From Ruminococcus sp. (GTDB lineage Bacteria; Bacillota; Clostridia; Oscillospirales; Acutalibacteraceae), in NCBI GenBank assembly GCA_017411385.1, contig JAFQQF010000024.1, positions 39,403 to 103,402 of the forward strand: a stretch of 64,000 bases of DNA. Reading direction: 5' to 3'. How positions within the stretch are numbered: the stretch's first letter is position 1; each line of letters begins with the position of its first letter. Below the pieces are notes generated by a model, which was given only the letters and a program-made list of their open reading frames with translations, was not told the DNA's origin and made no database searches. This document shows positions 1 to 64,000 of the stretch, in pieces. The position numbers and the translations under genes were made by a program.

Positions 1-1134
1 GTTTGCTTCTGGACTTGCTCTGACAAGCCCCTTAAGGTAAACGTTGACGGCAAGTGCATTGCAACTATTGAAAACGACAAGGTGCTCACTCAGGCTTCTG
101 CTCAGATGCACAGTGCTCTTTCGGGTACCGACACCAACGAGTTTGCTACCACCCCTGTTATTCAGGTATCTTTCCCCACACTTGCAAGTGTTGACAAGTC
201 CACTGCCGCTGATGTTTACGAAAAGCTGGTTGACTGCAACGAGGCTGTTGTGTCTAATGCAGGCGGACTTTACGTAGACGGCGTGTTCTACGGCGCCGCT
301 GAGGATGCACAGGCACTTTCCTCCGCGCTGACAGACATTCTGACTCAGGCAAAGGCAAAGTATGACAACACAACAACCACAACCTTCAACAACGATGTTC
401 AGGTTGTTACCGATGTGTATGCAAAGGACTCTGTAAAGTCCGTTGAAGAGATTATCGAGAGTGCAAGACAGAGCTTCTCCATAAGACTCGAAACAGACCT
501 TGCAATTGATTACGACAAGTACTATACAACAGTTTACGAGTATGACGACTCACAGCTCGATACATACGAGGAAGTTCTGGCAGAGGGCGAGATGGGCTCA
601 CAGAAGGTGTTCTACCGTCTTGTGTATGTTGACGGTGTTCAGACTGATGCAGTTGTAAAGAGCACGGTTGTTACCAAAGAGCCTGTTGACAGAGTTGTTC
701 TGGTAGGTACAAAGCAAAGCTACACAGGCACAGGTGATTTCACATGGCCTGTACCCTATACAGGTAACATCACAAGCACCTTCCAGCATCGCTGGGGTAA
801 GTTCCACTACGGCATCGACATTTCTTGGAACGGCATTTACGGACAGGATATTGTTGCTTCCGACTCAGGTACAGTTACCTATGCAGGCTGGGATAACTCC
901 GGCTACGGCTACTGCGTGATTATCGACCACGGCAACGGCTTCGAAACAATGTACGCACACTGCTGTGACGTGTATGTTTCCACAGGCGAAAAGGTCTTAA
1001 AGGGCGATGTGATTGCAGGTGTAGGCTCCACAGGCTACTCCACAGGCGACCACCTCCACTTTGAGATTATCGACAACGGAGTTAAGGTTGACCCCGAAAT
1101 TTACGTAAAAGGCACAAGCTATATAGACGGCTAA
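1..1134 (+). CDS. M23 metallopeptidase with G5 domain, 5' end missing
   Basis: The frame is open from base 1, so the gene begins before the window and 377 residues are visible. The N-terminal part is Thr/Asp/Ala rich and not recognised. A G5-like segment (YRLVYVDGVQTDAVV...VVLVGTK, roughly visible residues 205-240) precedes a LytM/M23 domain at about 250-370. The zinc ligands are present: HYGID (H269, D273) and HLHFE (H351, H353). M23 enzymes are zinc endopeptidases that cut peptidoglycan cross-bridges outside the membrane, and G5 domains bind wall glycans. By analogy this is a secreted or membrane-anchored wall hydrolase, but no signal peptide can be checked. GTG codons such as the one at 82 lie inside the domain run and are probably not starts. 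Confidence 0.9.
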   Translation, partial: VCFWTCSDKPLKVNVDGKCIATIENDKVLTQASAQMHSALSGTDTNEFATTPVIQVSFPTLASVDKSTAADVYEKLVDCNEAVVSNAGGLYVDGVFYGAAEDAQALSSALTDILTQAKAKYDNTTTTTFNNDVQVVTDVYAKDSVKSVEEIIESARQSFSIRLETDLAIDYDKYYTTVYEYDDSQLDTYEEVLAEGEMGSQKVFYRLVYVDGVQTDAVVKSTVVTKEPVDRVVLVGTKQSYTGTGDFTWPVPYTGNITSTFQHRWGKFHYGIDISWNGIYGQDIVASDSGTVTYAGWDNSGYGYCVIIDHGNGFETMYAHCCDVYVSTGEKVLKGDVIAGVGSTGYSTGDHLHFEIIDNGVKVDPEIYVKGTSYIDG

Positions 1135-1138
1135 AGCT

Positions 1139-1173
1139 AAGGCACTCTTCGTTTTTGGAAGAGTGCCTTTTTG
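1139..1173 (+). terminator. Rho-independent terminator of the M23 gene
   Basis: A perfect 10-bp stem (GGCACTCTTC, 1141-1150, with 1158-1167) has a 7-nt loop and is followed by T-rich sequence. It also lies just beyond the stop codon of the convergent small gene. Confidence 0.85.
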
Positions 1174-1175
1174 GT

Positions 1176-1358
1176 TTATTTGAACATATATGAAGCGGTG
1201 TCCATCATACTGCCTACTTCTCTGAGGGCACGGTTGGCTTTTTTCTTAAGAGTTTTTTTGTTGCTTTTAATCATTTTTGAGCCGACGTACCCTGCCGCCA
1301 TACCTGCGGCAACGCCCAGAGCTACGTTCTTCATAGTGTTCATTGTGCCTGTCGCCAT
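1176..1358 (-). CDS. Small glycine/alanine-rich membrane-associated protein
   Basis: This 60-residue protein is preceded by a good ribosome binding site (GGGAGG, 7 nt before ATG). One hydrophobic Gly/Ala-rich helix (about residues 10-28, VALGVAAGMAAGYVGSKM) is followed by a Lys-rich stretch (29-42) and a short amphipathic tail. The layout resembles small YtxH-like envelope or stress proteins of Firmicutes, but I do not recognise a family with certainty and assign no function. It is transcribed towards the M23 gene, and its upstream region is shared with divergent trmL. Confidence 0.7.
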   Translation of the reverse strand: MATGTMNTMKNVALGVAAGMAAGYVGSKMIKSNKKTLKKKANRALREVGSMMDTASYMFK

Positions 1359-1391
1359 AGTTTAACCTCCCGAAAAAATTTGCAAGAAAAC

Positions 1392-1420
1392 TTGCTTTAT
1401 TAGTATTCTCAGTTTAGAAT
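1392..1420 (+). promoter_or_regulatory. SigA-type promoter of trmL
   Basis: TTGCTT (1392-1397), a 17-nt spacer and TAGAAT (1415-1420) lie 20 nt before the TTG start. A GCAAG-AAAA-CTTGC inverted repeat (1382-1395) overlaps the -35 element. Confidence 0.65.
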
Positions 1421-1439
1421 GTGTTAGAGGTGATTTATT

Positions 1440-1949
1440 TTGGCAGAGCTTAATATTGTACTGGTAGAGCCTGAGATTCCCCAGAACACGGGCAACATTG
1501 CCCGCACCTGTGCCGCTACGGGTGCAAGACTGCATCTGGTGCGGCCTATGGGCTTTGAGGTTGACGACAGAAAGCTAAAGCGTGCAGGACTTGACTACTG
1601 GTATTTGCTTGATATTACATATTACGATAACCTTGCGGATTTTTATGCAAAAAATCCCGACGGAGAGTTTTATTATTTTACAACCAAGGCGCTCAATAAG
1701 CACACGGATGTGCAGTATCCCGACAAAGTGTACCTTGTTTTTGGCAAGGAAACAAAAGGTTTGCCCGAGGAATTGCTCCTTAAAAACAAAGAAGCTTGCG
1801 TGCGAATTCCAATGCTTTCTGAGGCACGCTCACTAAATCTTTCAAACGCGGTGGCAATAGCAACCTATGAAACCTTAAGACAATGGGATTATCCCGAACT
1901 TCAGGGCTTTGGCGAGCTCCACCGCCACTCTTGGGATGAAGCTGAGTGA
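1440..1949 (+). CDS. trmL: tRNA (cytidine(34)-2'-O)-methyltransferase TrmL
   Basis: This 169-residue SPOUT-class methyltransferase uses S-adenosylmethionine to 2'-O-methylate the wobble nucleotide (C/cmnm5U34) of leucine tRNAs. The family motifs are complete: EPEIPQNTGNIARTC near the N-terminus, FGKETKGLP in the middle (about 104-112), and RSLNLSNAVAI at about 131-141, which forms the knotted SAM site. Length is typical (150-170). The start is TTG at 1440, placed by AGAGGTGA about 8 nt upstream. It appears to be a single-gene unit with its own promoter. Confidence 0.93.
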   Translation: MAELNIVLVEPEIPQNTGNIARTCAATGARLHLVRPMGFEVDDRKLKRAGLDYWYLLDITYYDNLADFYAKNPDGEFYYFTTKALNKHTDVQYPDKVYLVFGKETKGLPEELLLKNKEACVRIPMLSEARSLNLSNAVAIATYETLRQWDYPELQGFGELHRHSWDEAE

Positions 1950-1981
1950 GAGGCACGGAGTTTCACAATTAGGGTTTATAA

Positions 1982-2130
1982 AGGCTTCTCCTTGAGGAGA
2001 AGCTCCTGCGAAGCAGGTGATGAGGTGTAGGACACTTTAGTGTCCGTTAATTGAATTTGATAATTATGAAATCTTTCCACCTCATCCGCCTCGTTTTTTC
2101 TCGGCACCTTCCCCTCAAGGGGAAGGCTTA
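1982..2130. repeat. Palindromic MITE-like element, copy 1
   Basis: The left end GGCTTCTCCTTGAGGAGAAG and the right end CTTCCCCTCAAGGGGAAGGC are each small hairpins and are roughly inverted copies of one another. Inside lie GATGAGGTGT and, inverted, CCACCTCATC. About 150 bp, no ORF. It fills most of the 387-bp trmL-pgk gap. The same architecture recurs at 3632, 4704, 19621, 28621 and 47947. Confidence 0.75.
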
Positions 2131-2249
2131 CAAGGTTTCCTCTGTGATAGAATCAACATTAAAATTATCATTTTGAATATTGTTTTTAATTTAAGATATA
2201 TTAATACTGTAAATTTCTGAAAAATACAGCAAAAATCCGATAAAAATGC

Positions 2250-2278
2250 TTGAAAGTCGGAGTCACTTGCGGTATAAT
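2250..2278 (+). promoter_or_regulatory. SigA-type promoter of pgk
   Basis: TTGAAA (2250-2255), a 17-nt spacer and TATAAT (2273-2278). A start about 50 nt before the pgk ATG is implied. Confidence 0.8.
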
Positions 2279-2336
2279 ACTAATGGTTAAATTTGTTTAT
2301 TTTTTAACACATTCTATATAGGAAAGGGTTTTTACT

Positions 2337-3545
2337 ATGAATCTCACAAAAGTAACTGTTGACGACATTAACGTAAAAGGCAAAAGAGTCCTTGTTCGTT
2401 GCGATTTCAACGTTCCTCTCAAGGAAGGAGTTATCACTAACGACAACCGTATCACAGCAGCTCTGCCCACAATCAAGAAGCTGATTGCAGACGGCGGCAA
2501 GGTTATCCTTTGCTCTCACCTTGGCAAGCCCAAGAACGGGGCAGAGGAGAAGTTCTCTCTTGCACCTGTAGCTGTTCGCCTTGCTGAGCTCCTCGGTCAG
2601 GAAGTTGTATTTGCAAACGATGACGAGGTTGTTGGCGAGAACGCTAAGAAGGCTGTTGAGGCTATGCAGAACGGCGACGTTGTTCTTCTTCAGAACACTC
2701 GTTTCAGAAAAGAAGAAACAAAGAACCTTGAGCCCTTCTCATCCGAGCTTGCTTCTTTGGCAGAAGTATTCGTAATGGATGCTTTCGGTTCCGCTCACCG
2801 TGCACACTGCTCCACAGCAGGCGTTACAGACCACATCAAGGACACAGCAGTTGGTTACCTTATGCAGAAGGAAATCGCATTCCTCGGCAATGCTGTTGAG
2901 AATCCCGTAAGACCCTTCGTTGCAATCCTCGGCGGTGCTAAGGTTGCAGACAAATTGAACGTTATCTCCAACCTCCTTGAGAAGTGCGATACTCTCATCA
3001 TCGGCGGCGGTATGGCTTACACATTCATCAAGGCTCAGGGCGGCAACGTTGGTACCTCACTTGTTGACGATACAAAGATTGAGTACTGCCTCGAGATGAT
3101 TGAGAAGGCTAAGAAACTTGGCAAGAACCTTGTTCTTCCTGTTGATACAACTTGTGCAAAGGCTTTCCCTGACCCCATCGACCAGCCTGTTGAAACATCT
3201 GTTGCTCCCACATTCGAGATTCCCGAAGACCTTATGGGTCTTGATATCGGTCCCGAAACTGCTAAGATGTTTGCAGATGCAGTAAAGAGCGCAAAGACAG
3301 TTGTTTGGAACGGACCTATGGGCGTTTCCGAGAACCCCTCTTTTGCTAACGGTACAATTACAGTTGCTAAGGCACTTGCAGAAACAGACGCTACAACAAT
3401 CATCGGCGGCGGCGACTCTGCAGCAGCAGTTATCAACCTGGGCTTTGCAGATGCAATGAGCCACATCTCCACAGGTGGCGGTGCTTCCCTTGAGTATCTT
3501 GAGGGTAAGGTTCTCCCCGGTGTTGCAGTTATTGCTGACAAATAA
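2337..3545 (+). CDS. pgk: Phosphoglycerate kinase
   Basis: This cytoplasmic glycolytic enzyme transfers phosphate from 1,3-bisphosphoglycerate to ADP, giving 3-phosphoglycerate and ATP. The length is standard (402 residues). Visible motifs are the substrate-binding RCDFNVPL near residue 21, the HLGKPK segment, [10 protein letters not shown] near 150, and the nucleotide-binding GGGDSAAAV near 355 plus STGGGASLE at the C-terminus. An AGGAAAGGG ribosome binding site precedes the ATG. It is the first of three consecutive glycolytic genes (pgk, tpiA, gpmI), although repeat elements lie in both spacers. Confidence 0.98.
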
Positions 3546-3567
3546 TCAATCACATTAATAACAATGA

Positions 3568-3588
3568 GGGCGGAGAACATCCGCCCTT
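3568..3588 (+). terminator. Weak hairpin after pgk
   Basis: A 7-bp GC-rich stem (GGGCGGA/TCCGCCC) with a 5-nt loop is followed by only two T residues. It may be a partial terminator or a processing site rather than a full stop. Confidence 0.4.
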
Positions 3589-3631
3589 CCGCTTGTGATA
3601 AAGGACTTGCGTTGTTTGCTGAGGGTTATCA

Positions 3632-3790
3632 AAGGCTCCCTTGTGTAAAGGGAGCTTAAAAAACCGTATGGTTTTGACTGAGGGATTGTCAATATAACAC
3701 ATAATCCGTTGTGTTTATATGATAGAAAACTTTACAATCCTCCCGGCTTTTCCTACGGCAAATCCACCCTCCTTTACACAAGGAGGGCTG
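3632..3790. repeat. Palindromic MITE-like element, copy 2
   Basis: The left end GGCTCCCTTGTGTAAAGGGA and the right end CCTCCTTTACACAAGGAGGG are terminal inverted copies, each a hairpin in itself. Next to them lie GAGGGATTGT and its inverse ACAATCCTCC. About 160 bp, non-coding, in the pgk-tpiA spacer. Confidence 0.8.
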
Positions 3791-3882
3791 GCTATACTGC
3801 TCTGCAAATGAGAGTCACGAGGTTTACTTTATCAGTAGACTTGAAGCGGATATACTTACGAAATTTTGAAAGGAAGATTAAA

Positions 3883-4650
3883 ATGAACAAGGCTACAAGA
3901 AAAGCTATTATCGCAGGTAACTGGAAAATGAACAAAACTCCCGCAGAGGCAAAGGTTCTCATTTCTGAGATGATTCCTCTGGTTAAAGACGCAGATTGCG
4001 ACGTTATCGCATGCGTTCCTTTTGTTGACCTTGCTGTTGCTCAGGAGGCAGCACAGGGCTCCAACATCAAAATCGGTGCAGAAAACTGCCACTGGGCAGA
4101 GTCAGGTGCCTTCACAGGCGAGATTTCTGCCAAGATGCTGGCTTCTATGGGCATTGAGTACGTAATCATCGGCCACTCCGAGAGAAGACAGTACTTCGGT
4201 GAAACAGACGTAACTGTTAACAAGAGAGTTCGTGCAGCACTTGATGCAGGTCTTACTGTTATCCTCTGCGTTGGCGAGCTTAAGGAAGAGCGTGAGCAGG
4301 GCATCACAGCAGAGCTTTGCAGAATGCAGACAAAGGTTGCACTTCAGGGTGTAACAGAGGAGGAAATGAGCCGTATCGTAATCGCTTACGAGCCTGTATG
4401 GGCAATCGGCACAGGTCTTACTGCAACTGCAGATCAGGCTGAGGAGGTTTGCGCACTTATCAGAGATTGCATTGCTGAGCTTTACGGCGATGTTGTTGCA
4501 CAGGCTACAACAATTCAGTACGGCGGTTCTATGAACGACGGCAACGCTGACGAGCTTCTCTCAAAGACTAACGTTGACGGCGGTCTTATCGGCGGTGCTT
4601 CCCTTGTTGCTGAGAAGTTTGCAAAAATTGTAGAGGCAGCTTCCAAGTAA
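3883..4650 (+). CDS. tpiA: Triose-phosphate isomerase
   Basis: It interconverts dihydroxyacetone phosphate and glyceraldehyde 3-phosphate in the cytoplasm. The 255-residue length is standard. Catalytic signatures are present: GNWKMN with the active-site Lys, IIGHSERR with the electrophilic His, AYEPVWAIGTG with the catalytic Glu and the lid loop, and the phosphate-binding YGGSMN and LIGGASL. The ATG at 3883 is chosen because GAAAGGAAG lies just before it and homology begins there. The frame stays open further upstream, but that part crosses a repeat element. Confidence 0.98.
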   Translation: MNKATRKAIIAGNWKMNKTPAEAKVLISEMIPLVKDADCDVIACVPFVDLAVAQEAAQGSNIKIGAENCHWAESGAFTGEISAKMLASMGIEYVIIGHSERRQYFGETDVTVNKRVRAALDAGLTVILCVGELKEEREQGITAELCRMQTKVALQGVTEEEMSRIVIAYEPVWAIGTGLTATADQAEEVCALIRDCIAELYGDVVAQATTIQYGGSMNDGNADELLSKTNVDGGLIGGASLVAEKFAKIVEAASK

Positions 4651-4703
4651 TAAACGGCTTAATAGAGAACGAATTAAGCAAAAGGTAAAATAGAGAATTG
4701 TGA

Positions 4704-4756
4704 CGGCCCCCTTGCCTAAAGGGGGCTGTCAGCGAAGCTCAATGGGGGATAGTCCT
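4704..4756. repeat. Half copy of the MITE-like element, copy 3
   Basis: Only one end is present: the hairpin GCCCCCTTGCCTAAAGGGGG, a short GCGAAGC stem-loop and GGGGGATAGT. It sits in the tpiA-gpmI spacer. Confidence 0.7.
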
Positions 4757-4796
4757 ATAACCCACGAGGCTTAGTACTGTTTTGGAGATGATTAAT

Positions 4797-6308
4797 ATGA
4801 AAAAACCTCTGATTTTATGTATTCTTGACGGCTTTGGTATTGCAGAAGCTGATGGCAATGCAATCTATGCCGCCAAGACACCTAACCTTGACAGAATTTT
4901 TGCTGAAAACCCCACAACCGCTATCGGTGCATCAGGTATGGACGTAGGTCTGCCCGACGGTCAGATGGGTAACAGCGAGGTAGGTCACACCAACATCGGT
5001 GCCGGTCGTATTGTATATCAGGAGCTTACAAGAATTACCAAGGCTATCGAAGACGGAGATTTCTTTGAGAACGAAGCTTTGTGCGGTGCAATCGACAATG
5101 CAATCAAAAACAACTCCACACTTCACCTGATGGGACTTCTCTCTGACGGCGGTGTTCACAGCCACAATACTCACCTTTACGGTATCCTTGAGCTTGCAAA
5201 GCGCAAGGGCCTTGACAGGGTTTGCATCCACGCTTTCCTTGACGGCCGTGACGTTCCTCCTTCAAGCGGTAAGGATTTTGTGCAGGATTGTGCAGACAAG
5301 TGCAAGGAAATCGGCGTTGGTACCATTGCAACCGTTATGGGCAGATACTACGCTATGGACAGAGATAACCGCTGGGAGAGAGTTGTAAAGGCTTACGACG
5401 CAATGGTGCTTCGTGAGGGCGTTAAGTGTGCAGATGCTGTAAAGGCTGTGGCAAACTCCTATGCCGAGGGTGTTACAGACGAGTTTGTTGTTCCCGCTGT
5501 AATTGACGGCGGTGAGGCTGTTAAGGCAAACGACAGCATTATCTTCTTCAACTTCCGTCCTGACAGAGCAAGAGAGATTACCCGTACCTTTGTTGACGAG
5601 GCTTTTGAAGGATTTGAGAGAAAGAACGGCTTCTTCCCCTTGTACTATGTATGTATGACTCAGTACGATGCAACAATGCCCAATGTGCAGGTTGCGTTCA
5701 AGCCCCAGTCACTTAAGAATACACTGGGCGAGTACCTTGCAGATAAGGGACTCACTCAGCTGAGAATTGCAGAAACCGAGAAGTATGCTCACGTAACCTT
5801 CTTCTTCAACGGCGGTGTTGAGAAAACCTACGAGAACGAGGACAGAATCCTTGTGGCTTCTCCCAAGGTTGCAACCTACGATATGCAGCCCGAGATGAGC
5901 GCTTATGAGGTTTGCGATAAGTGCTGTGAGGCTATCGAGAGCGGCAAGTACGATGTTATCATTTTAAACTTCGCAAACTGCGATATGGTAGGCCATACAG
6001 GTGTGTTTGAAGCAGCTGTAAGTGCTGTTGAGGCAGTTGACTCCTGCGTTGGCAAGGTTGCCGCTTCCATCGAGAAGATGGGCGGTGTAACCCTCATTAC
6101 TGCTGACCACGGCAACGCTGACAGAATGGTTGACACAGACGGCACACCCTTCACAGCTCACACAACCAACCCTGTTAAGTTCTGCGTTGCAGGCTACCCC
6201 TGCACACTCCGCGAGGGCGGTGTGCTTGCAGACATTGCACCTACAATGCTCAAAATCCTCGGCCTTCCTCAGCCCGAGGAAATGACAGGTAAGTCAATTA
6301 TCTGCTGA
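4797..6308 (+). CDS. gpmI: 2,3-bisphosphoglycerate-independent phosphoglycerate mutase
   Basis: This manganese-dependent mutase of the alkaline phosphatase superfamily interconverts 3- and 2-phosphoglycerate through a phosphoserine. It has 503 residues, typical for GpmI. The metal and catalytic motifs are ILDGFG at the N-terminus, [15 protein letters not shown] with the nucleophilic Ser near residue 62, [17 protein letters not shown], and the C-terminal NCDMVGHTG and TADHGNAD metal ligands. The ATG at 4797 has GGAG 9 nt upstream, whereas the in-frame TTG at 4782 overlaps that site. Confidence 0.97.
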
Positions 6309-6326
6309 TGATTTTATGATTTTATT

Positions 6327-6360
6327 CGGGGTATCCTTTTTGGATACTCCGAGATTTTTT
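6327..6360 (+). terminator. Terminator after gpmI
   Basis: A 10-bp stem (6327-6336 with 6342-6351, one G-T pair) is followed by GATTTTTTA. Confidence 0.8.
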
Positions 6361-6376
6361 ATTAAGGAGAAAAGCT

Positions 6377-6805
6377 ATGCAAAATTTCGGAATGTCCATG
6401 CTGTGGTTCTGGGTTTGCTATTTTATAGTAACCATAGTCGGAATTCTGCACACGGTGTTTAATATTTACGTGCTGAAATACAGCCCTATGGATGAAAATA
6501 GCATGGGGGAGGGTTACGAAAAAACAAAGCCGTGGCATCCATTGTATAACATAATTTTGTTTTCTTTATTCGGATGGCTTTATATGAACGGGCTTACAGA
6601 GCCGTCTTTTTCAGAGGCACTTATTACGGGTGCTTTGTGGGCGGGCATCTGCATTGTGTTCGATGTTTTCGGTTGGGTTGTTGTGAAGCATCCGTGGAGT
6701 CTGAGCTTCAAGGGCTTTTACATTGATTACCAGCCTTGGATAACGTTAATCTACATAGCAATTTTTGCAGGTCCTTTAATCGGATACGGGTTTACACTGC
6801 TGTGA
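6377..6805 (+). CDS. Uncharacterised four-helix membrane protein
   Basis: This 142-residue protein has four predicted membrane helices (about 8-30, 57-75, 81-100 and 118-140). The loops are rich in Trp and Tyr (KPWHPLYN, VKHPWSL, YIDYQPW). AAGGAGAAAAG stands directly before the ATG. It lies between terminators at 6327 and 6809, close behind gpmI. I do not recognise the family. The conserved-looking HPW and DYQPW loops suggest a real, selected protein, but no function can be given. Confidence 0.75.
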   Translation: MQNFGMSMLWFWVCYFIVTIVGILHTVFNIYVLKYSPMDENSMGEGYEKTKPWHPLYNIILFSLFGWLYMNGLTEPSFSEALITGALWAGICIVFDVFGWVVVKHPWSLSFKGFYIDYQPWITLIYIAIFAGPLIGYGFTLL

Positions 6806-6808
6806 ATT

Positions 6809-6845
6809 AAGAGCGGGCATCATAAAAGGTGTCTGCTCTTTTGTT
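6809..6845 (+). terminator. Terminator of the small membrane-protein gene
   Basis: The imperfect stem AAGAGCGGGCA/TGTCTGCTCTT is followed by TTGTTATATTT. Confidence 0.65.
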
Positions 6846-6857
6846 ATATTTATGTGG

Positions 6858-6886
6858 TTTACAATGGAAAAGTTATATGCTAAAAT
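6858..6886 (+). promoter_or_regulatory. Promoter of the first sortase B gene
   Basis: TTTACA (6858-6863), 17 nt, TAAAAT (6881-6886). TATGC directly upstream of the -10 makes it an extended -10 promoter. Confidence 0.75.
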
Positions 6887-6919
6887 AAATATGTATATGA
6901 AACTTTAGGAGGGACTAAG

Positions 6920-8209
6920 ATGGAACCTAACAATCCCAACATAAACGAAGAAATTGTTGCTGACAGCGAAGCTTCTGCACGAAAGAAGCTTCTCAGCATT
7001 GTTTCAATCTGCGTGCTGTCTGCTTTTGTGTTTTTTGCTTGTGTGGCAGGCTCGTTTTTTCTGATTGACTATCTGGGTGTGGACACCTCTGTTGCTACTC
7101 CCGATGAAACCGAAGTGCCTTACACCGAGGTTGTGACTACAGCTGCTGAGGATGATAACACAACCCCCACTCTGCCTGACGGTACACCCTACACCAAGAC
7201 TCAGGACTTTGCAGAGCTTAAAAGCATAAACCCTGATATTGTAGGCTGGATTGACATTCCCAACACAGCAATCAATTATCCTGTGCTTATGAGCGACCAA
7301 GACGGCTTCGACTATCAGTATTATCTGCACAGAAATTACGACGGCTCATACCTGTATGCCGGCAGTATCTTTATCGATTACCGAAGCACAGAGGGAGTCA
7401 AGAGCAGAAATATAATCACCCACGGACACAAGATGAACGACGGCACTATGTATCACGACCTTATCAACTACGGTGCCTACACAGGTGATTTGGATTACTA
7501 CAAGAAAGCACCTACTTTGTTCTTCAACACTCCCGAGGGCGGAGTAGAGCAATGGGTTATCTTTGCATTTTACAAGACCAACACCTTGGAACGTCACGGT
7601 GACTTCTTCAACTACTTCCACGGTGAATTTTCATCAGATGCACAGTTTATGAACTATGTGTATAACGTGAAGATGCGTTCTCTCTTTGACATTCCTGTGC
7701 CTGTAAACGAAGACGACCAGATTATCACCCTCTCCACCTGTTCTCACGAATATACAGATTTCCGTACTGTAATGGTTGCACGAAAGGTTCGTCAGGGCGA
7801 GAGCGTCAAGGAATATATTGATAAAGCAAAACTTAACGAGGCGCCCTACTGGCCCGATGTTTACTACACAGACTACAGCACACCACGTCCCGAAATCACC
7901 TCGTTCAGAACTGAGCTTCAAAAGGGAAATATTGATTGGTACGACAAAGAGGGCGAACCCGAGGGCAACGAGTGGCTTGTTACCGCTCACGGCAACTCCT
8001 CATACACGGTAACCTTCCTTGACCACGACGGCTCTATTCTCAGCACTCAGTATGTAACCGAGGGCAATGATGCAATTCCGCCCAAAGACCCTCAAAGACC
8101 TGATGACGATTATTACTCCTATGTGTTCAAGGGCTGGCAGCTTGATTACACAAACGTGGACTGCAATATGATTATTGCCCCCTCCTTTGAGGCTATACCT
8201 AAGTATTAA
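6920..8209 (+). CDS. Class B sortase with C-terminal InlB-type repeat domain
   Basis: Sortases are membrane-bound transpeptidases that join surface proteins to the cell wall or to each other. One N-terminal membrane helix (about 24-50) precedes a Thr/Glu-rich linker and a sortase B domain at about 95-300. The catalytic triad is complete: H170 in THGHKM, C274 in TLSTC and R282 in FRTVMVAR. Residues 355-429 (YTVTFLDHDGSIL...FKGW) look like one Listeria/Bacteroides (InlB B) beta-grasp repeat, which is unusual on a sortase. GGAGG precedes the ATG. A second enzyme of the same design is at 14285-16651. No LPxTG- or NPxTG-type substrate is encoded in the window, so the target is unknown. Confidence 0.93.
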   Translation: MEPNNPNINEEIVADSEASARKKLLSIVSICVLSAFVFFACVAGSFFLIDYLGVDTSVATPDETEVPYTEVVTTAAEDDNTTPTLPDGTPYTKTQDFAELKSINPDIVGWIDIPNTAINYPVLMSDQDGFDYQYYLHRNYDGSYLYAGSIFIDYRSTEGVKSRNIITHGHKMNDGTMYHDLINYGAYTGDLDYYKKAPTLFFNTPEGGVEQWVIFAFYKTNTLERHGDFFNYFHGEFSSDAQFMNYVYNVKMRSLFDIPVPVNEDDQIITLSTCSHEYTDFRTVMVARKVRQGESVKEYIDKAKLNEAPYWPDVYYTDYSTPRPEITSFRTELQKGNIDWYDKEGEPEGNEWLVTAHGNSSYTVTFLDHDGSILSTQYVTEGNDAIPPKDPQRPDDDYYSYVFKGWQLDYTNVDCNMIIAPSFEAIPKY

Positions 8210-8211
8210 GT

Positions 8212-8703
8212 ATGAATAATATAGTTTTAATCGGAATGCCCGGCAGCGGTAAAAGCACCGTGGGCGTTGTGCTTGCTAAGACTCTGGGCTTGGATTTTGT
8301 GGACACGGATTTGATTATCTGCAAAAATGAAGGCTCAACCTTGCAGAGAATTATCGAAAACTCAGGGCTTGAATACTTTGAAAAAGCAGAGAACAGAGTA
8401 GGCTGTGAGCTTGATTGCAAGGACACGGTTATTGCCACAGGAGGCTCAATGGTGCTTTATGATGAGGCGATGCATCACCTCAAAAACATAGGTACAGTTG
8501 TATTTATTGACGTTGAGCTTTCTGAACTTCAAAGAAGAATCAGAAACATCACCACAAGGGGCATAACCTTCAAAGAGGGAGAAACCCTTGCGGATATATA
8601 TGCCTTTCGAAGAGCCTTTTACGAAAAGTATGCAGATGTTACCGTGAAGATTACTGACTCTGCTTTGGAAGAAACGGTAGAGCGGATAGTAAAGATGTTG
8701 TGA
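8212..8703 (+). CDS. Shikimate-kinase-like P-loop kinase
   Basis: This 163-residue protein has the shikimate kinase fold: Walker A GMPGSGKST at residues 8-16, DTD near 32, a GG motif in ATGGS, a lid segment and RRAFYEKYAD near 142. AroK phosphorylates shikimate in aromatic amino acid synthesis. Two substrate-site features differ here. The conserved FR..E arginine is replaced (FEKAE) and the GGG loop reads GGS, so the substrate may not be shikimate. The start is 2 nt after the sortase stop without a clear ribosome binding site, which suggests translational coupling. No other aro gene is nearby. Confidence 0.75.
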   Translation: MNNIVLIGMPGSGKSTVGVVLAKTLGLDFVDTDLIICKNEGSTLQRIIENSGLEYFEKAENRVGCELDCKDTVIATGGSMVLYDEAMHHLKNIGTVVFIDVELSELQRRIRNITTRGITFKEGETLADIYAFRRAFYEKYADVTVKITDSALEETVERIVKML

Positions 8704-8744
8704 TTTGGTCTTTTCAGAAAAATTATTATATGTGCTAATATAAA

Positions 8745-8790
8745 AAGCAGGCTTAAAGGATTGGTCCTTTAAGCCTGCTTCTTATTTTAT
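8745..8790 (+). terminator. Strong terminator after the sortase/kinase unit
   Basis: A perfect 16-bp stem (8745-8760 with 8765-8780) and a 4-nt loop are followed by a short T-rich run (CTTATTTTAT). Confidence 0.8.
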
Positions 8791-8797
8791 AGTTTAT

Positions 8798-8994
8798 GTT
8801 GAGCTTTGCTCAACGCGGTATATTTGCTTTGCAAATTCGATATATCCGAATCTAGCCCGGATGCGATATGATATAAATCCTATTTCGTGCCGACAGGCAC
8901 ATATCGTACCGAAGGTATATCGTATGCGTCAGCATATATCGCAAATCCCGTAAGGGGATTTATATCGCTGATTGAAATGTTTAGTACATTCAAT
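8798..8994. repeat. Array of small hairpins separated by ATATCG
   Basis: Eight short inverted repeats follow one another: GTTGAGC-ttt-GCTCAAC, ATTTGC-ttt-GCAAAT, ATCCG-9 nt-CGGAT, GTGCC-gaca-GGCAC, TACC-gaa-GGTA, TATGC-gtca-GCATA, AAATCCC-5 nt-GGGATTT and GATTGAA-(A)TGT-ttagt-ACATTCAATC. Several are joined by (T)ATATCG or ATTCGATATA. It fills the convergent gap between the kinase and the Na/Pi cotransporter and has no ORF. I read it as a dispersed non-coding repeat element. It differs from the other palindromic family in the window. Confidence 0.7.
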
Positions 8995-10757
8995 CACAGA
9001 GCGTACTTAACCTTATATTCATCGTAATATCTGATGAATTCGTTGCTCTTGTGTTCTTTAAGACCGTTTAAGTATGCATGTGTATCCATAGCATCCAAGT
9101 CAACCTCGATAAGGGCGACTGCGATGTTGGAGCAGTGGTCTGCGATACGCTCGTAGTTTGTAATCAGGTCAGAGAATACAAAGCCCTGATTGAGTGTGCA
9201 GTTACCGTTCTGAACACGGTTGATGTGACGAAGCTTGAGCTCGTCGCACAGCAGGTCAATCATTTCCTCCAGAGGCTCTACGCGGTAGATATCCGCACTC
9301 TTCTCGCCAATGAAGCAGTTAACTGAGAGTGTAACGATTTCTTCAATGGCAGAGGCTAAGATTTCAAGCTCGCGGTTAGCTTCAAAGGAGAAGGAAAGCT
9401 GCTTGTCGTGGATTTCCTTGGCAACGTGAGAGATGTTGACAGCGTGGTCGGCAATACGCTCAAAGTCACCGATTGTATGCAGGAATCGGGTGATTTCGTG
9501 GCTTTGATCTTTGTTCAGCTCCTGACCTGTGATTTTAACAAGGTAGGTGCCGAGCTTGTCCTCGTATTTGTCAATAATCTCTTCTTTTTCCTGTACTACC
9601 TCGTACTCCTTGTCGTCGTATTTGGTAATCAGTGAAATTGCACGGAGCAGATTGCGCTGAGATTTTTCAGCCATAGATTTAAGCACTGTTCGGCTCTGCT
9701 CGATGGCAAGACCGGGATGCTCCAGAAATCTTTCTTCCAGACGGTCCAGCAGGTTTGCTTCCTTGTCGCTGTTCTTGTCCTTGATAAGGGCGCACACAAG
9801 CTTGTCAAAGAGGCTGACAAAGGGAAGGAGGAGGATTGTTGCCGCAATGTTGAATACAGAGTTAACTGTTGCAATTGAGAATGCATCCGCGGGCAAATCC
9901 ATAAATGCAAAGTGGCAGAAGTGGTCGAATACATAGTAAAGGGGTGTGAGAATCAATGCGCCTACCGTGTTGAAGATAAGATAGATAATTGATGCACGCT
10001 TACCGTTGGTGGTGGCACCGATAGCAGAGAGAAGCACGGGCATTGAAGCACCGATACACATACCGATTACAAGGTAAAGTGCGGTTGTGTTTGATACTGC
10101 TCCTGAGATTGAGAGTGCCTGCAGAATACCGATGGAGGCAGAAGCACTCTGCAGAATTGCTGTGATTACAGTACCTGCAAGAATACCGAGGAAGGGATTT
10201 GAGAAGGAAGTCATCATATCCTGAAATACAACGCTGTCTTCAAGTCCGTCCATAGCACCGCTCATCATCTTCATACCGCTCATAAGAACAGCGAAGCCAA
10301 GCATAATGTCGCCTGTGTTTTTGTATACACTCTTTTTTGCAAGCATCATAAACAGCACGCCGATAAGAGCAAACACAGCGCTGATAAAGGTTGTGGACAA
10401 AAATTGTGTCCATACAGCTCCTGAACTTCCGCCGTCAACAGCAGAGAGGGAGAGAATCCAACCTGTGGCGGTGGTACCGATGTTGGCACCCATAATGATA
10501 CCGATTGCCTGAGCAATTGTCATCATACCTGAGTTTACAAAGCCGACTACCATACAGGAGGTAGCAGAGGAGGATTGGATAACAGCGGTAACACCTGTGC
10601 CGAGGAGCACACCCTTTAGGGGGGTGGAGGAAAGCTTCCAGAGGATTGTTTCCAGCTTGCTTCCTGCTACGCGCTTGAGTCCGTCGCCCATGGCATTCAT
10701 ACCGAAGAGGAACATTGCAAGGCCCGTAATCAGAGCAAATATGTCCTTCAGTTCCAT
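8994..10757 (-). CDS. Na/Pi cotransporter family protein with PhoU-like tail
   Basis: This 587-residue membrane protein has two Na/Pi cotransporter (PF02690-type) halves, each with the hallmark TAVIQSSSA or ILQSASAS motif (about residues 56-70 and 205-220). A cytosolic PhoU-like helical region covers about 345-587. The family exchanges or imports phosphate with sodium, and PhoU-tailed members are often tied to phosphate signalling. The ATG at 10757 is preferred because AAAGGTCGTGA lies before it, and an ATG seven codons upstream has no such site. Its 5' region carries PHO-box-like repeats and it follows phoR in the same orientation. A paralog is at 39635-41395. Confidence 0.93.
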   Translation of the reverse strand: MELKDIFALITGLAMFLFGMNAMGDGLKRVAGSKLETILWKLSSTPLKGVLLGTGVTAVIQSSSATSCMVVGFVNSGMMTIAQAIGIIMGANIGTTATGWILSLSAVDGGSSGAVWTQFLSTTFISAVFALIGVLFMMLAKKSVYKNTGDIMLGFAVLMSGMKMMSGAMDGLEDSVVFQDMMTSFSNPFLGILAGTVITAILQSASASIGILQALSISGAVSNTTALYLVIGMCIGASMPVLLSAIGATTNGKRASIIYLIFNTVGALILTPLYYVFDHFCHFAFMDLPADAFSIATVNSVFNIAATILLLPFVSLFDKLVCALIKDKNSDKEANLLDRLEERFLEHPGLAIEQSRTVLKSMAEKSQRNLLRAISLITKYDDKEYEVVQEKEEIIDKYEDKLGTYLVKITGQELNKDQSHEITRFLHTIGDFERIADHAVNISHVAKEIHDKQLSFSFEANRELEILASAIEEIVTLSVNCFIGEKSADIYRVEPLEEMIDLLCDELKLRHINRVQNGNCTLNQGFVFSDLITNYERIADHCSNIAVALIEVDLDAMDTHAYLNGLKEHKSNEFIRYYDEYKVKYAL

Positions 10758-10792
10758 AGAAAAGTCACGACCTTTCATGATTTTTGTATTAA

Positions 10793-10875
10793 ATTGTATT
10801 AATATGTAAACTTACATTAAAACAATATCAAATCTGTGTAAAATCTTAATTGGGAAAATGTAAAATCTATGTTAA
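10793..10875 (-). promoter_or_regulatory. PHO-box-like repeats and promoter of the Na/Pi cotransporter
   Basis: Read on the minus strand, TTAACA (10875-10870), N5, TTTACA (10864-10859) and a further TTTACA (10842-10837) lie on an 11-bp period. They sit just upstream of a weak -35 (TTTAAT), 17 nt and a -10 TACAAT (10798-10793). This matches the Gram-positive PhoP box (TTHACA-N5-TTHACA) in an activator position. Confidence 0.65.
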
Positions 10876-10902
10876 ATCTAAGTGAAAAACAGTTTTATTG
10901 CA

Positions 10903-10932
10903 ACAAAAAACGGCAGTATGAAACTGCCGTTT
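10903..10932 (-). terminator. Terminator of the phoPR unit
   Basis: On the minus strand AAACGGCAG/CTGCCGTTT forms a 9-bp stem followed by a T run (TTTTTTG). Confidence 0.85.
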
Positions 10933-10950
10933 GCAAGTTTTATCCTTGTG

Positions 10951-12264
10951 TCAGAAAAGAATTCGGATGGTGGTGCCTTTGTCTGGTTCGCTGTCTACTG
11001 TAACATAGGCATTGTGGAACATAGCACCGTGCTTTACTATGGAAAGTCCCAGTCCTGTGCCGCCTACCTCTTTGGAGTGGCTTTTGTCGGCACGGTAGAA
11101 GCGTTCAAAAATATGCTCCAAATCCTCTTTTGCAATACCGATGCCTGTGTCGGTAACGGTAAGCTCTACTCCGTCAATGCATTGTCTGACTGTGACAGAA
11201 ACCTGACCGCCTTCTTTGTTGTATTTTACCGCATTGTCGCAGATGTTGTAAACAATCTCGTCAATGATAACCTCTGCACCTGTGATTTCCGCATGGTCAC
11301 CTGTAAGGCTCATAGTGACGTTCTTTTTCTTAGCCTGAGTCTGCAGATTGTTAAGCACCGCCTCGCAGCAGGCATAAAGGTCGATTCTTTCCATCTTGAC
11401 GGAAATGTCCTTTTCATCAAGCTGAGAAAGCTTGATGATGTCGCCTACAAGGTTTATCATTCGCTTGGATTCATCGTAAATCCTGCCGGCAAAGGTGGGA
11501 ATGTCCTGAGTTTGAACCAAGCCGTCGCGGATGATTTCCGCATAGCCCGATATTGAGGTGAGGGGAGTTTTCAGCTCGTGAGAAACATTGGCGGTGAATT
11601 CCCTGCGCATTTTGTCCTGCTCTTCGTGCTCAGCTTCCTTTATCTGAATCTGACGGCGGATTTCTTCATTCTGTTCGTTGATTTTATCAATAAAGGGTGA
11701 AAGCTCGGGGTATACCTTGGTTTTGTCAGGAGCTGTCAAGTTCAGCTCGTATACGGGCTTTAGAATTTTGGTGGAGAGCTTTCTGGCTAAAAGCAGAGAA
11801 AGCAACACAGCCACCGCAAGGATAATAATTATGTATCCGTACATAGCACCCAACAAGGAAATAAAGGTATGCTGAGTTGAGAACACACACAGCACCGAGC
11901 CGTCTGATAGAAGGGCGGATACACCGATTTGCTTCTTTGAAATGCTAAGATGCTCAGAGGATATTCCAAAGTCGGATGTCTTGGCTTCCAGGCAAAGCTC
12001 GTCGTTTGCAACAGCACCCTTTGTGGATAGAATCACATTGCCCTCGGAATCTGCTATGCAAATGCTTTGGGGGGTGTCAAGAAGCGCAAGGTGTTCTGTG
12101 CCGTGCTCCTCTACCATGTGCTCTATGTAATTCAGATTTGTTTTGAGAGAAGAGGCAATCTGACTGGAGTAATAGCGGTAGAAAAATCCTGAAATCAGTA
12201 TTATGCAAACAAGGATAACACAAATGCAGGTGAAAAAAGTGCCTGTGAAAATTCTTTTTTTCAT
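10951..12264 (-). CDS. phoR: Membrane sensor histidine kinase, PhoR type
   Basis: This 437-residue kinase has two membrane helices (about 8-28 and 134-160) enclosing an extracellular sensor region of about 105 residues. A linker follows, then HisKA with the phosphorylated His in NVSHELKTPLTS (about 225-236) and a HATPase domain with the N box (NICDNAVKYN), DTGIGI and GTGLGLSI. It autophosphorylates and phosphorylates the regulator encoded immediately upstream. Position before a Na/Pi cotransporter and homology to PhoR support phosphate control, but other PhoR-like sensors exist. AGGAG lies before the ATG. An 84-nt spacer separates it from the regulator. Confidence 0.85.
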   Translation of the reverse strand: MKKRIFTGTFFTCICVILVCIILISGFFYRYYSSQIASSLKTNLNYIEHMVEEHGTEHLALLDTPQSICIADSEGNVILSTKGAVANDELCLEAKTSDFGISSEHLSISKKQIGVSALLSDGSVLCVFSTQHTFISLLGAMYGYIIIILAVAVLLSLLLARKLSTKILKPVYELNLTAPDKTKVYPELSPFIDKINEQNEEIRRQIQIKEAEHEEQDKMRREFTANVSHELKTPLTSISGYAEIIRDGLVQTQDIPTFAGRIYDESKRMINLVGDIIKLSQLDEKDISVKMERIDLYACCEAVLNNLQTQAKKKNVTMSLTGDHAEITGAEVIIDEIVYNICDNAVKYNKEGGQVSVTVRQCIDGVELTVTDTGIGIAKEDLEHIFERFYRADKSHSKEVGGTGLGLSIVKHGAMFHNAYVTVDSEPDKGTTIRILF

Positions 12265-12348
12265 ATATTATTCTCCTATGGACTGTGACTTGATATATCC
12301 AAGTAACGGTGAAAATACTAAGCTTTAGAACGGTTCGGATATATCTGC

Positions 12349-13017
12349 TCACTCTATGGTGTAGCCTATACCGCGTACTGTGGTGACAAGCTCGCCTGCT
12401 TTGCCGAGCTTTTGTCTGAGGGTTCGGATATGCACGTCAACAGTACGGCTTTCTCCGTCAAAGGAATAGCCCCACACACGGTTTAGTATTTGGTCGCGGG
12501 AGAGAACAATGCCTCGGTTTTCAAGGAGCAGGCAAAGCATTTCGAATTCCTTGAGAGTGAGCTGAACCTTTTCACCGTCAACCTTGACTTTGTGCTTTTC
12601 AGGGTATACGGTAAGACAGCCTATGGTGTGCTCGGAGGTTTTTTCTGTATCTTCGCCTGTGCGTCGGAGCACAGCCTTGATGCGAGCTACAAGCTCCATC
12701 ATACCGAAGGGCTTGGGCACATAATCATCTGCACCCAAGTCAAAGCCCTTGACCTTGTCGTATTCGTCAGCCTTTGCTGTGAGAATTATGACAGGGAGCT
12801 TTTTCGTAGCTTTGTCGGCGCGGATTTTTTTGAGAATTGAAAGTCCGTCTTCTTGAGGGAGCATAATGTCAAGAAGCACCAGAGAAGGCAGGGTGTTTTC
12901 CATAGCCTCCCAGAATTTGTCGGGAGCTGAAAAGCCCTTTGCTTCAAGCCCTGTTGAATTCAGAGTGTATACCACAAGCTCTCTTATGTTGTTGTCGTCT
13001 TCTACAAAATAAATCAT
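12349..13017 (-). CDS. phoP: OmpR/PhoB-family response regulator
   Basis: This 222-residue regulator has a receiver domain (about 1-118) with acidic residues ED(D) at 6-8, phospho-acceptor D50 in LLDIMLP, T80 and K102 in the PKPF turn. A winged-helix DNA-binding domain (about 128-222) ends in SRTVDVHIRTLRQKLG and the VRGIGYTIE hairpin. When phosphorylated by the downstream kinase it should bind direct repeats and control phosphate genes, including the transporter with PHO-box-like repeats two genes away. GGGGGAGG precedes the ATG. The PhoP name rests on the neighbours and on general similarity. Confidence 0.85.
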   Translation of the reverse strand: MIYFVEDDNNIRELVVYTLNSTGLEAKGFSAPDKFWEAMENTLPSLVLLDIMLPQEDGLSILKKIRADKATKKLPVIILTAKADEYDKVKGFDLGADDYVPKPFGMMELVARIKAVLRRTGEDTEKTSEHTIGCLTVYPEKHKVKVDGEKVQLTLKEFEMLCLLLENRGIVLSRDQILNRVWGYSFDGESRTVDVHIRTLRQKLGKAGELVTTVRGIGYTIE

Positions 13018-13194
13018 AACTAAGCCTCCCCCTTGAAGGAATCAGCAAATAATGCATATTACCCATTATACTTATCATAACACACAATTATTGCAAAATA
13101 AAGAGCAATTTTTAAAGAGTTTGTCTTTGGGGATGTGTCATTTTAGATGAAATAAAATGTACTTTATTAAGCTGATTTTTGTTCAATATATCCT

Positions 13195-13223
13195 TTGAAG
13201 GTTTTTGCTGAAAATGATATAAT
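13195..13223 (+). promoter_or_regulatory. Promoter of the carD-like gene
   Basis: TTGAAG (13195-13200), 17 nt, TATAAT (13218-13223) with an extended -10 TG at 13215-13216. Confidence 0.8.
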
Positions 13224-13262
13224 TACTATATAATTAACCCGATTGAAACGGAGAGAGCAAAA

Positions 13263-13781
13263 GTGAATATTTTAACGCCTGCAAGAAAAGCAGGAGAATT
13301 TGTTGTTTATAAAAAACACGGTATTTACGAAATATCGGAAATCAGAGCAGAAAAAATAGCCGGCGAAGCCAAGACCTATTATGTGCTCAAATCTGTATAT
13401 GACGCAAATGTTACGGTGTATGTGCCTGCGGACAAGGAGGAGCTGACAAGTCAGATGGAGTCGCCGCTTACCAAAGCAGAGATTGAAGGCATTGTGGAAA
13501 AAAGCAAGGGCACGGAGATTGAATTGCCTGAGGTGAATTCAGAACGCTTTGCTTTTTGCGAGGAAATTATAGCACAGGGGGATTTGAGCAAAATACTTGC
13601 CTTGCTGCTTCTTCTTAAGAAGAGCAAGGAGGAGGCACTTTTGCAGAAAAGAAAGCTGTTTGCTCACGATGAGCGTATGCTTGCGGCTTCTCAGAATATA
13701 ATCAGAGAGGCGTTTGCCTTTCCTTTGGGGATGGATAAAAAGAACGTGATAGATTGTGTTACTGCCAATTTGGCAGAATAA
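13263..13781 (+). CDS. CarD/CdnL-family transcription regulator
   Basis: This 172-residue protein has the N-terminal Tudor-like RNA-polymerase-interacting domain of the CarD/CdnL/TRCF family (about 8-65; GEFVVYKKHGIYEI...YYVLKSVYD...VYVPAD) and an all-helical C-terminal domain (about 70-165). Family members bind the beta subunit at promoters and stabilise open complexes, often at rRNA promoters. The start is GTG at 13263 with GGAGAG upstream. It is a single gene with a strong promoter and terminator, as expected for a housekeeping regulator. Confidence 0.88.
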   Translation: MNILTPARKAGEFVVYKKHGIYEISEIRAEKIAGEAKTYYVLKSVYDANVTVYVPADKEELTSQMESPLTKAEIEGIVEKSKGTEIELPEVNSERFAFCEEIIAQGDLSKILALLLLLKKSKEEALLQKRKLFAHDERMLAASQNIIREAFAFPLGMDKKNVIDCVTANLAE

Positions 13782-13796
13782 TACTCAAAATACAAA

Positions 13797-13835
13797 CCAC
13801 CGCTTGATGCTGCGTGCTCAAGCGGTGGCTTTTGT
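13797..13835 (+). terminator. Terminator between carD-like and MoCF-like genes
   Basis: An 11-bp stem (CCACCGCTTGA/TCAAGCGGTGG) is followed by CTTTTGTTTT. The reverse strand is also T-rich after the stem, so it may serve both converging genes. Confidence 0.8.
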
Positions 13836-13836
13836 T

Positions 13837-14256
13837 TTACAGATTATAGGTTTCTTTGATTAAATTCACAAGGGCAGGAGTGAACATTTCCGAAAGCTCC
13901 TCGGGCTTGTCGGGCAAGGCTACTATCATTTGTCTGCCGCAGCGGATAAGGTATCCGTATTGCTTGCCCAAGTCGTTTCTGAGCTTTCTGATGTCAGAGC
14001 TTGTAACCTTTGTGGCAGAGAGTGCTTTGGAGAGCACTTCTGAAAGTCCGTTCTTACCGGAAAACCCCAAGCCCCCGATGATGAAAACCAGATTGCATCG
14101 GTTTAGGGATTCGATGAGCTTTTCGCCCAGCATTACGGGGGTGGTTGAGGCGGTAACCTGATTAAGACCGAGGGAAAGCTCCGAAAGCTGTTTTTTCAGA
14201 GCTTTTTCGCAATAGCTTGTTTTACGGGCAAGGTAAAAAATAAGGTCACATTTCAT
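13837..14256 (-). CDS. MoCF/CinA-like domain protein
   Basis: This 139-residue protein resembles the molybdopterin-binding-like (MoCF) fold found in MoaB and the N-terminus of CinA: a phosphate-binding type loop in FIIGGLGFSGKNG (about 58-70), a conserved Asn/Gly segment (RKLRNDLGKQYGY) and a C-terminal ALPDKPEELSEMF stretch like the CinA LPGxPxEM motif. It lacks the CinA amidase domain. It follows the second sortase by 28 nt on the same strand, so the two are probably co-transcribed. No cofactor-synthesis genes are near, and the function is unknown. Confidence 0.6.
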   Translation of the reverse strand: MKCDLIFYLARKTSYCEKALKKQLSELSLGLNQVTASTTPVMLGEKLIESLNRCNLVFIIGGLGFSGKNGLSEVLSKALSATKVTSSDIRKLRNDLGKQYGYLIRCGRQMIVALPDKPEELSEMFTPALVNLIKETYNL

Positions 14257-14284
14257 ACTGGTTGTTCACTCTTTTCTTGTGCTT

Positions 14285-16651
14285 TTACTGCTCGGTTACT
14301 GCCTGTGCAGGGGTGGGCGCCTCGGTGGGAGCGGCTGTGGGAGCTTTTGTGGGAGGCTCTGTGGGAGGCTCTGTTGGAGGCTTTGTGGGGGGAGTGGTAG
14401 GAGTAGGCTCCGGCTCGTATACAGGAGGATTATACTCAATCTCCGGCGGGTCGGTTTCTCTTGCGGTTGTTTCGGGAGTATCCATAAGGTGCTTGTCAAA
14501 GATAGGCTTTATAACAAGGTCCTTTGTAACGTTTTTATAGTTGGTATCCCATTTTTTGAAGGTGTAGTAGTATGTGCCGTCAGCGGTTTTTCTGGGAGCT
14601 TCCTTTGGGGGCTTGGCATCCTTGCCTTTGAGTACCTGCTGCTTTGAAAGCACATTGCCGTTGCCGTCAAGGAATTTAACCGTGAACATTTCGCTTTGAG
14701 GCATATACTCAAGACTCTCGTCACCCTCGGGGCGTTCCTTTTTATCATACCACTTGATGTTTCCTGCGTCGAATTCCTGAGAGAAGGAGGAGTATACGGT
14801 GTTTACAGGTTCACCCTGCTTAACACTTTTTACATATTTGTCAATCTTTTCGCCCTCACGGACCATACGTGCAACTATAACGGTGCGTGTGTTTTGTGAT
14901 TCGTAGGAGCAGGTAGAAAGAGTGAGAAGTCTGTCATCTTCGTTGATGGGAACATCTATGTCAAGATATGAACGCTCCTTGATGTTGTAGATAAAGTTCA
15001 TATACTGAGCGTCGTTTGCAAACTCAGTCTGCAGATAGTTGAAGATGGTTTTGTTGCTGTTGGACACATTCACCTTTATGGCGGCAAAGATAATCCACTC
15101 GGCATCCTGTTCAGGTGTGTCAAATTTTACAACCGGATGCTCCTTGTAGTAGCTGACGTTGCCCTGTGTCCAGCCCTTGTAACGGGCATAGTTAAGCAGT
15201 CTGTCAAACATTGCTTTGTCGCTGCTCATATTGTGACCGTGCAAAATCAGATGACGGCTTTGTGCACCCTCTGTGCATCGGTAGTCAACAAAGATACTTC
15301 CGTAGTCTGAATACTGCTTTTTGTAGTTGCGGTAGATATAGAACTGAGAGTCGGCGTTGTCTTCCTTGTGGAAGAGCACGGGATAGTCTATGTTAGTGCC
15401 GTCAAGCTTAATCCAGCCCACGATTTCCTCGTTGATTTCCTTAAGGCCCTTCCAGTTTTTGGAGGGCTTTTCGTCAGGTGTTGCAGCGTAGTTACCCTCG
15501 GCATCGGTTGCTATAGGTGTTGTTTCGTAGAAGATGTTCTGGATTTCTGAGATTACGGTGTTGTTCTTCCAAGGCTTGATAACGTAGAAATCCAGCAGGA
15601 GATAAGCTCCTGTGATAAATCCGATAACTGCAAGAATAATGATAATCTTTCTGATTATGGTTCCTTTACTGTCACCCTTTACAGGGAAGATGCCTGAAAG
15701 AAAAGCCTTGAAGCCTCTTTTTCCTTTTGTGTCCTCGGTGTCAAAGCTTTCGTCTGAGCTGTTTTCTGAGCTTTGCTCGGACTCATCGGGCCTTTCAGAC
15801 TGCTCCTCTGCCTTTTTCTTGGAGGGAACATTTTTGGGAAGAAAATCATCCTCTAAGATTAAAGTTGCGGAAGCATCGGAAACAGGAGGCTCAACAACAG
15901 AAGCGTTGTCATCGGAAGATTCTGAATAAGACTCGGGTTTGATATTCTCATCTGCAGACTCGGGTAATATGGCCTTGTGAGCAGGGGCTTCTTCCTGCAC
16001 GGGCATTGCCTCTTGCGCGGGTGCTTCCTGTACGGGTGTTACTTCTTGTACGGGTGCCATTTCCTTTTTTGCAAAAAGACTTGAGAAAATATTGTTCCTT
16101 CGGGGCTTCTGAGTAGTAAACACAAAGCCTTCGGGACATTCGGTAAACGCTTTGTCGAATATATCTTTGGCACAGCTTACCGCATCGCAAAGGTAGCTTA
16201 TAAGCTCACCGCCTACAAGACTGATGCGGGGCAATGCAAGAATCTTTTTGTTTCTGAAAACAAAGCAGTATGCAGGGTAGCTTCCTGCAAGCTGTATAAG
16301 GGGATAAACCTTTATGTGAGGATAAAGCTTTGTTTTGCCGTCTTCGGCTACCTCATCCTGAGGAAGCTCCTTTTCAAGTCTTTCGATTAAGGGGTGAAAA
16401 AGCTGTCTGAATGAGGAGTCATCCTGAGTATCCAGAGCGTTTACATATATGTAAAGCTCGGGAGGATTGTCAGCCGACAGATTTTCGATGAGGTCGGCTT
16501 TGATTTTTCTGGGGTTATAATCAATCTCGGTTTTGTAAAGCACACGCAGAGAGGTTTTGTCTGAAAGTGCTTTTACAACTTTGCGAAGATTTTTATTGAG
16601 AAAAGACATTTCTTCGGCGCTTGAACGCACAGAATAAAGCTCGGTTCTCAT
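14285..16651 (-). CDS. Class B sortase with cytoplasmic N-terminal domain and P/T-rich tail
   Basis: At 788 residues it is about three times a normal sortase B. Residues 1-180 form an unrecognised folded domain. Then come an Ala/Glu/Pro-rich linker with PVQEEAPA-like repeats, an acidic Ser-rich stretch, one membrane helix (about 332-355) and a sortase B domain (about 395-610) with H473 (LHGHNM), C581 (TLSTC) and R589 (NTRTV). An InlB-type repeat (about 660-725) and a tail of PTEPPT/PTKPPT repeats end the protein. If the helix is type II, the first 330 residues are cytoplasmic, which is unusual. The second of two ATGs (16651) is preferred, because GGAGG lies 7 nt before it and only 1 nt before the other. 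Confidence 0.88.
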   Translation of the reverse strand: MRTELYSVRSSAEEMSFLNKNLRKVVKALSDKTSLRVLYKTEIDYNPRKIKADLIENLSADNPPELYIYVNALDTQDDSSFRQLFHPLIERLEKELPQDEVAEDGKTKLYPHIKVYPLIQLAGSYPAYCFVFRNKKILALPRISLVGGELISYLCDAVSCAKDIFDKAFTECPEGFVFTTQKPRRNNIFSSLFAKKEMAPVQEVTPVQEAPAQEAMPVQEEAPAHKAILPESADENIKPESYSESSDDNASVVEPPVSDASATLILEDDFLPKNVPSKKKAEEQSERPDESEQSSENSSDESFDTEDTKGKRGFKAFLSGIFPVKGDSKGTIIRKIIIILAVIGFITGAYLLLDFYVIKPWKNNTVISEIQNIFYETTPIATDAEGNYAATPDEKPSKNWKGLKEINEEIVGWIKLDGTNIDYPVLFHKEDNADSQFYIYRNYKKQYSDYGSIFVDYRCTEGAQSRHLILHGHNMSSDKAMFDRLLNYARYKGWTQGNVSYYKEHPVVKFDTPEQDAEWIIFAAIKVNVSNSNKTIFNYLQTEFANDAQYMNFIYNIKERSYLDIDVPINEDDRLLTLSTCSYESQNTRTVIVARMVREGEKIDKYVKSVKQGEPVNTVYSSFSQEFDAGNIKWYDKKERPEGDESLEYMPQSEMFTVKFLDGNGNVLSKQQVLKGKDAKPPKEAPRKTADGTYYYTFKKWDTNYKNVTKDLVIKPIFDKHLMDTPETTARETDPPEIEYNPPVYEPEPTPTTPPTKPPTEPPTEPPTKAPTAAPTEAPTPAQAVTEQ

Positions 16652-16676
16652 ATACATTCCTCCAAATTATTATATC

Positions 16677-17855
16677 TTAATGGGATTGTCTGAGTTCGGT
16701 GATTTTTACATTTTCAACTGCTTCGTCAATAAGCTCATAAAGCTTTGCATCTTCCTCAGCATAGCGCACAAACTTCAGTACGGGCTTTGTTCGGGGATGC
16801 TTTGGTGTGAACACGGTGCAGCAGTCCTCAAAGGGCTCGATAGAAATATCGAAGGTATCAATTTTTCTGGAAATCTGTACTATTTCCTCCTTGTCCATAC
16901 CGATTAAAGGTCTGAACACAGGCATATCGGATGCATCGTCTGTGCAGGCAATGGCGGAGATTGTCTGGCTTGCCACCTGACCGAGGCTTTCGCCTGTAAT
17001 CAGGGCGGAGCACTCGTACTTCTTAGCAATGATGGAGGAAATCTTCATCATCATTCTGCGCATAATGATGGTGAAAAGCTCCTCCTCGCACTCGTCTTTG
17101 ATACGCTCCTGAATTTTTGTGAAGGGTACGGTAATCATTGTGATAGGACCTGCATAGCGGCAGACCTTACGCAACAGTCTTTGCACCTTGTCCTCGGCAC
17201 GTTCTGAGGTGTAGGGAGGGCTTGCAAAGTGAATTGCAGTGAGGCTTACACCTCGCTTTGCCATCATATACGCGGCAACAGGGGAGTCGATGCCTCCGCT
17301 TATGAGGATTGCGGCTTTGCCGCCTGTGCCTACAGGGATACCGCCTGCACCCTTGATGGAGCCTGCGTGAATGTATGCACCGAAGTCGCGAACCTCAACA
17401 ATAACCTTAACGTCGGGGTTGTGAACGTCAACTGCAAGGTGGGGGAACTTTTCAAGGAGTAAAGCACCTACCTCACGGCAGATTTCAGGGGACTTCAAGG
17501 GGAATTTTTTGTCGGAGCGTTTTGCTTCAACCTTAAAGGTGGAGGCTGTTGCAAGGGCATCCTCCAAATAGTCGGGAGCTTTCTCAAAAATTGACTCCAT
17601 AGACTTTTCGCACACACAGGCACGGCAGAAGCTTACAATGCCGAACACTCTGGAGATGCGGTCGCAAACCTCGTCCATATCAACGTCGGCACTCTGAGGT
17701 GTTACGTAAATTGTGGACTGAGCAATGGAAACCTTGAAGTAGCCAAGACCGTAGAGTGTGCTTTTTATGTTCTTTTTGAGAGCATCCTCAAAGGAGAATC
17801 TGTTTAGACCTTTGAGGGCGATTTCTCCAAGCTTAATTAGTACAATTTCTTTCAT
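16677..17855 (-). CDS. thiI: tRNA 4-thiouridine synthase ThiI
   Basis: ThiI adenylates U8 of tRNA and inserts sulfur delivered by a cysteine desulfurase; it can also supply sulfur for thiamine synthesis. This 392-residue form has an N-terminal ferredoxin-like/THUMP region (about 1-165) and a PP-loop ATPase domain with ISGGIDSPVAAYM at about 184-196. The rhodanese extension of enterobacterial ThiI is absent, as usual in Firmicutes. It starts 9 nt after the nifS stop with AAGG/AGG upstream. The nifS-thiI pairing is a known Gram-positive arrangement. Confidence 0.95.
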   Translation of the reverse strand: MKEIVLIKLGEIALKGLNRFSFEDALKKNIKSTLYGLGYFKVSIAQSTIYVTPQSADVDMDEVCDRISRVFGIVSFCRACVCEKSMESIFEKAPDYLEDALATASTFKVEAKRSDKKFPLKSPEICREVGALLLEKFPHLAVDVHNPDVKVIVEVRDFGAYIHAGSIKGAGGIPVGTGGKAAILISGGIDSPVAAYMMAKRGVSLTAIHFASPPYTSERAEDKVQRLLRKVCRYAGPITMITVPFTKIQERIKDECEEELFTIIMRRMMMKISSIIAKKYECSALITGESLGQVASQTISAIACTDDASDMPVFRPLIGMDKEEIVQISRKIDTFDISIEPFEDCCTVFTPKHPRTKPVLKFVRYAEEDAKLYELIDEAVENVKITELRQSH

Positions 17856-17864
17856 AATATATCC

Positions 17865-18995
17865 TTACCTTCTGGCCAGATTTTCAATTCCGTCTTCAAG
17901 AGCACAAACCAAAGCATCGCAATCCTCTATGGTGTTGTGCTTTGAAAAGCTTACTCTCAGAGCACTGTCGGCACGGTTATCCTCAAAGCCTAAAGCTGAG
18001 AGCACGTGGCTTTTTCCGCCCTTCGAGCAGGCACTTCCGCTTGATACGTACACACCCTTTGATGCAAGATGGTGAAGCATTGTTTCGCTTCGGATACCTT
18101 TAACAGAAAAATTCAGTATATAGGGTGTAGAAGCTTCGGGGGAGTTTATGGTTATATCCGCAAGAGCAGACAGCTTATCAATGAGATATGTCTTAAGTGA
18201 TTTTACGGTTTCGGTGTTCTTTTGGATGTCAAGCTCACTTACGGCCACACCGAAGGCACCGATAAGGGGCAGAGCTTCTGTACCTGTCCTAAGCTTCTTT
18301 TCTTGCTTTCCGCCAAAGGAACGGGGCAGGATTCGCACACCCTTTTTTACATACAAAGCACCAACACCCTTGGGTGCGTGGATTTTGTGACCTGAGATGC
18401 TCAGCAAATCTGCAAAGAGCTTTGAAGGCTTAACCTCGGTTTTGCCGAATGCCTGAACTGCATCTGTGTGCACAAGGACGGAGGGGTTCTTACGCTTTGC
18501 ACCAACGGCGATTTCGCGGATGGGGTTTATGGCACCTGTTTCGTTGTTGGTGTGCATTATGGAAATAAGAATGGTCTTGCTGTCAACAGCGTCAATTACC
18601 TCTTTTGCATTAATGCAGCCTGAGCTGTCGGGCTTTATGAATACCACATCATAGCCTTCCTTTGCAAGATTAAGCATAGTTTCGTAAACAGAGCTGTGCT
18701 CAAAGGCTGTGGTGATTATTCTGTTACCTGCTCGCTTTTTGGCATTTACAGCACCGAGGACTGCAAGGTTGTTTGCCTCTGTGCCGCCCGATGTAAAATA
18801 AATCTCACTCACATCAGCACCCAGAGCCTTTGCAACCTGAGAGCGTGCACCTTCAAGCTCCTTTGAAGCGGCAAATCCCATGGAGTGCAGGGAAGAGGGG
18901 TTTGCATAATTTGTGCGCATAAGCTCAAACGCTTTTTTTGCAGAAGCCTCGGACACCTGAGTTGTGGCACTGTTGTCAAGATAATGTTCTGTCAT
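17865..18995 (-). CDS. Cysteine desulfurase, NifS/IscS family
   Basis: This PLP enzyme of 376 residues removes sulfur from cysteine as an enzyme-bound persulfide. Visible are YLDNSATT at the N-terminus, the TSGGTEANNLA cofactor loop (about 68-78), the PLP lysine in ISGHKIHAPKG (about 195-205) and the catalytic Cys in SSGSACSKGG (about 320-329). The next gene is thiI and no iscU-like scaffold is nearby, so its job is most likely sulfur supply for tRNA thiolation, comparable to NifZ of Bacillus. A minus-strand -10 (TATAAT, 19032-19027) lies upstream, with only a weak -35. Confidence 0.93.
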   Translation of the reverse strand: MTEHYLDNSATTQVSEASAKKAFELMRTNYANPSSLHSMGFAASKELEGARSQVAKALGADVSEIYFTSGGTEANNLAVLGAVNAKKRAGNRIITTAFEHSSVYETMLNLAKEGYDVVFIKPDSSGCINAKEVIDAVDSKTILISIMHTNNETGAINPIREIAVGAKRKNPSVLVHTDAVQAFGKTEVKPSKLFADLLSISGHKIHAPKGVGALYVKKGVRILPRSFGGKQEKKLRTGTEALPLIGAFGVAVSELDIQKNTETVKSLKTYLIDKLSALADITINSPEASTPYILNFSVKGIRSETMLHHLASKGVYVSSGSACSKGGKSHVLSALGFEDNRADSALRVSFSKHNTIEDCDALVCALEDGIENLARR

Positions 18996-19112
18996 AATAC
19001 CATTCCTACGAAATTTCTCACCCTACATTATACAACAAAACTTCAAGAAAGAAAATACTTATTTTATATTATATTAAAAGAAATTTTGGCAAAAATATTT
19101 GTGGTGATATTT

Positions 19113-19559
19113 ATGATGAAAAAAGAAGAGTATTCAAAGCTGGTAAAAGAAAAATCCCCCGCAAGTCCTGTTGTTTTTGATTGTATCAAGGCTTTTTTTA
19201 TTGGAGGTTTGATTTGTTTATTGGGGCAGGCACTTACTAACCTGTTTATTTACCTAAAGGTTTCGGAAAAGGATGCAAAGACTCTTTGCTCTGTGTCCCT
19301 TATTTTCATAGGTGTTTTGCTGACAGTGTTGGGACTTTACGACAAAATTGCAAAGCATGCAGGTGCAGGCACACTTTTGCCCATTACAGGCTTTGCAAAT
19401 TCCATCGCCGCCCCTGCCATAGAATTCAGAAGCGAGGGCTTTATCTTGGGTGTAGGTGCCAAGATTTTTTCCATCGCGGGACCTGTTATTGCTTATGGTG
19501 TTGCATCATCCGTGGTGTACGGATTTATCTATTGGCTGAGCACCTTGTTTCAGAAGTAG
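19113..19559 (+). CDS. spoVAC: Stage V sporulation protein AC
   Basis: This 148-residue membrane protein belongs to the SpoVAC/SpoVAEB family, part of the channel that moves dipicolinic acid into the forespore and out at germination. Family features are an N-terminal YSKLVKEKSP, the AFFIGGLICLLGQ helix, a LLTVLGLYDKIAKHAGAG turn, PITGFANSIAAPAIEF and SEGFILGVGAKIFSIAGPVI. GTGGTGAT lies before two adjacent ATG codons (19113, 19116), either of which may be used. The frame is open well upstream, but that part overlaps the nifS 5' end. Neither spoVAD nor spoVAE follows, which is unusual. Confidence 0.9.
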   Translation: MMKKEEYSKLVKEKSPASPVVFDCIKAFFIGGLICLLGQALTNLFIYLKVSEKDAKTLCSVSLIFIGVLLTVLGLYDKIAKHAGAGTLLPITGFANSIAAPAIEFRSEGFILGVGAKIFSIAGPVIAYGVASSVVYGFIYWLSTLFQK

Positions 19560-19620
19560 GGCAGGACCTTGGTCCTGACGTGATTTGCATAGGTAACAGC
19601 GTTTTCGACGTAATGCAAAA

Positions 19621-19806
19621 AGCCCTCCTTGTGTAAAGGAGGGTGGCATTGGCGACGGCCAATGTCGGGAGGATTGTAATTCGTTAATAAAGATGTAGGC
19701 TGTGGCTAAGCGGAGGTGCTTTTTATTCCTCAGTCTTTCGGCTTTGCCGAAATCCAGCTCCCTTTAGGCAAGGGAGCCTTTACTCCTCTTTTACACAAGG
19801 AAGGCT
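19621..19806. repeat. Palindromic MITE-like element, copy 4, with an extra end
   Basis: A left end (GCCCTCCTTGTGTAAAGGAG, then GGGAGGATTGT) faces a right end (CTCCCTTTAGGCAAGGGAG), and a second right end (CTCTTTTACACAAGGAAGGC) follows directly. This looks like a nested or recombined copy. It fills most of the spoVAC-TerB gap; the remaining bases hold the next terminator. Confidence 0.7.
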
Positions 19807-19807
19807 A

Positions 19808-19840
19808 AGAAAAAAGGCTTGACCAAATCGGTCAAGCCTT
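19808..19840 (-). terminator. Terminator of the mscS-terB-like unit
   Basis: An 11-bp stem AAGGCTTGACC/GGTCAAGCCTT is followed by a T6 run on the minus strand. The plus strand also has TTTGTTTGTG after it. Confidence 0.85.
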
Positions 19841-19924
19841 TTGTTTGTGTTTTTATTCGTCGTAAAGCTCGTCAAGTTATTTACCGCAATTGCGAGGGTG
19901 TTTTATAAATGTTTGTAATGTTTC

Positions 19925-20335
19925 TCAGTCCAGAAGTTTTTGGATGAAGGCGGTTTCCTCGCGGGAGATGGTTTCGTCACAAGCGGCAACCGTGCAGACT
20001 AAAAGGACTGTGTCTGCCTTTAATTCGGGGGTGAGGTTGTCTGCAAACTTGTCTGTAAGCTCTGCCATTTCGCTGTCATAGGTTGCAATGTATCGGCTTA
20101 GCTGCTCGTCGGTAAGGCTCAGAAGCTCTTTTATGAATTTCTTCTCAAGCTCTGTCAGCTTGCCGTCAGCAGCAATGGCAGAAAGGATGATGGAGGTCAT
20201 CATCAGTACGCCGTTGTTTTCCTCGTCTACAGCCTGACAAGCAGGATAAATCTTGCCGATTGCCATTTTTGCAAAGCTCAAAAGCTCGTCGTAATCCTTG
20301 TTTACCAGATTCTGGAGAGTGTTTCCAAGTTCCAT
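19925..20335 (-). CDS. TerB-like helical protein
   Basis: This 136-residue all-helical acidic protein carries the two-fold pattern of the TerB/DjlA-N family: ILSAIAADGKLTELEKKFI (about 51-69) and VAACDETISREETAFIQKLL near the C-terminus, with the acidic AADGKL and AACDE turns. TerB-like domains are associated with the inner face of the membrane in tellurite and stress systems and may bind metal, but the biochemical role is unsettled. AGGGG lies upstream of the ATG. It follows mscS by 43 nt on the same strand and shares its terminator. Confidence 0.7.
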   Translation of the reverse strand: MELGNTLQNLVNKDYDELLSFAKMAIGKIYPACQAVDEENNGVLMMTSIILSAIAADGKLTELEKKFIKELLSLTDEQLSRYIATYDSEMAELTDKFADNLTPELKADTVLLVCTVAACDETISREETAFIQKLLD

Positions 20336-20378
20336 AATATATTTACCCCTTGTTTGAAAATCTTGTTGTTTTGGTTAA

Positions 20379-21212
20379 TTAATCCTTTGATACGTGAACA
20401 TCCACCTGAGGATAGGGGATAGTGATATCGTTTTTGTCAAAGGCTTCTTTTACACCCTCGATAATATCGAAGTTTACATCCCAGTAGTTTTCAGATTTAC
20501 ACCATACACGTACAACGTATGTAAGTGCGCTGTCAGCGTGCTCGGATACTCTGATGAAAGGCTCAGGGTCTTTGAGTGCCTTGGGGTGATTGTTAATCAC
20601 CTCTGCAATAATTTTCTTTGTTTTCTCAATATCGCACTCGTAGCCTGTGGAGAAGGTCATATCCACACGGCGAAGCTCCTCTGAGGAGTAATTCTTGATA
20701 ACAGAGTTTGTCAGTGAGCCGTTGGGAACTGTGATACGCTTGTTGTCAGGTGTGAGCAGTACTGTGTAAACCACAGAAATCTCCACAACTGTGCCGGATT
20801 CACCGGAAGCTTCGATATAATCACCAACCTTGAAGGGCTTGAACAGAAGAATCATAATTCCGCCTGCAAAGTTTGAGAGTGAGCCCTGAAGTGCCAGACC
20901 GATTGCTACACCGCAGGAAGCGAGGATTGTAATAAAGGATGTGGCAGGCACGCCCAGTATCATTGCAACGGTGATAATAAGCACAAAGTAAAGCAGAATG
21001 CTTGAAAAGCTTGAAAGGAAGGAGCGCAGGCTCTCGTCAAGCTTATCCAGTTTCTTTGAGGTTTTGATGAATTTTACAAATACCTTTACAAGCTTAATGC
21101 CTATAACAAGCACAAGGATTGCCACCAGAAGCTTTATGCCCCAAGAGGTAAGAAATTCTGTTGCGAATTTCAGAAGGTTTGTCCAGATTTCATTCCAGTT
21201 CATATTTTTCAT
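20379..21212 (-). CDS. mscS: Small-conductance mechanosensitive channel
   Basis: This 277-residue channel of the MscS family opens on membrane tension to release solutes after hypo-osmotic shock. There are three N-terminal helices; the pore-lining third helix is about 89-118 (ASCGVAIGLALQGSLSNFAGG). The beta domain follows (FKVGDYIEASGESGTVVEI, PNGSLTNSVIKNYS), then the C-terminal alpha/beta vestibule domain. AGGGG stands only 2 nt before the first ATG and 11 nt before a second (21203), so the exact start is uncertain. Confidence 0.95.
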   Translation of the reverse strand: MKNMNWNEIWTNLLKFATEFLTSWGIKLLVAILVLVIGIKLVKVFVKFIKTSKKLDKLDESLRSFLSSFSSILLYFVLIITVAMILGVPATSFITILASCGVAIGLALQGSLSNFAGGIMILLFKPFKVGDYIEASGESGTVVEISVVYTVLLTPDNKRITVPNGSLTNSVIKNYSSEELRRVDMTFSTGYECDIEKTKKIIAEVINNHPKALKDPEPFIRVSEHADSALTYVVRVWCKSENYWDVNFDIIEGVKEAFDKNDITIPYPQVDVHVSKD

Positions 21213-21238
21213 ATCCCCTTTTTAAAAAAGTTTGCTTT

Positions 21239-21267
21239 ATTATAATGTATAGTGAAACAATTGGCAA
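21239..21267 (-). promoter_or_regulatory. Promoter of mscS
   Basis: On the minus strand, TTGCCA (21267-21262), 17 nt, TATAAT (21244-21239), close to the mscS start. Confidence 0.75.
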
Positions 21268-21272
21268 TATAT

Positions 21273-22205
21273 TTATGCTAATTTGTCGAAAAGAGAATAA
21301 AGATTTTCGTCAGAATATTCAATTTCTGATGAGTACATACGGCACAGCTCAATCTGGTCTTCAAGGGTGAATTCTCCTTTTTCACTATAAATCAAAGCTC
21401 CTAAGGTATGAATGAGCTTAAGGCTTAGAGCGGTGAACTTTGCACGTATACTTGCTTCTTCAAGGTCAGGAGCGTTTGCAAAGTGGCGGTAGGTAAAGTA
21501 CACCGCCAGCTGCTCGTATTCCTCCTGCCTGTTTTTCATATATATATCAAAAGCTTTTGCGTCTGCTGTGTCGCCTTTGCTTTTCAGAAGAAGCAGTGCA
21601 TCTGTCCATTTTTCGTCTAAACGTTCAAGATAAAGGAACTCTTCTGCCCATTGGGAAGCACTCAGACAGGGAAGAAAGGCTTCACACAGCAGAAGCATTT
21701 TATCAAGCCTTTGGTTGATTTTAAAGCTTCTGTCCTGCAGAATTTCAAGCACTTTGTCACGGAGGATTATAATCTCATCATCTGCAGAGGCTTCCTTTTC
21801 ATATATAAGAGTGGTCGTGTCTTTCTTTGAAAGAATTATCCTTGCGGCTTCCTCACAGCACATTCCGAGTCCCGACTCAACTCGTCGGGGTAATTCGTTG
21901 TGAAACCGAGGGTGCTCACTGCAGATTGTGCAGAGCCTTTCTTCACCAAGGTTTGTGATGATATCGCAGAGATTATTCGAATCCAGAAAGGGACACCGCT
22001 CGTTTTCTTTTAATATGAAGTAAGGCTGTTGTGCGTCAAAATTAACGTTTTCCTGCAGACGCTTGCCAAGGTCGCCCTTGAGGGATTTATAGAAATTAGC
22101 GGTGGTGCTGTCGATGTCAATCTCCCAGCCGATACAGCAGTTGTGCAGGCATCTGTCTGCAATGCATTTGAATTTATGGTAATAGTCGGGATATATGTGC
22201 TGCAT
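21273..22205 (-). CDS. FliB-family lysine-N-methylase homolog
   Basis: This 310-residue protein has the cysteine pattern of the FliB family: CIADRCLHNCCIGW at the N-terminus, CPFLDSNNLCDI, LCTICSEHPRF and GLGMCCEEAARIIL (about residue 115-128). The clustered cysteines suggest a metal or Fe-S centre. FliB in Salmonella methylates flagellin lysines. No flagellar gene is present here, so the substrate may be another surface protein. AAGGAG lies 9 nt before the ATG and a good promoter lies upstream, so it is a single-gene unit. Confidence 0.85.
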   Translation of the reverse strand: MQHIYPDYYHKFKCIADRCLHNCCIGWEIDIDSTTANFYKSLKGDLGKRLQENVNFDAQQPYFILKENERCPFLDSNNLCDIITNLGEERLCTICSEHPRFHNELPRRVESGLGMCCEEAARIILSKKDTTTLIYEKEASADDEIIILRDKVLEILQDRSFKINQRLDKMLLLCEAFLPCLSASQWAEEFLYLERLDEKWTDALLLLKSKGDTADAKAFDIYMKNRQEEYEQLAVYFTYRHFANAPDLEEASIRAKFTALSLKLIHTLGALIYSEKGEFTLEDQIELCRMYSSEIEYSDENLYSLFDKLA

Positions 22206-22247
22206 ATATGTGCTCCTTGCTTGAAGACTTTTGCGATTTCTGATATA

Positions 22248-22275
22248 ATTATATCACAACCTGAACTTTTAGCAA
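22248..22275 (-). promoter_or_regulatory. Promoter of the FliB homolog
   Basis: On the minus strand, TTGCTA (22275-22270), 16 nt, TATAAT (22253-22248) with an extended -10 TG. Confidence 0.7.
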
Positions 22276-22373
22276 GAATACAGAGGTTGTTTGGGAATCC
22301 TGCACATAGAAGAAATGGGAAAAAGCCGTGGATTTATCTGCCTCGTAAAATTTCAAAAACTTGTAAAAAACTA

Positions 22374-22402
22374 TTGACTCCTTGAAAATCTTATGATACA
22401 AT
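22374..22402 (+). promoter_or_regulatory. Promoter of rpmG-secE-nusG
   Basis: TTGACT (22374-22379), 17 nt, TACAAT (22397-22402) with extended -10 TG. The leader contains AAAAGGGG...CCCTTTTT (about 22417-22446), a possible weak attenuator or folding element. Confidence 0.85.
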
Positions 22403-22490
22403 GATTCTACCTCGGAAAAGGGGTTCTTTTTTTGTGCCCTTTTTGAGGGAGGCTGGAATATTCCGAAAAAACACGGGAGGTGCCGTTATA

Positions 22491-22640
22491 ATGAGAGTGA
22501 AAATTGTTCTAGCATGCACAGAGTGCAAACAGCGTAACTACAACACAATGAAGAACAAGAAGAACGATCCCGACAGACTTGAGATGAACAAGTACTGCAG
22601 ATTCTGCCGTAAGCATACTCTGCACAGGGAAACTAAGTAA
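22491..22640 (+). CDS. rpmG: 50S ribosomal protein L33
   Basis: This 49-residue L33 is of the zinc-binding type, with paired cysteines CTEC (about 10-13) and CRFC (about 36-39) and the usual ending [15 protein letters not shown] precedes the ATG. An upstream in-frame extension runs through the promoter and is not coding. It is followed after 15 nt by secE, the standard Firmicute order rpmG-secE-nusG. Confidence 0.97.
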
Positions 22641-22655
22641 TCACGGAGGAAAAGT

Positions 22656-22877
22656 ATGGCTGACAAGAAAAAAACAAATGTTTTTGTGAAGCTGTTCAAG
22701 TATCTTCGTGAGTGCATTGGCGAGCTCAAGAAAATCACTTGGCCCACAGTTTCTCAGACTACAAAGAACTTCGGTGTAGTGCTCCTTGTTATTCTGGTTG
22801 CAGGCGTTCTTATCTTCGCACTTGATCAGGGCCTTTACGCTCTGCTCGGTCTTGTAATGAACGTCAGCGGCAGCTGA
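22656..22877 (+). CDS. secE: Preprotein translocase subunit SecE
   Basis: This 73-residue single-span SecE stabilises SecY in the translocon. The amphipathic N-terminal helix and the conserved ELKKITWPTVSQT segment (about 26-38) precede one membrane helix (about 42-65). GGAGG lies before the ATG. The gene sits between rpmG and nusG. Confidence 0.97.
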   Translation: MADKKKTNVFVKLFKYLRECIGELKKITWPTVSQTTKNFGVVLLVILVAGVLIFALDQGLYALLGLVMNVSGS

Positions 22878-22930
22878 TTGTCCGAAACTCTTACTTAAAC
22901 TTTTAGAATTCTGAAAGGGTGAAGTTAGCT

Positions 22931-23497
22931 GTGTCGGGCGAGGCAAGATGGTACGTAGTACACACGTATTCAGGCTACGAGAACAAAGTCGCATCCAACC
23001 TTATGACCACAGTTGAGAACCGCAATCTTCAGGATATGATTCTTGAGGTAAAGGTTCCCACAGAGATTGTTACAGAAATCAAGCCTCCTACAGAGGCGGA
23101 GGTCAGAAAGCTTGGCGATCAGGCAAAAAGTAAAACCGTTGAGGTTGAGCGTAAGCTTTTCCCCGGTTATGTTTTCGTAAAAATGATTCATACTGATGAA
23201 ACCTGGTATGTAGTCCGCAACATCCGCGGTTGTACAGGCTTTGTCGGTCCCTCATCCGAGCCTGTTCCTCTTAGTGAGGCTGAGGTTTACAGGATGGGTG
23301 TGGAAACCCGCGTTGTCGAGGTTTCCTACAAAGTCGGCGACAGTGTCCGCGTTATCGACGGTCCTCTGGAGGACTTTGTCGGCGTGGTGGACGAGCTGAA
23401 CGTCGAGAAAAACTATGTTCGCGTTCTGGTATCTATGTTCGGACGCGAAACACCGGTTGAGCTTGAACTTAATCAGGCTGAACTGCTTACAGATTAA
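22931..23497 (+). CDS. nusG: Transcription termination/antitermination factor NusG
   Basis: NusG of 188 residues binds RNA polymerase and modulates pausing, termination and coupling to ribosomes. The NGN domain covers the N-terminus (ARWYVVHTYSGYE, VERKLFPGYVFVKM, VRNIRGCTGFVG) and a KOW domain the C-terminus (GDSVRVIDGPLEDFVGVV). GTG at 22931 is taken as the start because AAAGGGTGA lies 8 nt before it. The earlier GTG (22919) is part of that ribosome binding site. Confidence 0.96.
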   Translation: MSGEARWYVVHTYSGYENKVASNLMTTVENRNLQDMILEVKVPTEIVTEIKPPTEAEVRKLGDQAKSKTVEVERKLFPGYVFVKMIHTDETWYVVRNIRGCTGFVGPSSEPVPLSEAEVYRMGVETRVVEVSYKVGDSVRVIDGPLEDFVGVVDELNVEKNYVRVLVSMFGRETPVELELNQAELLTD

Positions 23498-23552
23498 TTT
23501 TGGAATGAACGGGTATATCCTGTTTATCTGAGGGACTAAGGCTATGTCCCTT

Positions 23553-23595
23553 GTGGGAGGAGCATAATATTTTCAGGTGCTCCGCCATCAACCAC
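23553..23595 (+). promoter_or_regulatory. Structured leader of rplK, candidate L1/L11 regulatory site
   Basis: GTGG (23553-23556) pairs with CCAC (23592-23595), and inside it GGAGCA pairs with TGCTCC. The fold ends before the rplK ribosome binding site. The same plan (GTGGGAGG...CCAC) occurs before rplA. A GGGAC/GTCCC hairpin (23532-23550) lies upstream. Confidence 0.5.
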
Positions 23596-23618
23596 GAATT
23601 TTGGAGGTGCAACAAGCT

Positions 23619-24044
23619 ATGGCTCAGAAGGTAATCGGCTTTATTAAGCTTCAGATTCCTGCCGGAAAGGCTACTCCGGCTCCCCCCGTAGGACCGGCTC
23701 TCGGTCAGCACGGCGTTAACATCGTTGCGTTCACAAAGGAATTTAACGAGCGCACAAAGAACGACATCGGTATGCTTATCCCTGTCGTAATCACCGTTTA
23801 TGCAGACAGATCTTTCTCCTTTATCACAAAGACTCCCCCTGCAGCGGTACTTATCAAGAAGGCTTGCGGTATTGACAAGGCTTCCGGTGTTCCCAACAAG
23901 AACAAGGTTGCAAAGATTTCCAGCGAGCAGATCAGAAAGATTGCTGAAACAAAAATGCCCGACTTAAACGCTGCATCCATCGAGGCTGCTATGAGCATGA
24001 TCGCAGGTACAGCACGCAGCATGGGCGTTGTAGTTGAAGACTGA
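23619..24044 (+). CDS. rplK: 50S ribosomal protein L11
   Basis: L11 (141 residues) forms the GTPase-associated centre with 23S rRNA and is needed for the stringent response. The signature [21 protein letters not shown] near the N-terminus and the C-terminal KMPDLNA...GTARSMGV segment are intact. The ATG at 23619 has TTGGAGGTG upstream. An earlier in-frame GTG at 23577 falls within the structured leader. Confidence 0.98.
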
Positions 24045-24064
24045 TTCGTTTGCTAATTTATCCG

Positions 24065-24092
24065 GGTGGGAGGAAATATCCGCTTAACCACC
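24065..24092 (+). promoter_or_regulatory. Hairpin leader of rplA, candidate L1 binding site
   Basis: GGTGG (24065-24069) pairs with CCACC (24088-24092) around an inner GGA/TCC pairing, immediately before the GGAGG of rplA. It resembles the leader of rplK. Confidence 0.5.
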
Positions 24093-24114
24093 TAACAATG
24101 GAGGAAATATTCTT

Positions 24115-24825
24115 ATGAAACACGGTAAGAAGTATGTCGACAGCGCAAAGCTCATCGACAGAAGCAAATTATATGATACAGACGAAGCACTTGACCTTTG
24201 CGTAAAGGCTTCTACTGCAAAGTTTGACGAAACAGTAGAGCTTCACGTAAAGCTGGGCGTTGACTCCCGTCACGCTGACCAGCAGGTTCGTGGTGCTATC
24301 GTTCTCCCCAACGGTACAGGTAAGAATGTTCGCGTTCTTGCTATCTGCAAGGGTGACAATGAGAAGGCTGCTCAGGAGGCTGGCGCAGACTATGTAGGTG
24401 CAGAGGATATGACACAGAAGATTCAGTCCGAGGGCTGGATGGACTTCGATGTTCTTATCACAACTCCCGACTGCATGGGTCTTGTTGGTCGTCTTGGTAA
24501 AATCCTCGGTCCCCGTGGTCTTATGCCTAACCCCAAGGCTGGTACAGTTACAACTGATATCGCTAAGGCTATTCAGGAGGCTAAGGCTGGTAAGATTGAG
24601 TACCGTCTTGACAAAACAAACATCATCCACTGCCCCATCGGCAAGGTATCCTTCGGCAAAGAGAAGCTCCAGCAGAATCTGGAAACTCTTATGGAGGCTA
24701 TCGTTAAGGCTAAGCCTGCTGCTGCAAAGGGTCAGTACATCCGCTCCTGTGCTGTTGCTTCCACAATGGGTCCCAGCGTTAAGCTCAACCCCAACAAGTT
24801 CACAGCAGTTTCTAACAACGGCTAA
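24115..24825 (+). CDS. rplA: 50S ribosomal protein L1
   Basis: L1 (236 residues) forms the mobile stalk at the ribosomal E site and often represses its own operon. Visible are the N-terminal [48 protein letters not shown] and the C-terminal SVKLNPNKF. Length is normal. GGAGG stands before the ATG and the gene follows rplK by 70 nt. Confidence 0.98.
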
Positions 24826-24884
24826 TTTTTAACCGTTGGGAGCAAACCTTATCTATCTACTGATATTTGGCGCTTTGCGCACAA

Positions 24885-25032
24885 ATATATAAATCGCTGT
24901 TCTAAAGACAGCAGGTTCGGCATTGCCGTATAATGGATTTTATCCGCCTGCCGAGGAAGAAGCATTTACAACGGGGTTAACCCACATTTGTAATCAACGC
25001 CTCTTCCTTATTGGAAGAGGCTTCCTTTTTTA
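24885..25032 (+). ncRNA. Ribosomal protein L10 leader with attenuator
   Basis: The 242-nt rplA-rplJ gap holds an L10 leader: CTGTTCTAAAGACAGCAGGT (24897-24916) pairs through AGCAGG/CCTGC with CGCCTGCCGAGGAAGAAG (24946-24963), as in the known Firmicute element that binds L10-(L7/L12). It ends in a terminator hairpin GCCTCTTCC/GGAAGAGGC (24999-25021) followed by a T run. L10 binding is expected to favour termination and so lower rplJL expression. The start is approximate. Confidence 0.85.
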
Positions 25033-25067
25033 TGAACTGCGTTATCATTTTAACGGAGGTGAAAACA

Positions 25068-25655
25068 TTGCCCAGTGCTAAGATTTTAGAGCAGAAGCAG
25101 CAGCTCGTTGCTGACCTTACCGAAAGAATCAAGGGTTCCTGCACAGGTCTCCTCGTTACTTACGAAGGTATCAACGTTGCTGATGACACAAAGCTCAGAA
25201 AAGAACTGCGTGAGGCTGGTGTTCAGTACACAGTAATCAAGAACACACTGCTTCAGAGAGCATTCTCAGAAACTGGTCTTTCTGACCTTGACCAGCACCT
25301 TGCAGGTACAACTGCAATCGCTACAAGTGATGATGACTATGTTGCTGCAGCAAGAATCCTTTGCGGATTTGCAGACAAGTCCAAGAAAGGCTTCGAGGTT
25401 AAGGGTGGCTACATGGACGGCGAGGTTATCTCTATGGATAAAATCGTTGAGCTTTCCAAGCTTCCCACAAGAGAGGTTCTTCTTGCAAATGTTCTCGGTG
25501 CATTCCAGGCACCCATCGCAAGCTTCGCACGTGCTGTGCAGGCTATTGTTGACAAGGGCGGCGTAGAGGCTTGCGCTCCTGCAGAGGAGGCAGCTCCCGC
25601 TGAAACAGCAGAGGCTCCCGCACAGGAAGCTGAAGCAACAGAGGCAGCAGAATAA
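25068..25655 (+). CDS. rplJ: 50S ribosomal protein L10
   Basis: L10 (195 residues) anchors the L7/L12 dimers on the ribosomal stalk. The N-terminal RNA-binding domain (about 1-130; LVTYEGINVADDTKLRKELR, YTVIKNTLLQRAF) and the stalk-binding helix near residue 140-165 are normal. The C-terminus is an Ala/Glu/Pro-rich tail of about 25 residues, longer than in Bacillus. The start is TTG at 25068 with CGGAGGTG upstream. Upstream in-frame codons belong to the leader terminator. Confidence 0.96.
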   Translation: MPSAKILEQKQQLVADLTERIKGSCTGLLVTYEGINVADDTKLRKELREAGVQYTVIKNTLLQRAFSETGLSDLDQHLAGTTAIATSDDDYVAAARILCGFADKSKKGFEVKGGYMDGEVISMDKIVELSKLPTREVLLANVLGAFQAPIASFARAVQAIVDKGGVEACAPAEEAAPAETAEAPAQEAEATEAAE

Positions 25656-25709
25656 TCTGCCCACATACTAAATTAAAAAATTAACTAATTATTATTGGAG
25701 GTTACTAAA

Positions 25710-26081
25710 ATGTCTGAGAAGATTACTTCTATCATTGAAACACTTAAGGGCCTCACAGTTCTCGAGCTTTCTGAGCTCGTACACGCTGTTGAGGATGAGT
25801 TCGGCGTATCCGCTGCTGCTGCAGTTGCAGTTGCAGGTCCCGCTACAGCAGCTGCTGCAGAGGAAGAGAAGACAGAGTTTGACGTAGTTCTTAAGTCTGC
25901 TGGTGCAAACAAGATTGCTGTTATCAAGGCAGTTCGTGAGGCTACAGGTCTTGGCCTTAAGGAAGCTAAGGAAGTTGTTGACAACGCTCCTAAGGCTCTC
26001 AAAGAGGGTATCTCTAAGGATGACGCTGAGGCTCTCAAGGCTAAGCTCGAAGAGGCTGGCGCAGAGGTTGAGCTTAAGTAA
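25710..26081 (+). CDS. rplL: 50S ribosomal protein L7/L12
   Basis: L7/L12 (123 residues) recruits translation factors. It has the N-terminal dimerisation helices ([22 protein letters not shown]), an Ala-rich hinge (about 37-52) and the C-terminal factor-binding domain ([36 protein letters not shown]). GGAGG lies before the ATG. It is the last gene of the unit; rpoB does not follow. Confidence 0.98.
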
Positions 26082-26114
26082 TTTAAGCCCCTTTAAAACT
26101 TGCATAATGCAAAC

Positions 26115-26147
26115 AAAACCGAACGGTTCATACCGTTCGGTTTTTTG
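26115..26147 (+). terminator. Terminator after rplL
   Basis: An 11-bp or longer stem (AACCGAACGGT/ACCGTTCGGTT) with a 4-nt loop is followed by TTTTTTG. Confidence 0.9.
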
Positions 26148-26178
26148 TTTGTTTTCCTGTCATTTGATTGTATATTCC

Positions 26179-26207
26179 TTGACATATAGGTGTTGTCACC
26201 TTATAAT
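26179..26207 (+). promoter_or_regulatory. Promoter with internal palindrome, ornithine-cyclodeaminase-like gene
   Basis: Consensus TTGACA (26179-26184), 17 nt, TATAAT (26202-26207). The spacer holds AGGTG-TTGT-CACCT (about 26188-26201), a likely repressor site. Confidence 0.8.
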
Positions 26208-26236
26208 TGAATTTAGTTTGACTTATGAGGTGCTGT

Positions 26237-27178
26237 ATGAAAATAATTACACATAAAGACATATTTAACCTGAATATATCTCCCGCTGAAGCTTATGAGT
26301 GGGCAGAGTATGTTATTGAGAATAAATCAAAAGCAATTCTTCCTCCCAAAATCAGTATCAAACCTGATGAAATGGAGGGTGTGTTCTGTAACGTAATGCC
26401 TTGTTATTTTGATGAGTTTGGCGGAGTTAAGATGGTAACTCGTTATCCGGGAAGAGAGCCAAGCCTTGATAGCCAGCTTATGCTTCTTGATACTAAGACA
26501 GGGGTTACCCGGGCAATAGTTGATGCAAACTTAATCACAGCCTTGCGAACAGGAGCTGTTTGTATACACTCTCTTCTGCAATTTGCTCTAAAAGATTTTT
26601 CCGTCATTGGAATGATGGGACTTGGCAATGTTGCAAGAGCAACAATGATTATCCTTCTGGACAAGGTTAAAGACCGAAAGCTTACTATCAAGCTTCTGAA
26701 ATTCAACAATGAGCATGAACTTTTTGCTCAGCGGTTCAGTGGGTTCGATAATGTGGAATTCGTTTATTGCGATACTGCAGCGGAGCTTGTGCAGGATTCT
26801 GACGTGGTTATTTCCGCTGTGACTTATGCAGGACAAAACGTATGTGAAGATAAGTATTTCAAGCCGGGCGTAGTAGTAATTCCTGTTCATACTCTTGGTT
26901 TTACAAATTGCGACCTGTTCTTTGATAAGGTCTTTGCCGATGATTACGGTCACGTAAAACACTTCAAATATTTTGATAAATTTAGAAGTTTCGCAGAGGT
27001 TTCTGATGTTGTGAATGGAGTAAAGGCAGGCAGAGAATCCGACGAAGAAAGGATACTTGTATATAACATAGGAATCGCTTTACACGATATTTATTACGCA
27101 GGCAAAATTTACAATAAGATAGGGGAGCGTGCGGTTGATATAGATTTTGCACCTCCTGCAGAGAGATTTTGGCTCTGA
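26237..27178 (+). CDS. Ornithine cyclodeaminase/mu-crystallin family protein
   Basis: This 313-residue NAD(P)-dependent protein has the family order: an N-terminal dimerisation part, TRYPGREPSLDSQLMLLDTKTG, the substrate-site LITALRTGAV (about 94-103) and the Rossmann loop GMMGLGNVARATM (about 118-130). Members convert ornithine to proline, reduce cyclic imino acids, or act as amino acid dehydrogenases, so the substrate cannot be read from sequence. The ATG at 26237 has GAGGTG just upstream. The earlier ATG (26225) overlaps that site. A single gene with a strong, probably repressed promoter. Confidence 0.85.
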   Translation: MKIITHKDIFNLNISPAEAYEWAEYVIENKSKAILPPKISIKPDEMEGVFCNVMPCYFDEFGGVKMVTRYPGREPSLDSQLMLLDTKTGVTRAIVDANLITALRTGAVCIHSLLQFALKDFSVIGMMGLGNVARATMIILLDKVKDRKLTIKLLKFNNEHELFAQRFSGFDNVEFVYCDTAAELVQDSDVVISAVTYAGQNVCEDKYFKPGVVVIPVHTLGFTNCDLFFDKVFADDYGHVKHFKYFDKFRSFAEVSDVVNGVKAGRESDEERILVYNIGIALHDIYYAGKIYNKIGERAVDIDFAPPAERFWL

Positions 27179-27190
27179 TATAAAAGACTA

Positions 27191-27232
27191 AAAGCCGACA
27201 AGGTTCTTTGTATAGAATCCTGTCGGCTTTTT
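27191..27232 (+). terminator. Terminator after the cyclodeaminase-like gene
   Basis: AAAGCCGACA/TGTCGGCTTT forms the base of a long hairpin, followed by TTG. The upper part is partly paired. It also faces the spoVT 3' end. Confidence 0.8.
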
Positions 27233-27262
27233 GTGAGTTGTCTTGATTAAATTCGGGTGAGA

Positions 27263-27805
27263 TTATTCTTCCATTTGCTTGCCGAGGAACGCTGCCGCAG
27301 ACTGAGCAAGCTTAATCTCTGCTTCAGAGGGCACCTTGACTGTGTCGCTTGCAAGCATAACCACAGCTCCGGTCACATCTCCCGCGGCAATGATGGGGTA
27401 GATTACAGCCGCCTGATGCTCCACACCCTCCACAGGCAACACAGGGGACACATCTCCCTGATGCGCCGCAAAGGTGCGTCTGTTCTCCATATATCCTTCA
27501 AGAGTCGAGGTGACTCGTCTTTCAAGGAACTCTCGTTTTGAAACACCCGAAGCAGCAATCACGTGGTCGCGGTCGCAGATGATAGTGGGCAGAGAGCTGA
27601 TACGAGAGAGCACATCCGCATACTGTGTTGCAAACACAGACAGCTCACCCACAGGTGAGTATTTTTTGAAGATTACCTCGCCGTCAGTCGCTGTGTAAAT
27701 CTCCAAGGGGTCGCCTTCACGGATGCGAAGTGTTCTCCTGATTTCCTTTGGTATAACCACACGACCAAGGTCGTCTATTCTACGAACTATTCCAGTTGCT
27801 TTCAT
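27263..27805 (-). CDS. spoVT: Stage V sporulation protein T
   Basis: SpoVT (180 residues) is a DNA-binding regulator of late forespore gene expression. It has an AbrB/MraZ swapped-hairpin domain (about 1-50; KATGIVRRIDDLGRVVIPKE, RIREGDPLEIY) and a C-terminal GAF-like domain (about 55-178). AAGGAG lies 9 nt before the ATG. That ribosome binding site falls inside a 16-bp perfect inverted repeat (27812-27827 with 27850-27865). A decayed second copy of the gene start is found at 28536-28598. Confidence 0.95.
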   Translation of the reverse strand: MKATGIVRRIDDLGRVVIPKEIRRTLRIREGDPLEIYTATDGEVIFKKYSPVGELSVFATQYADVLSRISSLPTIICDRDHVIAASGVSKREFLERRVTSTLEGYMENRRTFAAHQGDVSPVLPVEGVEHQAAVIYPIIAAGDVTGAVVMLASDTVKVPSEAEIKLAQSAAAFLGKQMEE

Positions 27806-27811
27806 ATATCA

Positions 27812-27865
27812 AAATCTCCTTGTTTTAGTAATTGTGATACTATTATCTGTAAAACAAGGAGATTT
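27812..27865 (-). promoter_or_regulatory. Perfect 16-bp inverted repeat covering the spoVT ribosome binding site
   Basis: On the minus strand AAATCTCCTTGTTTTA (27865-27850), a 22-nt loop and TAAAACAAGGAGATTT (27827-27812) are exact complements. The second arm contains the spoVT AAGGAG. It could be an RNA hairpin that hides the site or a DNA operator. Confidence 0.6.
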
Positions 27866-27877
27866 ATACTGCAACAA

Positions 27878-27906
27878 TTTACTTTTGCAATCAAAAATGT
27901 TATAAT
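27878..27906 (+). promoter_or_regulatory. Promoter of the bitopic PH-like protein gene
   Basis: TTTACT (27878-27883), 17 nt, TATAAT (27901-27906), 20 nt before the GTG start. Confidence 0.7.
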
Positions 27907-27926
27907 AAATTAAAGGTGGTGATTTT

Positions 27927-28412
27927 GTGAAAGCTAAAGCACTTTTATCTGCAATTACAGGTTTCTTTTTTGGCTTGATTACATATTTCTTATTGCAATA
28001 TTGGGAAATGGATTACGCTCTTTTGATTTCGGTTTTTGGAGGATTGTTGTTCTATATTCTTTTATTTGTATTTCTTCTTGTTTATGGGAAAATTATGGAT
28101 AAAAAGTATGCAGAATTCGAAAAAGAGATAACCTCTCCTGTTTTTTATAAAACCAATGGTAGTTTTAACTTAGGAAACGGCAAAGTTAAAAACGGAAATA
28201 TATATTTTTGCGAAGCAGGTATCGTTTGCTTATGCCTTGATGAAAAACCTTATACATTGGATGAAATATTATTACAAGACATTGACCATTATCACTTTGA
28301 TGATATTCACTTAAACATTTTTACTAAAGACGGAAGACTATTTGTTATTACGCTTCCAAATGCCAAAAATGTTATAAAAACCTTAAAAGAAAAAGATTGG
28401 ATAGAGTTTTAA
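27927..28412 (+). CDS. Membrane protein with cytosolic PH/GRAM-like domain
   Basis: This 161-residue protein has two adjacent membrane helices (about 6-26 and 31-55) and a soluble domain (about 65-160) of alternating beta strands ending in a helix (GRLFVITLPNAKNVIKTLKEK). This pattern resembles bacterial PH or GRAM-like domains. The start is GTG at 27927 behind AAAGGTGGTGAT. It is divergent from spoVT. No specific function is known to me. Confidence 0.75.
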   Translation: MKAKALLSAITGFFFGLITYFLLQYWEMDYALLISVFGGLLFYILLFVFLLVYGKIMDKKYAEFEKEITSPVFYKTNGSFNLGNGKVKNGNIYFCEAGIVCLCLDEKPYTLDEILLQDIDHYHFDDIHLNIFTKDGRLFVITLPNAKNVIKTLKEKDWIEF

Positions 28413-28416
28413 GTTG

Positions 28417-28447
28417 AAAAGCGAAGTGAATTTCACCTCGCTTTTGC
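28417..28447 (+). terminator. Terminator after the PH-like gene
   Basis: AAAAGCGAAGTGAA/TTCACCTCGCTTTT stem with a short loop and TTTTG. Confidence 0.75.
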
Positions 28448-28535
28448 TATGTATAAAAACAGCTCTAAAAACCGTTTTTGACACCAATGCGTTCAATGGG
28501 GTAAACCAATGAAAATTCCAGTGTTTATGCGCCTT

Positions 28536-28598
28536 TCAAACAGTTTGCCCTATTATAACACGAGCCTTAATTCTTCTCACAATTCCTGTTGCTTTCAT
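28536..28598 (-). pseudogene. Relic of a spoVT/abrB-family gene start
   Basis: On the minus strand an ATG preceded by AAGGAGATTTGTATAT encodes MKATGIVRRI, identical to the first ten residues of SpoVT, then KARVIIGQTV and a stop. Compared with intact spoVT about ten bases after codon 10 are missing, which shifts the frame. The upstream region is also homologous (CTGTAAACATAAGAGATTTATACTG, near 28754-28778) but is split from the start by the repeat element at 28621-28720. It appears to be the remains of a duplicated gene. Confidence 0.7.
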
Positions 28599-28620
28599 AT
28601 ATACAAATCTCCTTCTCAAC

Positions 28621-28720
28621 AAAGCCCCCAAGATTCAAGGGGGCTGGCGCCGTAAGGCGACCGGGGGATATACTATCCCTTACCCCAAGCGGTCCCCCTC
28701 CCTTGAGGTAAGGGAGGCTG
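28621..28720. repeat. Palindromic MITE-like element, copy 5, inside the spoVT relic
   Basis: The left hairpin GCCCCCAAGATTCAAGGGGG, a GGCGCCGTAAGGCG hairpin, CCGGGGGATA and the right hairpin CCTCCCTTGAGGTAAGGGAG make a compact 100-bp copy. It separates two segments that are contiguous upstream of intact spoVT. Confidence 0.75.
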
Positions 28721-28785
28721 TATTTCTTAAATTACAAATCGTTTTGTTATTACCTGTAAACATAAGAGATTTATACTGTGTGAAA

Positions 28786-28813
28786 TTGATTTTTCGGGTG
28801 ATTGTGATATAAT
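28786..28813 (+). promoter_or_regulatory. Promoter of the first GT2 gene
   Basis: TTGATT (28786-28791), 16 nt, TATAAT (28808-28813) with extended -10 TG. Confidence 0.65.
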
Positions 28814-28890
28814 TAAACTATATTAGATTTAACATTTGTTTTTTATACATTGGAATATTTTGTATGGCTTGCGTGCGAAGGAGTGGTTTT

Positions 28891-29850
28891 ATGGAGCCTT
28901 TGGTGAGTGTGATTATCCCTGTTTACAATATGGATAAGTTTGTGAAAACCTGTGTTGACAGCGTTATGTCCCAGACCTACAGCAACGTGGAAATTGTATT
29001 GGTAAACGACGGCTCAAAGGATAATTCCTATGCTGTTTGCAAAGAAATTGCAAAGAACAACCCAAAGGTTTTGCTGATTAATCAGGAAAACCAAGGTGTT
29101 TCTGTTGCAAGAAACAACGGTATCAAGCAGGCAAAAGGTGAGTATGTTACTTTTCTGGATGCTGACGACTATTTGTTTGAGAATGCTTTGCAGCTGTTGG
29201 TTGAAACAGCTCAGCTTCATAATGCGGATATGACCATGGGCAGGCTTTCGGACACAGAGGTAATACCTGTGGGTGTCTTTGAGGGTGAACAGTTCCTAAT
29301 AAAGGCACTGGAGGATAATCCCATAACCTACTATTCCTGCCGTATACTTTACAGACGTGAGTTTTTAAAGGGCGTTTCTTTCCCGAAGGGGTTTGTGTGC
29401 GGAGAGGACAGCTATTTTGTTTTTGAATGTGCCCTAAAAAAACCCAAGGTGGCAACCATAAGCGAGCAGGTGTATTTTTGTTATCCCAACCCCAACAGCG
29501 CAACCCGTTCGGCATTTACTGAGAAAAGATATAACGATGTGTGCGAGCTATTGTCTAGAAAGGAAGCTTTGATTTCAAGTGAATATCCTCAGCTTCTGCC
29601 TTTGTTTTATCATCTGAAAACAAAGATACAGATGATGCTCCTTACAAATCTCTGTTGTGCAAAAGGTGCTGTTTTCAGAAGGATGGAAAAAGAAACTCTG
29701 GCACGTTTCAGGGAGGTTAAAGGGTATTTTAGAGCAGACCTGCTTTACTCCAATGCATCGCTGTATAATATCCTGTCAAAGAATTTGTATTTTCCTTACA
29801 AGGTTTATCTCAGAATCAAAGTAACTGCAAAACGATTGATTAAGAAATAA
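28891..29850 (+). CDS. GT2 family glycosyltransferase
   Basis: This 319-residue enzyme has a GT-A fold: VSVIIPVYNMDKFVKTCVDSV at the N-terminus, NDGSKDNS (about 40-47), NQGVSVARNNGI and the metal-binding DADD (about 90-93), then a helical C-terminus. It transfers a sugar from a nucleotide donor to a growing surface glycan on the cytoplasmic side. The ATG at 28891 has GAAGGAG upstream. A terminator follows, so it is transcribed apart from the main cluster that begins at 30140. Donor and acceptor cannot be inferred. Confidence 0.9.
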   Translation: MEPLVSVIIPVYNMDKFVKTCVDSVMSQTYSNVEIVLVNDGSKDNSYAVCKEIAKNNPKVLLINQENQGVSVARNNGIKQAKGEYVTFLDADDYLFENALQLLVETAQLHNADMTMGRLSDTEVIPVGVFEGEQFLIKALEDNPITYYSCRILYRREFLKGVSFPKGFVCGEDSYFVFECALKKPKVATISEQVYFCYPNPNSATRSAFTEKRYNDVCELLSRKEALISSEYPQLLPLFYHLKTKIQMMLLTNLCCAKGAVFRRMEKETLARFREVKGYFRADLLYSNASLYNILSKNLYFPYKVYLRIKVTAKRLIKK

Positions 29851-29868
29851 TTATCAATAACGTTATTC

Positions 29869-29905
29869 AAAGCGAGGTGGTGTTCACCTCGCTTTGCTTG
29901 TTTTG
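29869..29905 (+). terminator. Terminator after the first GT2 gene
   Basis: A perfect 11-bp stem (AAAGCGAGGTG/CACCTCGCTTT) with a 5-nt loop is followed by GCTTGTTTT. Confidence 0.75.
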
Positions 29906-29975
29906 AAGCCTGTTTGCGTTGTAGAATTTTGCTCTTCTGTTTTTAGGAAATATTTTTGTCAAGTTCTCTTTTTAA

Positions 29976-30005
29976 TTGACTTTATATGTCTTTGTGTGTT
30001 AATAT
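29976..30005 (+). promoter_or_regulatory. Possible promoter of the polysaccharide cluster
   Basis: TTGACT (29976-29981), 18 nt, TAATAT (30000-30005); another TATAAT lies slightly downstream. The 5' leader to 30140 would be about 125 nt. Confidence 0.4.
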
Positions 30006-30139
30006 TATAATGTATAAAAGTGGGTCAATATGCCCTGTGGCTTTTGTGAATATTTTTGAATTATTGCAAAATTTTTGCAGGCAGTCGGCTTATTGAATTT
30101 TATTTTTGTTTAACAGATTTTATTGTTTCGGGTGATAAT

Positions 30140-31051
30140 ATGGGACTTCGGGCTTTGAGAAAAAAACGCTTTTTTGTTAACGCTATACACAGGTATCACA
30201 TCCTGCTTTGCAAGGTTAAGCCTCTTCTTATTAGTGACGAAAAGGCCGTGAAAAAATACTATAAAGCAAGGACAGGCGGTTTGGATTTTGATTTGAATAA
30301 TCCCGTTACCTTCAGCCAGAAACAGCAGTGGTATAAGATTCACAGCAACAATCCTTTGATGGCACAGTGTGCTGACAAAAACGATGTAAGACAGTACGTT
30401 ATCGATTGCGGCTACGAGGATTTACTCAACGAGCAGTACGGTGTGTATGATTCTGTTAAGGATATTCCCATAGAGTCCCTGCCTAAGCAGTTTGTGCTCA
30501 AAGCGGCACACGCAAGCGGTTGGAATTTAATCGTCAGAGATAAATCTCAGATAAATTGGAAAAAAGAAAAGTCTACTATGCGTCTATGGCTTAAACAGGA
30601 TATATACTGGAGCGGACGCGAATGGGTATACAAAAACCTTAAAAAGAGAATTGTTGCCGAAAAATACCTTGAGGATGAGTCGGGCGGTTTGCTTGACTAT
30701 AAATTCTATTGCTTTAACGGTGAGCCTGCGTTCCTTCAGCTGGAGGTTGGCAGATACACCGAGCACAACACCCGCAACTTCTATGATATGGATTGGAAGC
30801 TTCTGCCCTTTGGCAAGGAGCTTGCACATAATCCCGATATAGATGTTCCCGTACCCGAGTGCTTTGAGCAGATGAAAGAAATCGCAAAAAAGCTCTGTGC
30901 CCCTTTTTCTTATGTACGTGTTGATTTGTATCAGGTACAGGGCAAGGTTTACTTTGGAGAGCTTACATTCTTCCCTGCAGGCGGAGCACCTGACTTTGTA
31001 CCTTCCGAGTATGACAAGGTAGTGGGAGATATGTGGAATATAAAGGAGTAA
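30140..31051 (+). CDS. TupA-like ATP-grasp protein of polysaccharide synthesis
   Basis: This 303-residue protein matches the TupA-like ATP-grasp family common in capsule and teichuronic acid loci: NPVTFSQKQQWYK and CADKNDVRQYV near the N-terminus, PKQFVLKAAHASGWN, VAEKYLEDESGGLLDYKFYCFNG in the centre, and a C-terminal YVRVDLYQVQGKVYFGELTFFPAGG. ATP-grasp enzymes ligate a carboxylate to an amine, so an amino-acid or similar decoration of the glycan is possible. The ATG at 30140 follows GGGTGAT. It overlaps no neighbour but is 5 nt before the next start. Confidence 0.83.
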   Translation: MGLRALRKKRFFVNAIHRYHILLCKVKPLLISDEKAVKKYYKARTGGLDFDLNNPVTFSQKQQWYKIHSNNPLMAQCADKNDVRQYVIDCGYEDLLNEQYGVYDSVKDIPIESLPKQFVLKAAHASGWNLIVRDKSQINWKKEKSTMRLWLKQDIYWSGREWVYKNLKKRIVAEKYLEDESGGLLDYKFYCFNGEPAFLQLEVGRYTEHNTRNFYDMDWKLLPFGKELAHNPDIDVPVPECFEQMKEIAKKLCAPFSYVRVDLYQVQGKVYFGELTFFPAGGAPDFVPSEYDKVVGDMWNIKE

Positions 31052-31056
31052 TTGTT

Positions 31057-32190
31057 TTGAAAACGATTCTGTTGGTCAGCGGTACAATGAATTTCGGCGG
31101 AGCCGAAACCATGGTTATGGATATTCTGCGTAAACTGAAAGATGATTTTCGTTTTGTATTTCTCATAAACCGCAACAAAGGTACAAAGCCCGTTGGAATG
31201 TTTGACGAGGAAATCAAAGCAATGGGCATTCCTATGTACTACATTGATGCAGTCTGGGATGTGGGTGTGAAAGAATACGAGCGACAGTTTAAGGAAGTTG
31301 TTCAGAAAATCGGCAAAGTTGATGTTGTTCACAGCCATGTTAATTCAAAAAGCGGAATTGTCTGCCGTTGTGCTCAGCGTTGCGGTATAAAAAGACGGAT
31401 TGTTCATTGCCACGCCAAGATTATTTTTGACGGCTCCTTAAAAAGCAGAGTGGTGAACAATGCAGAGCTGTTTATCCAAAGACATTGGATAAAAAAGTAC
31501 GCTACCGATTTCTGGGGTTGCTCCGAGGATGCAATGCCAAGCCTGTTTACAAAAAAGCAGATTAACAGCGAAAAAGCAAGGATTATTCATAATGCAATCA
31601 ATATGGAGAAGTTTACTTCCTGCGATGGCGGTGTGCTCAGAAAAGAGTATAATTTGAGCAAAGATGCCCTTGTGATTGGTACCGTGGGCAGAATTGCAAA
31701 AGTTAAGAATTACAGACTTGCGGCTGATATAGTTAAGGAGTTATGGCAAAGAAACGTTGACTGCTACTACGTAGTTGCAGGAGTAAAGCAGGACTTAGCC
31801 GATGCTCAGTATTTGTTTGATACCCTGTCGGGTGACAGGCGCTTTATTTACATAGGCACACGAAATGATATTCAGAATATATACAAGGATTTGAGCTTGT
31901 ATCTCGGCACCTCCAAGCGAGAAGGCTTGGGGCTTTCGGTAGTGGAGGCACAGGCGGGTGCAACGCCTTGCGTTGTTTCGTCAGGCTTTCCGAAGCTGTG
32001 CGATATGGGCTTGAATCTTGTGGACTTTGTTGACTCTGCTGATGTCAAGGTTTGGGCAGACAGAGTAGAGCGTATGCTGGAAAGCAAGACCGTTCCCCAA
32101 AGGCAAGAGATTGAAAATGCCATAAGGATGAGCGGTTTTGATATTAATACCGAAACCGCGAAATTAAGAGAATACTATAATTACGATTAG
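31057..32190 (+). CDS. GT4 family (group 1) glycosyltransferase
   Basis: This 377-residue GT-B enzyme begins LLVSGTMNFGGAETMVMDIL, typical for GT4. The donor-binding domain has GTVGRIAKVKNYRLA (about 205-219) and the E-x7-E type motif in SKREGLGLSVVEAQAG (about 289-304). The start is TTG at 31057, 9 nt after AAGGAG. It belongs to the tightly packed run from 30140 to 38966 and probably adds an alpha-linked sugar during surface polysaccharide assembly. Confidence 0.9.
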   Translation: MKTILLVSGTMNFGGAETMVMDILRKLKDDFRFVFLINRNKGTKPVGMFDEEIKAMGIPMYYIDAVWDVGVKEYERQFKEVVQKIGKVDVVHSHVNSKSGIVCRCAQRCGIKRRIVHCHAKIIFDGSLKSRVVNNAELFIQRHWIKKYATDFWGCSEDAMPSLFTKKQINSEKARIIHNAINMEKFTSCDGGVLRKEYNLSKDALVIGTVGRIAKVKNYRLAADIVKELWQRNVDCYYVVAGVKQDLADAQYLFDTLSGDRRFIYIGTRNDIQNIYKDLSLYLGTSKREGLGLSVVEAQAGATPCVVSSGFPKLCDMGLNLVDFVDSADVKVWADRVERMLESKTVPQRQEIENAIRMSGFDINTETAKLREYYNYD

Positions 32191-32201
32191 GAGTTTTTGC
32201 T

Positions 32202-33305
32202 TTGAAGATTTTTATTTGTGGTGATATTTGCCCCACAGCGGATTACAGACAGCTGTTTGATAACCCTCAGAAGCTCTTTGGTAATATGGCTGAGCTTATA
32301 AATGACAGTGACTACGCTGTCTGCAATTTTGAGTGTCCTGCCACAGATTCTTCAGACAGAATAATGAAAACAGGACCTTCGCTCAAAGCAGAAAAAAAGG
32401 ACCTGAAAATGCTTAAAGATATGGGCTTTGATGCAATATCTATTGCAAACAACCATATTCTTGATTATGGGTTCAAGGGTGTAGCAGAAACATTAGAAAC
32501 CGCAAAGGACTGCGGTTTAGCCGTTTTCGGCGGAGGTAAAAATTCCTACGAGGCGAAAAAGCCTCTTATAACAGAAATAGAAGGTAAGAAAATCGCCTTT
32601 GTGTCTTTTGCAGAGCACGAGTTCAATATTGCCACCGCTGATACCCCCGGTGCAAATCTTTTTGACCCTTATGTGAGCCTTGAACAGATAAGAATAATAA
32701 AAAAACAGTGTGACTATCTGATTGTTCTTTACCACGGCGGTATTGAGCACTACATATATCCATCCCTTTTGCTTCAGAAAAAATGCCGTGCTATGGTGGA
32801 TTTCGGTGCCGATTTGGTGCTTTGTCAGCATAGCCACTGCATAGGAACACGTGAAGAATACAATGATGCTACCATTGTTTACGGTCAGGGTAATTGTATC
32901 TTCGGTTACCGCGAAGGTGACAAGGCTTGGAACGAGGGCTTTGCAATACAGGTGGAGATTACTGATAAGATGAATGTTATTTACCACCTGATAAATGCCA
33001 CCAAAGACGGAGTTGCAATAGTTGATGGCAACAGCCGTGTGGAAAAATTCTTTGAGGATTCCGAAAAGTTATCGGATAAAGATTTTCTGCAAAAGGAGTT
33101 TTCAGAATTTTGTAAAAAGAGAAGTGCCCTTGATATGCCTCTCTTTTACGGTAAAAACAGAGTGCTTATTAAGCTTAACCGCATTTTTGGCGGAAAGCTG
33201 TTTAAACCAAGCAAAAGAAAACTTATGGTTACCCATAATCTCATACGCTGTGATGCTTGGAACGAGGTAATGCAAGAGGATTTGCGAGGAGCTTTTTATG
33301 AGTAA
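32202..33305 (+). CDS. CapA-family metallophosphatase-like protein
   Basis: This 367-residue protein belongs to the CapA/PgsA (PGA_cap) family. Metal-site motifs of the calcineurin-like fold are seen: FICGDICPT, NFECPA, ISIANNHILDYG (about 81-92), VLYHGGIEHY and CQHSHCIG (about 207-214). CapA proteins take part in poly-gamma-glutamate capsule synthesis, but many homologs lie in polysaccharide loci with unknown roles. No membrane anchor is visible. The start is TTG at 32202 with AGGAG upstream. The 3' end overlaps the next gene by 8 nt. Confidence 0.85.
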   Translation: MKIFICGDICPTADYRQLFDNPQKLFGNMAELINDSDYAVCNFECPATDSSDRIMKTGPSLKAEKKDLKMLKDMGFDAISIANNHILDYGFKGVAETLETAKDCGLAVFGGGKNSYEAKKPLITEIEGKKIAFVSFAEHEFNIATADTPGANLFDPYVSLEQIRIIKKQCDYLIVLYHGGIEHYIYPSLLLQKKCRAMVDFGADLVLCQHSHCIGTREEYNDATIVYGQGNCIFGYREGDKAWNEGFAIQVEITDKMNVIYHLINATKDGVAIVDGNSRVEKFFEDSEKLSDKDFLQKEFSEFCKKRSALDMPLFYGKNRVLIKLNRIFGGKLFKPSKRKLMVTHNLIRCDAWNEVMQEDLRGAFYE

Positions 33306-34308
33306 TAACAAGAAATTGGTATCTGTTATTGTTCCTGTATACAAGGTGGAAAAGTATCTCAGACGTTGCGTAGAGAGCGTTTTATCTCAGACCTACGAGA
33401 ATGTTGAGGTTGTGCTGGTTGACGACGGCTCTCCTGATAATTGCCCCGTGATGTGCGACGAGCTTGCAAAAGCTGACCAAAGAATCAAGGTTGTGCACAA
33501 AGAAAACGGCGGACTTTCCTCTGCAAGGCTTGCAGGATTCAGAGAGTCCACGGGCGAATACATTCTGTTTGTTGACAGCGACGACTATATAGAGAACAAT
33601 ATGGTGGAGGAGCTTTTGACAGCTATAACCGACAATAATGCAGATTTAGCATTGTGCGGATACTTTACTCAGTATGACGACAGTAATACCGAGAACTTGT
33701 TGCCTTATAGAAAAAAGCTTTTGGAAGGAAAAGAAGAAATCACAAAGGAGTACATACTTCCTTTAATAGGAACCCAAAAAGGCAGCACAAATTTGCCGGG
33801 TTTTCTCTGTATTCGTATGCTAAAAAGAGTACTTGTTAAGGAGTCTTTCTTTGTTTCAGAAAACGAAGTTTTTGCTGAAGACGTTGTTTTTGATTTGTTG
33901 TATTCTGATTCTGTAAACAGAATTGCAGTTGTAAATATTCCTTTGTACCATTATTGTGTTAACGGACAATCCCTGACCAATAAATACAGAAAGAATAAAT
34001 GGCAGATGCTTAAAAATCTCTGTGCTTTTAAAAGCGAGTTTCTGAGCGAGCGTGGCATTGCAGGTGCAGAAGAAAGGTTGAAGAATGCAAATTCATCCGC
34101 TGTGTTTGCATCAGTTGACAATGCTGTTGTAAGCGGTGATTACAGAACATATCTTGAAGAAGTTAAGTTTTTAGTCAAGGACGCAAGGGATATAATCAAA
34201 AAGTCTGATAAGAATCCCTTGCACGGCACAGTACCGCTTACAATGTTTCTTTTGAATCTGCGTGCATATTTTGTTGTGTATCGCCTCAGAAAATCCAGAA
34301 TGAAGTAA
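33298..34308 (+). CDS. GT2 family glycosyltransferase
   Basis: This 336-residue enzyme has the GT-A signatures VSVIVPVYKVEKYLRRCVES, VDDGSPDNCP (about 41-50), ENGGLSSARLAG and the DXD-type VDSDD (about 93-97), followed by an accessory helical region. GAGGAG lies before the ATG, and the start overlaps the end of the CapA-like gene, which indicates translational coupling. It is closely similar in the N-terminal domain to the GT2 at 36515-37426. Confidence 0.92.
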   Translation: MSNNKKLVSVIVPVYKVEKYLRRCVESVLSQTYENVEVVLVDDGSPDNCPVMCDELAKADQRIKVVHKENGGLSSARLAGFRESTGEYILFVDSDDYIENNMVEELLTAITDNNADLALCGYFTQYDDSNTENLLPYRKKLLEGKEEITKEYILPLIGTQKGSTNLPGFLCIRMLKRVLVKESFFVSENEVFAEDVVFDLLYSDSVNRIAVVNIPLYHYCVNGQSLTNKYRKNKWQMLKNLCAFKSEFLSERGIAGAEERLKNANSSAVFASVDNAVVSGDYRTYLEEVKFLVKDARDIIKKSDKNPLHGTVPLTMFLLNLRAYFVVYRLRKSRMK

Positions 34309-34326
34309 TTTTTAGGAGAATGAGAT

Positions 34327-35439
34327 ATGAAAAAAGTCGGTATGCTTACTTTTCATGCTTCACATAACTACGGCTCTGTTTTGCAGGCTTACGCTTTGTC
34401 AAAGCAGGTAGAGTTGCTTGGATGTAAGCCTGAATTTATTAATTTGCGTCCAACAACGCAAAGGGAAGCGTACAAGATTTTTCATAAATCCGACAGCTTT
34501 GTCCGCAGAGGCTTCAAGTGTTTGATTTATCCTGCTTTGAAAAAACGTTTCAATAATTACGAAAGATTTATCAATAAGGTACTTCCCGTCACAGAAAAAG
34601 AGTACGCAAGCACAAAAGAGCTTGAAAACGAGAACTTTGATTATGATGCATATCTGTGCGGCGGCGACCAGATTTGGAACCCTTGCTGTCAGGACTTTGA
34701 AACTGCTTATTATCTGCAGTTCCTGAGCAAGGACAATACTGCAAAAAAAGGCTCGTATTCACCCAGTTTCGGAAAGACTGAGTTTGACGAAGAAGCCAAG
34801 CAGAAAATCAAAGAGTGGATAAGATGCTTTGATTGTGTTTGTGTCAGAGAGCAGAGCGGTGCCAATTTGCTTCAAAGCCTTACGGACAAAAAGGTTAACG
34901 TAGTGTGTGACCCTGTGGTACTTCTGGAGAGAAAGTATTGGGATGAGCTGGCGGTAGCTCCTAAGTACAAAAAACCGTATATCCTTGTGTATTTTCTTAA
35001 TAACAACCACGGAAGCCGTGGCCTTGTGGAGTATATCCGCAAGGTGACAGGCTACGATGTGGTAGTGTTCAACGAATACATAAGAGATTTTGTAAAGCCT
35101 TATCATAAGGCTTACTCTGCAAGTCCCGAACAGTTTGTGGGTCTTTTTAAGAATGCATCTTTTATTTATACAAACTCTTTTCATGGCACAGCCTTTGCAA
35201 CTATCTTTGAGAAGCCCTTTATTACGGCTGTTGCAAAGGACCAGCAGAACGCACAGAACAATAACGACAGCAGAAAGATAGATTATCTGACACGGTTGGG
35301 ACTTCAGGACAGGCTCTATACCGAGGGTACCCCCTCAAAGGATTATCTGTTTTCTGTTGATTTTGAAGAAGCCCGCAAGAAAAAGCAGGTTTTCAGAGAT
35401 GAGTCTTTTGCTATTCTCAAAGAGTTTCTGGAAGATTAA
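34327..35439 (+). CDS. Polysaccharide pyruvyl transferase family protein
   Basis: This 370-residue protein has the CsaB/EpsO-like family motifs: FHASHNYGSVLQAYALSKQ (about 9-27), YLCGGDQIWNP (about 112-122), CVREQSGANLL and TNSFHGTAFATIF (about 283-295). The family adds ketal-linked pyruvate to sugars using phosphoenolpyruvate, giving acidic groups used for anchoring surface proteins. TAGGAG precedes the ATG. Its place in the cluster suggests pyruvylation of the exported glycan. Confidence 0.88.
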   Translation: MKKVGMLTFHASHNYGSVLQAYALSKQVELLGCKPEFINLRPTTQREAYKIFHKSDSFVRRGFKCLIYPALKKRFNNYERFINKVLPVTEKEYASTKELENENFDYDAYLCGGDQIWNPCCQDFETAYYLQFLSKDNTAKKGSYSPSFGKTEFDEEAKQKIKEWIRCFDCVCVREQSGANLLQSLTDKKVNVVCDPVVLLERKYWDELAVAPKYKKPYILVYFLNNNHGSRGLVEYIRKVTGYDVVVFNEYIRDFVKPYHKAYSASPEQFVGLFKNASFIYTNSFHGTAFATIFEKPFITAVAKDQQNAQNNNDSRKIDYLTRLGLQDRLYTEGTPSKDYLFSVDFEEARKKKQVFRDESFAILKEFLED

Positions 35440-35463
35440 GTTTTACAAGGGGTGAGGATACAG

Positions 35464-36510
35464 TTGCAAAGATTGGATAATTTGCAGGGCTTGCGAGCAA
35501 TAGCTTTTGTGCTGATATTTTTATCCCATTGCGGCATCGGTGATTTGGCAAGATGGGCGGTTACCTTGTTTTTTGTGTTGTCGGGATTTCTGATGGTTTA
35601 TAATTATTATTCAAGGGATAACATCGCCTGTTCAATTAAGCAGAACATTCTATTTTCCTATAAGAAAATAAACAAGCTTTTTCCGTTGCATCTTATAATG
35701 TTGCTGCCTGTTTTGGCATTGACTTTATACAGCGCATTAAAAGGCGGAACACTCGGTTTTGACTTTATTATTAATCAGAGTCTTGTGCTTTTGTCAAATG
35801 TTTTTCTTGTTCAGTCGTGGATACCTGTAAGAGCCTTTTATTTCGGATATAACGGAGTAGCTTGGTTTTTGTCGGTTTGTGCTCTGCTTTATTTTGTGTT
35901 TCCTTTTGTTCTCAAAAACCTTAAGAAAAAAGCTTCCCGTAAAAAAGCAATTTTTGTTATGACAGGTTGTTTTGCTCTTCAGTGTGTTTTTTCTGTTTTT
36001 GTGAATGTTGTGAACTGTGAGTGGATTACAGCTCATAAAGATTACCTTGTTTATATATTCCCTTTGTACAGGGTTCTTGATTTTGTCATCGGTTGTAATC
36101 TGGGATACTTGTTTTTAAATTGCAATCATAGCAAAGATGATTCAAAGGTAAAATTTACTGTGTTTGAGTTGCTGGCGATTCTGACGTCAATAGTAACATC
36201 GGCGGCTTTGGGTTTTGCAGGCTGGGGAGATGTTTTGTATTCGGCAAAAGACCTTCCCGGTATAGTTCTGATGATTTTCGTGTTTGCCTTTAACAGGGGC
36301 TTTGTTTCAAAGCTTTTGTCTGTAAATATGTTTGTGTGGATTGGCAATTTAAGTGCATATACATTTCTGATTCATCAGGTGGTTATCAATCTGTTACAGA
36401 TAGTAGCAGGCAATAAATATATTGTTGCTTTGGTTGCTTTTGTCATAACCTTGGTTGGTGCTGTGGTGTACGAAAGAGTTGACAAAGCTATCCGCAAAAG
36501 AAGGGTGTGA
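35464..36510 (+). CDS. Membrane acyltransferase family 3 protein
   Basis: This 348-residue protein has about ten membrane helices and the family N-terminus LDNLQGLRAIAFVLIFLSHCG, with the His near residue 22 that is important in this group. Members O-acetylate or otherwise acylate surface glycans from the cytoplasmic side. TTG at 35464 is chosen as start because GGGGTGAGG lies 6 nt before it. The GTG at 35452 is inside that ribosome binding site. Confidence 0.85.
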   Translation: MQRLDNLQGLRAIAFVLIFLSHCGIGDLARWAVTLFFVLSGFLMVYNYYSRDNIACSIKQNILFSYKKINKLFPLHLIMLLPVLALTLYSALKGGTLGFDFIINQSLVLLSNVFLVQSWIPVRAFYFGYNGVAWFLSVCALLYFVFPFVLKNLKKKASRKKAIFVMTGCFALQCVFSVFVNVVNCEWITAHKDYLVYIFPLYRVLDFVIGCNLGYLFLNCNHSKDDSKVKFTVFELLAILTSIVTSAALGFAGWGDVLYSAKDLPGIVLMIFVFAFNRGFVSKLLSVNMFVWIGNLSAYTFLIHQVVINLLQIVAGNKYIVALVAFVITLVGAVVYERVDKAIRKRRV

Positions 36511-36514
36511 TTAA

Positions 36515-37426
36515 GTGAGCATATTCAGTATTATAGTCCCTGTTTATAAGGTGGAAGAATACATTGACAAATGTGTTATGAGTATTCTTAATCAGACCTT
36601 TTCGGACTTTGAGCTTATACTTGTTGATGACGGCTCACCCGACAACTGCCCCGAGCTTTGTGATGAATATGCAAAGCAGGACTCAAGGGTTAAGGTTATC
36701 CATAAGCCCAACGGCGGAGTTTCCTCGGCACGAAATGAAGGTGTTAAGATAGCAAACGGCGACTACATCTGGTTTGTGGACAGCGACGATTACGTGCAGG
36801 AAAACTCACTTGAGGTGCTCTGTGACTATATCAGCAAAACATCTGCAGATTTGTATGTTTTTGAGCACGGATTCAATGAGTTTTATGAATTGAAGGATAT
36901 GAACGGGCTTCTCTGCGACCATTATTACAAATACGATTTTGGTTTTGAGCCTTGGAATAAGGTTTATAAAAGGTCTTTGATTACAGACAATAAGCTTTTC
37001 TTTGATACACAGGAAAAAGTCGGTGAGGATTTGCTCTTTAATATTAATTATTATACCAAAATGAACTCCTGCCTTTTTATCCCTGAAAAGCTGTATCACT
37101 ATGTTGTGAGAGAAAACTCTGCGATGACCACAGTTGACAAGGAAAGATACAAAAAGCAGATGCGTCTTTTCTTTAAAATTCGCGATTTATTAGAAAGCAC
37201 TGTTTCACAGGAGAATTTAGCCATTCTCTTTATGATGCATATGGTTAGCGGGCTTAATCAATCCTTTGCGAATTCAGACTTTTTCAGGCGAAGAAGGATT
37301 ATTAAGTATTACAAATCAAAAGCTCAGTTTGAGCGCAAGGTTTTTACCTGTGCTGTCAATAAGTTTTTAAAGAACGAGAATGCAAGCTTTTTAGGCAAAT
37401 GTAAGGTTAAATTGTTGTTTTTATAG
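36515..37426 (+). CDS. GT2 family glycosyltransferase
   Basis: This 303-residue GT-A enzyme has FSIIVPVYKVEEYIDKCVMS at the start, VDDGSPDNCPELCDEYA (about 37-53), NGGVSSARNEG and FVDSDD (about 88-93). The C-terminal third is helical and basic. The start is GTG at 36515, 4 nt after the acyltransferase stop, with AGAAGGG upstream. The sugar specificity cannot be read. Confidence 0.92.
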   Translation: MSIFSIIVPVYKVEEYIDKCVMSILNQTFSDFELILVDDGSPDNCPELCDEYAKQDSRVKVIHKPNGGVSSARNEGVKIANGDYIWFVDSDDYVQENSLEVLCDYISKTSADLYVFEHGFNEFYELKDMNGLLCDHYYKYDFGFEPWNKVYKRSLITDNKLFFDTQEKVGEDLLFNINYYTKMNSCLFIPEKLYHYVVRENSAMTTVDKERYKKQMRLFFKIRDLLESTVSQENLAILFMMHMVSGLNQSFANSDFFRRRRIIKYYKSKAQFERKVFTCAVNKFLKNENASFLGKCKVKLLFL

Positions 37427-37448
37427 TTGAGAATTTGCGGAGTAAGAA

Positions 37449-38966
37449 ATGAAAAAAAGAAGCTTTTATAACATTGCGTTCGGAATAGGAAGCCAGCTTC
37501 TTTCCATAGCCTTGGGAATAATCATCCCCCGATTGTTCCTGACAAGCTTTGGCTCGGAGGTTAACGGTTTCCTTAATTCTATAAACCAGATTTTTGCATA
37601 CTTTGCCTTGCTTGAAGCAGGGGTAGGTGCGGCGAGCTTGCAGGCTTTATACGGGCCTGTGGGAAAAGGCGACAAGGAATCAACCTCAGAGATTCTTTCT
37701 GCAACAAATAAATATTACAACAAAACAGGAATATTTTATTTTCTTGCTGTTTTTGGACTTGCGATTGTTTATCCCATAGTTATCAAGTCAGAGATGAATC
37801 CCCTTGTGATGGCTGTGATAATTCTTATGAACGGCTTGCCCGGAGCAATCAGCTACCTGTTCCAAGGCAAATATCTGATTCTGTTGCAAGCAGAAGGAAA
37901 GAATTACGTAAACACCATTGCATTAACTGTTGTGAACACTACTGTCAACATAACCAAAATTGTAATGCTTCTGATGGGCTGTAACATTATAGCTATTCAG
38001 GCGGCTTATCTTGTACTGAATCTTTTGAAGGTTTTGTATTTCTGGTGGTATTTCAGAAAAAATTACCGCTGGGTTAACCTTAAAGCAAAGCCTGCTTTTG
38101 AGGCAATAGGTCAGAAGAATGCGGCTTTTGTAAATCAGATTTGCGATTTGATTTTCAGAAATACAGATACTATTATTCTATCACTTTTCTGTGATTTGAA
38201 GGTAGTTAGTGTGTACGCAATGTATACTTTGCTGTTTTCAATGATAAGAACGGCAATGGATTACGTTGCCCAAGGCTTTTCCTTTGTTATGGGACAAACC
38301 TTTAACAACGACAGAAAAAAATATATAAAGCTTCACGATTTGTATCAGTCCTATCGCTTGGCGTTGATTTTTGCTTTGTATAACATAGCCTTTATTTTTA
38401 TTCTGCCCTTTATGAAGCTGTATACAGCAGGTGTTACGGATATAAACTACATAGATTATAAGGTAGCGGTTTTATTTATCGTATTCTATCTGCTGACAGG
38501 TGCGAGAGTATGTGAGGCTGAGCTTATCAACTACGCTCAGCACTTTAAGCTTACACAGACGCGCTGTATTATCGAAGCGGTAATCAACATAACCGTATCT
38601 ATCGTGTGTGTAAACCTGTGGGGAATTTATGGTGTGTTAATCGGCACCATTGTAGCCTTGCTTTACAGAACAAACGATATGATAATCTACGCTAACCGTC
38701 GGATTTTGGGCAGAAGCCCGTGGGTTACCTATAAGAAGGTAATTTCAAATGCCCTTGTGTTTGTAGCGATAAGCTATGTGAGCAGTCTGATTAACTGGAA
38801 CCTTGATTCATATCTTGCTATTATTATGTGGGCAATTGTGAGCGCAGTTGTTATTATGGCTGTATATTTTGCGGTGGCTTCAATAGTGGATGTTGCATCC
38901 TTCAAGTATCTTGTAAGCTACCTGAAAGGCTTTATAAACACAAAATTCAAAAAGAAAAAAGCATAA
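37449..38966 (+). CDS. Wzx-type polysaccharide flippase
   Basis: This 505-residue protein has 12-14 predicted helices and belongs to the MOP superfamily. Its start (NIAFGIGSQLLSIALGIIIPRLF, FGSEVNGFLNSINQIFAYFALLEAGVG) is typical of polysaccharide exporters that flip lipid-linked repeat units across the membrane. It is the last gene of the cluster, ending in Lys-rich residues and a strong terminator. No polymerase (Wzy) or initiating phosphoglycosyltransferase is seen nearby. Confidence 0.88.
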   Translation: MKKRSFYNIAFGIGSQLLSIALGIIIPRLFLTSFGSEVNGFLNSINQIFAYFALLEAGVGAASLQALYGPVGKGDKESTSEILSATNKYYNKTGIFYFLAVFGLAIVYPIVIKSEMNPLVMAVIILMNGLPGAISYLFQGKYLILLQAEGKNYVNTIALTVVNTTVNITKIVMLLMGCNIIAIQAAYLVLNLLKVLYFWWYFRKNYRWVNLKAKPAFEAIGQKNAAFVNQICDLIFRNTDTIILSLFCDLKVVSVYAMYTLLFSMIRTAMDYVAQGFSFVMGQTFNNDRKKYIKLHDLYQSYRLALIFALYNIAFIFILPFMKLYTAGVTDINYIDYKVAVLFIVFYLLTGARVCEAELINYAQHFKLTQTRCIIEAVINITVSIVCVNLWGIYGVLIGTIVALLYRTNDMIIYANRRILGRSPWVTYKKVISNALVFVAISYVSSLINWNLDSYLAIIMWAIVSAVVIMAVYFAVASIVDVASFKYLVSYLKGFINTKFKKKKA

Positions 38967-38968
38967 GA

Positions 38969-39000
38969 AAAAGTCCGCTTGATAAAAGCGGACTTTTGTT
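38969..39000. terminator. Bidirectional terminator, flippase and YbjN-like genes
   Basis: A 12-bp stem (AAAAGTCCGCTT/AAGCGGACTTTT) with a 5-nt loop is flanked by T-rich sequence on both strands. Confidence 0.85.
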
Positions 39001-39011
39001 GTAAACAGCTA

Positions 39012-39425
39012 TTATTCCCAGATTGATTTCATAATGATGGGGTATGCGTTGTCTGCAATGCTTACTATTCTAAGCACCATATTCATACATTCCTCACCGG
39101 CGGAACCTTCGCTTACGTAAGCGTCGCACTCAACTCGCACATCATTATCGTCATCCAGATAGAATTTAACCCATCTGTATTTTGCGTTGAGAGCATTGCA
39201 AGTAGTAAGACCTGCAACAAGCTTCTCCTGTTTGTATTTTGCAACCTCAAAGCATGCAAACTGAACAGTGTTTTCACCGTCTTCGTCAAAGATAACAACA
39301 ACGGGGATAGAGTCCATGTTTTCGCCTGAGTATGTTACACGTACTGCGTATTCACCGCAGTCTGTATATTTGATTTCATTGTTGTCCATATAGCGTAAAA
39401 ACTCTTCTTTATAAGTGTTTGACAT
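39012..39425 (-). CDS. YbjN-like protein
   Basis: This 137-residue acidic protein is alpha/beta with the pattern of the YbjN/type III secretion chaperone-like fold: an N-terminal helix, strands such as YAVRVTYSGENMDSIPVVVIFDEDG, VGLTTCNALNAKYRWVKFYLD and a C-terminal helix. The role of YbjN proteins is poorly defined. ATG at 39425 is chosen because AAGGAG lies 9 nt upstream and the promoter fits. The longer in-frame extension would reach back over the -10. Confidence 0.7.
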   Translation of the reverse strand: MSNTYKEEFLRYMDNNEIKYTDCGEYAVRVTYSGENMDSIPVVVIFDEDGENTVQFACFEVAKYKQEKLVAGLTTCNALNAKYRWVKFYLDDDNDVRVECDAYVSEGSAGEECMNMVLRIVSIADNAYPIIMKSIWE

Positions 39426-39472
39426 ATCTGTAAACTCCTTTGAAATTGCAGGTTTTTCTGTTTGTGTATCTG

Positions 39473-39501
39473 ATTCTATCATTTGAAGGAAAGGTTGTCA
39501 A
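39473..39501 (-). promoter_or_regulatory. Promoter of the YbjN-like gene
   Basis: On the minus strand, TTGACA (39501-39496), 17 nt, TAGAAT (39478-39473). Confidence 0.8.
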
Positions 39502-39574
39502 CAAACAATTTGTGAAGTATATATTATTTTTATATATAAGAAGAGTAAATATATCAATTAAGCTTAGATTATAT

Positions 39575-39609
39575 GAAAACAGGCAGAATGTAAATTTGCA
39601 TTCTGCCTG
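39575..39609 (-). terminator. Terminator of the second Na/Pi cotransporter
   Basis: CAGGCAGAATG/CATTCTGCCTG, 11 bp, followed on the minus strand by TTTTCAT. Confidence 0.7.
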
Positions 39610-39634
39610 TTGTTTTGTATATTGGTATTAAGCT

Positions 39635-41395
39635 TTACACGCTTGCGATTGCGTACTTTTCTTTGTATTGTGCAAAAAGTCGTTCGAAATCGGGGTTGCC
39701 GGCTTTAATCTTTGACATATATTCGTGGGTATCCATTGTGTGGTGTGCCATCTCAATGATGCATACCCCTATGTTGGAGCAATGGTCAGAAACTCGCTCT
39801 AAGTTTGTCAGTATATCAGCCCAAACAAAGCCGCATTCGATAGAACACTCAGCCTTCTGCAGACGGACAATGTGGTTTGCTCGAAGCTGCCTTTTGAGTG
39901 TGTCTACAACCTGCTCCAAAGGCTCAATGAGGGTTGCTGCCTGCGCATCGTTTTTTGTGAATGCGTCTAAGGTAAGAGTGATGATTTCATCTACAGCAGA
40001 AATGATGGTCTTGAGCTCTGTTTGTGCAGAGGGGGTGAATTCAAGGGACTTATCCTTGATCTCCTTTGCAGAACGAAGGATGTTGATAGCGTGGTCGGAA
40101 ATACGCTCTAAATCACCGATTACAAACAGAAGCTTGTTTGCTTCGTTGCTGTCTTCGTCAGACATAGGATAGGTGCTGAGCTTTACAAGGTATGAGCCCA
40201 GTATGTCTTCAAAATGGTCTACGGCGTTTTCGTCAATAGTAATCTGCTCTGCCGCTTCGCTATCGTAAGTGGAAAGAAGCTTAAGGGAAGAGCGGAGAGA
40301 ATTCATAGAAACAGCAGCCATTTGGTTAGAAACCACACGGCAACGCTCAATAGCAACTGCAGGAGTTGTCATAAGACGCTCGTCAAGCTCAACCTTCTTC
40401 TCAATTCCTTTTTCTCCTGAGGGTTCTTTAATAAGCTTGTAGGAAAGCTTTTCCAGAAGTCCTGATAAGGGAAGCATAATTGCTGTGCACAAAACGTTAA
40501 ACAAGGTGTGGCATATTGCAATTGAAAGCTCATTTGCAGGGTTGTTGATTATTTCGAATGTAAAAATTGCATTGAATATGCAGTATACAATAAGAATTAC
40601 TGTTGTACCGATTACGTTGAAAAGAAGATGCACAAGGGAAGCACGGCGTGCATTGCGGTTTGTGCCTACAGAGGAAATAAGGGCGGTAACGCAGGTGCCG
40701 ATGTTCTGACCCATAATGATGGGAATTGAGGCACCTATGGTAACTGCACCTGTTGAGGAGAGTGCCTGCAAGATACCTACCGATGCAGAGGAGGACTGGA
40801 TAATACCTGTGAGCACTGCACCTGCCAGAACGCCTAAGATGGGGTTTTGGAACATAATGAGGATGTTCTGAAATTCGGGAACGTTTTTAAGTCCTGCAAC
40901 AGCCCCTGACATAGCATCCATACCGAACATTAAGGTTGCAAAGCCCAGAAGAATCGTACCTATGTCCTTGTACTTGCTTTTTTTGGACATCATATAAAGT
41001 ATAATTCCTATGAGTGCAAGGATTGGGGTGAAGGAAGTAGGCTTAAACATTTTAACTATTATGTTACTGCTCTCAATACCTGTAAGCGAAAGAATCCAAG
41101 AAGTAACGGTGGTACCTACGTTGGCCCCCATAATTACGTTGATTGCCTGTCTGAGGGTCATAATGCCCGAGTTTACAAAGCCTACAACCATAACCGTTGT
41201 AGCAGAGGAGGACTGGATAACAGCGGTTACTCCCAGACCTGTAAGAAAGCCTGCTAGCTTTCCTGTGGTAAGCTTTGAGAGAAGCTTGTTAAGTCCGCCG
41301 CCGGCAGATTTTTCCAGAGAATCGCCCATTACGTTCATACCGAACAAAAACAGGCAGAGTCCGCCGATTAAGGCGAGTACGTCAAATGAATCCAT
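39635..41395 (-). CDS. Second Na/Pi cotransporter family protein with PhoU-like tail
   Basis: This 586-residue protein is a paralog of the one at 8994-10757, with the same order: LFLFGMNVMGDSLEKSAGG at the N-terminus, TAVIQSSSATTVMVVGFVNSG (about 58-78), GIIQSSSASVGILQALS (about 206-222) and a PhoU-like helical region from about 340. AGGATGTGA lies before the ATG. Direct TTTACM repeats upstream suggest phosphate control here too, although no regulator gene is adjacent. It is a single-gene unit. Confidence 0.92.
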   Translation of the reverse strand: MDSFDVLALIGGLCLFLFGMNVMGDSLEKSAGGGLNKLLSKLTTGKLAGFLTGLGVTAVIQSSSATTVMVVGFVNSGIMTLRQAINVIMGANVGTTVTSWILSLTGIESSNIIVKMFKPTSFTPILALIGIILYMMSKKSKYKDIGTILLGFATLMFGMDAMSGAVAGLKNVPEFQNILIMFQNPILGVLAGAVLTGIIQSSSASVGILQALSSTGAVTIGASIPIIMGQNIGTCVTALISSVGTNRNARRASLVHLLFNVIGTTVILIVYCIFNAIFTFEIINNPANELSIAICHTLFNVLCTAIMLPLSGLLEKLSYKLIKEPSGEKGIEKKVELDERLMTTPAVAIERCRVVSNQMAAVSMNSLRSSLKLLSTYDSEAAEQITIDENAVDHFEDILGSYLVKLSTYPMSDEDSNEANKLLFVIGDLERISDHAINILRSAKEIKDKSLEFTPSAQTELKTIISAVDEIITLTLDAFTKNDAQAATLIEPLEQVVDTLKRQLRANHIVRLQKAECSIECGFVWADILTNLERVSDHCSNIGVCIIEMAHHTMDTHEYMSKIKAGNPDFERLFAQYKEKYAIASV

Positions 41396-41427
41396 TTAAT
41401 TCACATCCTGATTTTAATTTCATCGTA

Positions 41428-41486
41428 TTATAATTTAGCTGTGAAGCGTTAATTCTAAAAGGTAGTTTTTGTAAAACTCGGGTAAA
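41428..41486 (-). promoter_or_regulatory. PHO-box-like repeat and -10 of the second Na/Pi gene
   Basis: On the minus strand TTTACC (41486-41481), N5, TTTACA (41475-41470) is followed in the same register by a weaker third repeat. A TATAAT lies about 36 nt downstream (near 41433-41428). Confidence 0.5.
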
Positions 41487-41616
41487 ATACTACACAGCTT
41501 TTGCAAAGAGTATTTTACAAATACACTTTTAGTATGTGAAAAAAGGACTGTTTCCACAAAAACTTGCGTTTAAAATTTTCTATTTGTTTGTTTTTAACAG
41601 AAAAGCTTTTTTTGTA

Positions 41617-41645
41617 TTGCTTGTATAAAATAACTTTGGTATAAT
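41617..41645 (+). promoter_or_regulatory. Promoter of the processive GT2 gene
   Basis: TTGCTT (41617-41622), 17 nt, TATAAT (41640-41645). Confidence 0.75.
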
Positions 41646-41711
41646 GATTAGCGTCAGACTCAGAATTTATTATGGAGGCGTGTGTGCCTTTTTGGTAGAG
41701 GAGAGGATTTT

Positions 41712-43007
41712 GTGATTGAAACAATCATCAGGTATATAAACTACTTTGTTTGCCTTTTGTTTATTATTTGTTATTCATATCAGTTTTTTTACATATTCGT
41801 GTCTTTTTTCAGAAGACCTGTTAAATTCAAAAAGGCTGAGCAGAACAAGCGCTATGCGTTTATGATAGCCGCCAGAAACGAAGAGGCGGTAATCTCAAAC
41901 CTTGTAAAAAGCATTCTGCAGCAGACCTATCCCTCTGAGCTTATTGATGTTTACGTGGTTGCAGATAACTGCACAGATAACACCGCGGCAGTTGCAACAG
42001 AGGCAGGTGCCACCGTTTATGAACGCTTTAATAAGGAGCTGGTGGGCAAGGGCTATGCTCTTGACTTCCTTTTTACTAAAGTGCAGGAAATGTGCGGCGA
42101 GGAATACTACGACGGCTACTTTATCTTTGACGCGGACAATCTCCTTGATAAACGCTACGTGGCAGAAATGAATAAGGCACTTTCTGCCGGTCATAAAATC
42201 ATCACCAGCTACCGTAACTCCAAAAACTACGGTGCAAACTGGATTTCTGCCGGCTATGCTCTGTGGTTTCTGCGAGAAGCAAAGCACCTTAATAATGTAC
42301 GAATGATTCTTGGTACAAGCTGTGCAGTATCGGGTACAGGTTACCTTGTCAGCAATGAAATAATAAGACGTAACAAGGGCTGGAAATTCTTCCTGCTCAC
42401 TGAGGATATTGAGTTTTCTATTGATTCTGTGCTTCATAATGACAAGATTGCATATTGCCATGCGGCTAAGTATTACGATGAACAGCCCACAAGCTTTGTT
42501 TCCTCATGGCATCAGAGAATGCGTTGGACAAAAGGTTATATGCAGGTGTTCAAAAAGTACGGCAAAAAGCTTGTGCAGGGACTTTTCGGTGTGAACGCTT
42601 TCTCCTGCTTTGATATGTCCATGGCAATTATGCCCGCGACTATTCTCACCTTGTTCAGCTTCTTTGTAAACCTTGTGACAATTATTGTTTCTCTTGTAAC
42701 GGGCTCTGAGCCTTTGGGTGTTCTTAAGTCTGCATTAGAATCAGTTTTTAATTCATCGCTTATGATGTTTGGTGTAGGTGTGGTTACAACCCTTGCCGAG
42801 TGGAAGGAAATCCGCTGTCCTTGGTGGCAGAAGCTTCTTTATATGCTCACCTTCCCGATATTTATGTTCACCTATGTACCCATTGCAATCACAGCTGTGT
42901 TTACTAAGGTTGAATGGAAGCAGATTAAACACTCCGACTCCAAATCAATTGAAGAAATGGAGAAGAAGAATTTTAAGAAAGCTTCCAAAAAGGAAGTAAA
43001 AAAATAA
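41712..43007 (+). CDS. Membrane-bound processive GT2 glycosyltransferase
   Basis: This 431-residue enzyme has one N-terminal helix (about 10-35), a GT-A domain (IAARNEEAVISNLVKSIL, VADNCTDNT, FDADN near 142-146, LTEDIEFS) and the QxxRW acceptor-site motif in HQRMRWTKG (about 273-281). Three C-terminal helices follow and the protein ends in Lys-rich sequence. It resembles cellulose/hyaluronan/PNAG-synthase-type enzymes that polymerise and export a homopolymer. The start is GTG at 41712, placed by GAGAGG upstream. No partner subunit (for example BcsB- or IcaD-like) is adjacent. Confidence 0.88.
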   Translation: MIETIIRYINYFVCLLFIICYSYQFFYIFVSFFRRPVKFKKAEQNKRYAFMIAARNEEAVISNLVKSILQQTYPSELIDVYVVADNCTDNTAAVATEAGATVYERFNKELVGKGYALDFLFTKVQEMCGEEYYDGYFIFDADNLLDKRYVAEMNKALSAGHKIITSYRNSKNYGANWISAGYALWFLREAKHLNNVRMILGTSCAVSGTGYLVSNEIIRRNKGWKFFLLTEDIEFSIDSVLHNDKIAYCHAAKYYDEQPTSFVSSWHQRMRWTKGYMQVFKKYGKKLVQGLFGVNAFSCFDMSMAIMPATILTLFSFFVNLVTIIVSLVTGSEPLGVLKSALESVFNSSLMMFGVGVVTTLAEWKEIRCPWWQKLLYMLTFPIFMFTYVPIAITAVFTKVEWKQIKHSDSKSIEEMEKKNFKKASKKEVKK

Positions 43008-43022
43008 ACGACTAAAAACATT

Positions 43023-43053
43023 AAAGCCGACTTCATTAGGAAGTCGGCTTTTT
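43023..43053. terminator. Bidirectional terminator between GT2 and glnN
   Basis: A 12-bp stem (AAAGCCGACTTC/GAAGTCGGCTTT) is followed by TTT on the plus strand. The minus strand reads into A/T-rich sequence. Confidence 0.8.
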
Positions 43054-43071
43054 GCGTGCTGTGGTTGTTTG

Positions 43072-45165
43072 TTACATTGTAAACATAAGTCTGCCGTAAG
43101 AGGGATAAGGCCAGTATTCGGCAGAGGTGAGCTGCTCCATCTCGTCAGAAACTGCGCGGAGCTTTCTCATTACCGTGAGAACCTCGTTACAGTACATACG
43201 GGAAATTGTGAGAGCATCGGCTTTGAGTGAGCGTACTTTATCCTCAGCCTTCTGAAGCTCCTCTGTGTAGCGGTCAAAATCCTGCAGTAGGGAAGAAAGC
43301 TTTTTGATGAGAGCAAGCTCAGCATCAACAGGAATGTCACCGCACACCTGACGCTTGTAGTACACATCCTTGGAAAGGTCACCCACAAAGCGGGACACAG
43401 CAGGGAAAATATCCTTTCTTGCCATATCAAGCATTGTGAGAGCCTCAATGTTGACCGTCTTTGAATAGCTTTCAAGCTGGATTTCGCAGCGTGCACGGAT
43501 TTCGTCGGCATTGAAAATCTTGTGCTTTTCAAAGAGTGCAACGTTCTTTGCATCTGAGTAGTGCTGCATTGCCTCAGGCATTGTGCGAAGATTCATAAGT
43601 CCTCTTGCCTCTGCCTCTGCAATCCACTCCTCGGCGTAGTTGTTGCCGTTGAAGATGATGCGGTGATGGTTTTTGTAAACGTCGCTTACGATAGTGTCGA
43701 TATCCTTGTCAAGGTTTGAGGAGCCTTCAAGAATATCAGAGAAGAGAGAAAGCTGTTCTGCAACAATGGTGTTGAGCATAATGTTGGGGCAAGCAATGTT
43801 GAGAGCGGAGCCCAAGCTTCTGAATTCGAACTTGTTACCTGTGAAGGCAATAGGGGAGGTACGGTTGCGGTCTGTTGTGTCCTTTTTGAACTCGGGCAGA
43901 ACTGTGGCACCCATACCGATTTTAACCTTGGAGGCGGCTGAGTATTCCTCGCCGTATGCCTTTGCGTGGAGCACGTTTTCCAAATCTTCACCAAGGAAGA
44001 TAGACATAATTGCAGGAGGTGCCTCGTGTGCGCCCAGACGGTGGTCGTTGCCTGCAGTTGCAACGGATATTCTCAGCAAATCCTGATACTCGTCAACTGC
44101 TTTTATAAAGGCAGAGAGGAACAGCAGAAACTGTTTGTTTTCAAAAGGCTTCTTGCCGGGCTTTAAGAGGTTTTCGCCTGTGTTTGTTGAAAGTGCCCAG
44201 TTGTTGTGCTTACCTGAGCCGTTAACTCCTTCAAAGGGCTTTTCGTGCAAGAGGCACACAAAGCCGTGGCGCTGAGCTACGTTCTTCATAACTTCCATTG
44301 TGAGCTGGTTGTGGTCGGTGGCAAGGTTGCAGGTTGTGAACACGGGTGCAAGCTCATGCTGACATGGAGCAACCTCGTTGTGCTCTGTTTTTGCATAAAC
44401 GCCAAGCTTCCACAACTCCTCGTCAAGCTCCTCCATAAAAGCGGCAACACGGGGCTTGATGGCACCGAAGTAGTGGTCGTCCATTTCCTGTCCTTTGGGA
44501 GGGCGTGCTCCAAAGAGGGTTCTGCCTGTGTACATCAAATCTCGGCGCTGGATATACATATCCTTGTCAATAAGGAAGTATTCCTGTTCGGCACCAACGG
44601 TAACGTATACGTGGCCCACATCATCTCTGCCGATTGCCTTGAGCAGACGCAGAGATTCTGCAGATATACGCTCCATTGAACGCAGAAGGGGAGTTTTTTT
44701 ATCAAGAACTGCACCTGTGTAGGAGCAGAAAACTGTGGGGATATACAGGGTGTTACCCATTACAAAAGCGTATGATGTAGGATCCCATGCTGTGTAGCCT
44801 CTTGCCTCAAAGGTGGCACGGATACCGCCTGAGGGGAAGGAGGAAGCGTCAGGCTCACCCTTGATAAGCTCTTTACCTGAAAACTCCATCAGAACTCTTC
44901 CGCCGTCAGCGGGAGTGATGAAGCTGTCGTGCTTTTCTGCTGTGATGCCTGTCATAGGCTGGAACCAATGAGTGAAGTGTGTGCATCCAAGGTTCATTGC
45001 CCAATCCTTCATAGCGTTTGCAACCTCGTTGGCAACGGATAAATCTAAGTGGTCGCCGTTTTCGATTGTACGCTTCAAAGCAATGTATACTTCTGCTGAG
45101 AGGCATCTTTTCATTGCTTCATCGTTAAATACCAAAGAACCGAAAAATTCGGGAATTCTTTTCAT
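43072..45165 (-). CDS. glnN: Glutamine synthetase type III
   Basis: It condenses ammonia and glutamate to glutamine using ATP. At 697 residues it is clearly the large GSIII class found in Bacteroidetes and many Clostridia. Typical stretches are DWAMNLGCTHFTHWFQPMTG and EKHDSF near the N-terminus, GGIRATFEARGYTAWDPTS, VGAEQEYFLID (about 205-215), HNEVAPCQHELAP, EKPFEGVNGSGKHNNWAL and a helical C-terminus. ATG at 45165 has GGAGGG 5 nt upstream. The alternative TTG start (45180) overlaps this site. Single gene with its own promoter; no nitrogen regulator is adjacent. Confidence 0.97.
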   Translation of the reverse strand: MKRIPEFFGSLVFNDEAMKRCLSAEVYIALKRTIENGDHLDLSVANEVANAMKDWAMNLGCTHFTHWFQPMTGITAEKHDSFITPADGGRVLMEFSGKELIKGEPDASSFPSGGIRATFEARGYTAWDPTSYAFVMGNTLYIPTVFCSYTGAVLDKKTPLLRSMERISAESLRLLKAIGRDDVGHVYVTVGAEQEYFLIDKDMYIQRRDLMYTGRTLFGARPPKGQEMDDHYFGAIKPRVAAFMEELDEELWKLGVYAKTEHNEVAPCQHELAPVFTTCNLATDHNQLTMEVMKNVAQRHGFVCLLHEKPFEGVNGSGKHNNWALSTNTGENLLKPGKKPFENKQFLLFLSAFIKAVDEYQDLLRISVATAGNDHRLGAHEAPPAIMSIFLGEDLENVLHAKAYGEEYSAASKVKIGMGATVLPEFKKDTTDRNRTSPIAFTGNKFEFRSLGSALNIACPNIMLNTIVAEQLSLFSDILEGSSNLDKDIDTIVSDVYKNHHRIIFNGNNYAEEWIAEAEARGLMNLRTMPEAMQHYSDAKNVALFEKHKIFNADEIRARCEIQLESYSKTVNIEALTMLDMARKDIFPAVSRFVGDLSKDVYYKRQVCGDIPVDAELALIKKLSSLLQDFDRYTEELQKAEDKVRSLKADALTISRMYCNEVLTVMRKLRAVSDEMEQLTSAEYWPYPSYGRLMFTM

Positions 45166-45196
45166 AAAATCCCTCCGCAAATTATTTTACAGACTA

Positions 45197-45225
45197 ACTA
45201 TAACACATTGAAAACCTATGTTCAA
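45197..45225 (-). promoter_or_regulatory. Promoter of glnN
   Basis: On the minus strand, TTGAAC (45225-45220), 17 nt, TATAGT (45202-45197). Confidence 0.75.
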
Positions 45226-45276
45226 TACAAGATTTGCAATGTTCAAAACTTTCAGAATAATTCTTATTTTCCTGTA

Positions 45277-45305
45277 TTGTAATCGGCAAATTTTTGTGAT
45301 AATAT
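45277..45305 (+). promoter_or_regulatory. Promoter of the three-helix membrane protein gene
   Basis: TTGTAA (45277-45282), 17 nt, TAATAT (45300-45305) with extended -10 TG. Confidence 0.6.
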
Positions 45306-45362
45306 ATAATACGATGTAAGGTTGCAGTCCTTGCAATAAACTGCGGTATCGGAGGTTAATGT

Positions 45363-45701
45363 ATGTTAGTTGCATTTATAATATTCTTTGTGGTTTTTGT
45401 TGTTCTTGCTGTGCTCACCTTTATGGGCAAGACGGCATCCTTTGTAACAGGTGGCAAAAAGGATGCAGAGGGTAATCCCATTTACGATGAAAAATCCCTG
45501 AGCAAGTTTCTTGGTGTGATTATGAGCTTGCTTGCTGTGTCAGCACTTTTTGGCTTTTTAGGCTACATAATTAAGGGCGCAACTTGGCTTATTATTGTAG
45601 CTCCGGTTATGTTCATTGCGGTGCTTTTGTTTGCTTTGGTATTTGTTAACACAGGCAACCGCTTTGTGCTCAAAGCAAAAGGCAAAAGATTCAAGAAATA
45701 A
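45363..45701 (+). CDS. Three-helix membrane protein, DUF3784-like
   Basis: This 112-residue protein has three hydrophobic helices (about 2-20, 50-70 and 75-95) and a polar loop (TGGKKDAEGNPIYDEKSLSKF) between the first and second. This layout resembles DUF3784 proteins of Firmicutes, whose function is unknown. The C-terminus is Lys-rich (KAKGKRFKK), so it probably faces the cytoplasm. CGGAGG lies upstream of the ATG. Confidence 0.7.
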   Translation: MLVAFIIFFVVFVVLAVLTFMGKTASFVTGGKKDAEGNPIYDEKSLSKFLGVIMSLLAVSALFGFLGYIIKGATWLIIVAPVMFIAVLLFALVFVNTGNRFVLKAKGKRFKK

Positions 45702-45714
45702 TTAACTGTTTCTG

Positions 45715-45747
45715 TCAGCTTTCTCTTGAAAGGAAGCTGATTTTTTA
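45715..45747 (+). terminator. Terminator after the DUF3784-like gene
   Basis: TCAGCTT/AAGCTGA with extra inner pairing, followed by T6. Confidence 0.85.
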
Positions 45748-45823
45748 TGCTTTTGTGCAAGGTGAACTAAAACAGAGGTGAAATATTGTTGAAAATACAA
45801 ACTGTTAAATTTGCACAAAAGTA

Positions 45824-45852
45824 TTGCACAATCCAAAAAGATATAGTATAAT
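45824..45852 (+). promoter_or_regulatory. Promoter of the repeat-RNA locus
   Basis: TTGCAC (45824-45829), 17 nt, TATAAT (45847-45852). No long ORF follows on either strand until the next terminator. Confidence 0.8.
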
Positions 45853-45918
45853 ATAGTTGACAAAAGGAAAGGTAATAAATCAACTGAATAGATAAGTAAA
45901 GGAAAGGAGGAGATTCCG

Positions 45919-46038
45919 ATGATTGAAAGTTTTAGCTGTCCGGACTGTGCTTTGTCAGTGATAGCAAGTTCGGCAGAAATCAACAGTTTTGCTCGATACA
46001 ACTTCAAAAAGGAATGCTCTTCCGATTTTTGTTTTTAA
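45919..46038 (+). CDS. 39-residue cysteine-containing small ORF
   Basis: An ATG stands 7 nt after AAAGGAGGAG, one of the best ribosome binding sites in the window. The peptide starts MIESFSCPDC and ends ECSSDFCF, with four cysteines (7, 10, 33 and 38), the first two as a CPDC pair. It is the first ORF after a consensus promoter and precedes the repeat array. It matches nothing I know. It may be a small functional peptide, a leader peptide, or a chance ORF in a non-coding RNA. Confidence 0.5.
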   Translation: MIESFSCPDCALSVIASSAEINSFARYNFKKECSSDFCF

Positions 46039-46185
46039 CCGCGACCGGTAAAACAAAAAAGTAAAAGCAGAAAGCATCAAAATAAATCCCCTGCAATCTG
46101 CCTGTAAAAAGCAAACTGAAATCACTGTAAACATATATTCAGAACATACACCGACAGCTCAAAGCTTTCGGAGCATTAACCAAAA

Positions 46186-46560
46186 GGTATAAGCCAATGT
46201 ACAATTAAGATAAAACCAGACTGAAAAATCTGAAAAACGAGGTACGGTCCAATGTACAATTAAGTTGATTTCCGACTTATCTTAAGAAATGCGAGGTACG
46301 GTCCAAAAAGAACGTTAGTTTAATTTTCGAGCCGAATATAAACCAATTTATTAAGAGGTACAGACCAATGTACAATTAAGTTAAAACCTTAAGAATCTAA
46401 GAAACGCGAGGTACAGGCCAACACGCTACTTAACATAATATCGAAACGAACATAAACCTATAACTTATTTATTGAGGTATAGACCAATGTACAGTTAAGA
46501 TTTTACTCGGCAAATTTTAAGAAACGCGAGGTACGGGCCAACAAAGACTTTAATTGAATT
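46186..46560 (+). repeat. Alternating degenerate repeat array, probable structured RNA
   Basis: Seven units start with GGTAYRGRCCAA-like sequence at 46186, 46241, 46295, 46357, 46410, 46476 and 46530. Type A units (1, 2, 4, 6) continue ATGTACARTTAAG, then a variable stem-loop, and units 2, 4 and 6 end AAGAAAYGCGA. Type B units (3, 5, 7) lack the ATGTAC and share a CGAANATAAACC-like part. From unit 2 the order is A-B-A-B-A-B with a dimer period of 116-119 nt. The units are similar but not identical, unlike CRISPR repeats. Confidence 0.75.
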
Positions 46561-46570
46561 AACAGAACAA

Positions 46571-46608
46571 TAACCTCCCGCAGAGTTTTGCGGGAGGTTA
46601 ATTTTTTA
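46571..46608 (+). terminator. Strong terminator of the repeat-RNA locus
   Basis: TAACCTCCCGC/GCGGGAGGTTA, 11 bp, followed by ATTTTTTA. It stops just before the 3' end of the convergent uracil-DNA glycosylase gene. Confidence 0.9.
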
Positions 46609-46616
46609 GGCGGGGT

Positions 46617-47198
46617 TTAATTGTTCTCGTATGTGTGCTCGCAGATTTCTTCAATTTTATCTCTGAGTGTGAGAAAATCTTGGAAAGCCTCGGGCTTGCG
46701 TCTGGGGTCGCGAAGTATGGCGGCAGGGTGGAGCATGGGCATCATCAGCACGCCGTTTTTCTCAAAGAACTGTCCGTGCTCCTTGGTGATTTTGATGTCC
46801 TCTTTGATGAGTCTTGCGGCGGCAATTCTGCCAAGGCAGACTATAATCTTGGGCTTCATCAGAAGCACCTGATTTCTCAGCCAATCAAGGCAACAGGCAA
46901 CCTCCTCGGGTTTGGGGTCGCGGTTTTTGGGAGGTCTGCACTTGACCATATTTGCTATGTATATATTTTTGTTTCTGTCAAGGTCAACCGCCAAGAGCAT
47001 TTTGTCCAGAAGCTGACCTGCTCTGCCCACAAAGGGCTGTGCAAGCAAATCTTCGTTTTCTCCCGGTCCTTCACCGATAAACATAACTTCCGCATTCTTT
47101 GAGCCTGTGCCGAAAACTACGTTTGTTCGCTCCTTACAAAGCTCACATTTGTTGCAACATAGGCATTCCTCTTGCAGTTCGTCCCAAGTCTGAAACAT
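46617..47198 (-). CDS. Uracil-DNA glycosylase, family 4
   Basis: This 193-residue enzyme removes uracil from DNA, starting base-excision repair. Family 4 features are an N-terminal Fe-S cysteine pair (CNKCELC, about 15-21), the water-activating motif GEGPGENED (about 42-50), QPFVGRAGQLLDKML and the C-terminal MLHPAAILRDP (about 154-164). Further cysteines for the 4Fe-4S cluster lie near residue 87 (KCRPP) and 102-103. AAAGGAG lies about 11 nt before the ATG. Confidence 0.92.
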   Translation of the reverse strand: MFQTWDELQEECLCCNKCELCKERTNVVFGTGSKNAEVMFIGEGPGENEDLLAQPFVGRAGQLLDKMLLAVDLDRNKNIYIANMVKCRPPKNRDPKPEEVACCLDWLRNQVLLMKPKIIVCLGRIAAARLIKEDIKITKEHGQFFEKNGVLMMPMLHPAAILRDPRRKPEAFQDFLTLRDKIEEICEHTYENN

Positions 47199-47260
47199 AC
47201 ACGTTCAGCTCCTTTATCTGTATTTTTTTATAAAAACTCTTTCAATAAAATATAAAACAG

Positions 47261-47289
47261 TTGAAATTTACGTGTTTTGGGTGTAAAAT
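47261..47289 (+). promoter_or_regulatory. Promoter of the pduL-like gene
   Basis: TTGAAA (47261-47266), 17 nt, TAAAAT (47284-47289). Confidence 0.7.
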
Positions 47290-47325
47290 GAAATAGTAAA
47301 TTTTAGAAGATAGGTGGTAAACATT

Positions 47326-47895
47326 ATGAAAATTATGGTAGAAACTTCTGCACGCCATATCCACATCACACAGGAAACTCTTGAGGCTCTGTTTGGTGAG
47401 GGGGCAACTCTTACCAATAAAAAGGACCTTTCTCAGCCCGGTCAGTTTGCTTGTGCAGAGAAGGTTACAGTAGTAGGCCCCAAGGGTGAGCTTACAATGT
47501 CCGTTCTCGGTCCTGTTCGCCCTGCAAATCAGGCAGAGGTTGCTTTTACCGATGCAAGAAAGCTCGGTATTGTTCCTCCCGTGCGTGAGTCAGGCGACGT
47601 TAAGGGTGCTCCCGGCTGTATCCTCAGAGGACCCAAGGGTGAGGTTGAGGTTGAAGACTGCGTAATCGTTGCAAAGCGTCACATTCACCTTACACCTGAA
47701 GCAGCTGCAGAGTTCGGTGTTGAGGACAAGCAGATTGTTTCCGTTAAGGTAGGCGAAGCAGGCAACCGCGAAACCATTTTCAGCGATGTTGTTGTAAGAG
47801 TTAGTGACAAGTTCTTCCCTGCAATGCACATCGACACAGACGAGTCAAATGCTGCAGGTCTTTCCGGCACAGTTGACGGCGAGATTATTCTTTAA
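47326..47895 (+). CDS. pduL: PduL-family phosphotransacylase
   Basis: This 189-residue enzyme exchanges CoA and phosphate on acyl groups. The two zinc-binding His motifs TSARHIHITQ (near the N-terminus) and VAKRHIHLTP (about 120-129) mark the two beta-barrel halves. Nothing of a propanediol or ethanolamine microcompartment is near, and no encapsulation peptide is visible, so it is probably a general phosphotransacetylase working with an acetate kinase encoded elsewhere. ATG at 47326 has AGGTGG upstream. Confidence 0.92.
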   Translation: MKIMVETSARHIHITQETLEALFGEGATLTNKKDLSQPGQFACAEKVTVVGPKGELTMSVLGPVRPANQAEVAFTDARKLGIVPPVRESGDVKGAPGCILRGPKGEVEVEDCVIVAKRHIHLTPEAAAEFGVEDKQIVSVKVGEAGNRETIFSDVVVRVSDKFFPAMHIDTDESNAAGLSGTVDGEIIL

Positions 47896-47912
47896 TCAAC
47901 AGTATATTTTTA

Positions 47913-47943
47913 GGAGCAGTACATCAGTACTGCTCCTTTTTTT
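47913..47943 (+). terminator. Terminator of the pduL-like gene
   Basis: GGAGCAGTAC/GTACTGCTCC, 10 bp, followed by T7. Confidence 0.9.
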
Positions 47944-47946
47944 ATC

Positions 47947-47997
47947 CCTTCGTCTTTGCCTTTGGCAAAGCCACCTCCCTTTAGGCAAGGGAGGCAA
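47947..47997. repeat. Half copy of the MITE-like element, copy 6
   Basis: CTTCGTC, a TTTGCC-TTT-GGCAAA hairpin and the end hairpin CCTCCCTTTAGGCAAGGGAG. It lies between the pduL terminator and the GH31 stop codon. Confidence 0.7.
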
Positions 47998-48017
47998 ATG
48001 GCGAGTTGTACTTTGCG

Positions 48018-50009
48018 TTACTTTTTGAGAAGCTTTAAGTTGTCGGGATTTGAGAAATCAAAGCCTGTGCCGTCATCGGCATAAAGCAGATATTCGCTAC
48101 CTGTACCGATAAGCTCAAGGTCGTTTGTGTTAAGCTCGTTAGTACTCTCTGCAGCTTTGCACAGAGGAATACACTTGTCCTTGCGGATGAAGAACACAAC
48201 CTCGTTTTCAGGAATTACTACAAAGTGGTGTCCCTTTTCCATTTCGGTGAGAGTGAGGTTTCCGCCTGCCATTCTGACGGCTGTCATATCTTCAGGCAGG
48301 TATACATATCTGCCCACAGCGTTCTGCGTGTAAACAGGAGCAATCATAAGCTCGTTGCCAAGGAAAAGCTGGTCTTCTGTGTGTCTTGCAATTTCATCCT
48401 CGGGGAATTCAAAGGCAAGAGGCTTAAAGTACATATCTGAGTTTAAAGCTGCCTTCATATATTCGCTGTAAAGGTAGGGGATAAGACGGTATCTCAAATC
48501 AATAATGTGCTTGAAGTCCTCAGGATTCTCAAAACGGTAGCACTCCTGATACCTTGTTCCAAGTGCTGAGTGGTTACGCATCAAAGGAGTGAAGATGCCA
48601 AGGGACAGCCAACGAAGAAGCAAGTCGCGGCTGCACTCACATCCGAAGCCGCCAAGGTCTGCACCAACATAGAGAAAACCGCACATATTAAGTCCGGGGA
48701 GAACCCTCAGCTCTGCCAAGATGTGTGACCACCATGAATGGTTGTCGCCTGTCCAGATACCGCTGTAGCGGTGCATACCGATGTAGGATGCACGGGAGAA
48801 CAGCAGAAAACGCTTATCCGGCTCAGCTTCTTTGAGCCCTTCGGCGGCACTGCGTGTCATATTGTAGCCGTAAAGGTTGTGCACATCCTTGTGGCAGTAT
48901 CTGCCGCAAGGTGTGTTGTGATAAAATCCGCTGTAATCCTCTTCGCAGTTCTGTCTGCTTCCAAGGTAGCCTTGAAGCTCTCTGAAATCATCAATGGTAA
49001 ACTCATCCTTGCTTGCCTTTTCGCGAACCATCTGTGCAGTTTTGTCAACAGAATTCTGAGAGAAGAAGATAGCAGGCTCGTTCATATCGTTCCAGAAGCC
49101 TTCCATTCCCATATCGGTGAGGATTTTGTACTTTGCGCCGAACCAGCGTCTTGCCTCGGGGTTGAGAAAATCGGGGAAGTGAGTCATACCCGGCCATACG
49201 CAAGCTTCAAAGGGCTTTCCGTTTTTGTCGGTGCAGAAGAAGCCTTTTTCAACGCCTTCTTCGTATACATCGTAGCCTTCTTCAATCTTAACGCCTGCAT
49301 CAATAATAGGCACAAGGCGGATGCCCTCTGCCTTCATTTCCTTTGCAAAGCCCTCAAGGTCTGAGAAGTTTTTTTCGTCGATAGTGAAATCCTTGTATCT
49401 CTCCATATAGTCGATGTCAAGGTAAACTGCATCAAGAGGGATGTGAAGCTCGCGGTGGCGTCTTACAACCTCACGGATTTCATCCTTTGAAAGGTAACTC
49501 CATCTGCACTGGGTGTAGCCGAATGCCCACATAGGAGGCACATAGCTCATACCGATTGCTTTACGGAACTGTCTTATAATATCATAAACAGTACTGCCGT
49601 CTATGATGTATACATACATATTAGTGTTGTCGGATGTTATAAGGAGTTCGTCTGCCTTTGTAAAGGCTACATCAAAGGTAACTGTAGAGGGACAGTCGAA
49701 AAATGCACCGAATACCCTGTCTTTCTGCTCCACAACGATAAAGTTGTGAGCACCGTAAAGTGAGCGTGTTGCTTCGGTGTGGTTGGGGTCATCAGCACAG
49801 AAGGTGCTGTAGGTGTAACCGCGCTTGTTAATGCCTCGCACACTTTCGCCCAGACCGTAAACAGCATCGCTTTTTTTGAGATTCAGAGTAAACTTAATTC
49901 CCTTTGCCGTGTCACAGGTAAAATAAGGAACAGCCCCCTGCTCTGTGGGGATTTCTGCAATTACGGCTTCGGTTTCAAAAGGTTTGCCGAATATAAATTT
50001 TTTAATCAT
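48018..50009 (-). CDS. Glycoside hydrolase family 31 alpha-glucosidase
   Basis: This 663-residue retaining hydrolase has the GH31 layout: an N-terminal beta-sandwich, a TIM barrel from about residue 150 and C-terminal beta domains. Signature stretches are YVPPMWAFGYTQCRWSY, DAVYLDIDYMERYKDF, the nucleophile Asp in GFWNDMNEPAIF (about 310-320) and the acid/base Asp in IWTGDNHSWW (about 419-428). No signal peptide, so it acts in the cytoplasm, probably on imported malto- or isomalto-oligosaccharides. GAGGTTGTA lies before the ATG. The divergent neighbour is a DegV gene. Confidence 0.95.
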   Translation of the reverse strand: MIKKFIFGKPFETEAVIAEIPTEQGAVPYFTCDTAKGIKFTLNLKKSDAVYGLGESVRGINKRGYTYSTFCADDPNHTEATRSLYGAHNFIVVEQKDRVFGAFFDCPSTVTFDVAFTKADELLITSDNTNMYVYIIDGSTVYDIIRQFRKAIGMSYVPPMWAFGYTQCRWSYLSKDEIREVVRRHRELHIPLDAVYLDIDYMERYKDFTIDEKNFSDLEGFAKEMKAEGIRLVPIIDAGVKIEEGYDVYEEGVEKGFFCTDKNGKPFEACVWPGMTHFPDFLNPEARRWFGAKYKILTDMGMEGFWNDMNEPAIFFSQNSVDKTAQMVREKASKDEFTIDDFRELQGYLGSRQNCEEDYSGFYHNTPCGRYCHKDVHNLYGYNMTRSAAEGLKEAEPDKRFLLFSRASYIGMHRYSGIWTGDNHSWWSHILAELRVLPGLNMCGFLYVGADLGGFGCECSRDLLLRWLSLGIFTPLMRNHSALGTRYQECYRFENPEDFKHIIDLRYRLIPYLYSEYMKAALNSDMYFKPLAFEFPEDEIARHTEDQLFLGNELMIAPVYTQNAVGRYVYLPEDMTAVRMAGGNLTLTEMEKGHHFVVIPENEVVFFIRKDKCIPLCKAAESTNELNTNDLELIGTGSEYLLYADDGTGFDFSNPDNLKLLKK

Positions 50010-50148
50010 AAAATTACAACCTCGCTTGATAAATACTTGATTTGTTCATAAATTTACGATATAATTATTATTATCAAAAAGTATATCATAAAAACCTATG
50101 ATTTACAACCGTGATTCTTTGATTTTTAACAGAAAAGGAGATAGGATA

Positions 50149-51009
50149 ATGGATAATAAAGTAATGCTTTTTGCAGACAGCTCAATCGACCTTACAAAGG
50201 AGCTTTGTGAGAGATATAGCATCCATACAGTTCCCATTCACGTTATTCTCGAGGAGAAAACCTACGAGGACGGTGTGGACATCACAACCGAGGAGATTTT
50301 CGAGCATTATTATAAAACCAAGGAGCTTCCCAAGACTGCGGCAATCAACGTAAACGACATTGTCACAGCTTTGAAGCCTTATGTTGATGACGGTTATGAA
50401 ATTGTATACATAAGCCTCGGCTCTGCACTTTCTTCAAGCTACCGCAACAGCTGTCTTGCTGCTGAGGAGCTTGACGGCAAGGTTTATCCTGTGGACTCCT
50501 GTTCACTGAGCACAGGTGCAGGTCTGCTTGCTATTGAGGCTGCTGAGCGTATCGCTAAGGGTATGCCTGCAAAGCGGGTAGCCGAGGAGGTTACAGCACT
50601 CAATCAGAATAACCACGCAAGCTTTGTTCTGGATACTCTGGAGTTTCTGCGTGCAGGCGGCCGTTGTTCTGCATTGGCTGCATTCGGTGCAAACCTTCTG
50701 GGACTCAAGCCCAGCATCAAGGTTTTCAATGACCAGCAGGGTGCTATGGGTGTTGGCAAGAAATACCGCGGTAAGTATGACAAGGTAGTTATGGAGTATG
50801 TTGATGATACCTTGGCTCAGTTTGATAACATAAAAACAGACCGTGCTTTCGTTACATACTCTTCTATGAGCGACGGTATCGAGGAAAAGGTTCTGGAGTA
50901 TGTTAAGTCAAAGGGCATTTTTAAGGAAGTGTTCCTTACCCGTGCAAGCGGTACAATCTCCAGCCATTGCGGTCCTAACACCTTAGGTGTGCTCTTTATG
51001 ACAGAGTAA
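50149..51009 (+). CDS. DegV family fatty-acid-binding protein
   Basis: This 286-residue protein starts with MLFADSSIDLTKELCERYSIHTVPI and carries YISLGSALSSSYRN, SLSTGAGLLAIEAAE, LEFLRAGGRCS and ASGTISSHCGPNTLGVLF, as in DegV/FakB proteins. These bind a fatty acid; FakB-type members present it to the kinase FakA. No fakA-like gene is in the window. ATG at 50149 has AAAGGAG 8 nt upstream, and an in-frame ATG at 50098 lacks a site. Confidence 0.92.
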   Translation: MDNKVMLFADSSIDLTKELCERYSIHTVPIHVILEEKTYEDGVDITTEEIFEHYYKTKELPKTAAINVNDIVTALKPYVDDGYEIVYISLGSALSSSYRNSCLAAEELDGKVYPVDSCSLSTGAGLLAIEAAERIAKGMPAKRVAEEVTALNQNNHASFVLDTLEFLRAGGRCSALAAFGANLLGLKPSIKVFNDQQGAMGVGKKYRGKYDKVVMEYVDDTLAQFDNIKTDRAFVTYSSMSDGIEEKVLEYVKSKGIFKEVFLTRASGTISSHCGPNTLGVLFMTE

Positions 51010-51027
51010 TATTAACCACAATATGAA

Positions 51028-51066
51028 AAACAGCCTTTCCGTTTTTTTGGAAAGGCTGTTTTTGTT
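51028..51066. terminator. Bidirectional terminator, degV and zinc-binding lipoprotein
   Basis: AAACAGCCTTTCC/GGAAAGGCTGTTT, 13 bp, followed by TTGTTTTTT on the plus strand and TTTTCAT on the minus strand. Confidence 0.85.
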
Positions 51067-51078
51067 TTTTGTATCGTT

Positions 51079-51996
51079 TCAGTTAAGTGCAAGCTCTAAA
51101 GTATACACGTTTTTTTGCATAAGCGAAAGGTAGGTTTCGCCCTTTTCAAAGTTTTCTTTTGAAATATTGTGGCAGGAGTAGAAGGTGAGTACCTCTGCTC
51201 CTGTTTCTTTTGCAATGGTGGAAGCTATATTGTCTGAGCTGAGTTCGATTTTTAGTATCACGGGGATGTTCTCGGTCTTAACCTTTTCAATAAGACTTGC
51301 AACGGTGGAAGCACTTGCCTCGGTGTCATCCGAACAACCCGAGAACGCAGATGCATAATCAAGCCCGTATTCCTTTGCAAAGTACAAAAGAGGAAATCTG
51401 TCGCCGAATACAAGGGTTTTTCTTTGTGACTTTTCTGTGATGCTTCTGAATTCTGTATCAAGAGAAGCCAAGGCGTCCTTGTATGTGTTGAAATTTTCTC
51501 TGTAGCTTTGTGCGTTATTGCTGTCTTTTTCACACATTTTGTCACAGATTACTTCGCAGATTTTCATAGCGTTCACAGGGGAAGTCCAAACATGCTCGTC
51601 GATTTTTGAGTGGTTGTGAGCATCTTCCTCGTGCTCTGCTTCCAATGTTGCAACACAATCGGTTAGTGCAATAACCTCCATATGGGGGTTGTTTATGTTT
51701 TTGAGTATATCGTCAATCCATTTGTCACTTTCTGCACCTGTGTAAATGAAAATATCGCAGGTGCTAAGCTCTAAAATATCCGAGGTTGTAGGCTCAAAGC
51801 CGTGAATTTCCACACCCGGAGGAACCAGCATACTTACCTGAGCTTTATCACTTGCAATTGTGCGGGCGAAGTCATATTGAGGGAAAATAGTAGCAACGAT
51901 TTTAAGCTTTCCGTCATTTTGAGAGGGAATTTCTGTGCAGGCGGTTATGCATATAAGCATAAAGCTTGCCAATATTAATGATAATAATCTTTTCAT
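51079..51996 (-). CDS. Zinc/manganese-type ABC transporter substrate-binding lipoprotein
   Basis: This 305-residue lipoprotein has a signal peptide and lipobox ending ITAC (Cys20). The cluster A-I fold is indicated by VATIFPQYDFARTIASD, PPGVEIHGFEPT with the first metal His, a short acidic His stretch (EAEHEEDAHNHSKIDEHVW, about 117-135) typical of ZnuA/AdcA, and later metal-site acidic residues. It binds zinc or manganese outside the membrane. No permease or ATPase gene adjoins, so it is an orphan binding protein. CAGGAG precedes the ATG, and a Fur/Zur-like box lies upstream. Confidence 0.9.
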   Translation of the reverse strand: MKRLLSLILASFMLICITACTEIPSQNDGKLKIVATIFPQYDFARTIASDKAQVSMLVPPGVEIHGFEPTTSDILELSTCDIFIYTGAESDKWIDDILKNINNPHMEVIALTDCVATLEAEHEEDAHNHSKIDEHVWTSPVNAMKICEVICDKMCEKDSNNAQSYRENFNTYKDALASLDTEFRSITEKSQRKTLVFGDRFPLLYFAKEYGLDYASAFSGCSDDTEASASTVASLIEKVKTENIPVILKIELSSDNIASTIAKETGAEVLTFYSCHNISKENFEKGETYLSLMQKNVYTLELALN

Positions 51997-52033
51997 TTTG
52001 TACTCCTGTGAATAGTTTGCTCACTCTGTTACA

Positions 52034-52047
52034 GATAATGATAACAC
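52034..52047 (-). promoter_or_regulatory. Candidate Fur/Zur-type box of the binding lipoprotein
   Basis: GATAATGATAAC matches the first 11 positions of the Fur-family consensus GATAATGATAATCATTATC. It lies about 40 nt before the start codon. Confidence 0.4.
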
Positions 52048-52067
52048 AAAGTAACCCCAAAAGTAAA

Positions 52068-52313
52068 CTAAAGGGACAAAAATTCTTCTGCAAGTTCAGG
52101 TATGTGAATTGGAAGTGCACAGCTGTTTGCTAGCTCCTTGGCAAAGGTGTGGGCTTTTTCGATATTAGAAGTTAAGTTTTTGATTACACAGCAAAGCTGA
52201 GGATTATCGGATTTCCCATGGGTGCTGTAGTATACGCTGACACCATACGAGCTGTTTTCTTCTGTTACCTCGTAGCAGATAACAGGTGAATGATAGATTT
52301 GTTTTGCTTTCAC
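52068..52313 (-). CDS. Small DUF6514-like protein
   Basis: This 81-residue protein begins VKAKQIYHSPVICYEV and ends CALPIHIPELAEEFLSL; the closing helix with P-IHI-ELAEEFL is reminiscent of DUF6514. The GTG at 52313 has AGAAGGTG upstream; an earlier in-frame ATG (52343) has no such site. It may be co-transcribed with the downstream binding lipoprotein 71 nt away, although the Fur-like box between them suggests a separate promoter. Function unknown. Confidence 0.6.
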   Translation of the reverse strand: MKAKQIYHSPVICYEVTEENSSYGVSVYYSTHGKSDNPQLCCVIKNLTSNIEKAHTFAKELANSCALPIHIPELAEEFLSL

Positions 52314-52413
52314 ATTTACACCTTCTGATTTTGAGCAATACAAATTATGATATTTATCGCTCGTGTTTACTGTTAAGATTATATCTGATTAAGTGTTAAA
52401 AAAGAGGCGAATT

Positions 52414-54084
52414 ATGGAACCTTTTGCACCTTGGCGCAGATTTTATGGAGATGTTAAATCTCACCTTGAATATCCTGATTGTACAATTTGGGAAGCTGTC
52501 AGAAGAACTGCTGAAAAGTATCCTGAGAGTACGGCGCTGATTTATCTGAACCGAAAAGTTTCTTACAAGGAAATGATAAAAAGGATTGAAGCGGTCCGAT
52601 GGGGCTTTGTAAAACTGGGTGTTAAGAAGGGTGACAGGGTTTTGATTGCTCTTCCGAACACTTTGCAGGCGGTGTATACTCTGTATGGGCTCAGCAGTTT
52701 AGGTGCGGTGGCTTGTTTTGTGCATCCCCTTGCTTCTATTGGTGAGCTTGATGAGTGTCTGAAGATTACCAATGCGGATATTCTGGTTGTTTTTTCATCC
52801 TTAGAGAAAGCGTTGAAAGGCTCATCCTGCATAAAAGGAAAGAGTGTTGTTGTTACAGCACTCTGTGATGAGGTTGCAAAATTCAAATTTCAATTTGCAG
52901 GACAGAGCAGAAACAAGCGTTCATACAAGCGGTTTTGTTGGTCTGAAATTATGACAAATTCAGAGAAGAGAGAACGGTTTTGTGCACAGACTGATTGCAA
53001 TGAACCTGCTGTGGTGATATTTTCGGGAGGCACTACAGGCAAACAAAAGGGGGCGCTTATATCCTCTTTTGCACTCAATGCTATGGCAACAGGTACCAAG
53101 GAAATAAGCGGGTGTGAAATTGCAGGCAAATCAATGCTTGCAGTTATGCCTTTGTTTCACGGCTTTGGTTTGGGTGTGTGTGTTCACACGGCGTTGATGC
53201 ACGGCGGATGTGCCATATTGGTACCGCGTTTTTTTGCAGAAAAATGCGGAAAAAACATAAAAAAATACCGTCCAAGCTTCATTGCAGGTGTGCCTGCTAT
53301 GCTTGAAGCGCTTATGAAAAGCAAGAGCCTCAGCAAAGCAGACCTGAGTTTTCTTGCAGGAGTTTTCTCGGGCGGAGATACTCTGCAAGCTGAGCTTAAG
53401 TCGAAGCTTGACGGATATCTGAAGGAACGCGGTGCAAAAATTAAAGTGAGGGAAGGTTACGGACTAACTGAGTGCATTGCTGTCAGCTGTCTTGCTCCTT
53501 GTGATTTACAGAAAAAGGGGAGCATAGGAATACCGCTTCCTGATACGTATTATAAAATTTGTAAAGAGGGGACTACCGCTTCCTTGCCGGCAGGAAAGGT
53601 GGGAGAAATCTGCGTCACAGGGCCAACGCTTATGCTTTCGTACCTTGGGGAAGAAGCAGAAACAAAAAGGGCTCTGAGGCTTCACTCTGACGGCAGGGTG
53701 TGGCTTCACACAGGAGATGCAGGGCTGATGGATAAAGATGGATTTGTTTACTTCAAAGGACGTATAAAACGGATGATAGTCACCAACGGATACAATGTGT
53801 ACCCTTCACAGGTCGAACGGGTATTGAATTCTCACTCTGCTGTGAAATTGTGCTGTGTTGTAGGAGTAAAGGACCCTTGCAAAACAGAGAGGGTAAAAGC
53901 TTTTGTGGTGAGTCGCGACAACAAAGACAAAGAAAAACTTAAAGCTGAGCTTTTTTCTCTTTGTGAGGAACAGTTAAGCCCTTTCGCTGTTCCTCGGGAA
54001 ATTGAGTTTGTGTCCTCTTTCCCAAAAACTAAAGTTGGGAAAATTGATTACAAGACTTTAGAACTCAAAGGTATCGGTACTTGA
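52414..54084 (+). CDS. AMP-forming acyl-CoA synthetase (fatty acid-CoA ligase family)
   Basis: This 556-residue ANL-superfamily ligase activates a carboxylic acid to an acyl-adenylate and then a thioester. The core motifs are present: P-loop FSGGTTGKQKGA (about 204-215), REGYGLTE (about 350-357), WLHTGDAGLMDKDGFVYFKGRIKRMI (about 428-453), NGYNVYP and the C-terminal catalytic Lys in KTKVGKIDY. The substrate is unknown; context gives no pathway. The ATG at 52414 has AGAGGCGA upstream. The gene is convergent with the nucleotidyltransferase that follows. Confidence 0.93.
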   Translation: MEPFAPWRRFYGDVKSHLEYPDCTIWEAVRRTAEKYPESTALIYLNRKVSYKEMIKRIEAVRWGFVKLGVKKGDRVLIALPNTLQAVYTLYGLSSLGAVACFVHPLASIGELDECLKITNADILVVFSSLEKALKGSSCIKGKSVVVTALCDEVAKFKFQFAGQSRNKRSYKRFCWSEIMTNSEKRERFCAQTDCNEPAVVIFSGGTTGKQKGALISSFALNAMATGTKEISGCEIAGKSMLAVMPLFHGFGLGVCVHTALMHGGCAILVPRFFAEKCGKNIKKYRPSFIAGVPAMLEALMKSKSLSKADLSFLAGVFSGGDTLQAELKSKLDGYLKERGAKIKVREGYGLTECIAVSCLAPCDLQKKGSIGIPLPDTYYKICKEGTTASLPAGKVGEICVTGPTLMLSYLGEEAETKRALRLHSDGRVWLHTGDAGLMDKDGFVYFKGRIKRMIVTNGYNVYPSQVERVLNSHSAVKLCCVVGVKDPCKTERVKAFVVSRDNKDKEKLKAELFSLCEEQLSPFAVPREIEFVSSFPKTKVGKIDYKTLELKGIGT

Positions 54085-54094
54085 TTCTTTGGGT

Positions 54095-55285
54095 TTAGTG
54101 TATGCGTAGGTCTTGATTTATACCAATAAGTTTATATACGTTTTTCGCTTCCTGCATATCGTCGGAATAAAAAGACTGGATTCGTTTTCTTTGGTGTTTA
54201 AGAGCTTCGTTTTTTAGGAATAGGGTAGAAAATCCTCTTTTTACCCAGTAAAATGGTAAAAGTACAGGAGCTTTTTCCAGTATTGGGTATCTGTATTTTA
54301 GCTCTCTAGCAGGTGGAAAGTAGATTTGCAATATGTAGTGGATTTTATTTCTGTTTGATAGAGCTTTTGTTTTGTTTGTTGTTGATCTTGTAAGATCTCT
54401 GACCAGGTTGCTTCCGTGATCGCCGCATTTGAAAATAAAGGTAGCAATATCTTTGTTTGCTTCTGAGAATGGCTCATCAGAAAACAAAGATGCAATTAAG
54501 GACAGCACATTGTCATAGAATGTTTCTATGTTGTGTTCGGATAAAATTTTTCTTATGAAATCATTATCCATATCCGGGTGTGCTTTCTCAAAAATATAGA
54601 GATCAAGAAACAGCTTGATTCCGCATCCTTCTACCAACAAGTGCTTATAAAGATGAGTAATAAGATGAAGGTAAAAAATTTCGTTTGTAAAAACGAAGCC
54701 TACGTTATCATCAGAAGGTTTTGTTTTAGAAAAGGGATCACAGAAAATATCTTTGAAATCAGATGTAGAAGAATTAACAGAGGAATGCATTTCATAATAG
54801 AAGAACTTTTCTTTGACGTATTCGTCTACAATTTCATCCTCTGAAAAAACCTCGTATCCGAAATCTTTCATAATGGTTTTGCAGCGATTACGATCTTCTT
54901 CACTCATACAAAGGTCAACATCAGCCTGAGCACGCATATAGGGCATAGGGTAGTAATTCTTCATCACGATTCCTTTCATTTTGATGAAAGGAATTCCTTG
55001 TTCCTCAAGAGCCCCAAAAATTCTTTTGGCTTCTATTTCTTGCCGGGCTTCCCGAGCAATCATACGATGATTGTTGTAGGTGAATTTACTCATGATATCC
55101 TGCGGAATATCTAAGTGGCAGAGGACAGGGTATATGAGAGAGGTGGCTTTATGGAGTTCTGCAAGACGATAGAAAAAATTCCAGTCAATACCGTCAAAAG
55201 GTTGTTCAGGTGTTTTGTTGTTTATACAGCATGATACCAGATGACAAAGATATTTTCCGTATAAAAATATTTTTTCGTTTTCCAT
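54095..55285 (-). CDS. Nucleotidyltransferase family protein (NTP_transf_5 type)
   Basis: This 396-residue protein has the minimal nucleotidyltransferase core: GIPFIKMKGIVMKNYYP (about 107-123), then ADVDLCMSEEDR (about 132-143) with the paired acidic DVD residues, and a long helical C-terminal region. Family members sit in polysaccharide and teichoic acid loci, but their substrates are largely unknown. ATG at 55285 follows AAAGGTGG. A GTTTCGAAAC palindrome lies at the expected transcription start. Only 10 bp separate it from the convergent ligase gene, with no clear terminator. Confidence 0.8.
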   Translation of the reverse strand: MENEKIFLYGKYLCHLVSCCINNKTPEQPFDGIDWNFFYRLAELHKATSLIYPVLCHLDIPQDIMSKFTYNNHRMIAREARQEIEAKRIFGALEEQGIPFIKMKGIVMKNYYPMPYMRAQADVDLCMSEEDRNRCKTIMKDFGYEVFSEDEIVDEYVKEKFFYYEMHSSVNSSTSDFKDIFCDPFSKTKPSDDNVGFVFTNEIFYLHLITHLYKHLLVEGCGIKLFLDLYIFEKAHPDMDNDFIRKILSEHNIETFYDNVLSLIASLFSDEPFSEANKDIATFIFKCGDHGSNLVRDLTRSTTNKTKALSNRNKIHYILQIYFPPARELKYRYPILEKAPVLLPFYWVKRGFSTLFLKNEALKHQRKRIQSFYSDDMQEAKNVYKLIGINQDLRIH

Positions 55286-55306
55286 AATTCCACCACCTTT
55301 TATTGT

Positions 55307-55355
55307 GTTTCGAAACAATAAATTAATTGTACCACAATCCTATATGAAAAAGCAA
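55307..55355 (-). promoter_or_regulatory. Promoter and palindrome of the nucleotidyltransferase gene
   Basis: On the minus strand, TTGCTT (55355-55350), 18 nt, TACAAT (55331-55326), then GTTTCGAAAC (55316-55307) flanked by TTATT/AATAA: a candidate operator at the start site. Confidence 0.55.
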
Positions 55356-55410
55356 TAAAAGTTGTAAATTTGCATAATTTTTTGTAATTTTGACGGAAAC
55401 TGCCCAAAAG

Positions 55411-55441
55411 AAAAGCTCTGACAAAAATTGTCAGAGCTTTT
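55411..55441 (-). terminator. Terminator of the CotH-dockerin gene
   Basis: AAAAGCTCTGACA/TGTCAGAGCTTTT, 13 bp, then CTTTTGG on the minus strand. Confidence 0.9.
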
Positions 55442-55447
55442 CTGAGT

Positions 55448-57514
55448 TTAGTTATTTAGCTTTTCACCGATAGGATAATCAACGGTAAAGCCTGCAACGA
55501 ATTTTTGGATAGCAGTTGCATCGTTGACGTTAACCTTTGAGTCCGTGCGTGCGTCGGCACAATCAAATGCAATTCCCTCCAGAGTGAGGAGCACTGCGGC
55601 ATGCTTCTGGATAAGGGTTGCATCCTTGATGTTTACTGCAAGGTTCAGGTCAGCATCGCCGAGAATTGCATTTTCATAAGTTACCTCGGGAGCTGTGGGG
55701 GTGTAATTCTCGAAGAACTGAGCACTCAGCCATGCACATCTGGTATTAAGCCAATCAATAGTGTATTTGTACTGGTCCTCAAATTTTGTGATGTCGTAGG
55801 TTGTGTCCTTCTGTGCAGGTGTGAACACTCCTGTGTTGCTGTTGAATGTACCTGTGCGAAGAGTTGAGTGGTCACAAATCCAGTCGCCTGTTGTCATGAG
55901 CCAACCCATCTGGTAGTTCATTGCAGCAGAGCCTTCAAGATAATCAAAGTAAACATCGCTTGAATAAAGCTCGCCGGAGTCAATGTTCTTTGAATTGAAG
56001 GTTTTCATAGCAGGTACGAATTCCTCAAACCACACCTTAGCGGCATATTCCATAATGGTTGAGTTTCTTGCTGCCCAGCCGAGGATTGTGTATTTTGAAG
56101 CTTTGTTGTTTCTGCTTGCACCGGGCTTGTGCATTACCCACCAGCCTGTGGGCTCCTCGTAATCAGTAACTCCCATATATCTGAGGTCACCTTTTACACC
56201 TGTTGCGTTGCCAAGGGAGTTGTCGTAGTCCCATACGGGAGATGCAAAGAACTTCCAAGAGCCGTCGTCAGCCTGTTTGTATACAAAGTAAAGGGAGGAT
56301 ACGCCTACGTCCCAGTTTTTGCCAAGTTCGTTGATAAGATAAATCTTGGTGAGGGAGTCAATGTCCACAAGCTCGCTCATATTTGCAGAGTTTAAACGGA
56401 CAGCGTTATACATCGCATCAAACTTGGTTTTTGCAATATTAAGAACCTCATCGTGATAAGGGTCACCCTCATCAATTTCGGGTCCCTTCAGAGTAAGCTT
56501 GCAGCGTGCCGAAGAGGTCTGAATAAAGTAATCGCCATCTTTGGCAGAAGCGTCAACCTCGCAGATGAAGGGGAACTCCTCCTTGAGGGTGCCGTCTTCA
56601 TTTAAGTGTGTATCGTCGTCAATCTCGGGAACAAGGTTGTTTTTACCGATGTCAACCTTCTGCGTAATCTGGTATGAGCCTAAGTAAACGCCGTTCATAT
56701 AAACGTCAACAAATCTGGAGTCGGAGGCATAGGGCATACCAACTGCATCGGATAAATCTTGCAGGAAACGGTTTCTTACGAGAGCTGAATCCTGATAGTT
56801 TGCAAGTAAAGAAAGCTTCTTTGTCTTCTGCATACCGTCGATAGAAACTGCGCTGTCGTAGGTAACGTTGAAGGGCTTTTTCTCTTTGTCCCATGTAGTG
56901 TTGCCTCTGCCTTTGATTTTCTTTATGGGGGTGTTGTCAACATTACCTTCGTTGTCAACAATAGCACCTGTTGCCTTGGCATCATTTTCCTTGTTAGCAC
57001 TCAGGTAGGAGAACAGGTCTGTACCCTCGCCGTCTGCATCGGGGTTATTGATGTAAATTGCGGCTTCTGCACTTGAACGCATAAAAATTACAGTATGAGC
57101 TTCGCCGCCTGCTTCTACTGTAACGGGTGTGCCTTCGGTGTATGATACCAAAGCAGTACCGCCTGCAGGAATAAGGGTTGAGTTTACTGTAACATCCTCA
57201 GAGTAGGTGTTGAGCATAACAACCGAATCTTTGGGAGTGGATGAAGGCATAAAGAAGTATTTTTCCTCTGAAAGACCTTCGCCTTCTTTAAGTCCAAGAT
57301 CTTCCATATCTTCTTCGTCGTAGTCGATGTAGGCATCCGCATGCTGCCAATGGTGCCAGCTTTGAGTTTCTGTTTCATCGCTTACCGCGTGCACATAAAG
57401 CATATTCTCTTTGATGTAGCTTTCGTCTGCCTGTGCGGCGAAGACATCAAAAGAAATCACACCGGTGCTTACAATAAGAAGCAAGCAAAGGATTAAGCTG
57501 ATTGTTTTTTTCAT
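55448..57514 (-). CDS. Secreted CotH-kinase-like protein with type I dockerin
   Basis: This 688-residue secreted protein has a signal peptide (about 1-26, ending FAA), an N-terminal beta-rich part, a CotH domain (about 185-600) and a dockerin (619-688). CotH signatures are KKIKGRGNTTWDKEKKPF, KKLSLLANYQDSALVRN, VYLGSYQITQKVDIG and FASPVWDYDNSLGN. CotH proteins are secreted atypical protein kinases. The dockerin has two calcium-loop repeats (GDADLNLAVNIKDATLIQK and ADARTDSKVNVNDATAIQK) and would attach the protein to a cohesin scaffold. AAGGAGGT precedes the ATG. No cohesin gene is in the window. Confidence 0.95.
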   Translation of the reverse strand: MKKTISLILCLLLIVSTGVISFDVFAAQADESYIKENMLYVHAVSDETETQSWHHWQHADAYIDYDEEDMEDLGLKEGEGLSEEKYFFMPSSTPKDSVVMLNTYSEDVTVNSTLIPAGGTALVSYTEGTPVTVEAGGEAHTVIFMRSSAEAAIYINNPDADGEGTDLFSYLSANKENDAKATGAIVDNEGNVDNTPIKKIKGRGNTTWDKEKKPFNVTYDSAVSIDGMQKTKKLSLLANYQDSALVRNRFLQDLSDAVGMPYASDSRFVDVYMNGVYLGSYQITQKVDIGKNNLVPEIDDDTHLNEDGTLKEEFPFICEVDASAKDGDYFIQTSSARCKLTLKGPEIDEGDPYHDEVLNIAKTKFDAMYNAVRLNSANMSELVDIDSLTKIYLINELGKNWDVGVSSLYFVYKQADDGSWKFFASPVWDYDNSLGNATGVKGDLRYMGVTDYEEPTGWWVMHKPGASRNNKASKYTILGWAARNSTIMEYAAKVWFEEFVPAMKTFNSKNIDSGELYSSDVYFDYLEGSAAMNYQMGWLMTTGDWICDHSTLRTGTFNSNTGVFTPAQKDTTYDITKFEDQYKYTIDWLNTRCAWLSAQFFENYTPTAPEVTYENAILGDADLNLAVNIKDATLIQKHAAVLLTLEGIAFDCADARTDSKVNVNDATAIQKFVAGFTVDYPIGEKLNN

Positions 57515-57554
57515 TGATATAACCTCCTTGAAATATAGGATTTTCTACAATCTC

Positions 57555-57583
57555 AGCATATCATAAAATTTGATTGAACGCAA
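57555..57583 (-). promoter_or_regulatory. Promoter of the CotH-dockerin gene
   Basis: On the minus strand, TTGCGT (57583-57578), 17 nt, TATGCT (57560-57555) with extended -10 TG. Confidence 0.65.
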
Positions 57584-57612
57584 TCCTTTTTAAGGCGAAA
57601 ATCCGAATTTTC

Positions 57613-57641
57613 TTGCAAGTTTTTTCGCTTGGTGATATACT
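57613..57641 (+). promoter_or_regulatory. Promoter of the epimerase/pyruvyltransferase pair
   Basis: TTGCAA (57613-57618), 17 nt, TATACT (57636-57641) with extended -10 TG. Confidence 0.7.
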
Positions 57642-57685
57642 AAATATATAATGATTAATAAGCTAAAGGAAAGGAAGTTATACTA

Positions 57686-58738
57686 ATGTTTCTTTATAAT
57701 AAAGAGGTAGTTTTTCAGGATATGGAAGAGCTTGTTTCAAGAGAGTATGTACCTTATGAAATGCTTCGCGATAAAACTGTTCTTATCACAGGTGCTACGG
57801 GTATGCTGGCTTACTATTTCACAATGGCTCTGATGCACTTGAATCTCACAAAGGATTACAATATTAAGGTTGTAGCTTTGGTAAGAAATGCAAAAAAGGC
57901 AGAAGCTAAATTTGCAGGCTTTCTTGAAGATTCACGATTTGAGATTCTCGCTCAGGATGTTTGTGCACCTATTAAATATGATGGAGCTGTAGACTATATT
58001 TTCCACGCCGCTGGTGCTTGCAGTCCATACTTTATCAAGCACGACCCCACAGGTATTATCTCTGCTAACACCACAGGCACAGTAAACGTTCTGGAGCTTG
58101 CAAGAGAGAAGAAGGTTACAAATATTATCTATCCCTCTACCCGTGAGATTTACGGTAAGGTTGAGGGTGTGGAGTTTATTAAGGAAACCGATATGGGTGT
58201 ATTTGACCCTCTGGAGGCACGCTCCTGTTACCCCGAAAGCAAGCGTATTGCAGAAACAATACTCAGAAGCTATAACGTGCAGTTCGGTGTGCCCTTCACC
58301 GTTTTGCGTATTGCTCATTCTTACGGTCCCGGTATGATTATCGAAAGTGACGGCAGAGTTATGTCCGATTTTATCAGCGATGCCGTAAATTCACGTGATA
58401 TTATTCTCAAGAGCGAGGGTTTGGCACTGAGAGCTTTTTGCTATGTTACCGATGCTGTTGCCGCAATTTTTCTTGCAATGCTCAAGGGTGAATGCTGCGA
58501 GGCTTATAATCTTGCCAATGAAACCGAGCCTACACCCATCCGCGATGTAGCTCAGATGCTTACTGAATTGTTCCCTGAGAGAAATATCAAGGTTATCTTT
58601 GATATTGCACAGAACTCCGGTGCATATTGTAACTATGCCAGAGTCGGACTAGATACCAAGAAGCTGGAGGCACTTGGTTGGGCACCTGAGGTTAAGCTCA
58701 GAGAGGGGCTCAGAAGAACAGTTGTAAGCTTTGATTAA
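57686..58738 (+). CDS. NAD-dependent nucleotide-sugar epimerase/dehydratase
   Basis: This 350-residue extended short-chain dehydrogenase acts on nucleotide sugars. The NAD loop is TVLITGATGMLAYYF (about 31-45), HAAGACSPYF follows, and the catalytic Tyr and Lys are in SCYPESKRIAE (about 178-188). Closest in style are UDP-glucuronate decarboxylases and related epimerases, but the exact reaction is open. AAGGAAG precedes the ATG. The next gene starts 33 nt later and both likely serve one surface glycan pathway. Confidence 0.88.
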   Translation: MFLYNKEVVFQDMEELVSREYVPYEMLRDKTVLITGATGMLAYYFTMALMHLNLTKDYNIKVVALVRNAKKAEAKFAGFLEDSRFEILAQDVCAPIKYDGAVDYIFHAAGACSPYFIKHDPTGIISANTTGTVNVLELAREKKVTNIIYPSTREIYGKVEGVEFIKETDMGVFDPLEARSCYPESKRIAETILRSYNVQFGVPFTVLRIAHSYGPGMIIESDGRVMSDFISDAVNSRDIILKSEGLALRAFCYVTDAVAAIFLAMLKGECCEAYNLANETEPTPIRDVAQMLTELFPERNIKVIFDIAQNSGAYCNYARVGLDTKKLEALGWAPEVKLREGLRRTVVSFD

Positions 58739-58771
58739 TAAGGCTGTAAAATGTAGAGGGGTGGTGATGTT

Positions 58772-60295
58772 TTGAGCTTTTTTGTCAGAGTCAGAAATAA
58801 GTTGTTTCCGAATTTGCCTGCCAGTAAAAGATATAAGTTTGCACACAAACAGAATCCGGAAGTTAAGGTTTTGCTTGCGGGACTTATGATGAGTACAAAT
58901 TTAGGTGACGGTGTTATCAGCGATTGTGTTCAGTACCTTATACAGGATATTGCAAAGAAAAACGGAATAAAAAAGCTCAGAATTACTACCCGTGATATTC
59001 GTAAGGAAAAGTCCAAGGCTCAGCTTGCGGCTGTAAGAAACAGCGACCTTGTGGTTTTCCCCGGCGGAGGGATGATAAAGTATCAGGTTGAGAATTTGCC
59101 TGTAGCTATGGAGAGAATTATATCCAGAGCTGAGCATTACGGAATACCCGTGGCTTTTAACGCCGTGGGGGTAGAAGGCTTTGATTTGAGTGATGATGGA
59201 TGCAGGCTCCTTTGCGATATGTTATCCTCTTCTTGTGTGAAAAACATTACATCACGCGATTATGCTGATTTTCTCAACGAGAATTATTTTTCGGGCGAAA
59301 AGAGAGCGTATCGTGTCAGTGACCCTGCTGTATGGGTGTCTGAAGCTTATGGAGTACAGAAGGCACCGGACTCTCAGATAGTAGGTCTGGGTGTTGCACG
59401 TGCAGGACTTTTTGAAGATTACGGAACACAGTTTTCTAAAGAAGAATTGCTTGATTTGTGGAGCGGAATAATAGACCGTCTTGAAAAACAAGGCATCAGA
59501 TGGAAGCTTTTTACAAACGGCTTTGCAAAGGACGAGGAGTTTTTGCGCGAGCTTGTAAGTTACATAGGCAGAGAAACACAGCTTCAGGAGCTTTCTGTTC
59601 CTAAGCCCGAAACACCTGAGGAGCTTGTGCAGAATATTTCTAAGTTTAAGGGTATTATCGCATGCCGTATGCACGCAAACATTATTGCATATTCAATGAA
59701 GATACCCTGTGTTGGTTTGGTGTGGAACGATAAGCTAAAATTTTTCGGCAAAAGTATAGGCTGTGAAAAGCAGTTTGTAACTTTCGAGAAGCTTAACTCG
59801 GATTATGTGACCGATGTGTTTTTTGAAGCACTTGAAAAAGGCTTTGATGAAAATCTATTTCGGAGCGAGCGTCAAAGTGCATATCGGGGTATAGAGGAAT
59901 TACTTGTTCCTTTCTCTAAGGATACTATCAGTTGCCGCAGACGCGACCTGACAAATAAAAAGCTTGTATGCTACGGATTACCAAATCTTCAATCTGACAA
60001 GCTCAACGTTGAGTTGTTTGAAAGGTATGTGGAGTATTTTGTTTCTGATGATGAAGAGCTGGTAGGTACCGAGTGCTTAGGCAAGCCTGTGTATTCTTCA
60101 AAGAAACTCAGAAAGCCTCTTGGCAGAAAGCCTTTTGTGATTATCAGCGAAACAATTGATTACTATCCTGCTGCAGAAACTCTTAACAATTACGGCTATA
60201 AGGAGAGGTTTGATTTCACTAATATGCACGCATATAAGCGTTATGTATTTAAAAAAGGTGATGTGTTTATAAGTAAACCTGAAACAACCATATAA
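58772..60295 (+). CDS. Pyruvyl transferase-like protein fused to a C-terminal sugar-modifying domain
   Basis: This 507-residue protein has a polysaccharide pyruvyl transferase domain (about 28-365): LLAGLMMSTNLGDGVISDC, VVFPGGGMIKYQ, AFNAVGVEG, and CRMHANIIAYSMKIPCVGLVW. About 120 further residues (385-507) start KLVCYGLPNLQSDKL and read like the small Rossmann-type module found at the end of some sugar-biosynthesis methyltransferases (FVSDDEELVGTECLGKPVYS...PFVIISETIDYYP). The start is TTG at 58772 behind GGGGTGGTGAT. The role is inferred to be pyruvate or similar decoration of a glycan. Confidence 0.8.
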   Translation: MSFFVRVRNKLFPNLPASKRYKFAHKQNPEVKVLLAGLMMSTNLGDGVISDCVQYLIQDIAKKNGIKKLRITTRDIRKEKSKAQLAAVRNSDLVVFPGGGMIKYQVENLPVAMERIISRAEHYGIPVAFNAVGVEGFDLSDDGCRLLCDMLSSSCVKNITSRDYADFLNENYFSGEKRAYRVSDPAVWVSEAYGVQKAPDSQIVGLGVARAGLFEDYGTQFSKEELLDLWSGIIDRLEKQGIRWKLFTNGFAKDEEFLRELVSYIGRETQLQELSVPKPETPEELVQNISKFKGIIACRMHANIIAYSMKIPCVGLVWNDKLKFFGKSIGCEKQFVTFEKLNSDYVTDVFFEALEKGFDENLFRSERQSAYRGIEELLVPFSKDTISCRRRDLTNKKLVCYGLPNLQSDKLNVELFERYVEYFVSDDEELVGTECLGKPVYSSKKLRKPLGRKPFVIISETIDYYPAAETLNNYGYKERFDFTNMHAYKRYVFKKGDVFISKPETTI

Positions 60296-60311
60296 ATCTG
60301 CCTAAAAGAAA

Positions 60312-60352
60312 AACAGCAGTTTGCCCTTATGGACAGACTGCTGTGATTTTTT
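60312..60352 (+). terminator. Terminator of the epimerase/pyruvyltransferase unit
   Basis: ACAGCAGTTTG/CAGACTGCTGT imperfect stem followed by GATTTTTTA. Confidence 0.8.
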
Positions 60353-61445
60353 ATTTTGCTTCTACATCAGAAGAAGGGTAAAGCTCCTCAACCACATATT
60401 TTGATACTGAATAGTTGTGACTGTGCTTTCTCTTGATTTTAGGCTGATAATCTTCCATTGTGCATCCTGAGAAGATTATTTTGTCCTTGTCAACGGAGTG
60501 ACATACTCTCTTGTTAACAGGAGGCAGCTCCATATAATCGCCAAACATATGAGTAAGCAGGGTGTGATATTCAGAGGGAGCCCTGAAGGTGTGACCTTCA
60601 AATTCGATGTCAACACCGTCGCCCCACCATTTTGCGGGAGCAACCTCTTGAGGGAAGCCGTGGAAACCGCTCAGGGATGCCAGATAATTCTTCTTTGACA
60701 TTGCGTTTGCAAGCTTGCCGAGCACTACTCTGAGCCAGAGCATAAATGCCTTGGGAGTAAGAGCTTGAACTATACGGAAGAACCATATAAAGGGCATTTT
60801 TGAGTTCTTGTAAAGAGGCTCACCTGTTTTTGATTTTGAGCAAATCATACCGATAAGGCAGGTGAAAGCCTTGAAGAAGAACTTCTGCATAAGGGTGTTG
60901 TCGGGTACAAAATCCAGAGGGAAGATATCAATGAAAATACCCTTGTGCAGGGTTGTGTGTTCGAATTTGTTCTCTCCGAAATATGTACCTGTTCTGCGAA
61001 GCTTTGCATAGTAGAAGTAGCAGCCCTTGTCGGTGCCCTTTGTCTGCATAAATAAATCCTCTGGTAACTCTTCCTTTGCAAGCTTCATCAGCTTGTCAAA
61101 GTCAGGTCTGGGCATTGAAATGTCAATGTCATCGTCCCAAGGAATAAATCCGCCGTGGCGTACTGCACCGATGAGTGAACCGCCTACCAGATAATATCTA
61201 AGGTTGTGCTTGCGGCAGATTTTGTCAACTTCAATGAGAATATCAAGCTCTGCAAGCTGAAGCTTTCTCAGAAGCTTTTTCTGTTCTACGCTTTCTGTGA
61301 TTGTTTCACGCAGATTTGCTTCGAGCATTTCTTTGAGCTGTTCTTTGTTGCAGTTTTCATCAAGAGCTGATGAGATAACAGATACCGAGGCTTTTGTAGC
61401 CGCGTTAACAAGAGTATCTATATTTGCGATTTCGGGGTTAGTCAT
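60351..61445 (-). CDS. LicD family phosphotransferase
   Basis: This 364-residue protein has a long N-terminal helical region (1-70) and then the LicD core: NLRYYLVGGSLIGAVRHGGF and IPWDDDIDISMPR (about 97-130), with the catalytic DDDID. LicD proteins transfer phosphocholine or related phospho-groups to teichoic acids and surface sugars. ATG at 61445 is chosen because CGGAG lies 9 nt upstream; an ATG at 61502 lies in the -10 region of the promoter and cannot be the start. Confidence 0.9.
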   Translation of the reverse strand: MTNPEIANIDTLVNAATKASVSVISSALDENCNKEQLKEMLEANLRETITESVEQKKLLRKLQLAELDILIEVDKICRKHNLRYYLVGGSLIGAVRHGGFIPWDDDIDISMPRPDFDKLMKLAKEELPEDLFMQTKGTDKGCYFYYAKLRRTGTYFGENKFEHTTLHKGIFIDIFPLDFVPDNTLMQKFFFKAFTCLIGMICSKSKTGEPLYKNSKMPFIWFFRIVQALTPKAFMLWLRVVLGKLANAMSKKNYLASLSGFHGFPQEVAPAKWWGDGVDIEFEGHTFRAPSEYHTLLTHMFGDYMELPPVNKRVCHSVDKDKIIFSGCTMEDYQPKIKRKHSHNYSVSKYVVEELYPSSDVEAK

Positions 61446-61503
61446 AACTTTCAACTCCGTTTCTTGTGTTGTAAAAACAGATATATTCGTCAAATTCTTC
61501 ATT

Positions 61504-61532
61504 ATTATACATAACTTGTCCTCTATTTACAA
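61504..61532 (-). promoter_or_regulatory. Promoter of licD
   Basis: On the minus strand, TTGTAA (61532-61527), 17 nt, TATAAT (61509-61504). Confidence 0.75.
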
Positions 61533-61640
61533 TGTGTTTTCTGAATTTCGGAACTTTGGTTATTGTTTACACAAACAACTATGAGGTTTTGTGCAAATTT
61601 ACAATAACAAGCAGAAGTCTGCAACCTGAATAATGCAACT

Positions 61641-61670
61641 AACCTCTGACAATAATAAGGTCGGAGGTGT
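61641..61670 (+). promoter_or_regulatory. Hairpin covering the ribosome binding site of the SpoIIQ-like gene
   Basis: AACCTCTGAC (61641-61650) pairs over 9 bp with GTCGGAGGT (61660-61668), which contains the GGAGG. Translation may depend on opening of this stem. Confidence 0.45.
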
Positions 61671-61678
61671 TATCTTTT

Positions 61679-62437
61679 ATGAGAAGATACAGTTATCAAA
61701 AAAACAAAAAGAGTCGTAAAGAAAAAATCGGTTTCTTTACAGCCTTTTCGGTATGCATTGTTGCGGTTGCTTTGGCGCTTTGGTCAACATACGCCAGTAT
61801 TGGTGGGTTTGATAATCAGAATGTAACAGAGTCTACCTATATTGCCACAATGCCTCCTTCAACACAGGCGGTTAATAACTATGTTACAGGGGTTGTTGTG
61901 ACCGAGCCTGAGGAGGAAGAAACAACTGGCGCGGAAGTCACAGAGCCTCAAACAGAAGAAACGAGGGAAGAAACCACACAAGCCTATAGCGGTGAAAACA
62001 CCGCTTTGCAGACTATACTTCAGGTGTCCGCAAGCTTGGATTATCCGGTTATCTCGGAAGAAATCAAAAGGGAATATTCAGAGGATGCGGTGTACAGTCA
62101 GACAATGGGTGATTACCGCGCTCACACGGGTGTGGATTTTGTAGCAGATAAGGGAGAAAACGTTATCGCAATGTCAGACGGTATCGTTGACAGTATTTAT
62201 ACAGATGAAATGTATGGCAATGTTATTAAGGTTACCAACGGCAATTTCTCAATTTATTATTGCGGAGTTTCAGATACTATTTATTGTGCTGAGGGGTCAC
62301 AAGTCAGCCGAGGAGATATTATCGGCAACGTAGGGGATGTTCCCTGCGAAATAGATGACGGAATGCATCTGCATGTTGAAGTTAGGGTTGGCGACAAAAC
62401 AATAGACCCTTTGACAGTTATTTCAAACGATGAGTAA
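61679..62437 (+). CDS. M23 peptidase-domain membrane protein, SpoIIQ-like
   Basis: This 252-residue protein has a basic N-terminus, one membrane helix (about 19-42), a Thr/Glu-rich linker (about 60-110) and a LytM domain (about 140-248). The zinc ligands HTGVD and HLHVE are intact, as in clostridial SpoIIQ, which is needed for engulfment and a mother cell-forespore channel. The identification rests on size, topology and the domain only; a general wall endopeptidase is equally possible. ATG at 61679 has GGAGGTG 9 nt upstream; the GTG at 61667 overlaps that site. Confidence 0.75.
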   Translation: MRRYSYQKNKKSRKEKIGFFTAFSVCIVAVALALWSTYASIGGFDNQNVTESTYIATMPPSTQAVNNYVTGVVVTEPEEEETTGAEVTEPQTEETREETTQAYSGENTALQTILQVSASLDYPVISEEIKREYSEDAVYSQTMGDYRAHTGVDFVADKGENVIAMSDGIVDSIYTDEMYGNVIKVTNGNFSIYYCGVSDTIYCAEGSQVSRGDIIGNVGDVPCEIDDGMHLHVEVRVGDKTIDPLTVISNDE

Positions 62438-62508
62438 TAATATCAAGGCGTAAATAATATATATGTAAAACATCACTTGCCCTCGTTTCGCTTTAGGGGC
62501 AATGAATT

Positions 62509-62546
62509 ACGGCTGTGGAAATTATTTATCCACAGCCGTTTTTTGT
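62509..62546 (+). terminator. Terminator after the SpoIIQ-like gene
   Basis: ACGGCTGTGGA/TCCACAGCCGT, 11 bp, followed by T6. Confidence 0.9.
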
Positions 62547-62595
62547 AGAATATTGAAATTGTTAATTGACGAAAGCTATCAGGCGATGTTATGAA

Positions 62596-62679
62596 CTATC
62601 GTTCGCTGTGATGCCACTCCTCGTCTGCAAAAATCATATCGTCAATATCACCGTAACAGAAAACTACAGAACAAATCAA
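62596..62679 (-). CDS. Possible 27-residue small protein
   Basis: On the minus strand a TTG start stands 6 nt after GGAGGTG. The peptide begins MICSVVFCYGDIDDM and ends in an acidic/His part (DEEWHHSER). It lies 47 nt after the cytidylate-kinase-like gene on the same strand, so it could be its co-transcribed partner. Support is the ribosome binding site and spacing only. Confidence 0.35.
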   Translation of the reverse strand: MICSVVFCYGDIDDMIFADEEWHHSER

Positions 62680-62738
62680 AAAACACACCTCCGAAAAACA
62701 AACTTATATAGTATATGCTTTCGGGAGTAAAAAATGCA

Positions 62739-63365
62739 TTAATCCTCGTTCTGAATTTCCATATATGCTTTGATAATCTTTACTATTTTATCTGTGCTGA
62801 GCTTGGAGCTGTCAAGACAAAGGTCATAGTTCTGGGCATAGCCCCATTTCTGTCCGGAGTAGAAGCTGTAATAGTTTGCTCTGACCTTATCGGTTTTATT
62901 AACAATCTGTTCAGCACGGTTCTTAGCAACTCCGTGAATCTCAATGGCACGCTTTTTGCGGTATTCCATGTCAGCGTGAATGAAAACGCTCAGGGTGTCA
63001 TCTCTGTCCTTGAGAACATAGTCGGCACATCTGCCAACGATAACACAGGGACCTTCATCAGCGAGCTTCTTAATAATCTGATGCTGAAGAATGTAGAGCC
63101 TGTCGTTAACAGGCAAGTCGCTGTTGGAAGAAAAGCTGTTGCCGAAGCTGTAAAGTCCCATGGATAGGGAGTAGAGCAGACTGTTTGTGGCACGCTCGTC
63201 AACATTGTTGAACACCTCTGCGTCCATACCGCTTTCCTTGGCTGCAAGGGATATAAGCTCCTTGTCGTAGCAAGGAATGCCAAGAGAGTCTGCAAGTGCC
63301 TTGCCGATTTCTCTGCCGCCGCTTCCGAATTGTCTTGCAATTGTGATTATGTATTTACGCTCCAT
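62739..63365 (-). CDS. Cytidylate kinase-like family protein
   Basis: This 208-residue protein belongs to the cytidylate kinase-like group (Cmk2 type) common in Clostridia. The P-loop is in ITIARQFGSGGREIGKALAD (about 7-26), followed by PCYDKELI, VIVGRCADYVLKD (about 109-121) and a lid region DMEYRKKRAIEIHGV. The FGSGG loop differs from the classical GxxGxGK, and the true substrate of this group is uncertain. AGGATGG precedes the ATG. The gene is the last before the rRNA operon and is divergent from it. Confidence 0.85.
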   Translation of the reverse strand: MERKYIITIARQFGSGGREIGKALADSLGIPCYDKELISLAAKESGMDAEVFNNVDERATNSLLYSLSMGLYSFGNSFSSNSDLPVNDRLYILQHQIIKKLADEGPCVIVGRCADYVLKDRDDTLSVFIHADMEYRKKRAIEIHGVAKNRAEQIVNKTDKVRANYYSFYSGQKWGYAQNYDLCLDSSKLSTDKIVKIIKAYMEIQNED

Positions 63366-63703
63366 AGCACACCATCCTATATATTTAAGTTATAATATAA
63401 ATATATTATCATATTACTATAAAAAAATCACTACTTTTGTGTGATAAAATTTAAGTTTGTAAAAGGTGGACAAAAACAACGTTCAAAAATTATGTAAAGA
63501 ATATAAGAGTAAAACGGTTAATAATGGTAATAATAAGATAGTGACGTTCACTAATGAGAAAAAATCGGTGGTTTTATATTAACGGATGTGATAATGAGGG
63601 ACAATGATGCATCGAAATAGAAAAATTACAAGAGAAAAAGTCAGTGTTTATCGGGACTCAAAGCGTTTGTAAAAAAAATATTAAAATTTTTTGAAAAAAA
63701 TGC
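63366..63703. other. A/T-rich intergenic region with upstream element of the rRNA promoter
   Basis: No convincing gene. The last 40 bases before the promoter are A tracts (63669-63700), which fit an UP element for RNA polymerase alpha subunits. A 22-codon basic ORF (63604-63672) is probably chance. Confidence 0.5.
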
Positions 63704-63732
63704 TTGACTTTTTATGAGCGATGATGTAGAAT
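63704..63732 (+). promoter_or_regulatory. rRNA operon promoter
   Basis: TTGACT (63704-63709), 17 nt, TAGAAT (63727-63732). The leader of about 230 nt contains GACATTGAAAATTGAACA (63790-63807), an AAACAC-gcaa-GTGTTT hairpin and a perfect 20-bp palindrome (63940-63959) just before 16S. Confidence 0.85.
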
Positions 63733-63965
63733 AACTCTTGCGCTAAAGAGAGCGGCTCCCACAAACGGGCCAACCGAATCGGCGCAAAGGACATTGAAAA
63801 TTGAACAACAGATAAAGAGAACCCGTAATTAATTTGAGGAAAAAAGTACTCAAAAAGTTACAGTGAAGATGACACAACAAACATCAAGTAAACACGCAAG
63901 TGTTTTTAATGAGCAGACACAAAAGCTCTGAAATAGGTTTTAACACCATATGGTGTTAACATACA

Positions 63966-64000
63966 GATTTTAGAGAGTTTGATCCTGGCTCAGGACGAAC
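63966..64000 (+). rRNA. rrs: 16S ribosomal RNA, 5' end only
   Basis: The universal 16S beginning AGAGTTTGATCCTGGCTCAG is at 63974-63993. The mature 5' end is placed about 8 nt before it. The gene continues beyond the window. Confidence 0.95.

Follow-up and report, generated by a model that had tools for sequence, protein, structure and literature searches.

Serial minimal open reading frames and start-less Shine-Dalgarno sites in a putative untranslated RNA of Ruminococcus and its relatives

The 64-kb stretch of Ruminococcus sp. DNA analyzed here (the window) contains, between a DUF3784 gene (45363–45701, plus strand) and a gene of the uracil-DNA glycosylase superfamily (46617–47198, minus strand), a putative transcription unit whose 3′ half consists of alternating repeats. 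If these repeats encode no long protein, the question raised by the locus is what is conserved in them and what an RNA of this design could be for.

The locus and its repeat array

All features of the unit lie on the plus strand. It is enclosed by a promoter-like site (TGCACA-16-TATAAT, 45825–45852) and an intrinsic terminator (46571–46606, with a 13-pair stem at 46571–46600; folding z −3.9 together with the last repeat), as a first-pass annotation of this DNA had stated. The promoter call is weak taken alone (11 promoter-like sites in a 3-kb stretch versus 6.1 ± 2.6 in shuffled sequence), but the site is aligned in the relatives described below; the same 3-kb stretch holds seven terminator-like sites versus 2.8 in shuffles. 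Boxes of the form TTGTGCA or TTGCACA extend from upstream of the −35 region into it (45753–45831), two or three of them being present at each of the six array promoters (that of the window and those of five relatives), and they are possibly the operator of some regulator. We infer that an RNA of approximately 740 nt is transcribed as an independent unit. The first-pass annotation had described this region as about 750 nt lacking a long ORF, a description that overlooked a 39-codon ORF (45919–46038) preceded by AAAGGAGG as well as four ATG mini-ORFs within the repeats.

Seven AGGTA-type units were identified at 46184–46570 in the order A-A-B-A-B-A-B. When one mismatch at most is allowed, AGGTAYRGNCCAA has eight matches in the 64 kb, seven of which are inside the array, versus an expectation of 0.71. 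Units 1 (46184–46238), 2 (46239–46292), and 4 (46355–46407) are of type A and each contain the mini-ORF ATG TAC AAT TAA (46197–46208, 46252–46263, and 46368–46379, respectively); unit 6 (46474–46527), also of type A, contains ATG TAC AGT TAA (46487–46498). By comparison of the units, units 3 (46293–46354) and 5 (46408–46473) are of type B, in which GAGGT is retained and the position of the ATG is occupied by AAA and ACA, respectively, and unit 7 (46528–46570) is a terminal B-type unit that has no ATG and runs into the terminator. The number of units, their alternation from unit 2 onwards, and the dimer period of 116–119 nt given in the first-pass annotation were all reproduced, with spacings of 116 and 119 nt. 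The array begins about 330 nt past the −10 box, and only the Shine-Dalgarno sequence of the leader lies near the 5′ end.

A two-unit pattern was matched by 6 of 161 genomes of the genus; in each, the matching contig has a single such locus, adjoining the site of the same glycosylase gene. The backward pattern had no matches in the 161 genomes. The unit with its A/B array is thus kept at the same locus in five further species; most of the named relatives of the window genome were assembled from gut metagenomes, those of ruminants among them. The arrays contain seven units in the window (genome G000), nine in G111, five in G100, nine in G088, seven in G165, and nine in G094, with near-identical recent duplications in the latter two. 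Types A and B are distinct throughout the six diverged species, and a start-less unit closes all six arrays. At the same locus, the RNA of genomes G020 and G141 is of a different kind, with a single A-type module at its start and the frames listed as ATG TAC AGT TAA and ATG TAC AGT ATA GGC TGC TGA, respectively. These two RNAs are homologous to each other, and when that of G020 was compared with the transcription unit of the window the module was the only match below an E-value of 0.05. No module was seen by eye at this locus in G010. G006 has, at a different locus, a diverged array whose leader ORF is 35 codons long; three of its units contain an ATG, with frames of six, one, and seven codons, and its last unit contains none. 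The same array stretch is present in G092. A search of the genus with a single-module pattern gave matches that, by eye, fall mostly within genes. Dispersed copies of ACAATGTACAATTAAC, perhaps a mobile repeat, were also noted in G145 and G061 (8 and 4 listed, respectively), and no link between these copies and the arrays was seen.

Folding and reading frames of the repeats

In the first-pass annotation the A units were proposed to form GTAY/GTAC pairing followed by stems with compensatory changes. Individual window units do allow such stems to be drawn, yet they are not conserved. Across the 46 units of the six species, mean folding z-scores are −0.21 for the 27 A units, −0.07 for the 13 B units, and +0.24 for the six terminal units, no better than shuffles, and the GTAY/GTAC pairing is lost in relatives in which the second codon is AGA or TGG. 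A covariation analysis, which that annotation had itself suggested, was run on 21 of the 27 A units (G165_1, G165_6, G094_1, G094_4, G094_7, and G094_8 were omitted from the alignment), and the consensus consists of three pairs, none of which is changed on both sides. As mean z-scores over the 46 units are near zero and the 21 aligned A units show no covariation, the repeats were rejected as structured RNA.

What is conserved in the A units is a Shine-Dalgarno sequence followed by a very short frame. A stop codon follows the ATG within two to four codons in all 27 ATG-bearing A units of the six arrays (two codons in 11 units, three in 13, and four in 3), and the other two frames are open for 0 to 29 codons, one of them extending past the stretch that was read. 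Eleven different mini-ORFs are found, namely MYN, MYS, MYK (in three spellings, one of which ends in TGA), MYI, MYT, MW, MR, MWSF, and MYSL. When the 75 nt downstream were dinucleotide-shuffled, a stop within four codons was found in 11.4 ± 2.4 units (sd 2.45), with none of 1000 shuffles reaching 27; for the 20 distinct A sequences the count was 20 versus 8.2 in shuffles (0 of 1000), and with each distinct mini-ORF taken once it was 11 of 11 versus 4.6 (0 of 2000). These figures are not true probabilities because the units are related, and the agreement is due in part to shared descent and recent duplication. The stops, TAA and TGA alike, persist through substitutions and through changes of codon and of length, and the last sense codons vary.

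The remaining 19 units (13 B and six terminal) have ACA, AAG, or AAA in the position of the ATG, and an ATG in none. They retain GAGGT without exception and are in this respect more uniform than the A units, in which GAGGT (12 units), AAGGT (10), and GAGGA (5) occur. The CCAA context and, in B units, a G at position 9 are invariant among the units compared. Using what we take to be the anti-Shine-Dalgarno sequence, mean duplex energies are about −7 kcal/mol for B and terminal units versus −5.2 and −5.9 in shuffles, and −5.9 versus −4.3 for A units. All 27 A units have the build of a minigene, in which a Shine-Dalgarno sequence precedes a start codon and the frame closes after very few codons; the B units keep the Shine-Dalgarno context but have no start codon. 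The array repeats are thus best read as probable translation signals rather than as a fold: A units would be translated, and the GAGGT sequences and duplex energies predict strong sites able to bind 30S subunits.

Conserved structure appears instead to be confined to the 5′ half of the RNA (45905–46023), which the first-pass annotation had not discussed. The leader Shine-Dalgarno AAAGGAGG and ATG, with the element GGAGGAGATWCCGRTG, lie at 45903–45921 and open the frame at 45919–46038, which is 37–39 codons long in all six species. In the three closest pairs of species, pN/pS values of 0.21/0.40, 0.21/0.21, and 0.38/0.66 (ratios of about 0.5, 1, and 0.6) show weak selection at the protein level, and the leader ORF was rejected as a conserved protein; its translation is possible, a protein function unsupported. 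A structured domain is predicted at 45906–46023, in which the arm containing the Shine-Dalgarno sequence (45906–45917) pairs with 46011–46023. In all six species GGAGGAGAU is predicted to pair with a strand roughly 100 nt downstream that reads CUCUUCC or similar, with domain z-scores of −2.5, −4.35, −2.15, −2.9, −5.1, and −1.95. Within the domain, a hairpin at 45936–45976 has 5 of its 12 pairs changed on both sides, and its covariation score is 0.372 versus 0.182 ± 0.042 in shuffles (none of 500 reaching it); slid versions score no higher than 0.150. In G020, G141, and G006, the corresponding stretches show no excess of folding over shuffled sequence (z −1.1, −0.2, and +0.4, respectively). The burial of the leader Shine-Dalgarno, taken with the TTGTGCA/TTGCACA boxes, suggests that both ribosome loading and transcription are regulated.

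A related class of RNA in Clostridia

Across the order, the two-unit pattern was matched in 13 of 394 genomes, versus 1 of 394 (G462) for the reversed control. By eye, nine genomes other than that of the window have arrays (G431, G396, G304, G220, G041, G190, G209, G254, and G346); three further matches were rejected, G485 because it looks coding and G235 and G275 as judged from the matched letters alone. The mini-ORFs of these arrays, read by eye, include MRI, MGM, M alone, MKT, MRN, MAS, MNK, MNG, MRK, and MF; longer ones also occur, reaching 11 codons and, in a single case in G220, 13. Several side observations were made at these loci. A 6S RNA match (L208 2156–2363, plus strand; 47.9 bits, gathering score 46.4) lies near the G431 array, the modules of G304 (L211) include TTG TAC AAC TAA, a TTG-start form of the MYN mini-ORF of the window, and G346 (L219) has an array of GGAGGTACRGTCCAA units, nearly all without ATG, with GTGACCC motifs between them. 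A phage origin was considered and rejected: the two-unit pattern occurs in 23 viral contigs, but the first unit continues as CCAATG in none of the 27 matched segments listed, 18 of which lie in a frame open for more than 90 nt on both sides and nine of which do not.

The array RNAs of G396 and G220 close with an ORF of 9–10 codons that contains TTAGATATCAAGAGCGAACAGAAGTGACC or a like sequence and whose stop lies inside the terminator stem. This 3′ element, which encodes MLDIKSEQK and a stop within the terminator, was used as a DNA query. With up to three mismatches it was found in 35 of the 384 order genomes, spread over 22 of 166 genera, and its backward control matched once; with up to two mismatches it was found in 16 of 367 genomes of the class, one of which is that of the window and 15 of which are among the 351 outside the order. 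Loci were fetched for 30 of the 41 order matches and 12 of the 16 class matches, one overlapping, giving 41 loci (L259 and L260–L299) with a common layout of promoter, 5′ minimal ORF, variable middle, and a 3′ MLDIKSEQK-like micro-ORF with its stop in the terminator. A copy is present in the genome of the window itself, outside the window (L259, G000:C10:71556–71584, minus strand), and starts with ATG AAG AGG TAA. Relatives of this copy are found in six species of the genus at what is apparently one shared locus (L060, L062, L058, L050, L101, and L094), all recovered by the 5′-element HMM and by the 3′-element HMM. A rule-based caller identified a promoter and Shine-Dalgarno sequence in 40 of the 41 loci and an ATG in 32, and the 5′ frames are two or three codons long in 29 of these 32, the others being 7, 13, and 13 codons; outside this count, the caller missed the visible ATG of L261, L271, L272, and L292 and found no promoter and Shine-Dalgarno for L276. 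Four loci (L260, L281, L282, and L287) have no ATG in the first module. The 5′ modules are exemplified by GAGGTACAGTCCAATG or AAAGGGTGATACCGATG, with GAGGTACAGTCCAATG followed by one or two codons and a stop. The distance from the −10 box to the 3′ element ranges from 169 to 669 nt in the 40 called loci, and 5 of the 41 (L260, L262, L263, L271, and L272) combine the 3′ element with modules that are, by eye, in tandem. Upstream of the class promoter, a divergent promoter-like site was seen by eye in L268, L269, L281, L282, L062, and L058; directly behind it lie a G+C-rich hairpin and a T run, which would give a transcript of about 50 nt.

An HMM of the 5′ element was built from 38 of the 41 loci (L281, L282, and L287 lack the element, and L260 is represented by its second module, AAG taking the place of the start codon in the first), including one locus from the genome of the window and no array of the genus; an earlier, smaller profile had used 24 5′ elements from 30 loci. 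Searched against the window plus five shuffled copies, the HMM returned the four A units and the leader start as its five best window matches (unit 4, E 0.017; unit 2, 0.055; leader start, 0.95; unit 6, 1.4; unit 1, 2.4), with single E-values that are weak, since the best shuffled match (0.32) beats three of the five. The conserved 3′ element is not detectable by HMM in the window array, the best weak match in the window (E 5.1) lying elsewhere. Homology of the array to the MLDIKSEQK class through its 3′ end thus failed in this search, and the idea that the last unit is a decayed MLDIKSEQK frame was not borne out. The array has a candidate match to the class in its 5′ module, and it differs in having no detectable 3′ micro-ORF and a leader ORF of 39 codons. 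The module and the loci that have both tandem modules and the 3′ element suggest descent of the array from this class, a relationship short of full-length homology.

Neither form has a match at the gathering score of Rfam 15 in the loci scanned. The Rfam search proposed in the first-pass annotation was run on the window and on eight array or sister loci and gave nothing at the gathering score in the array or in any of those loci; the only window match at that score is a ribosomal protein L10 leader (24884–25036). Sixteen further loci with RNAs of these kinds were also scanned, at a relaxed E-value, with none at the gathering score inside the transcripts. Two sub-threshold matches overlap the end of the G094 array. 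Such overlaps were taken as chance, namely ncr1575 and L10_leader at L010 2088–2205, mir-725 at L050 1150–1202, trpB at L209 1074–1196, and mir-2363 at the terminators of L259 and L284. We did not find the RNA class described in the open-access library searched or in Rfam 15.

Candidate roles of the array

The best explanation, to which we give an even chance, is an untranslated RNA that is coated and probably stabilized by serial ribosome sites. The 3′ half of the RNA would be a row of ribosome-binding modules rather than a folded RNA, in which the A module acts as a minigene with its stop two to four codons past the start and the B module offers the same Shine-Dalgarno context minus the start codon. 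By resemblance, the A module may be a tandem amplification of the 5′ element of the wider Clostridia class. With ribosomes or 30S subunits parked on it, an RNA without a long protein would be shielded from ribonucleases, and the leader, its Shine-Dalgarno being buried, would load ribosomes only under certain conditions. The modules, their minimal frames, the loss of ATG from B units, the synteny, and the predicted covarying 5′ fold are read directly from the sequences compared; transcription, translation, ribosome parking, and stabilization are inferred, and the final role of the RNA may be that of a regulator, a sensor of free ribosomes, or a ribosome sink.

Both halves of this mechanism have precedents. 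According to PMC3997798, a strong Shine-Dalgarno sequence, even without a start codon, stabilizes long untranslated RNA in bacteria without RNase E, and PMC8708949 proposes that leaders are protected in cis by the ribosomes that occupy minigenes. The A and B units are the minigene and start-less Shine-Dalgarno forms of this literature placed side by side. The minigenes of axe-txe (mg2) and of the LEE4 and LEE1 leaders, as presented in PMC8708949, have the same build of Shine-Dalgarno, AUG, few codons, and stop. Bacterial minigenes occur singly or in small numbers in the leader of a gene, whereas the arrays have three to six among start-less copies, followed by a terminator and no downstream cistron. 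STAB-SD and other 5′ stabilizers (the cryIIIA, ermC, atpE, and aprE leaders), as treated in PMC3997798, resemble the array in that a strong Shine-Dalgarno with or without a start codon protects even long untranslated RNA, but they are leader elements near the 5′ end, whereas those of the array are serial, internal (all seven in the window), and accompanied by minimal ORFs. This internal position counts against parking, as do the occurrence of arrays of the window's form in only 6 of the 161 genus genomes, the mini-ORFs of 6–13 codons reached in other relatives, and the first modules without ATG in four loci of the class; the weak E-values of the 5′ element and the failure to detect the 3′ element in the array count against the link to the class.

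Other readings of the same modules were weighed against ribosome parking. If the repeats mimic the ribosome-binding site of a target mRNA (GAGGTACRGNCCAA), they could act as a decoy that sponges an sRNA or a translational repressor protein, a reading we regard as unlikely. The invariance of the context beyond the Shine-Dalgarno (CCAA, and the G at position 9 in B units) would fit it, as would an apparently secreted-protein gene (L250, G000:C7:24332) whose ribosome-binding site GGAGGTACAATCCAATG is almost the array consensus; it leaves the stop within four codons in 27 of 27 A units unexplained, however, has no known partner, and has to contend with like contexts that recur in distant Clostridia. 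A sponge of the CsrB type is a distinct proposal and was rejected. CsrB-type RNAs carry many short repeated motifs with GGA in hairpin loops, whereas the array motif is GAGGT and its units form no hairpins; the comparison fails on both motif and fold, GAGGA opening just 5 of the 46 units. Somewhat less likely again than the decoy is titration in trans, in which tandem minigenes would, whenever the RNA is made, sequester ribosomes or initiator tRNA or exhaust the capacity of peptidyl-tRNA hydrolase, slowing growth on purpose. The bar minigenes of phage lambda, which are of like build, provide a precedent for such growth-slowing titration. A length of two codons, UAA stops, and a strong Shine-Dalgarno are reported in PMC8708949 to make minigenes toxic, and many A units fit this profile (11 of 27 have two codons), with boxes near the promoter suggesting regulation; yet the minigene studied in that paper acted in cis only and without growth inhibition, the B units would serve no purpose, the last sense codons of the mini-ORFs vary, and one chromosomal array offers few sites relative to the ribosome pool.

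Two further explanations are very improbable. Neutral tandem amplification of the leader ribosome-binding site, giving repeats without function, draws on the recent duplications in G165 and G094 and on a unit number that varies from 5 to 9 per array, but it has to reckon with A and B types that stay distinct in six diverged species, with a start-less unit at the close of every array, and with stops that are kept despite sequence change. The folded RNA favored in the first-pass annotation is the least probable of all: the covarying hairpin and the stem that buries the Shine-Dalgarno in the 5′ half, together with the z-score of −2.7 for the whole window transcript (20 shuffles), speak for it, but the repeats themselves neither fold nor covary.

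Parking of ribosomes along the array may be part of a more general design. Tentatively, and with rather less confidence than in parking itself, we propose a kind of Clostridia RNA shaped by ribosomes rather than by base pairing. Its 5′ end would carry minimal start-stop frames, tandemly arranged in some lineages, and its 3′ end a frame of nine codons that closes within the terminator; ribosomes occupying the two ends would then control how long the RNA, otherwise untranslated, persists or whether it is terminated. Of the forms of that RNA seen here, the window array would be the most elaborate. An RNA class without a match in Rfam 15 recurs in many families of Clostridia, and the finding is a warning that conserved repeats of intergenic transcripts can be translation signals and not folds. 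By interspersing minimal ORFs with start-less Shine-Dalgarno sites, the array makes it testable whether ribosomes serve as protective or counting particles on RNAs that lack long coding sequences.
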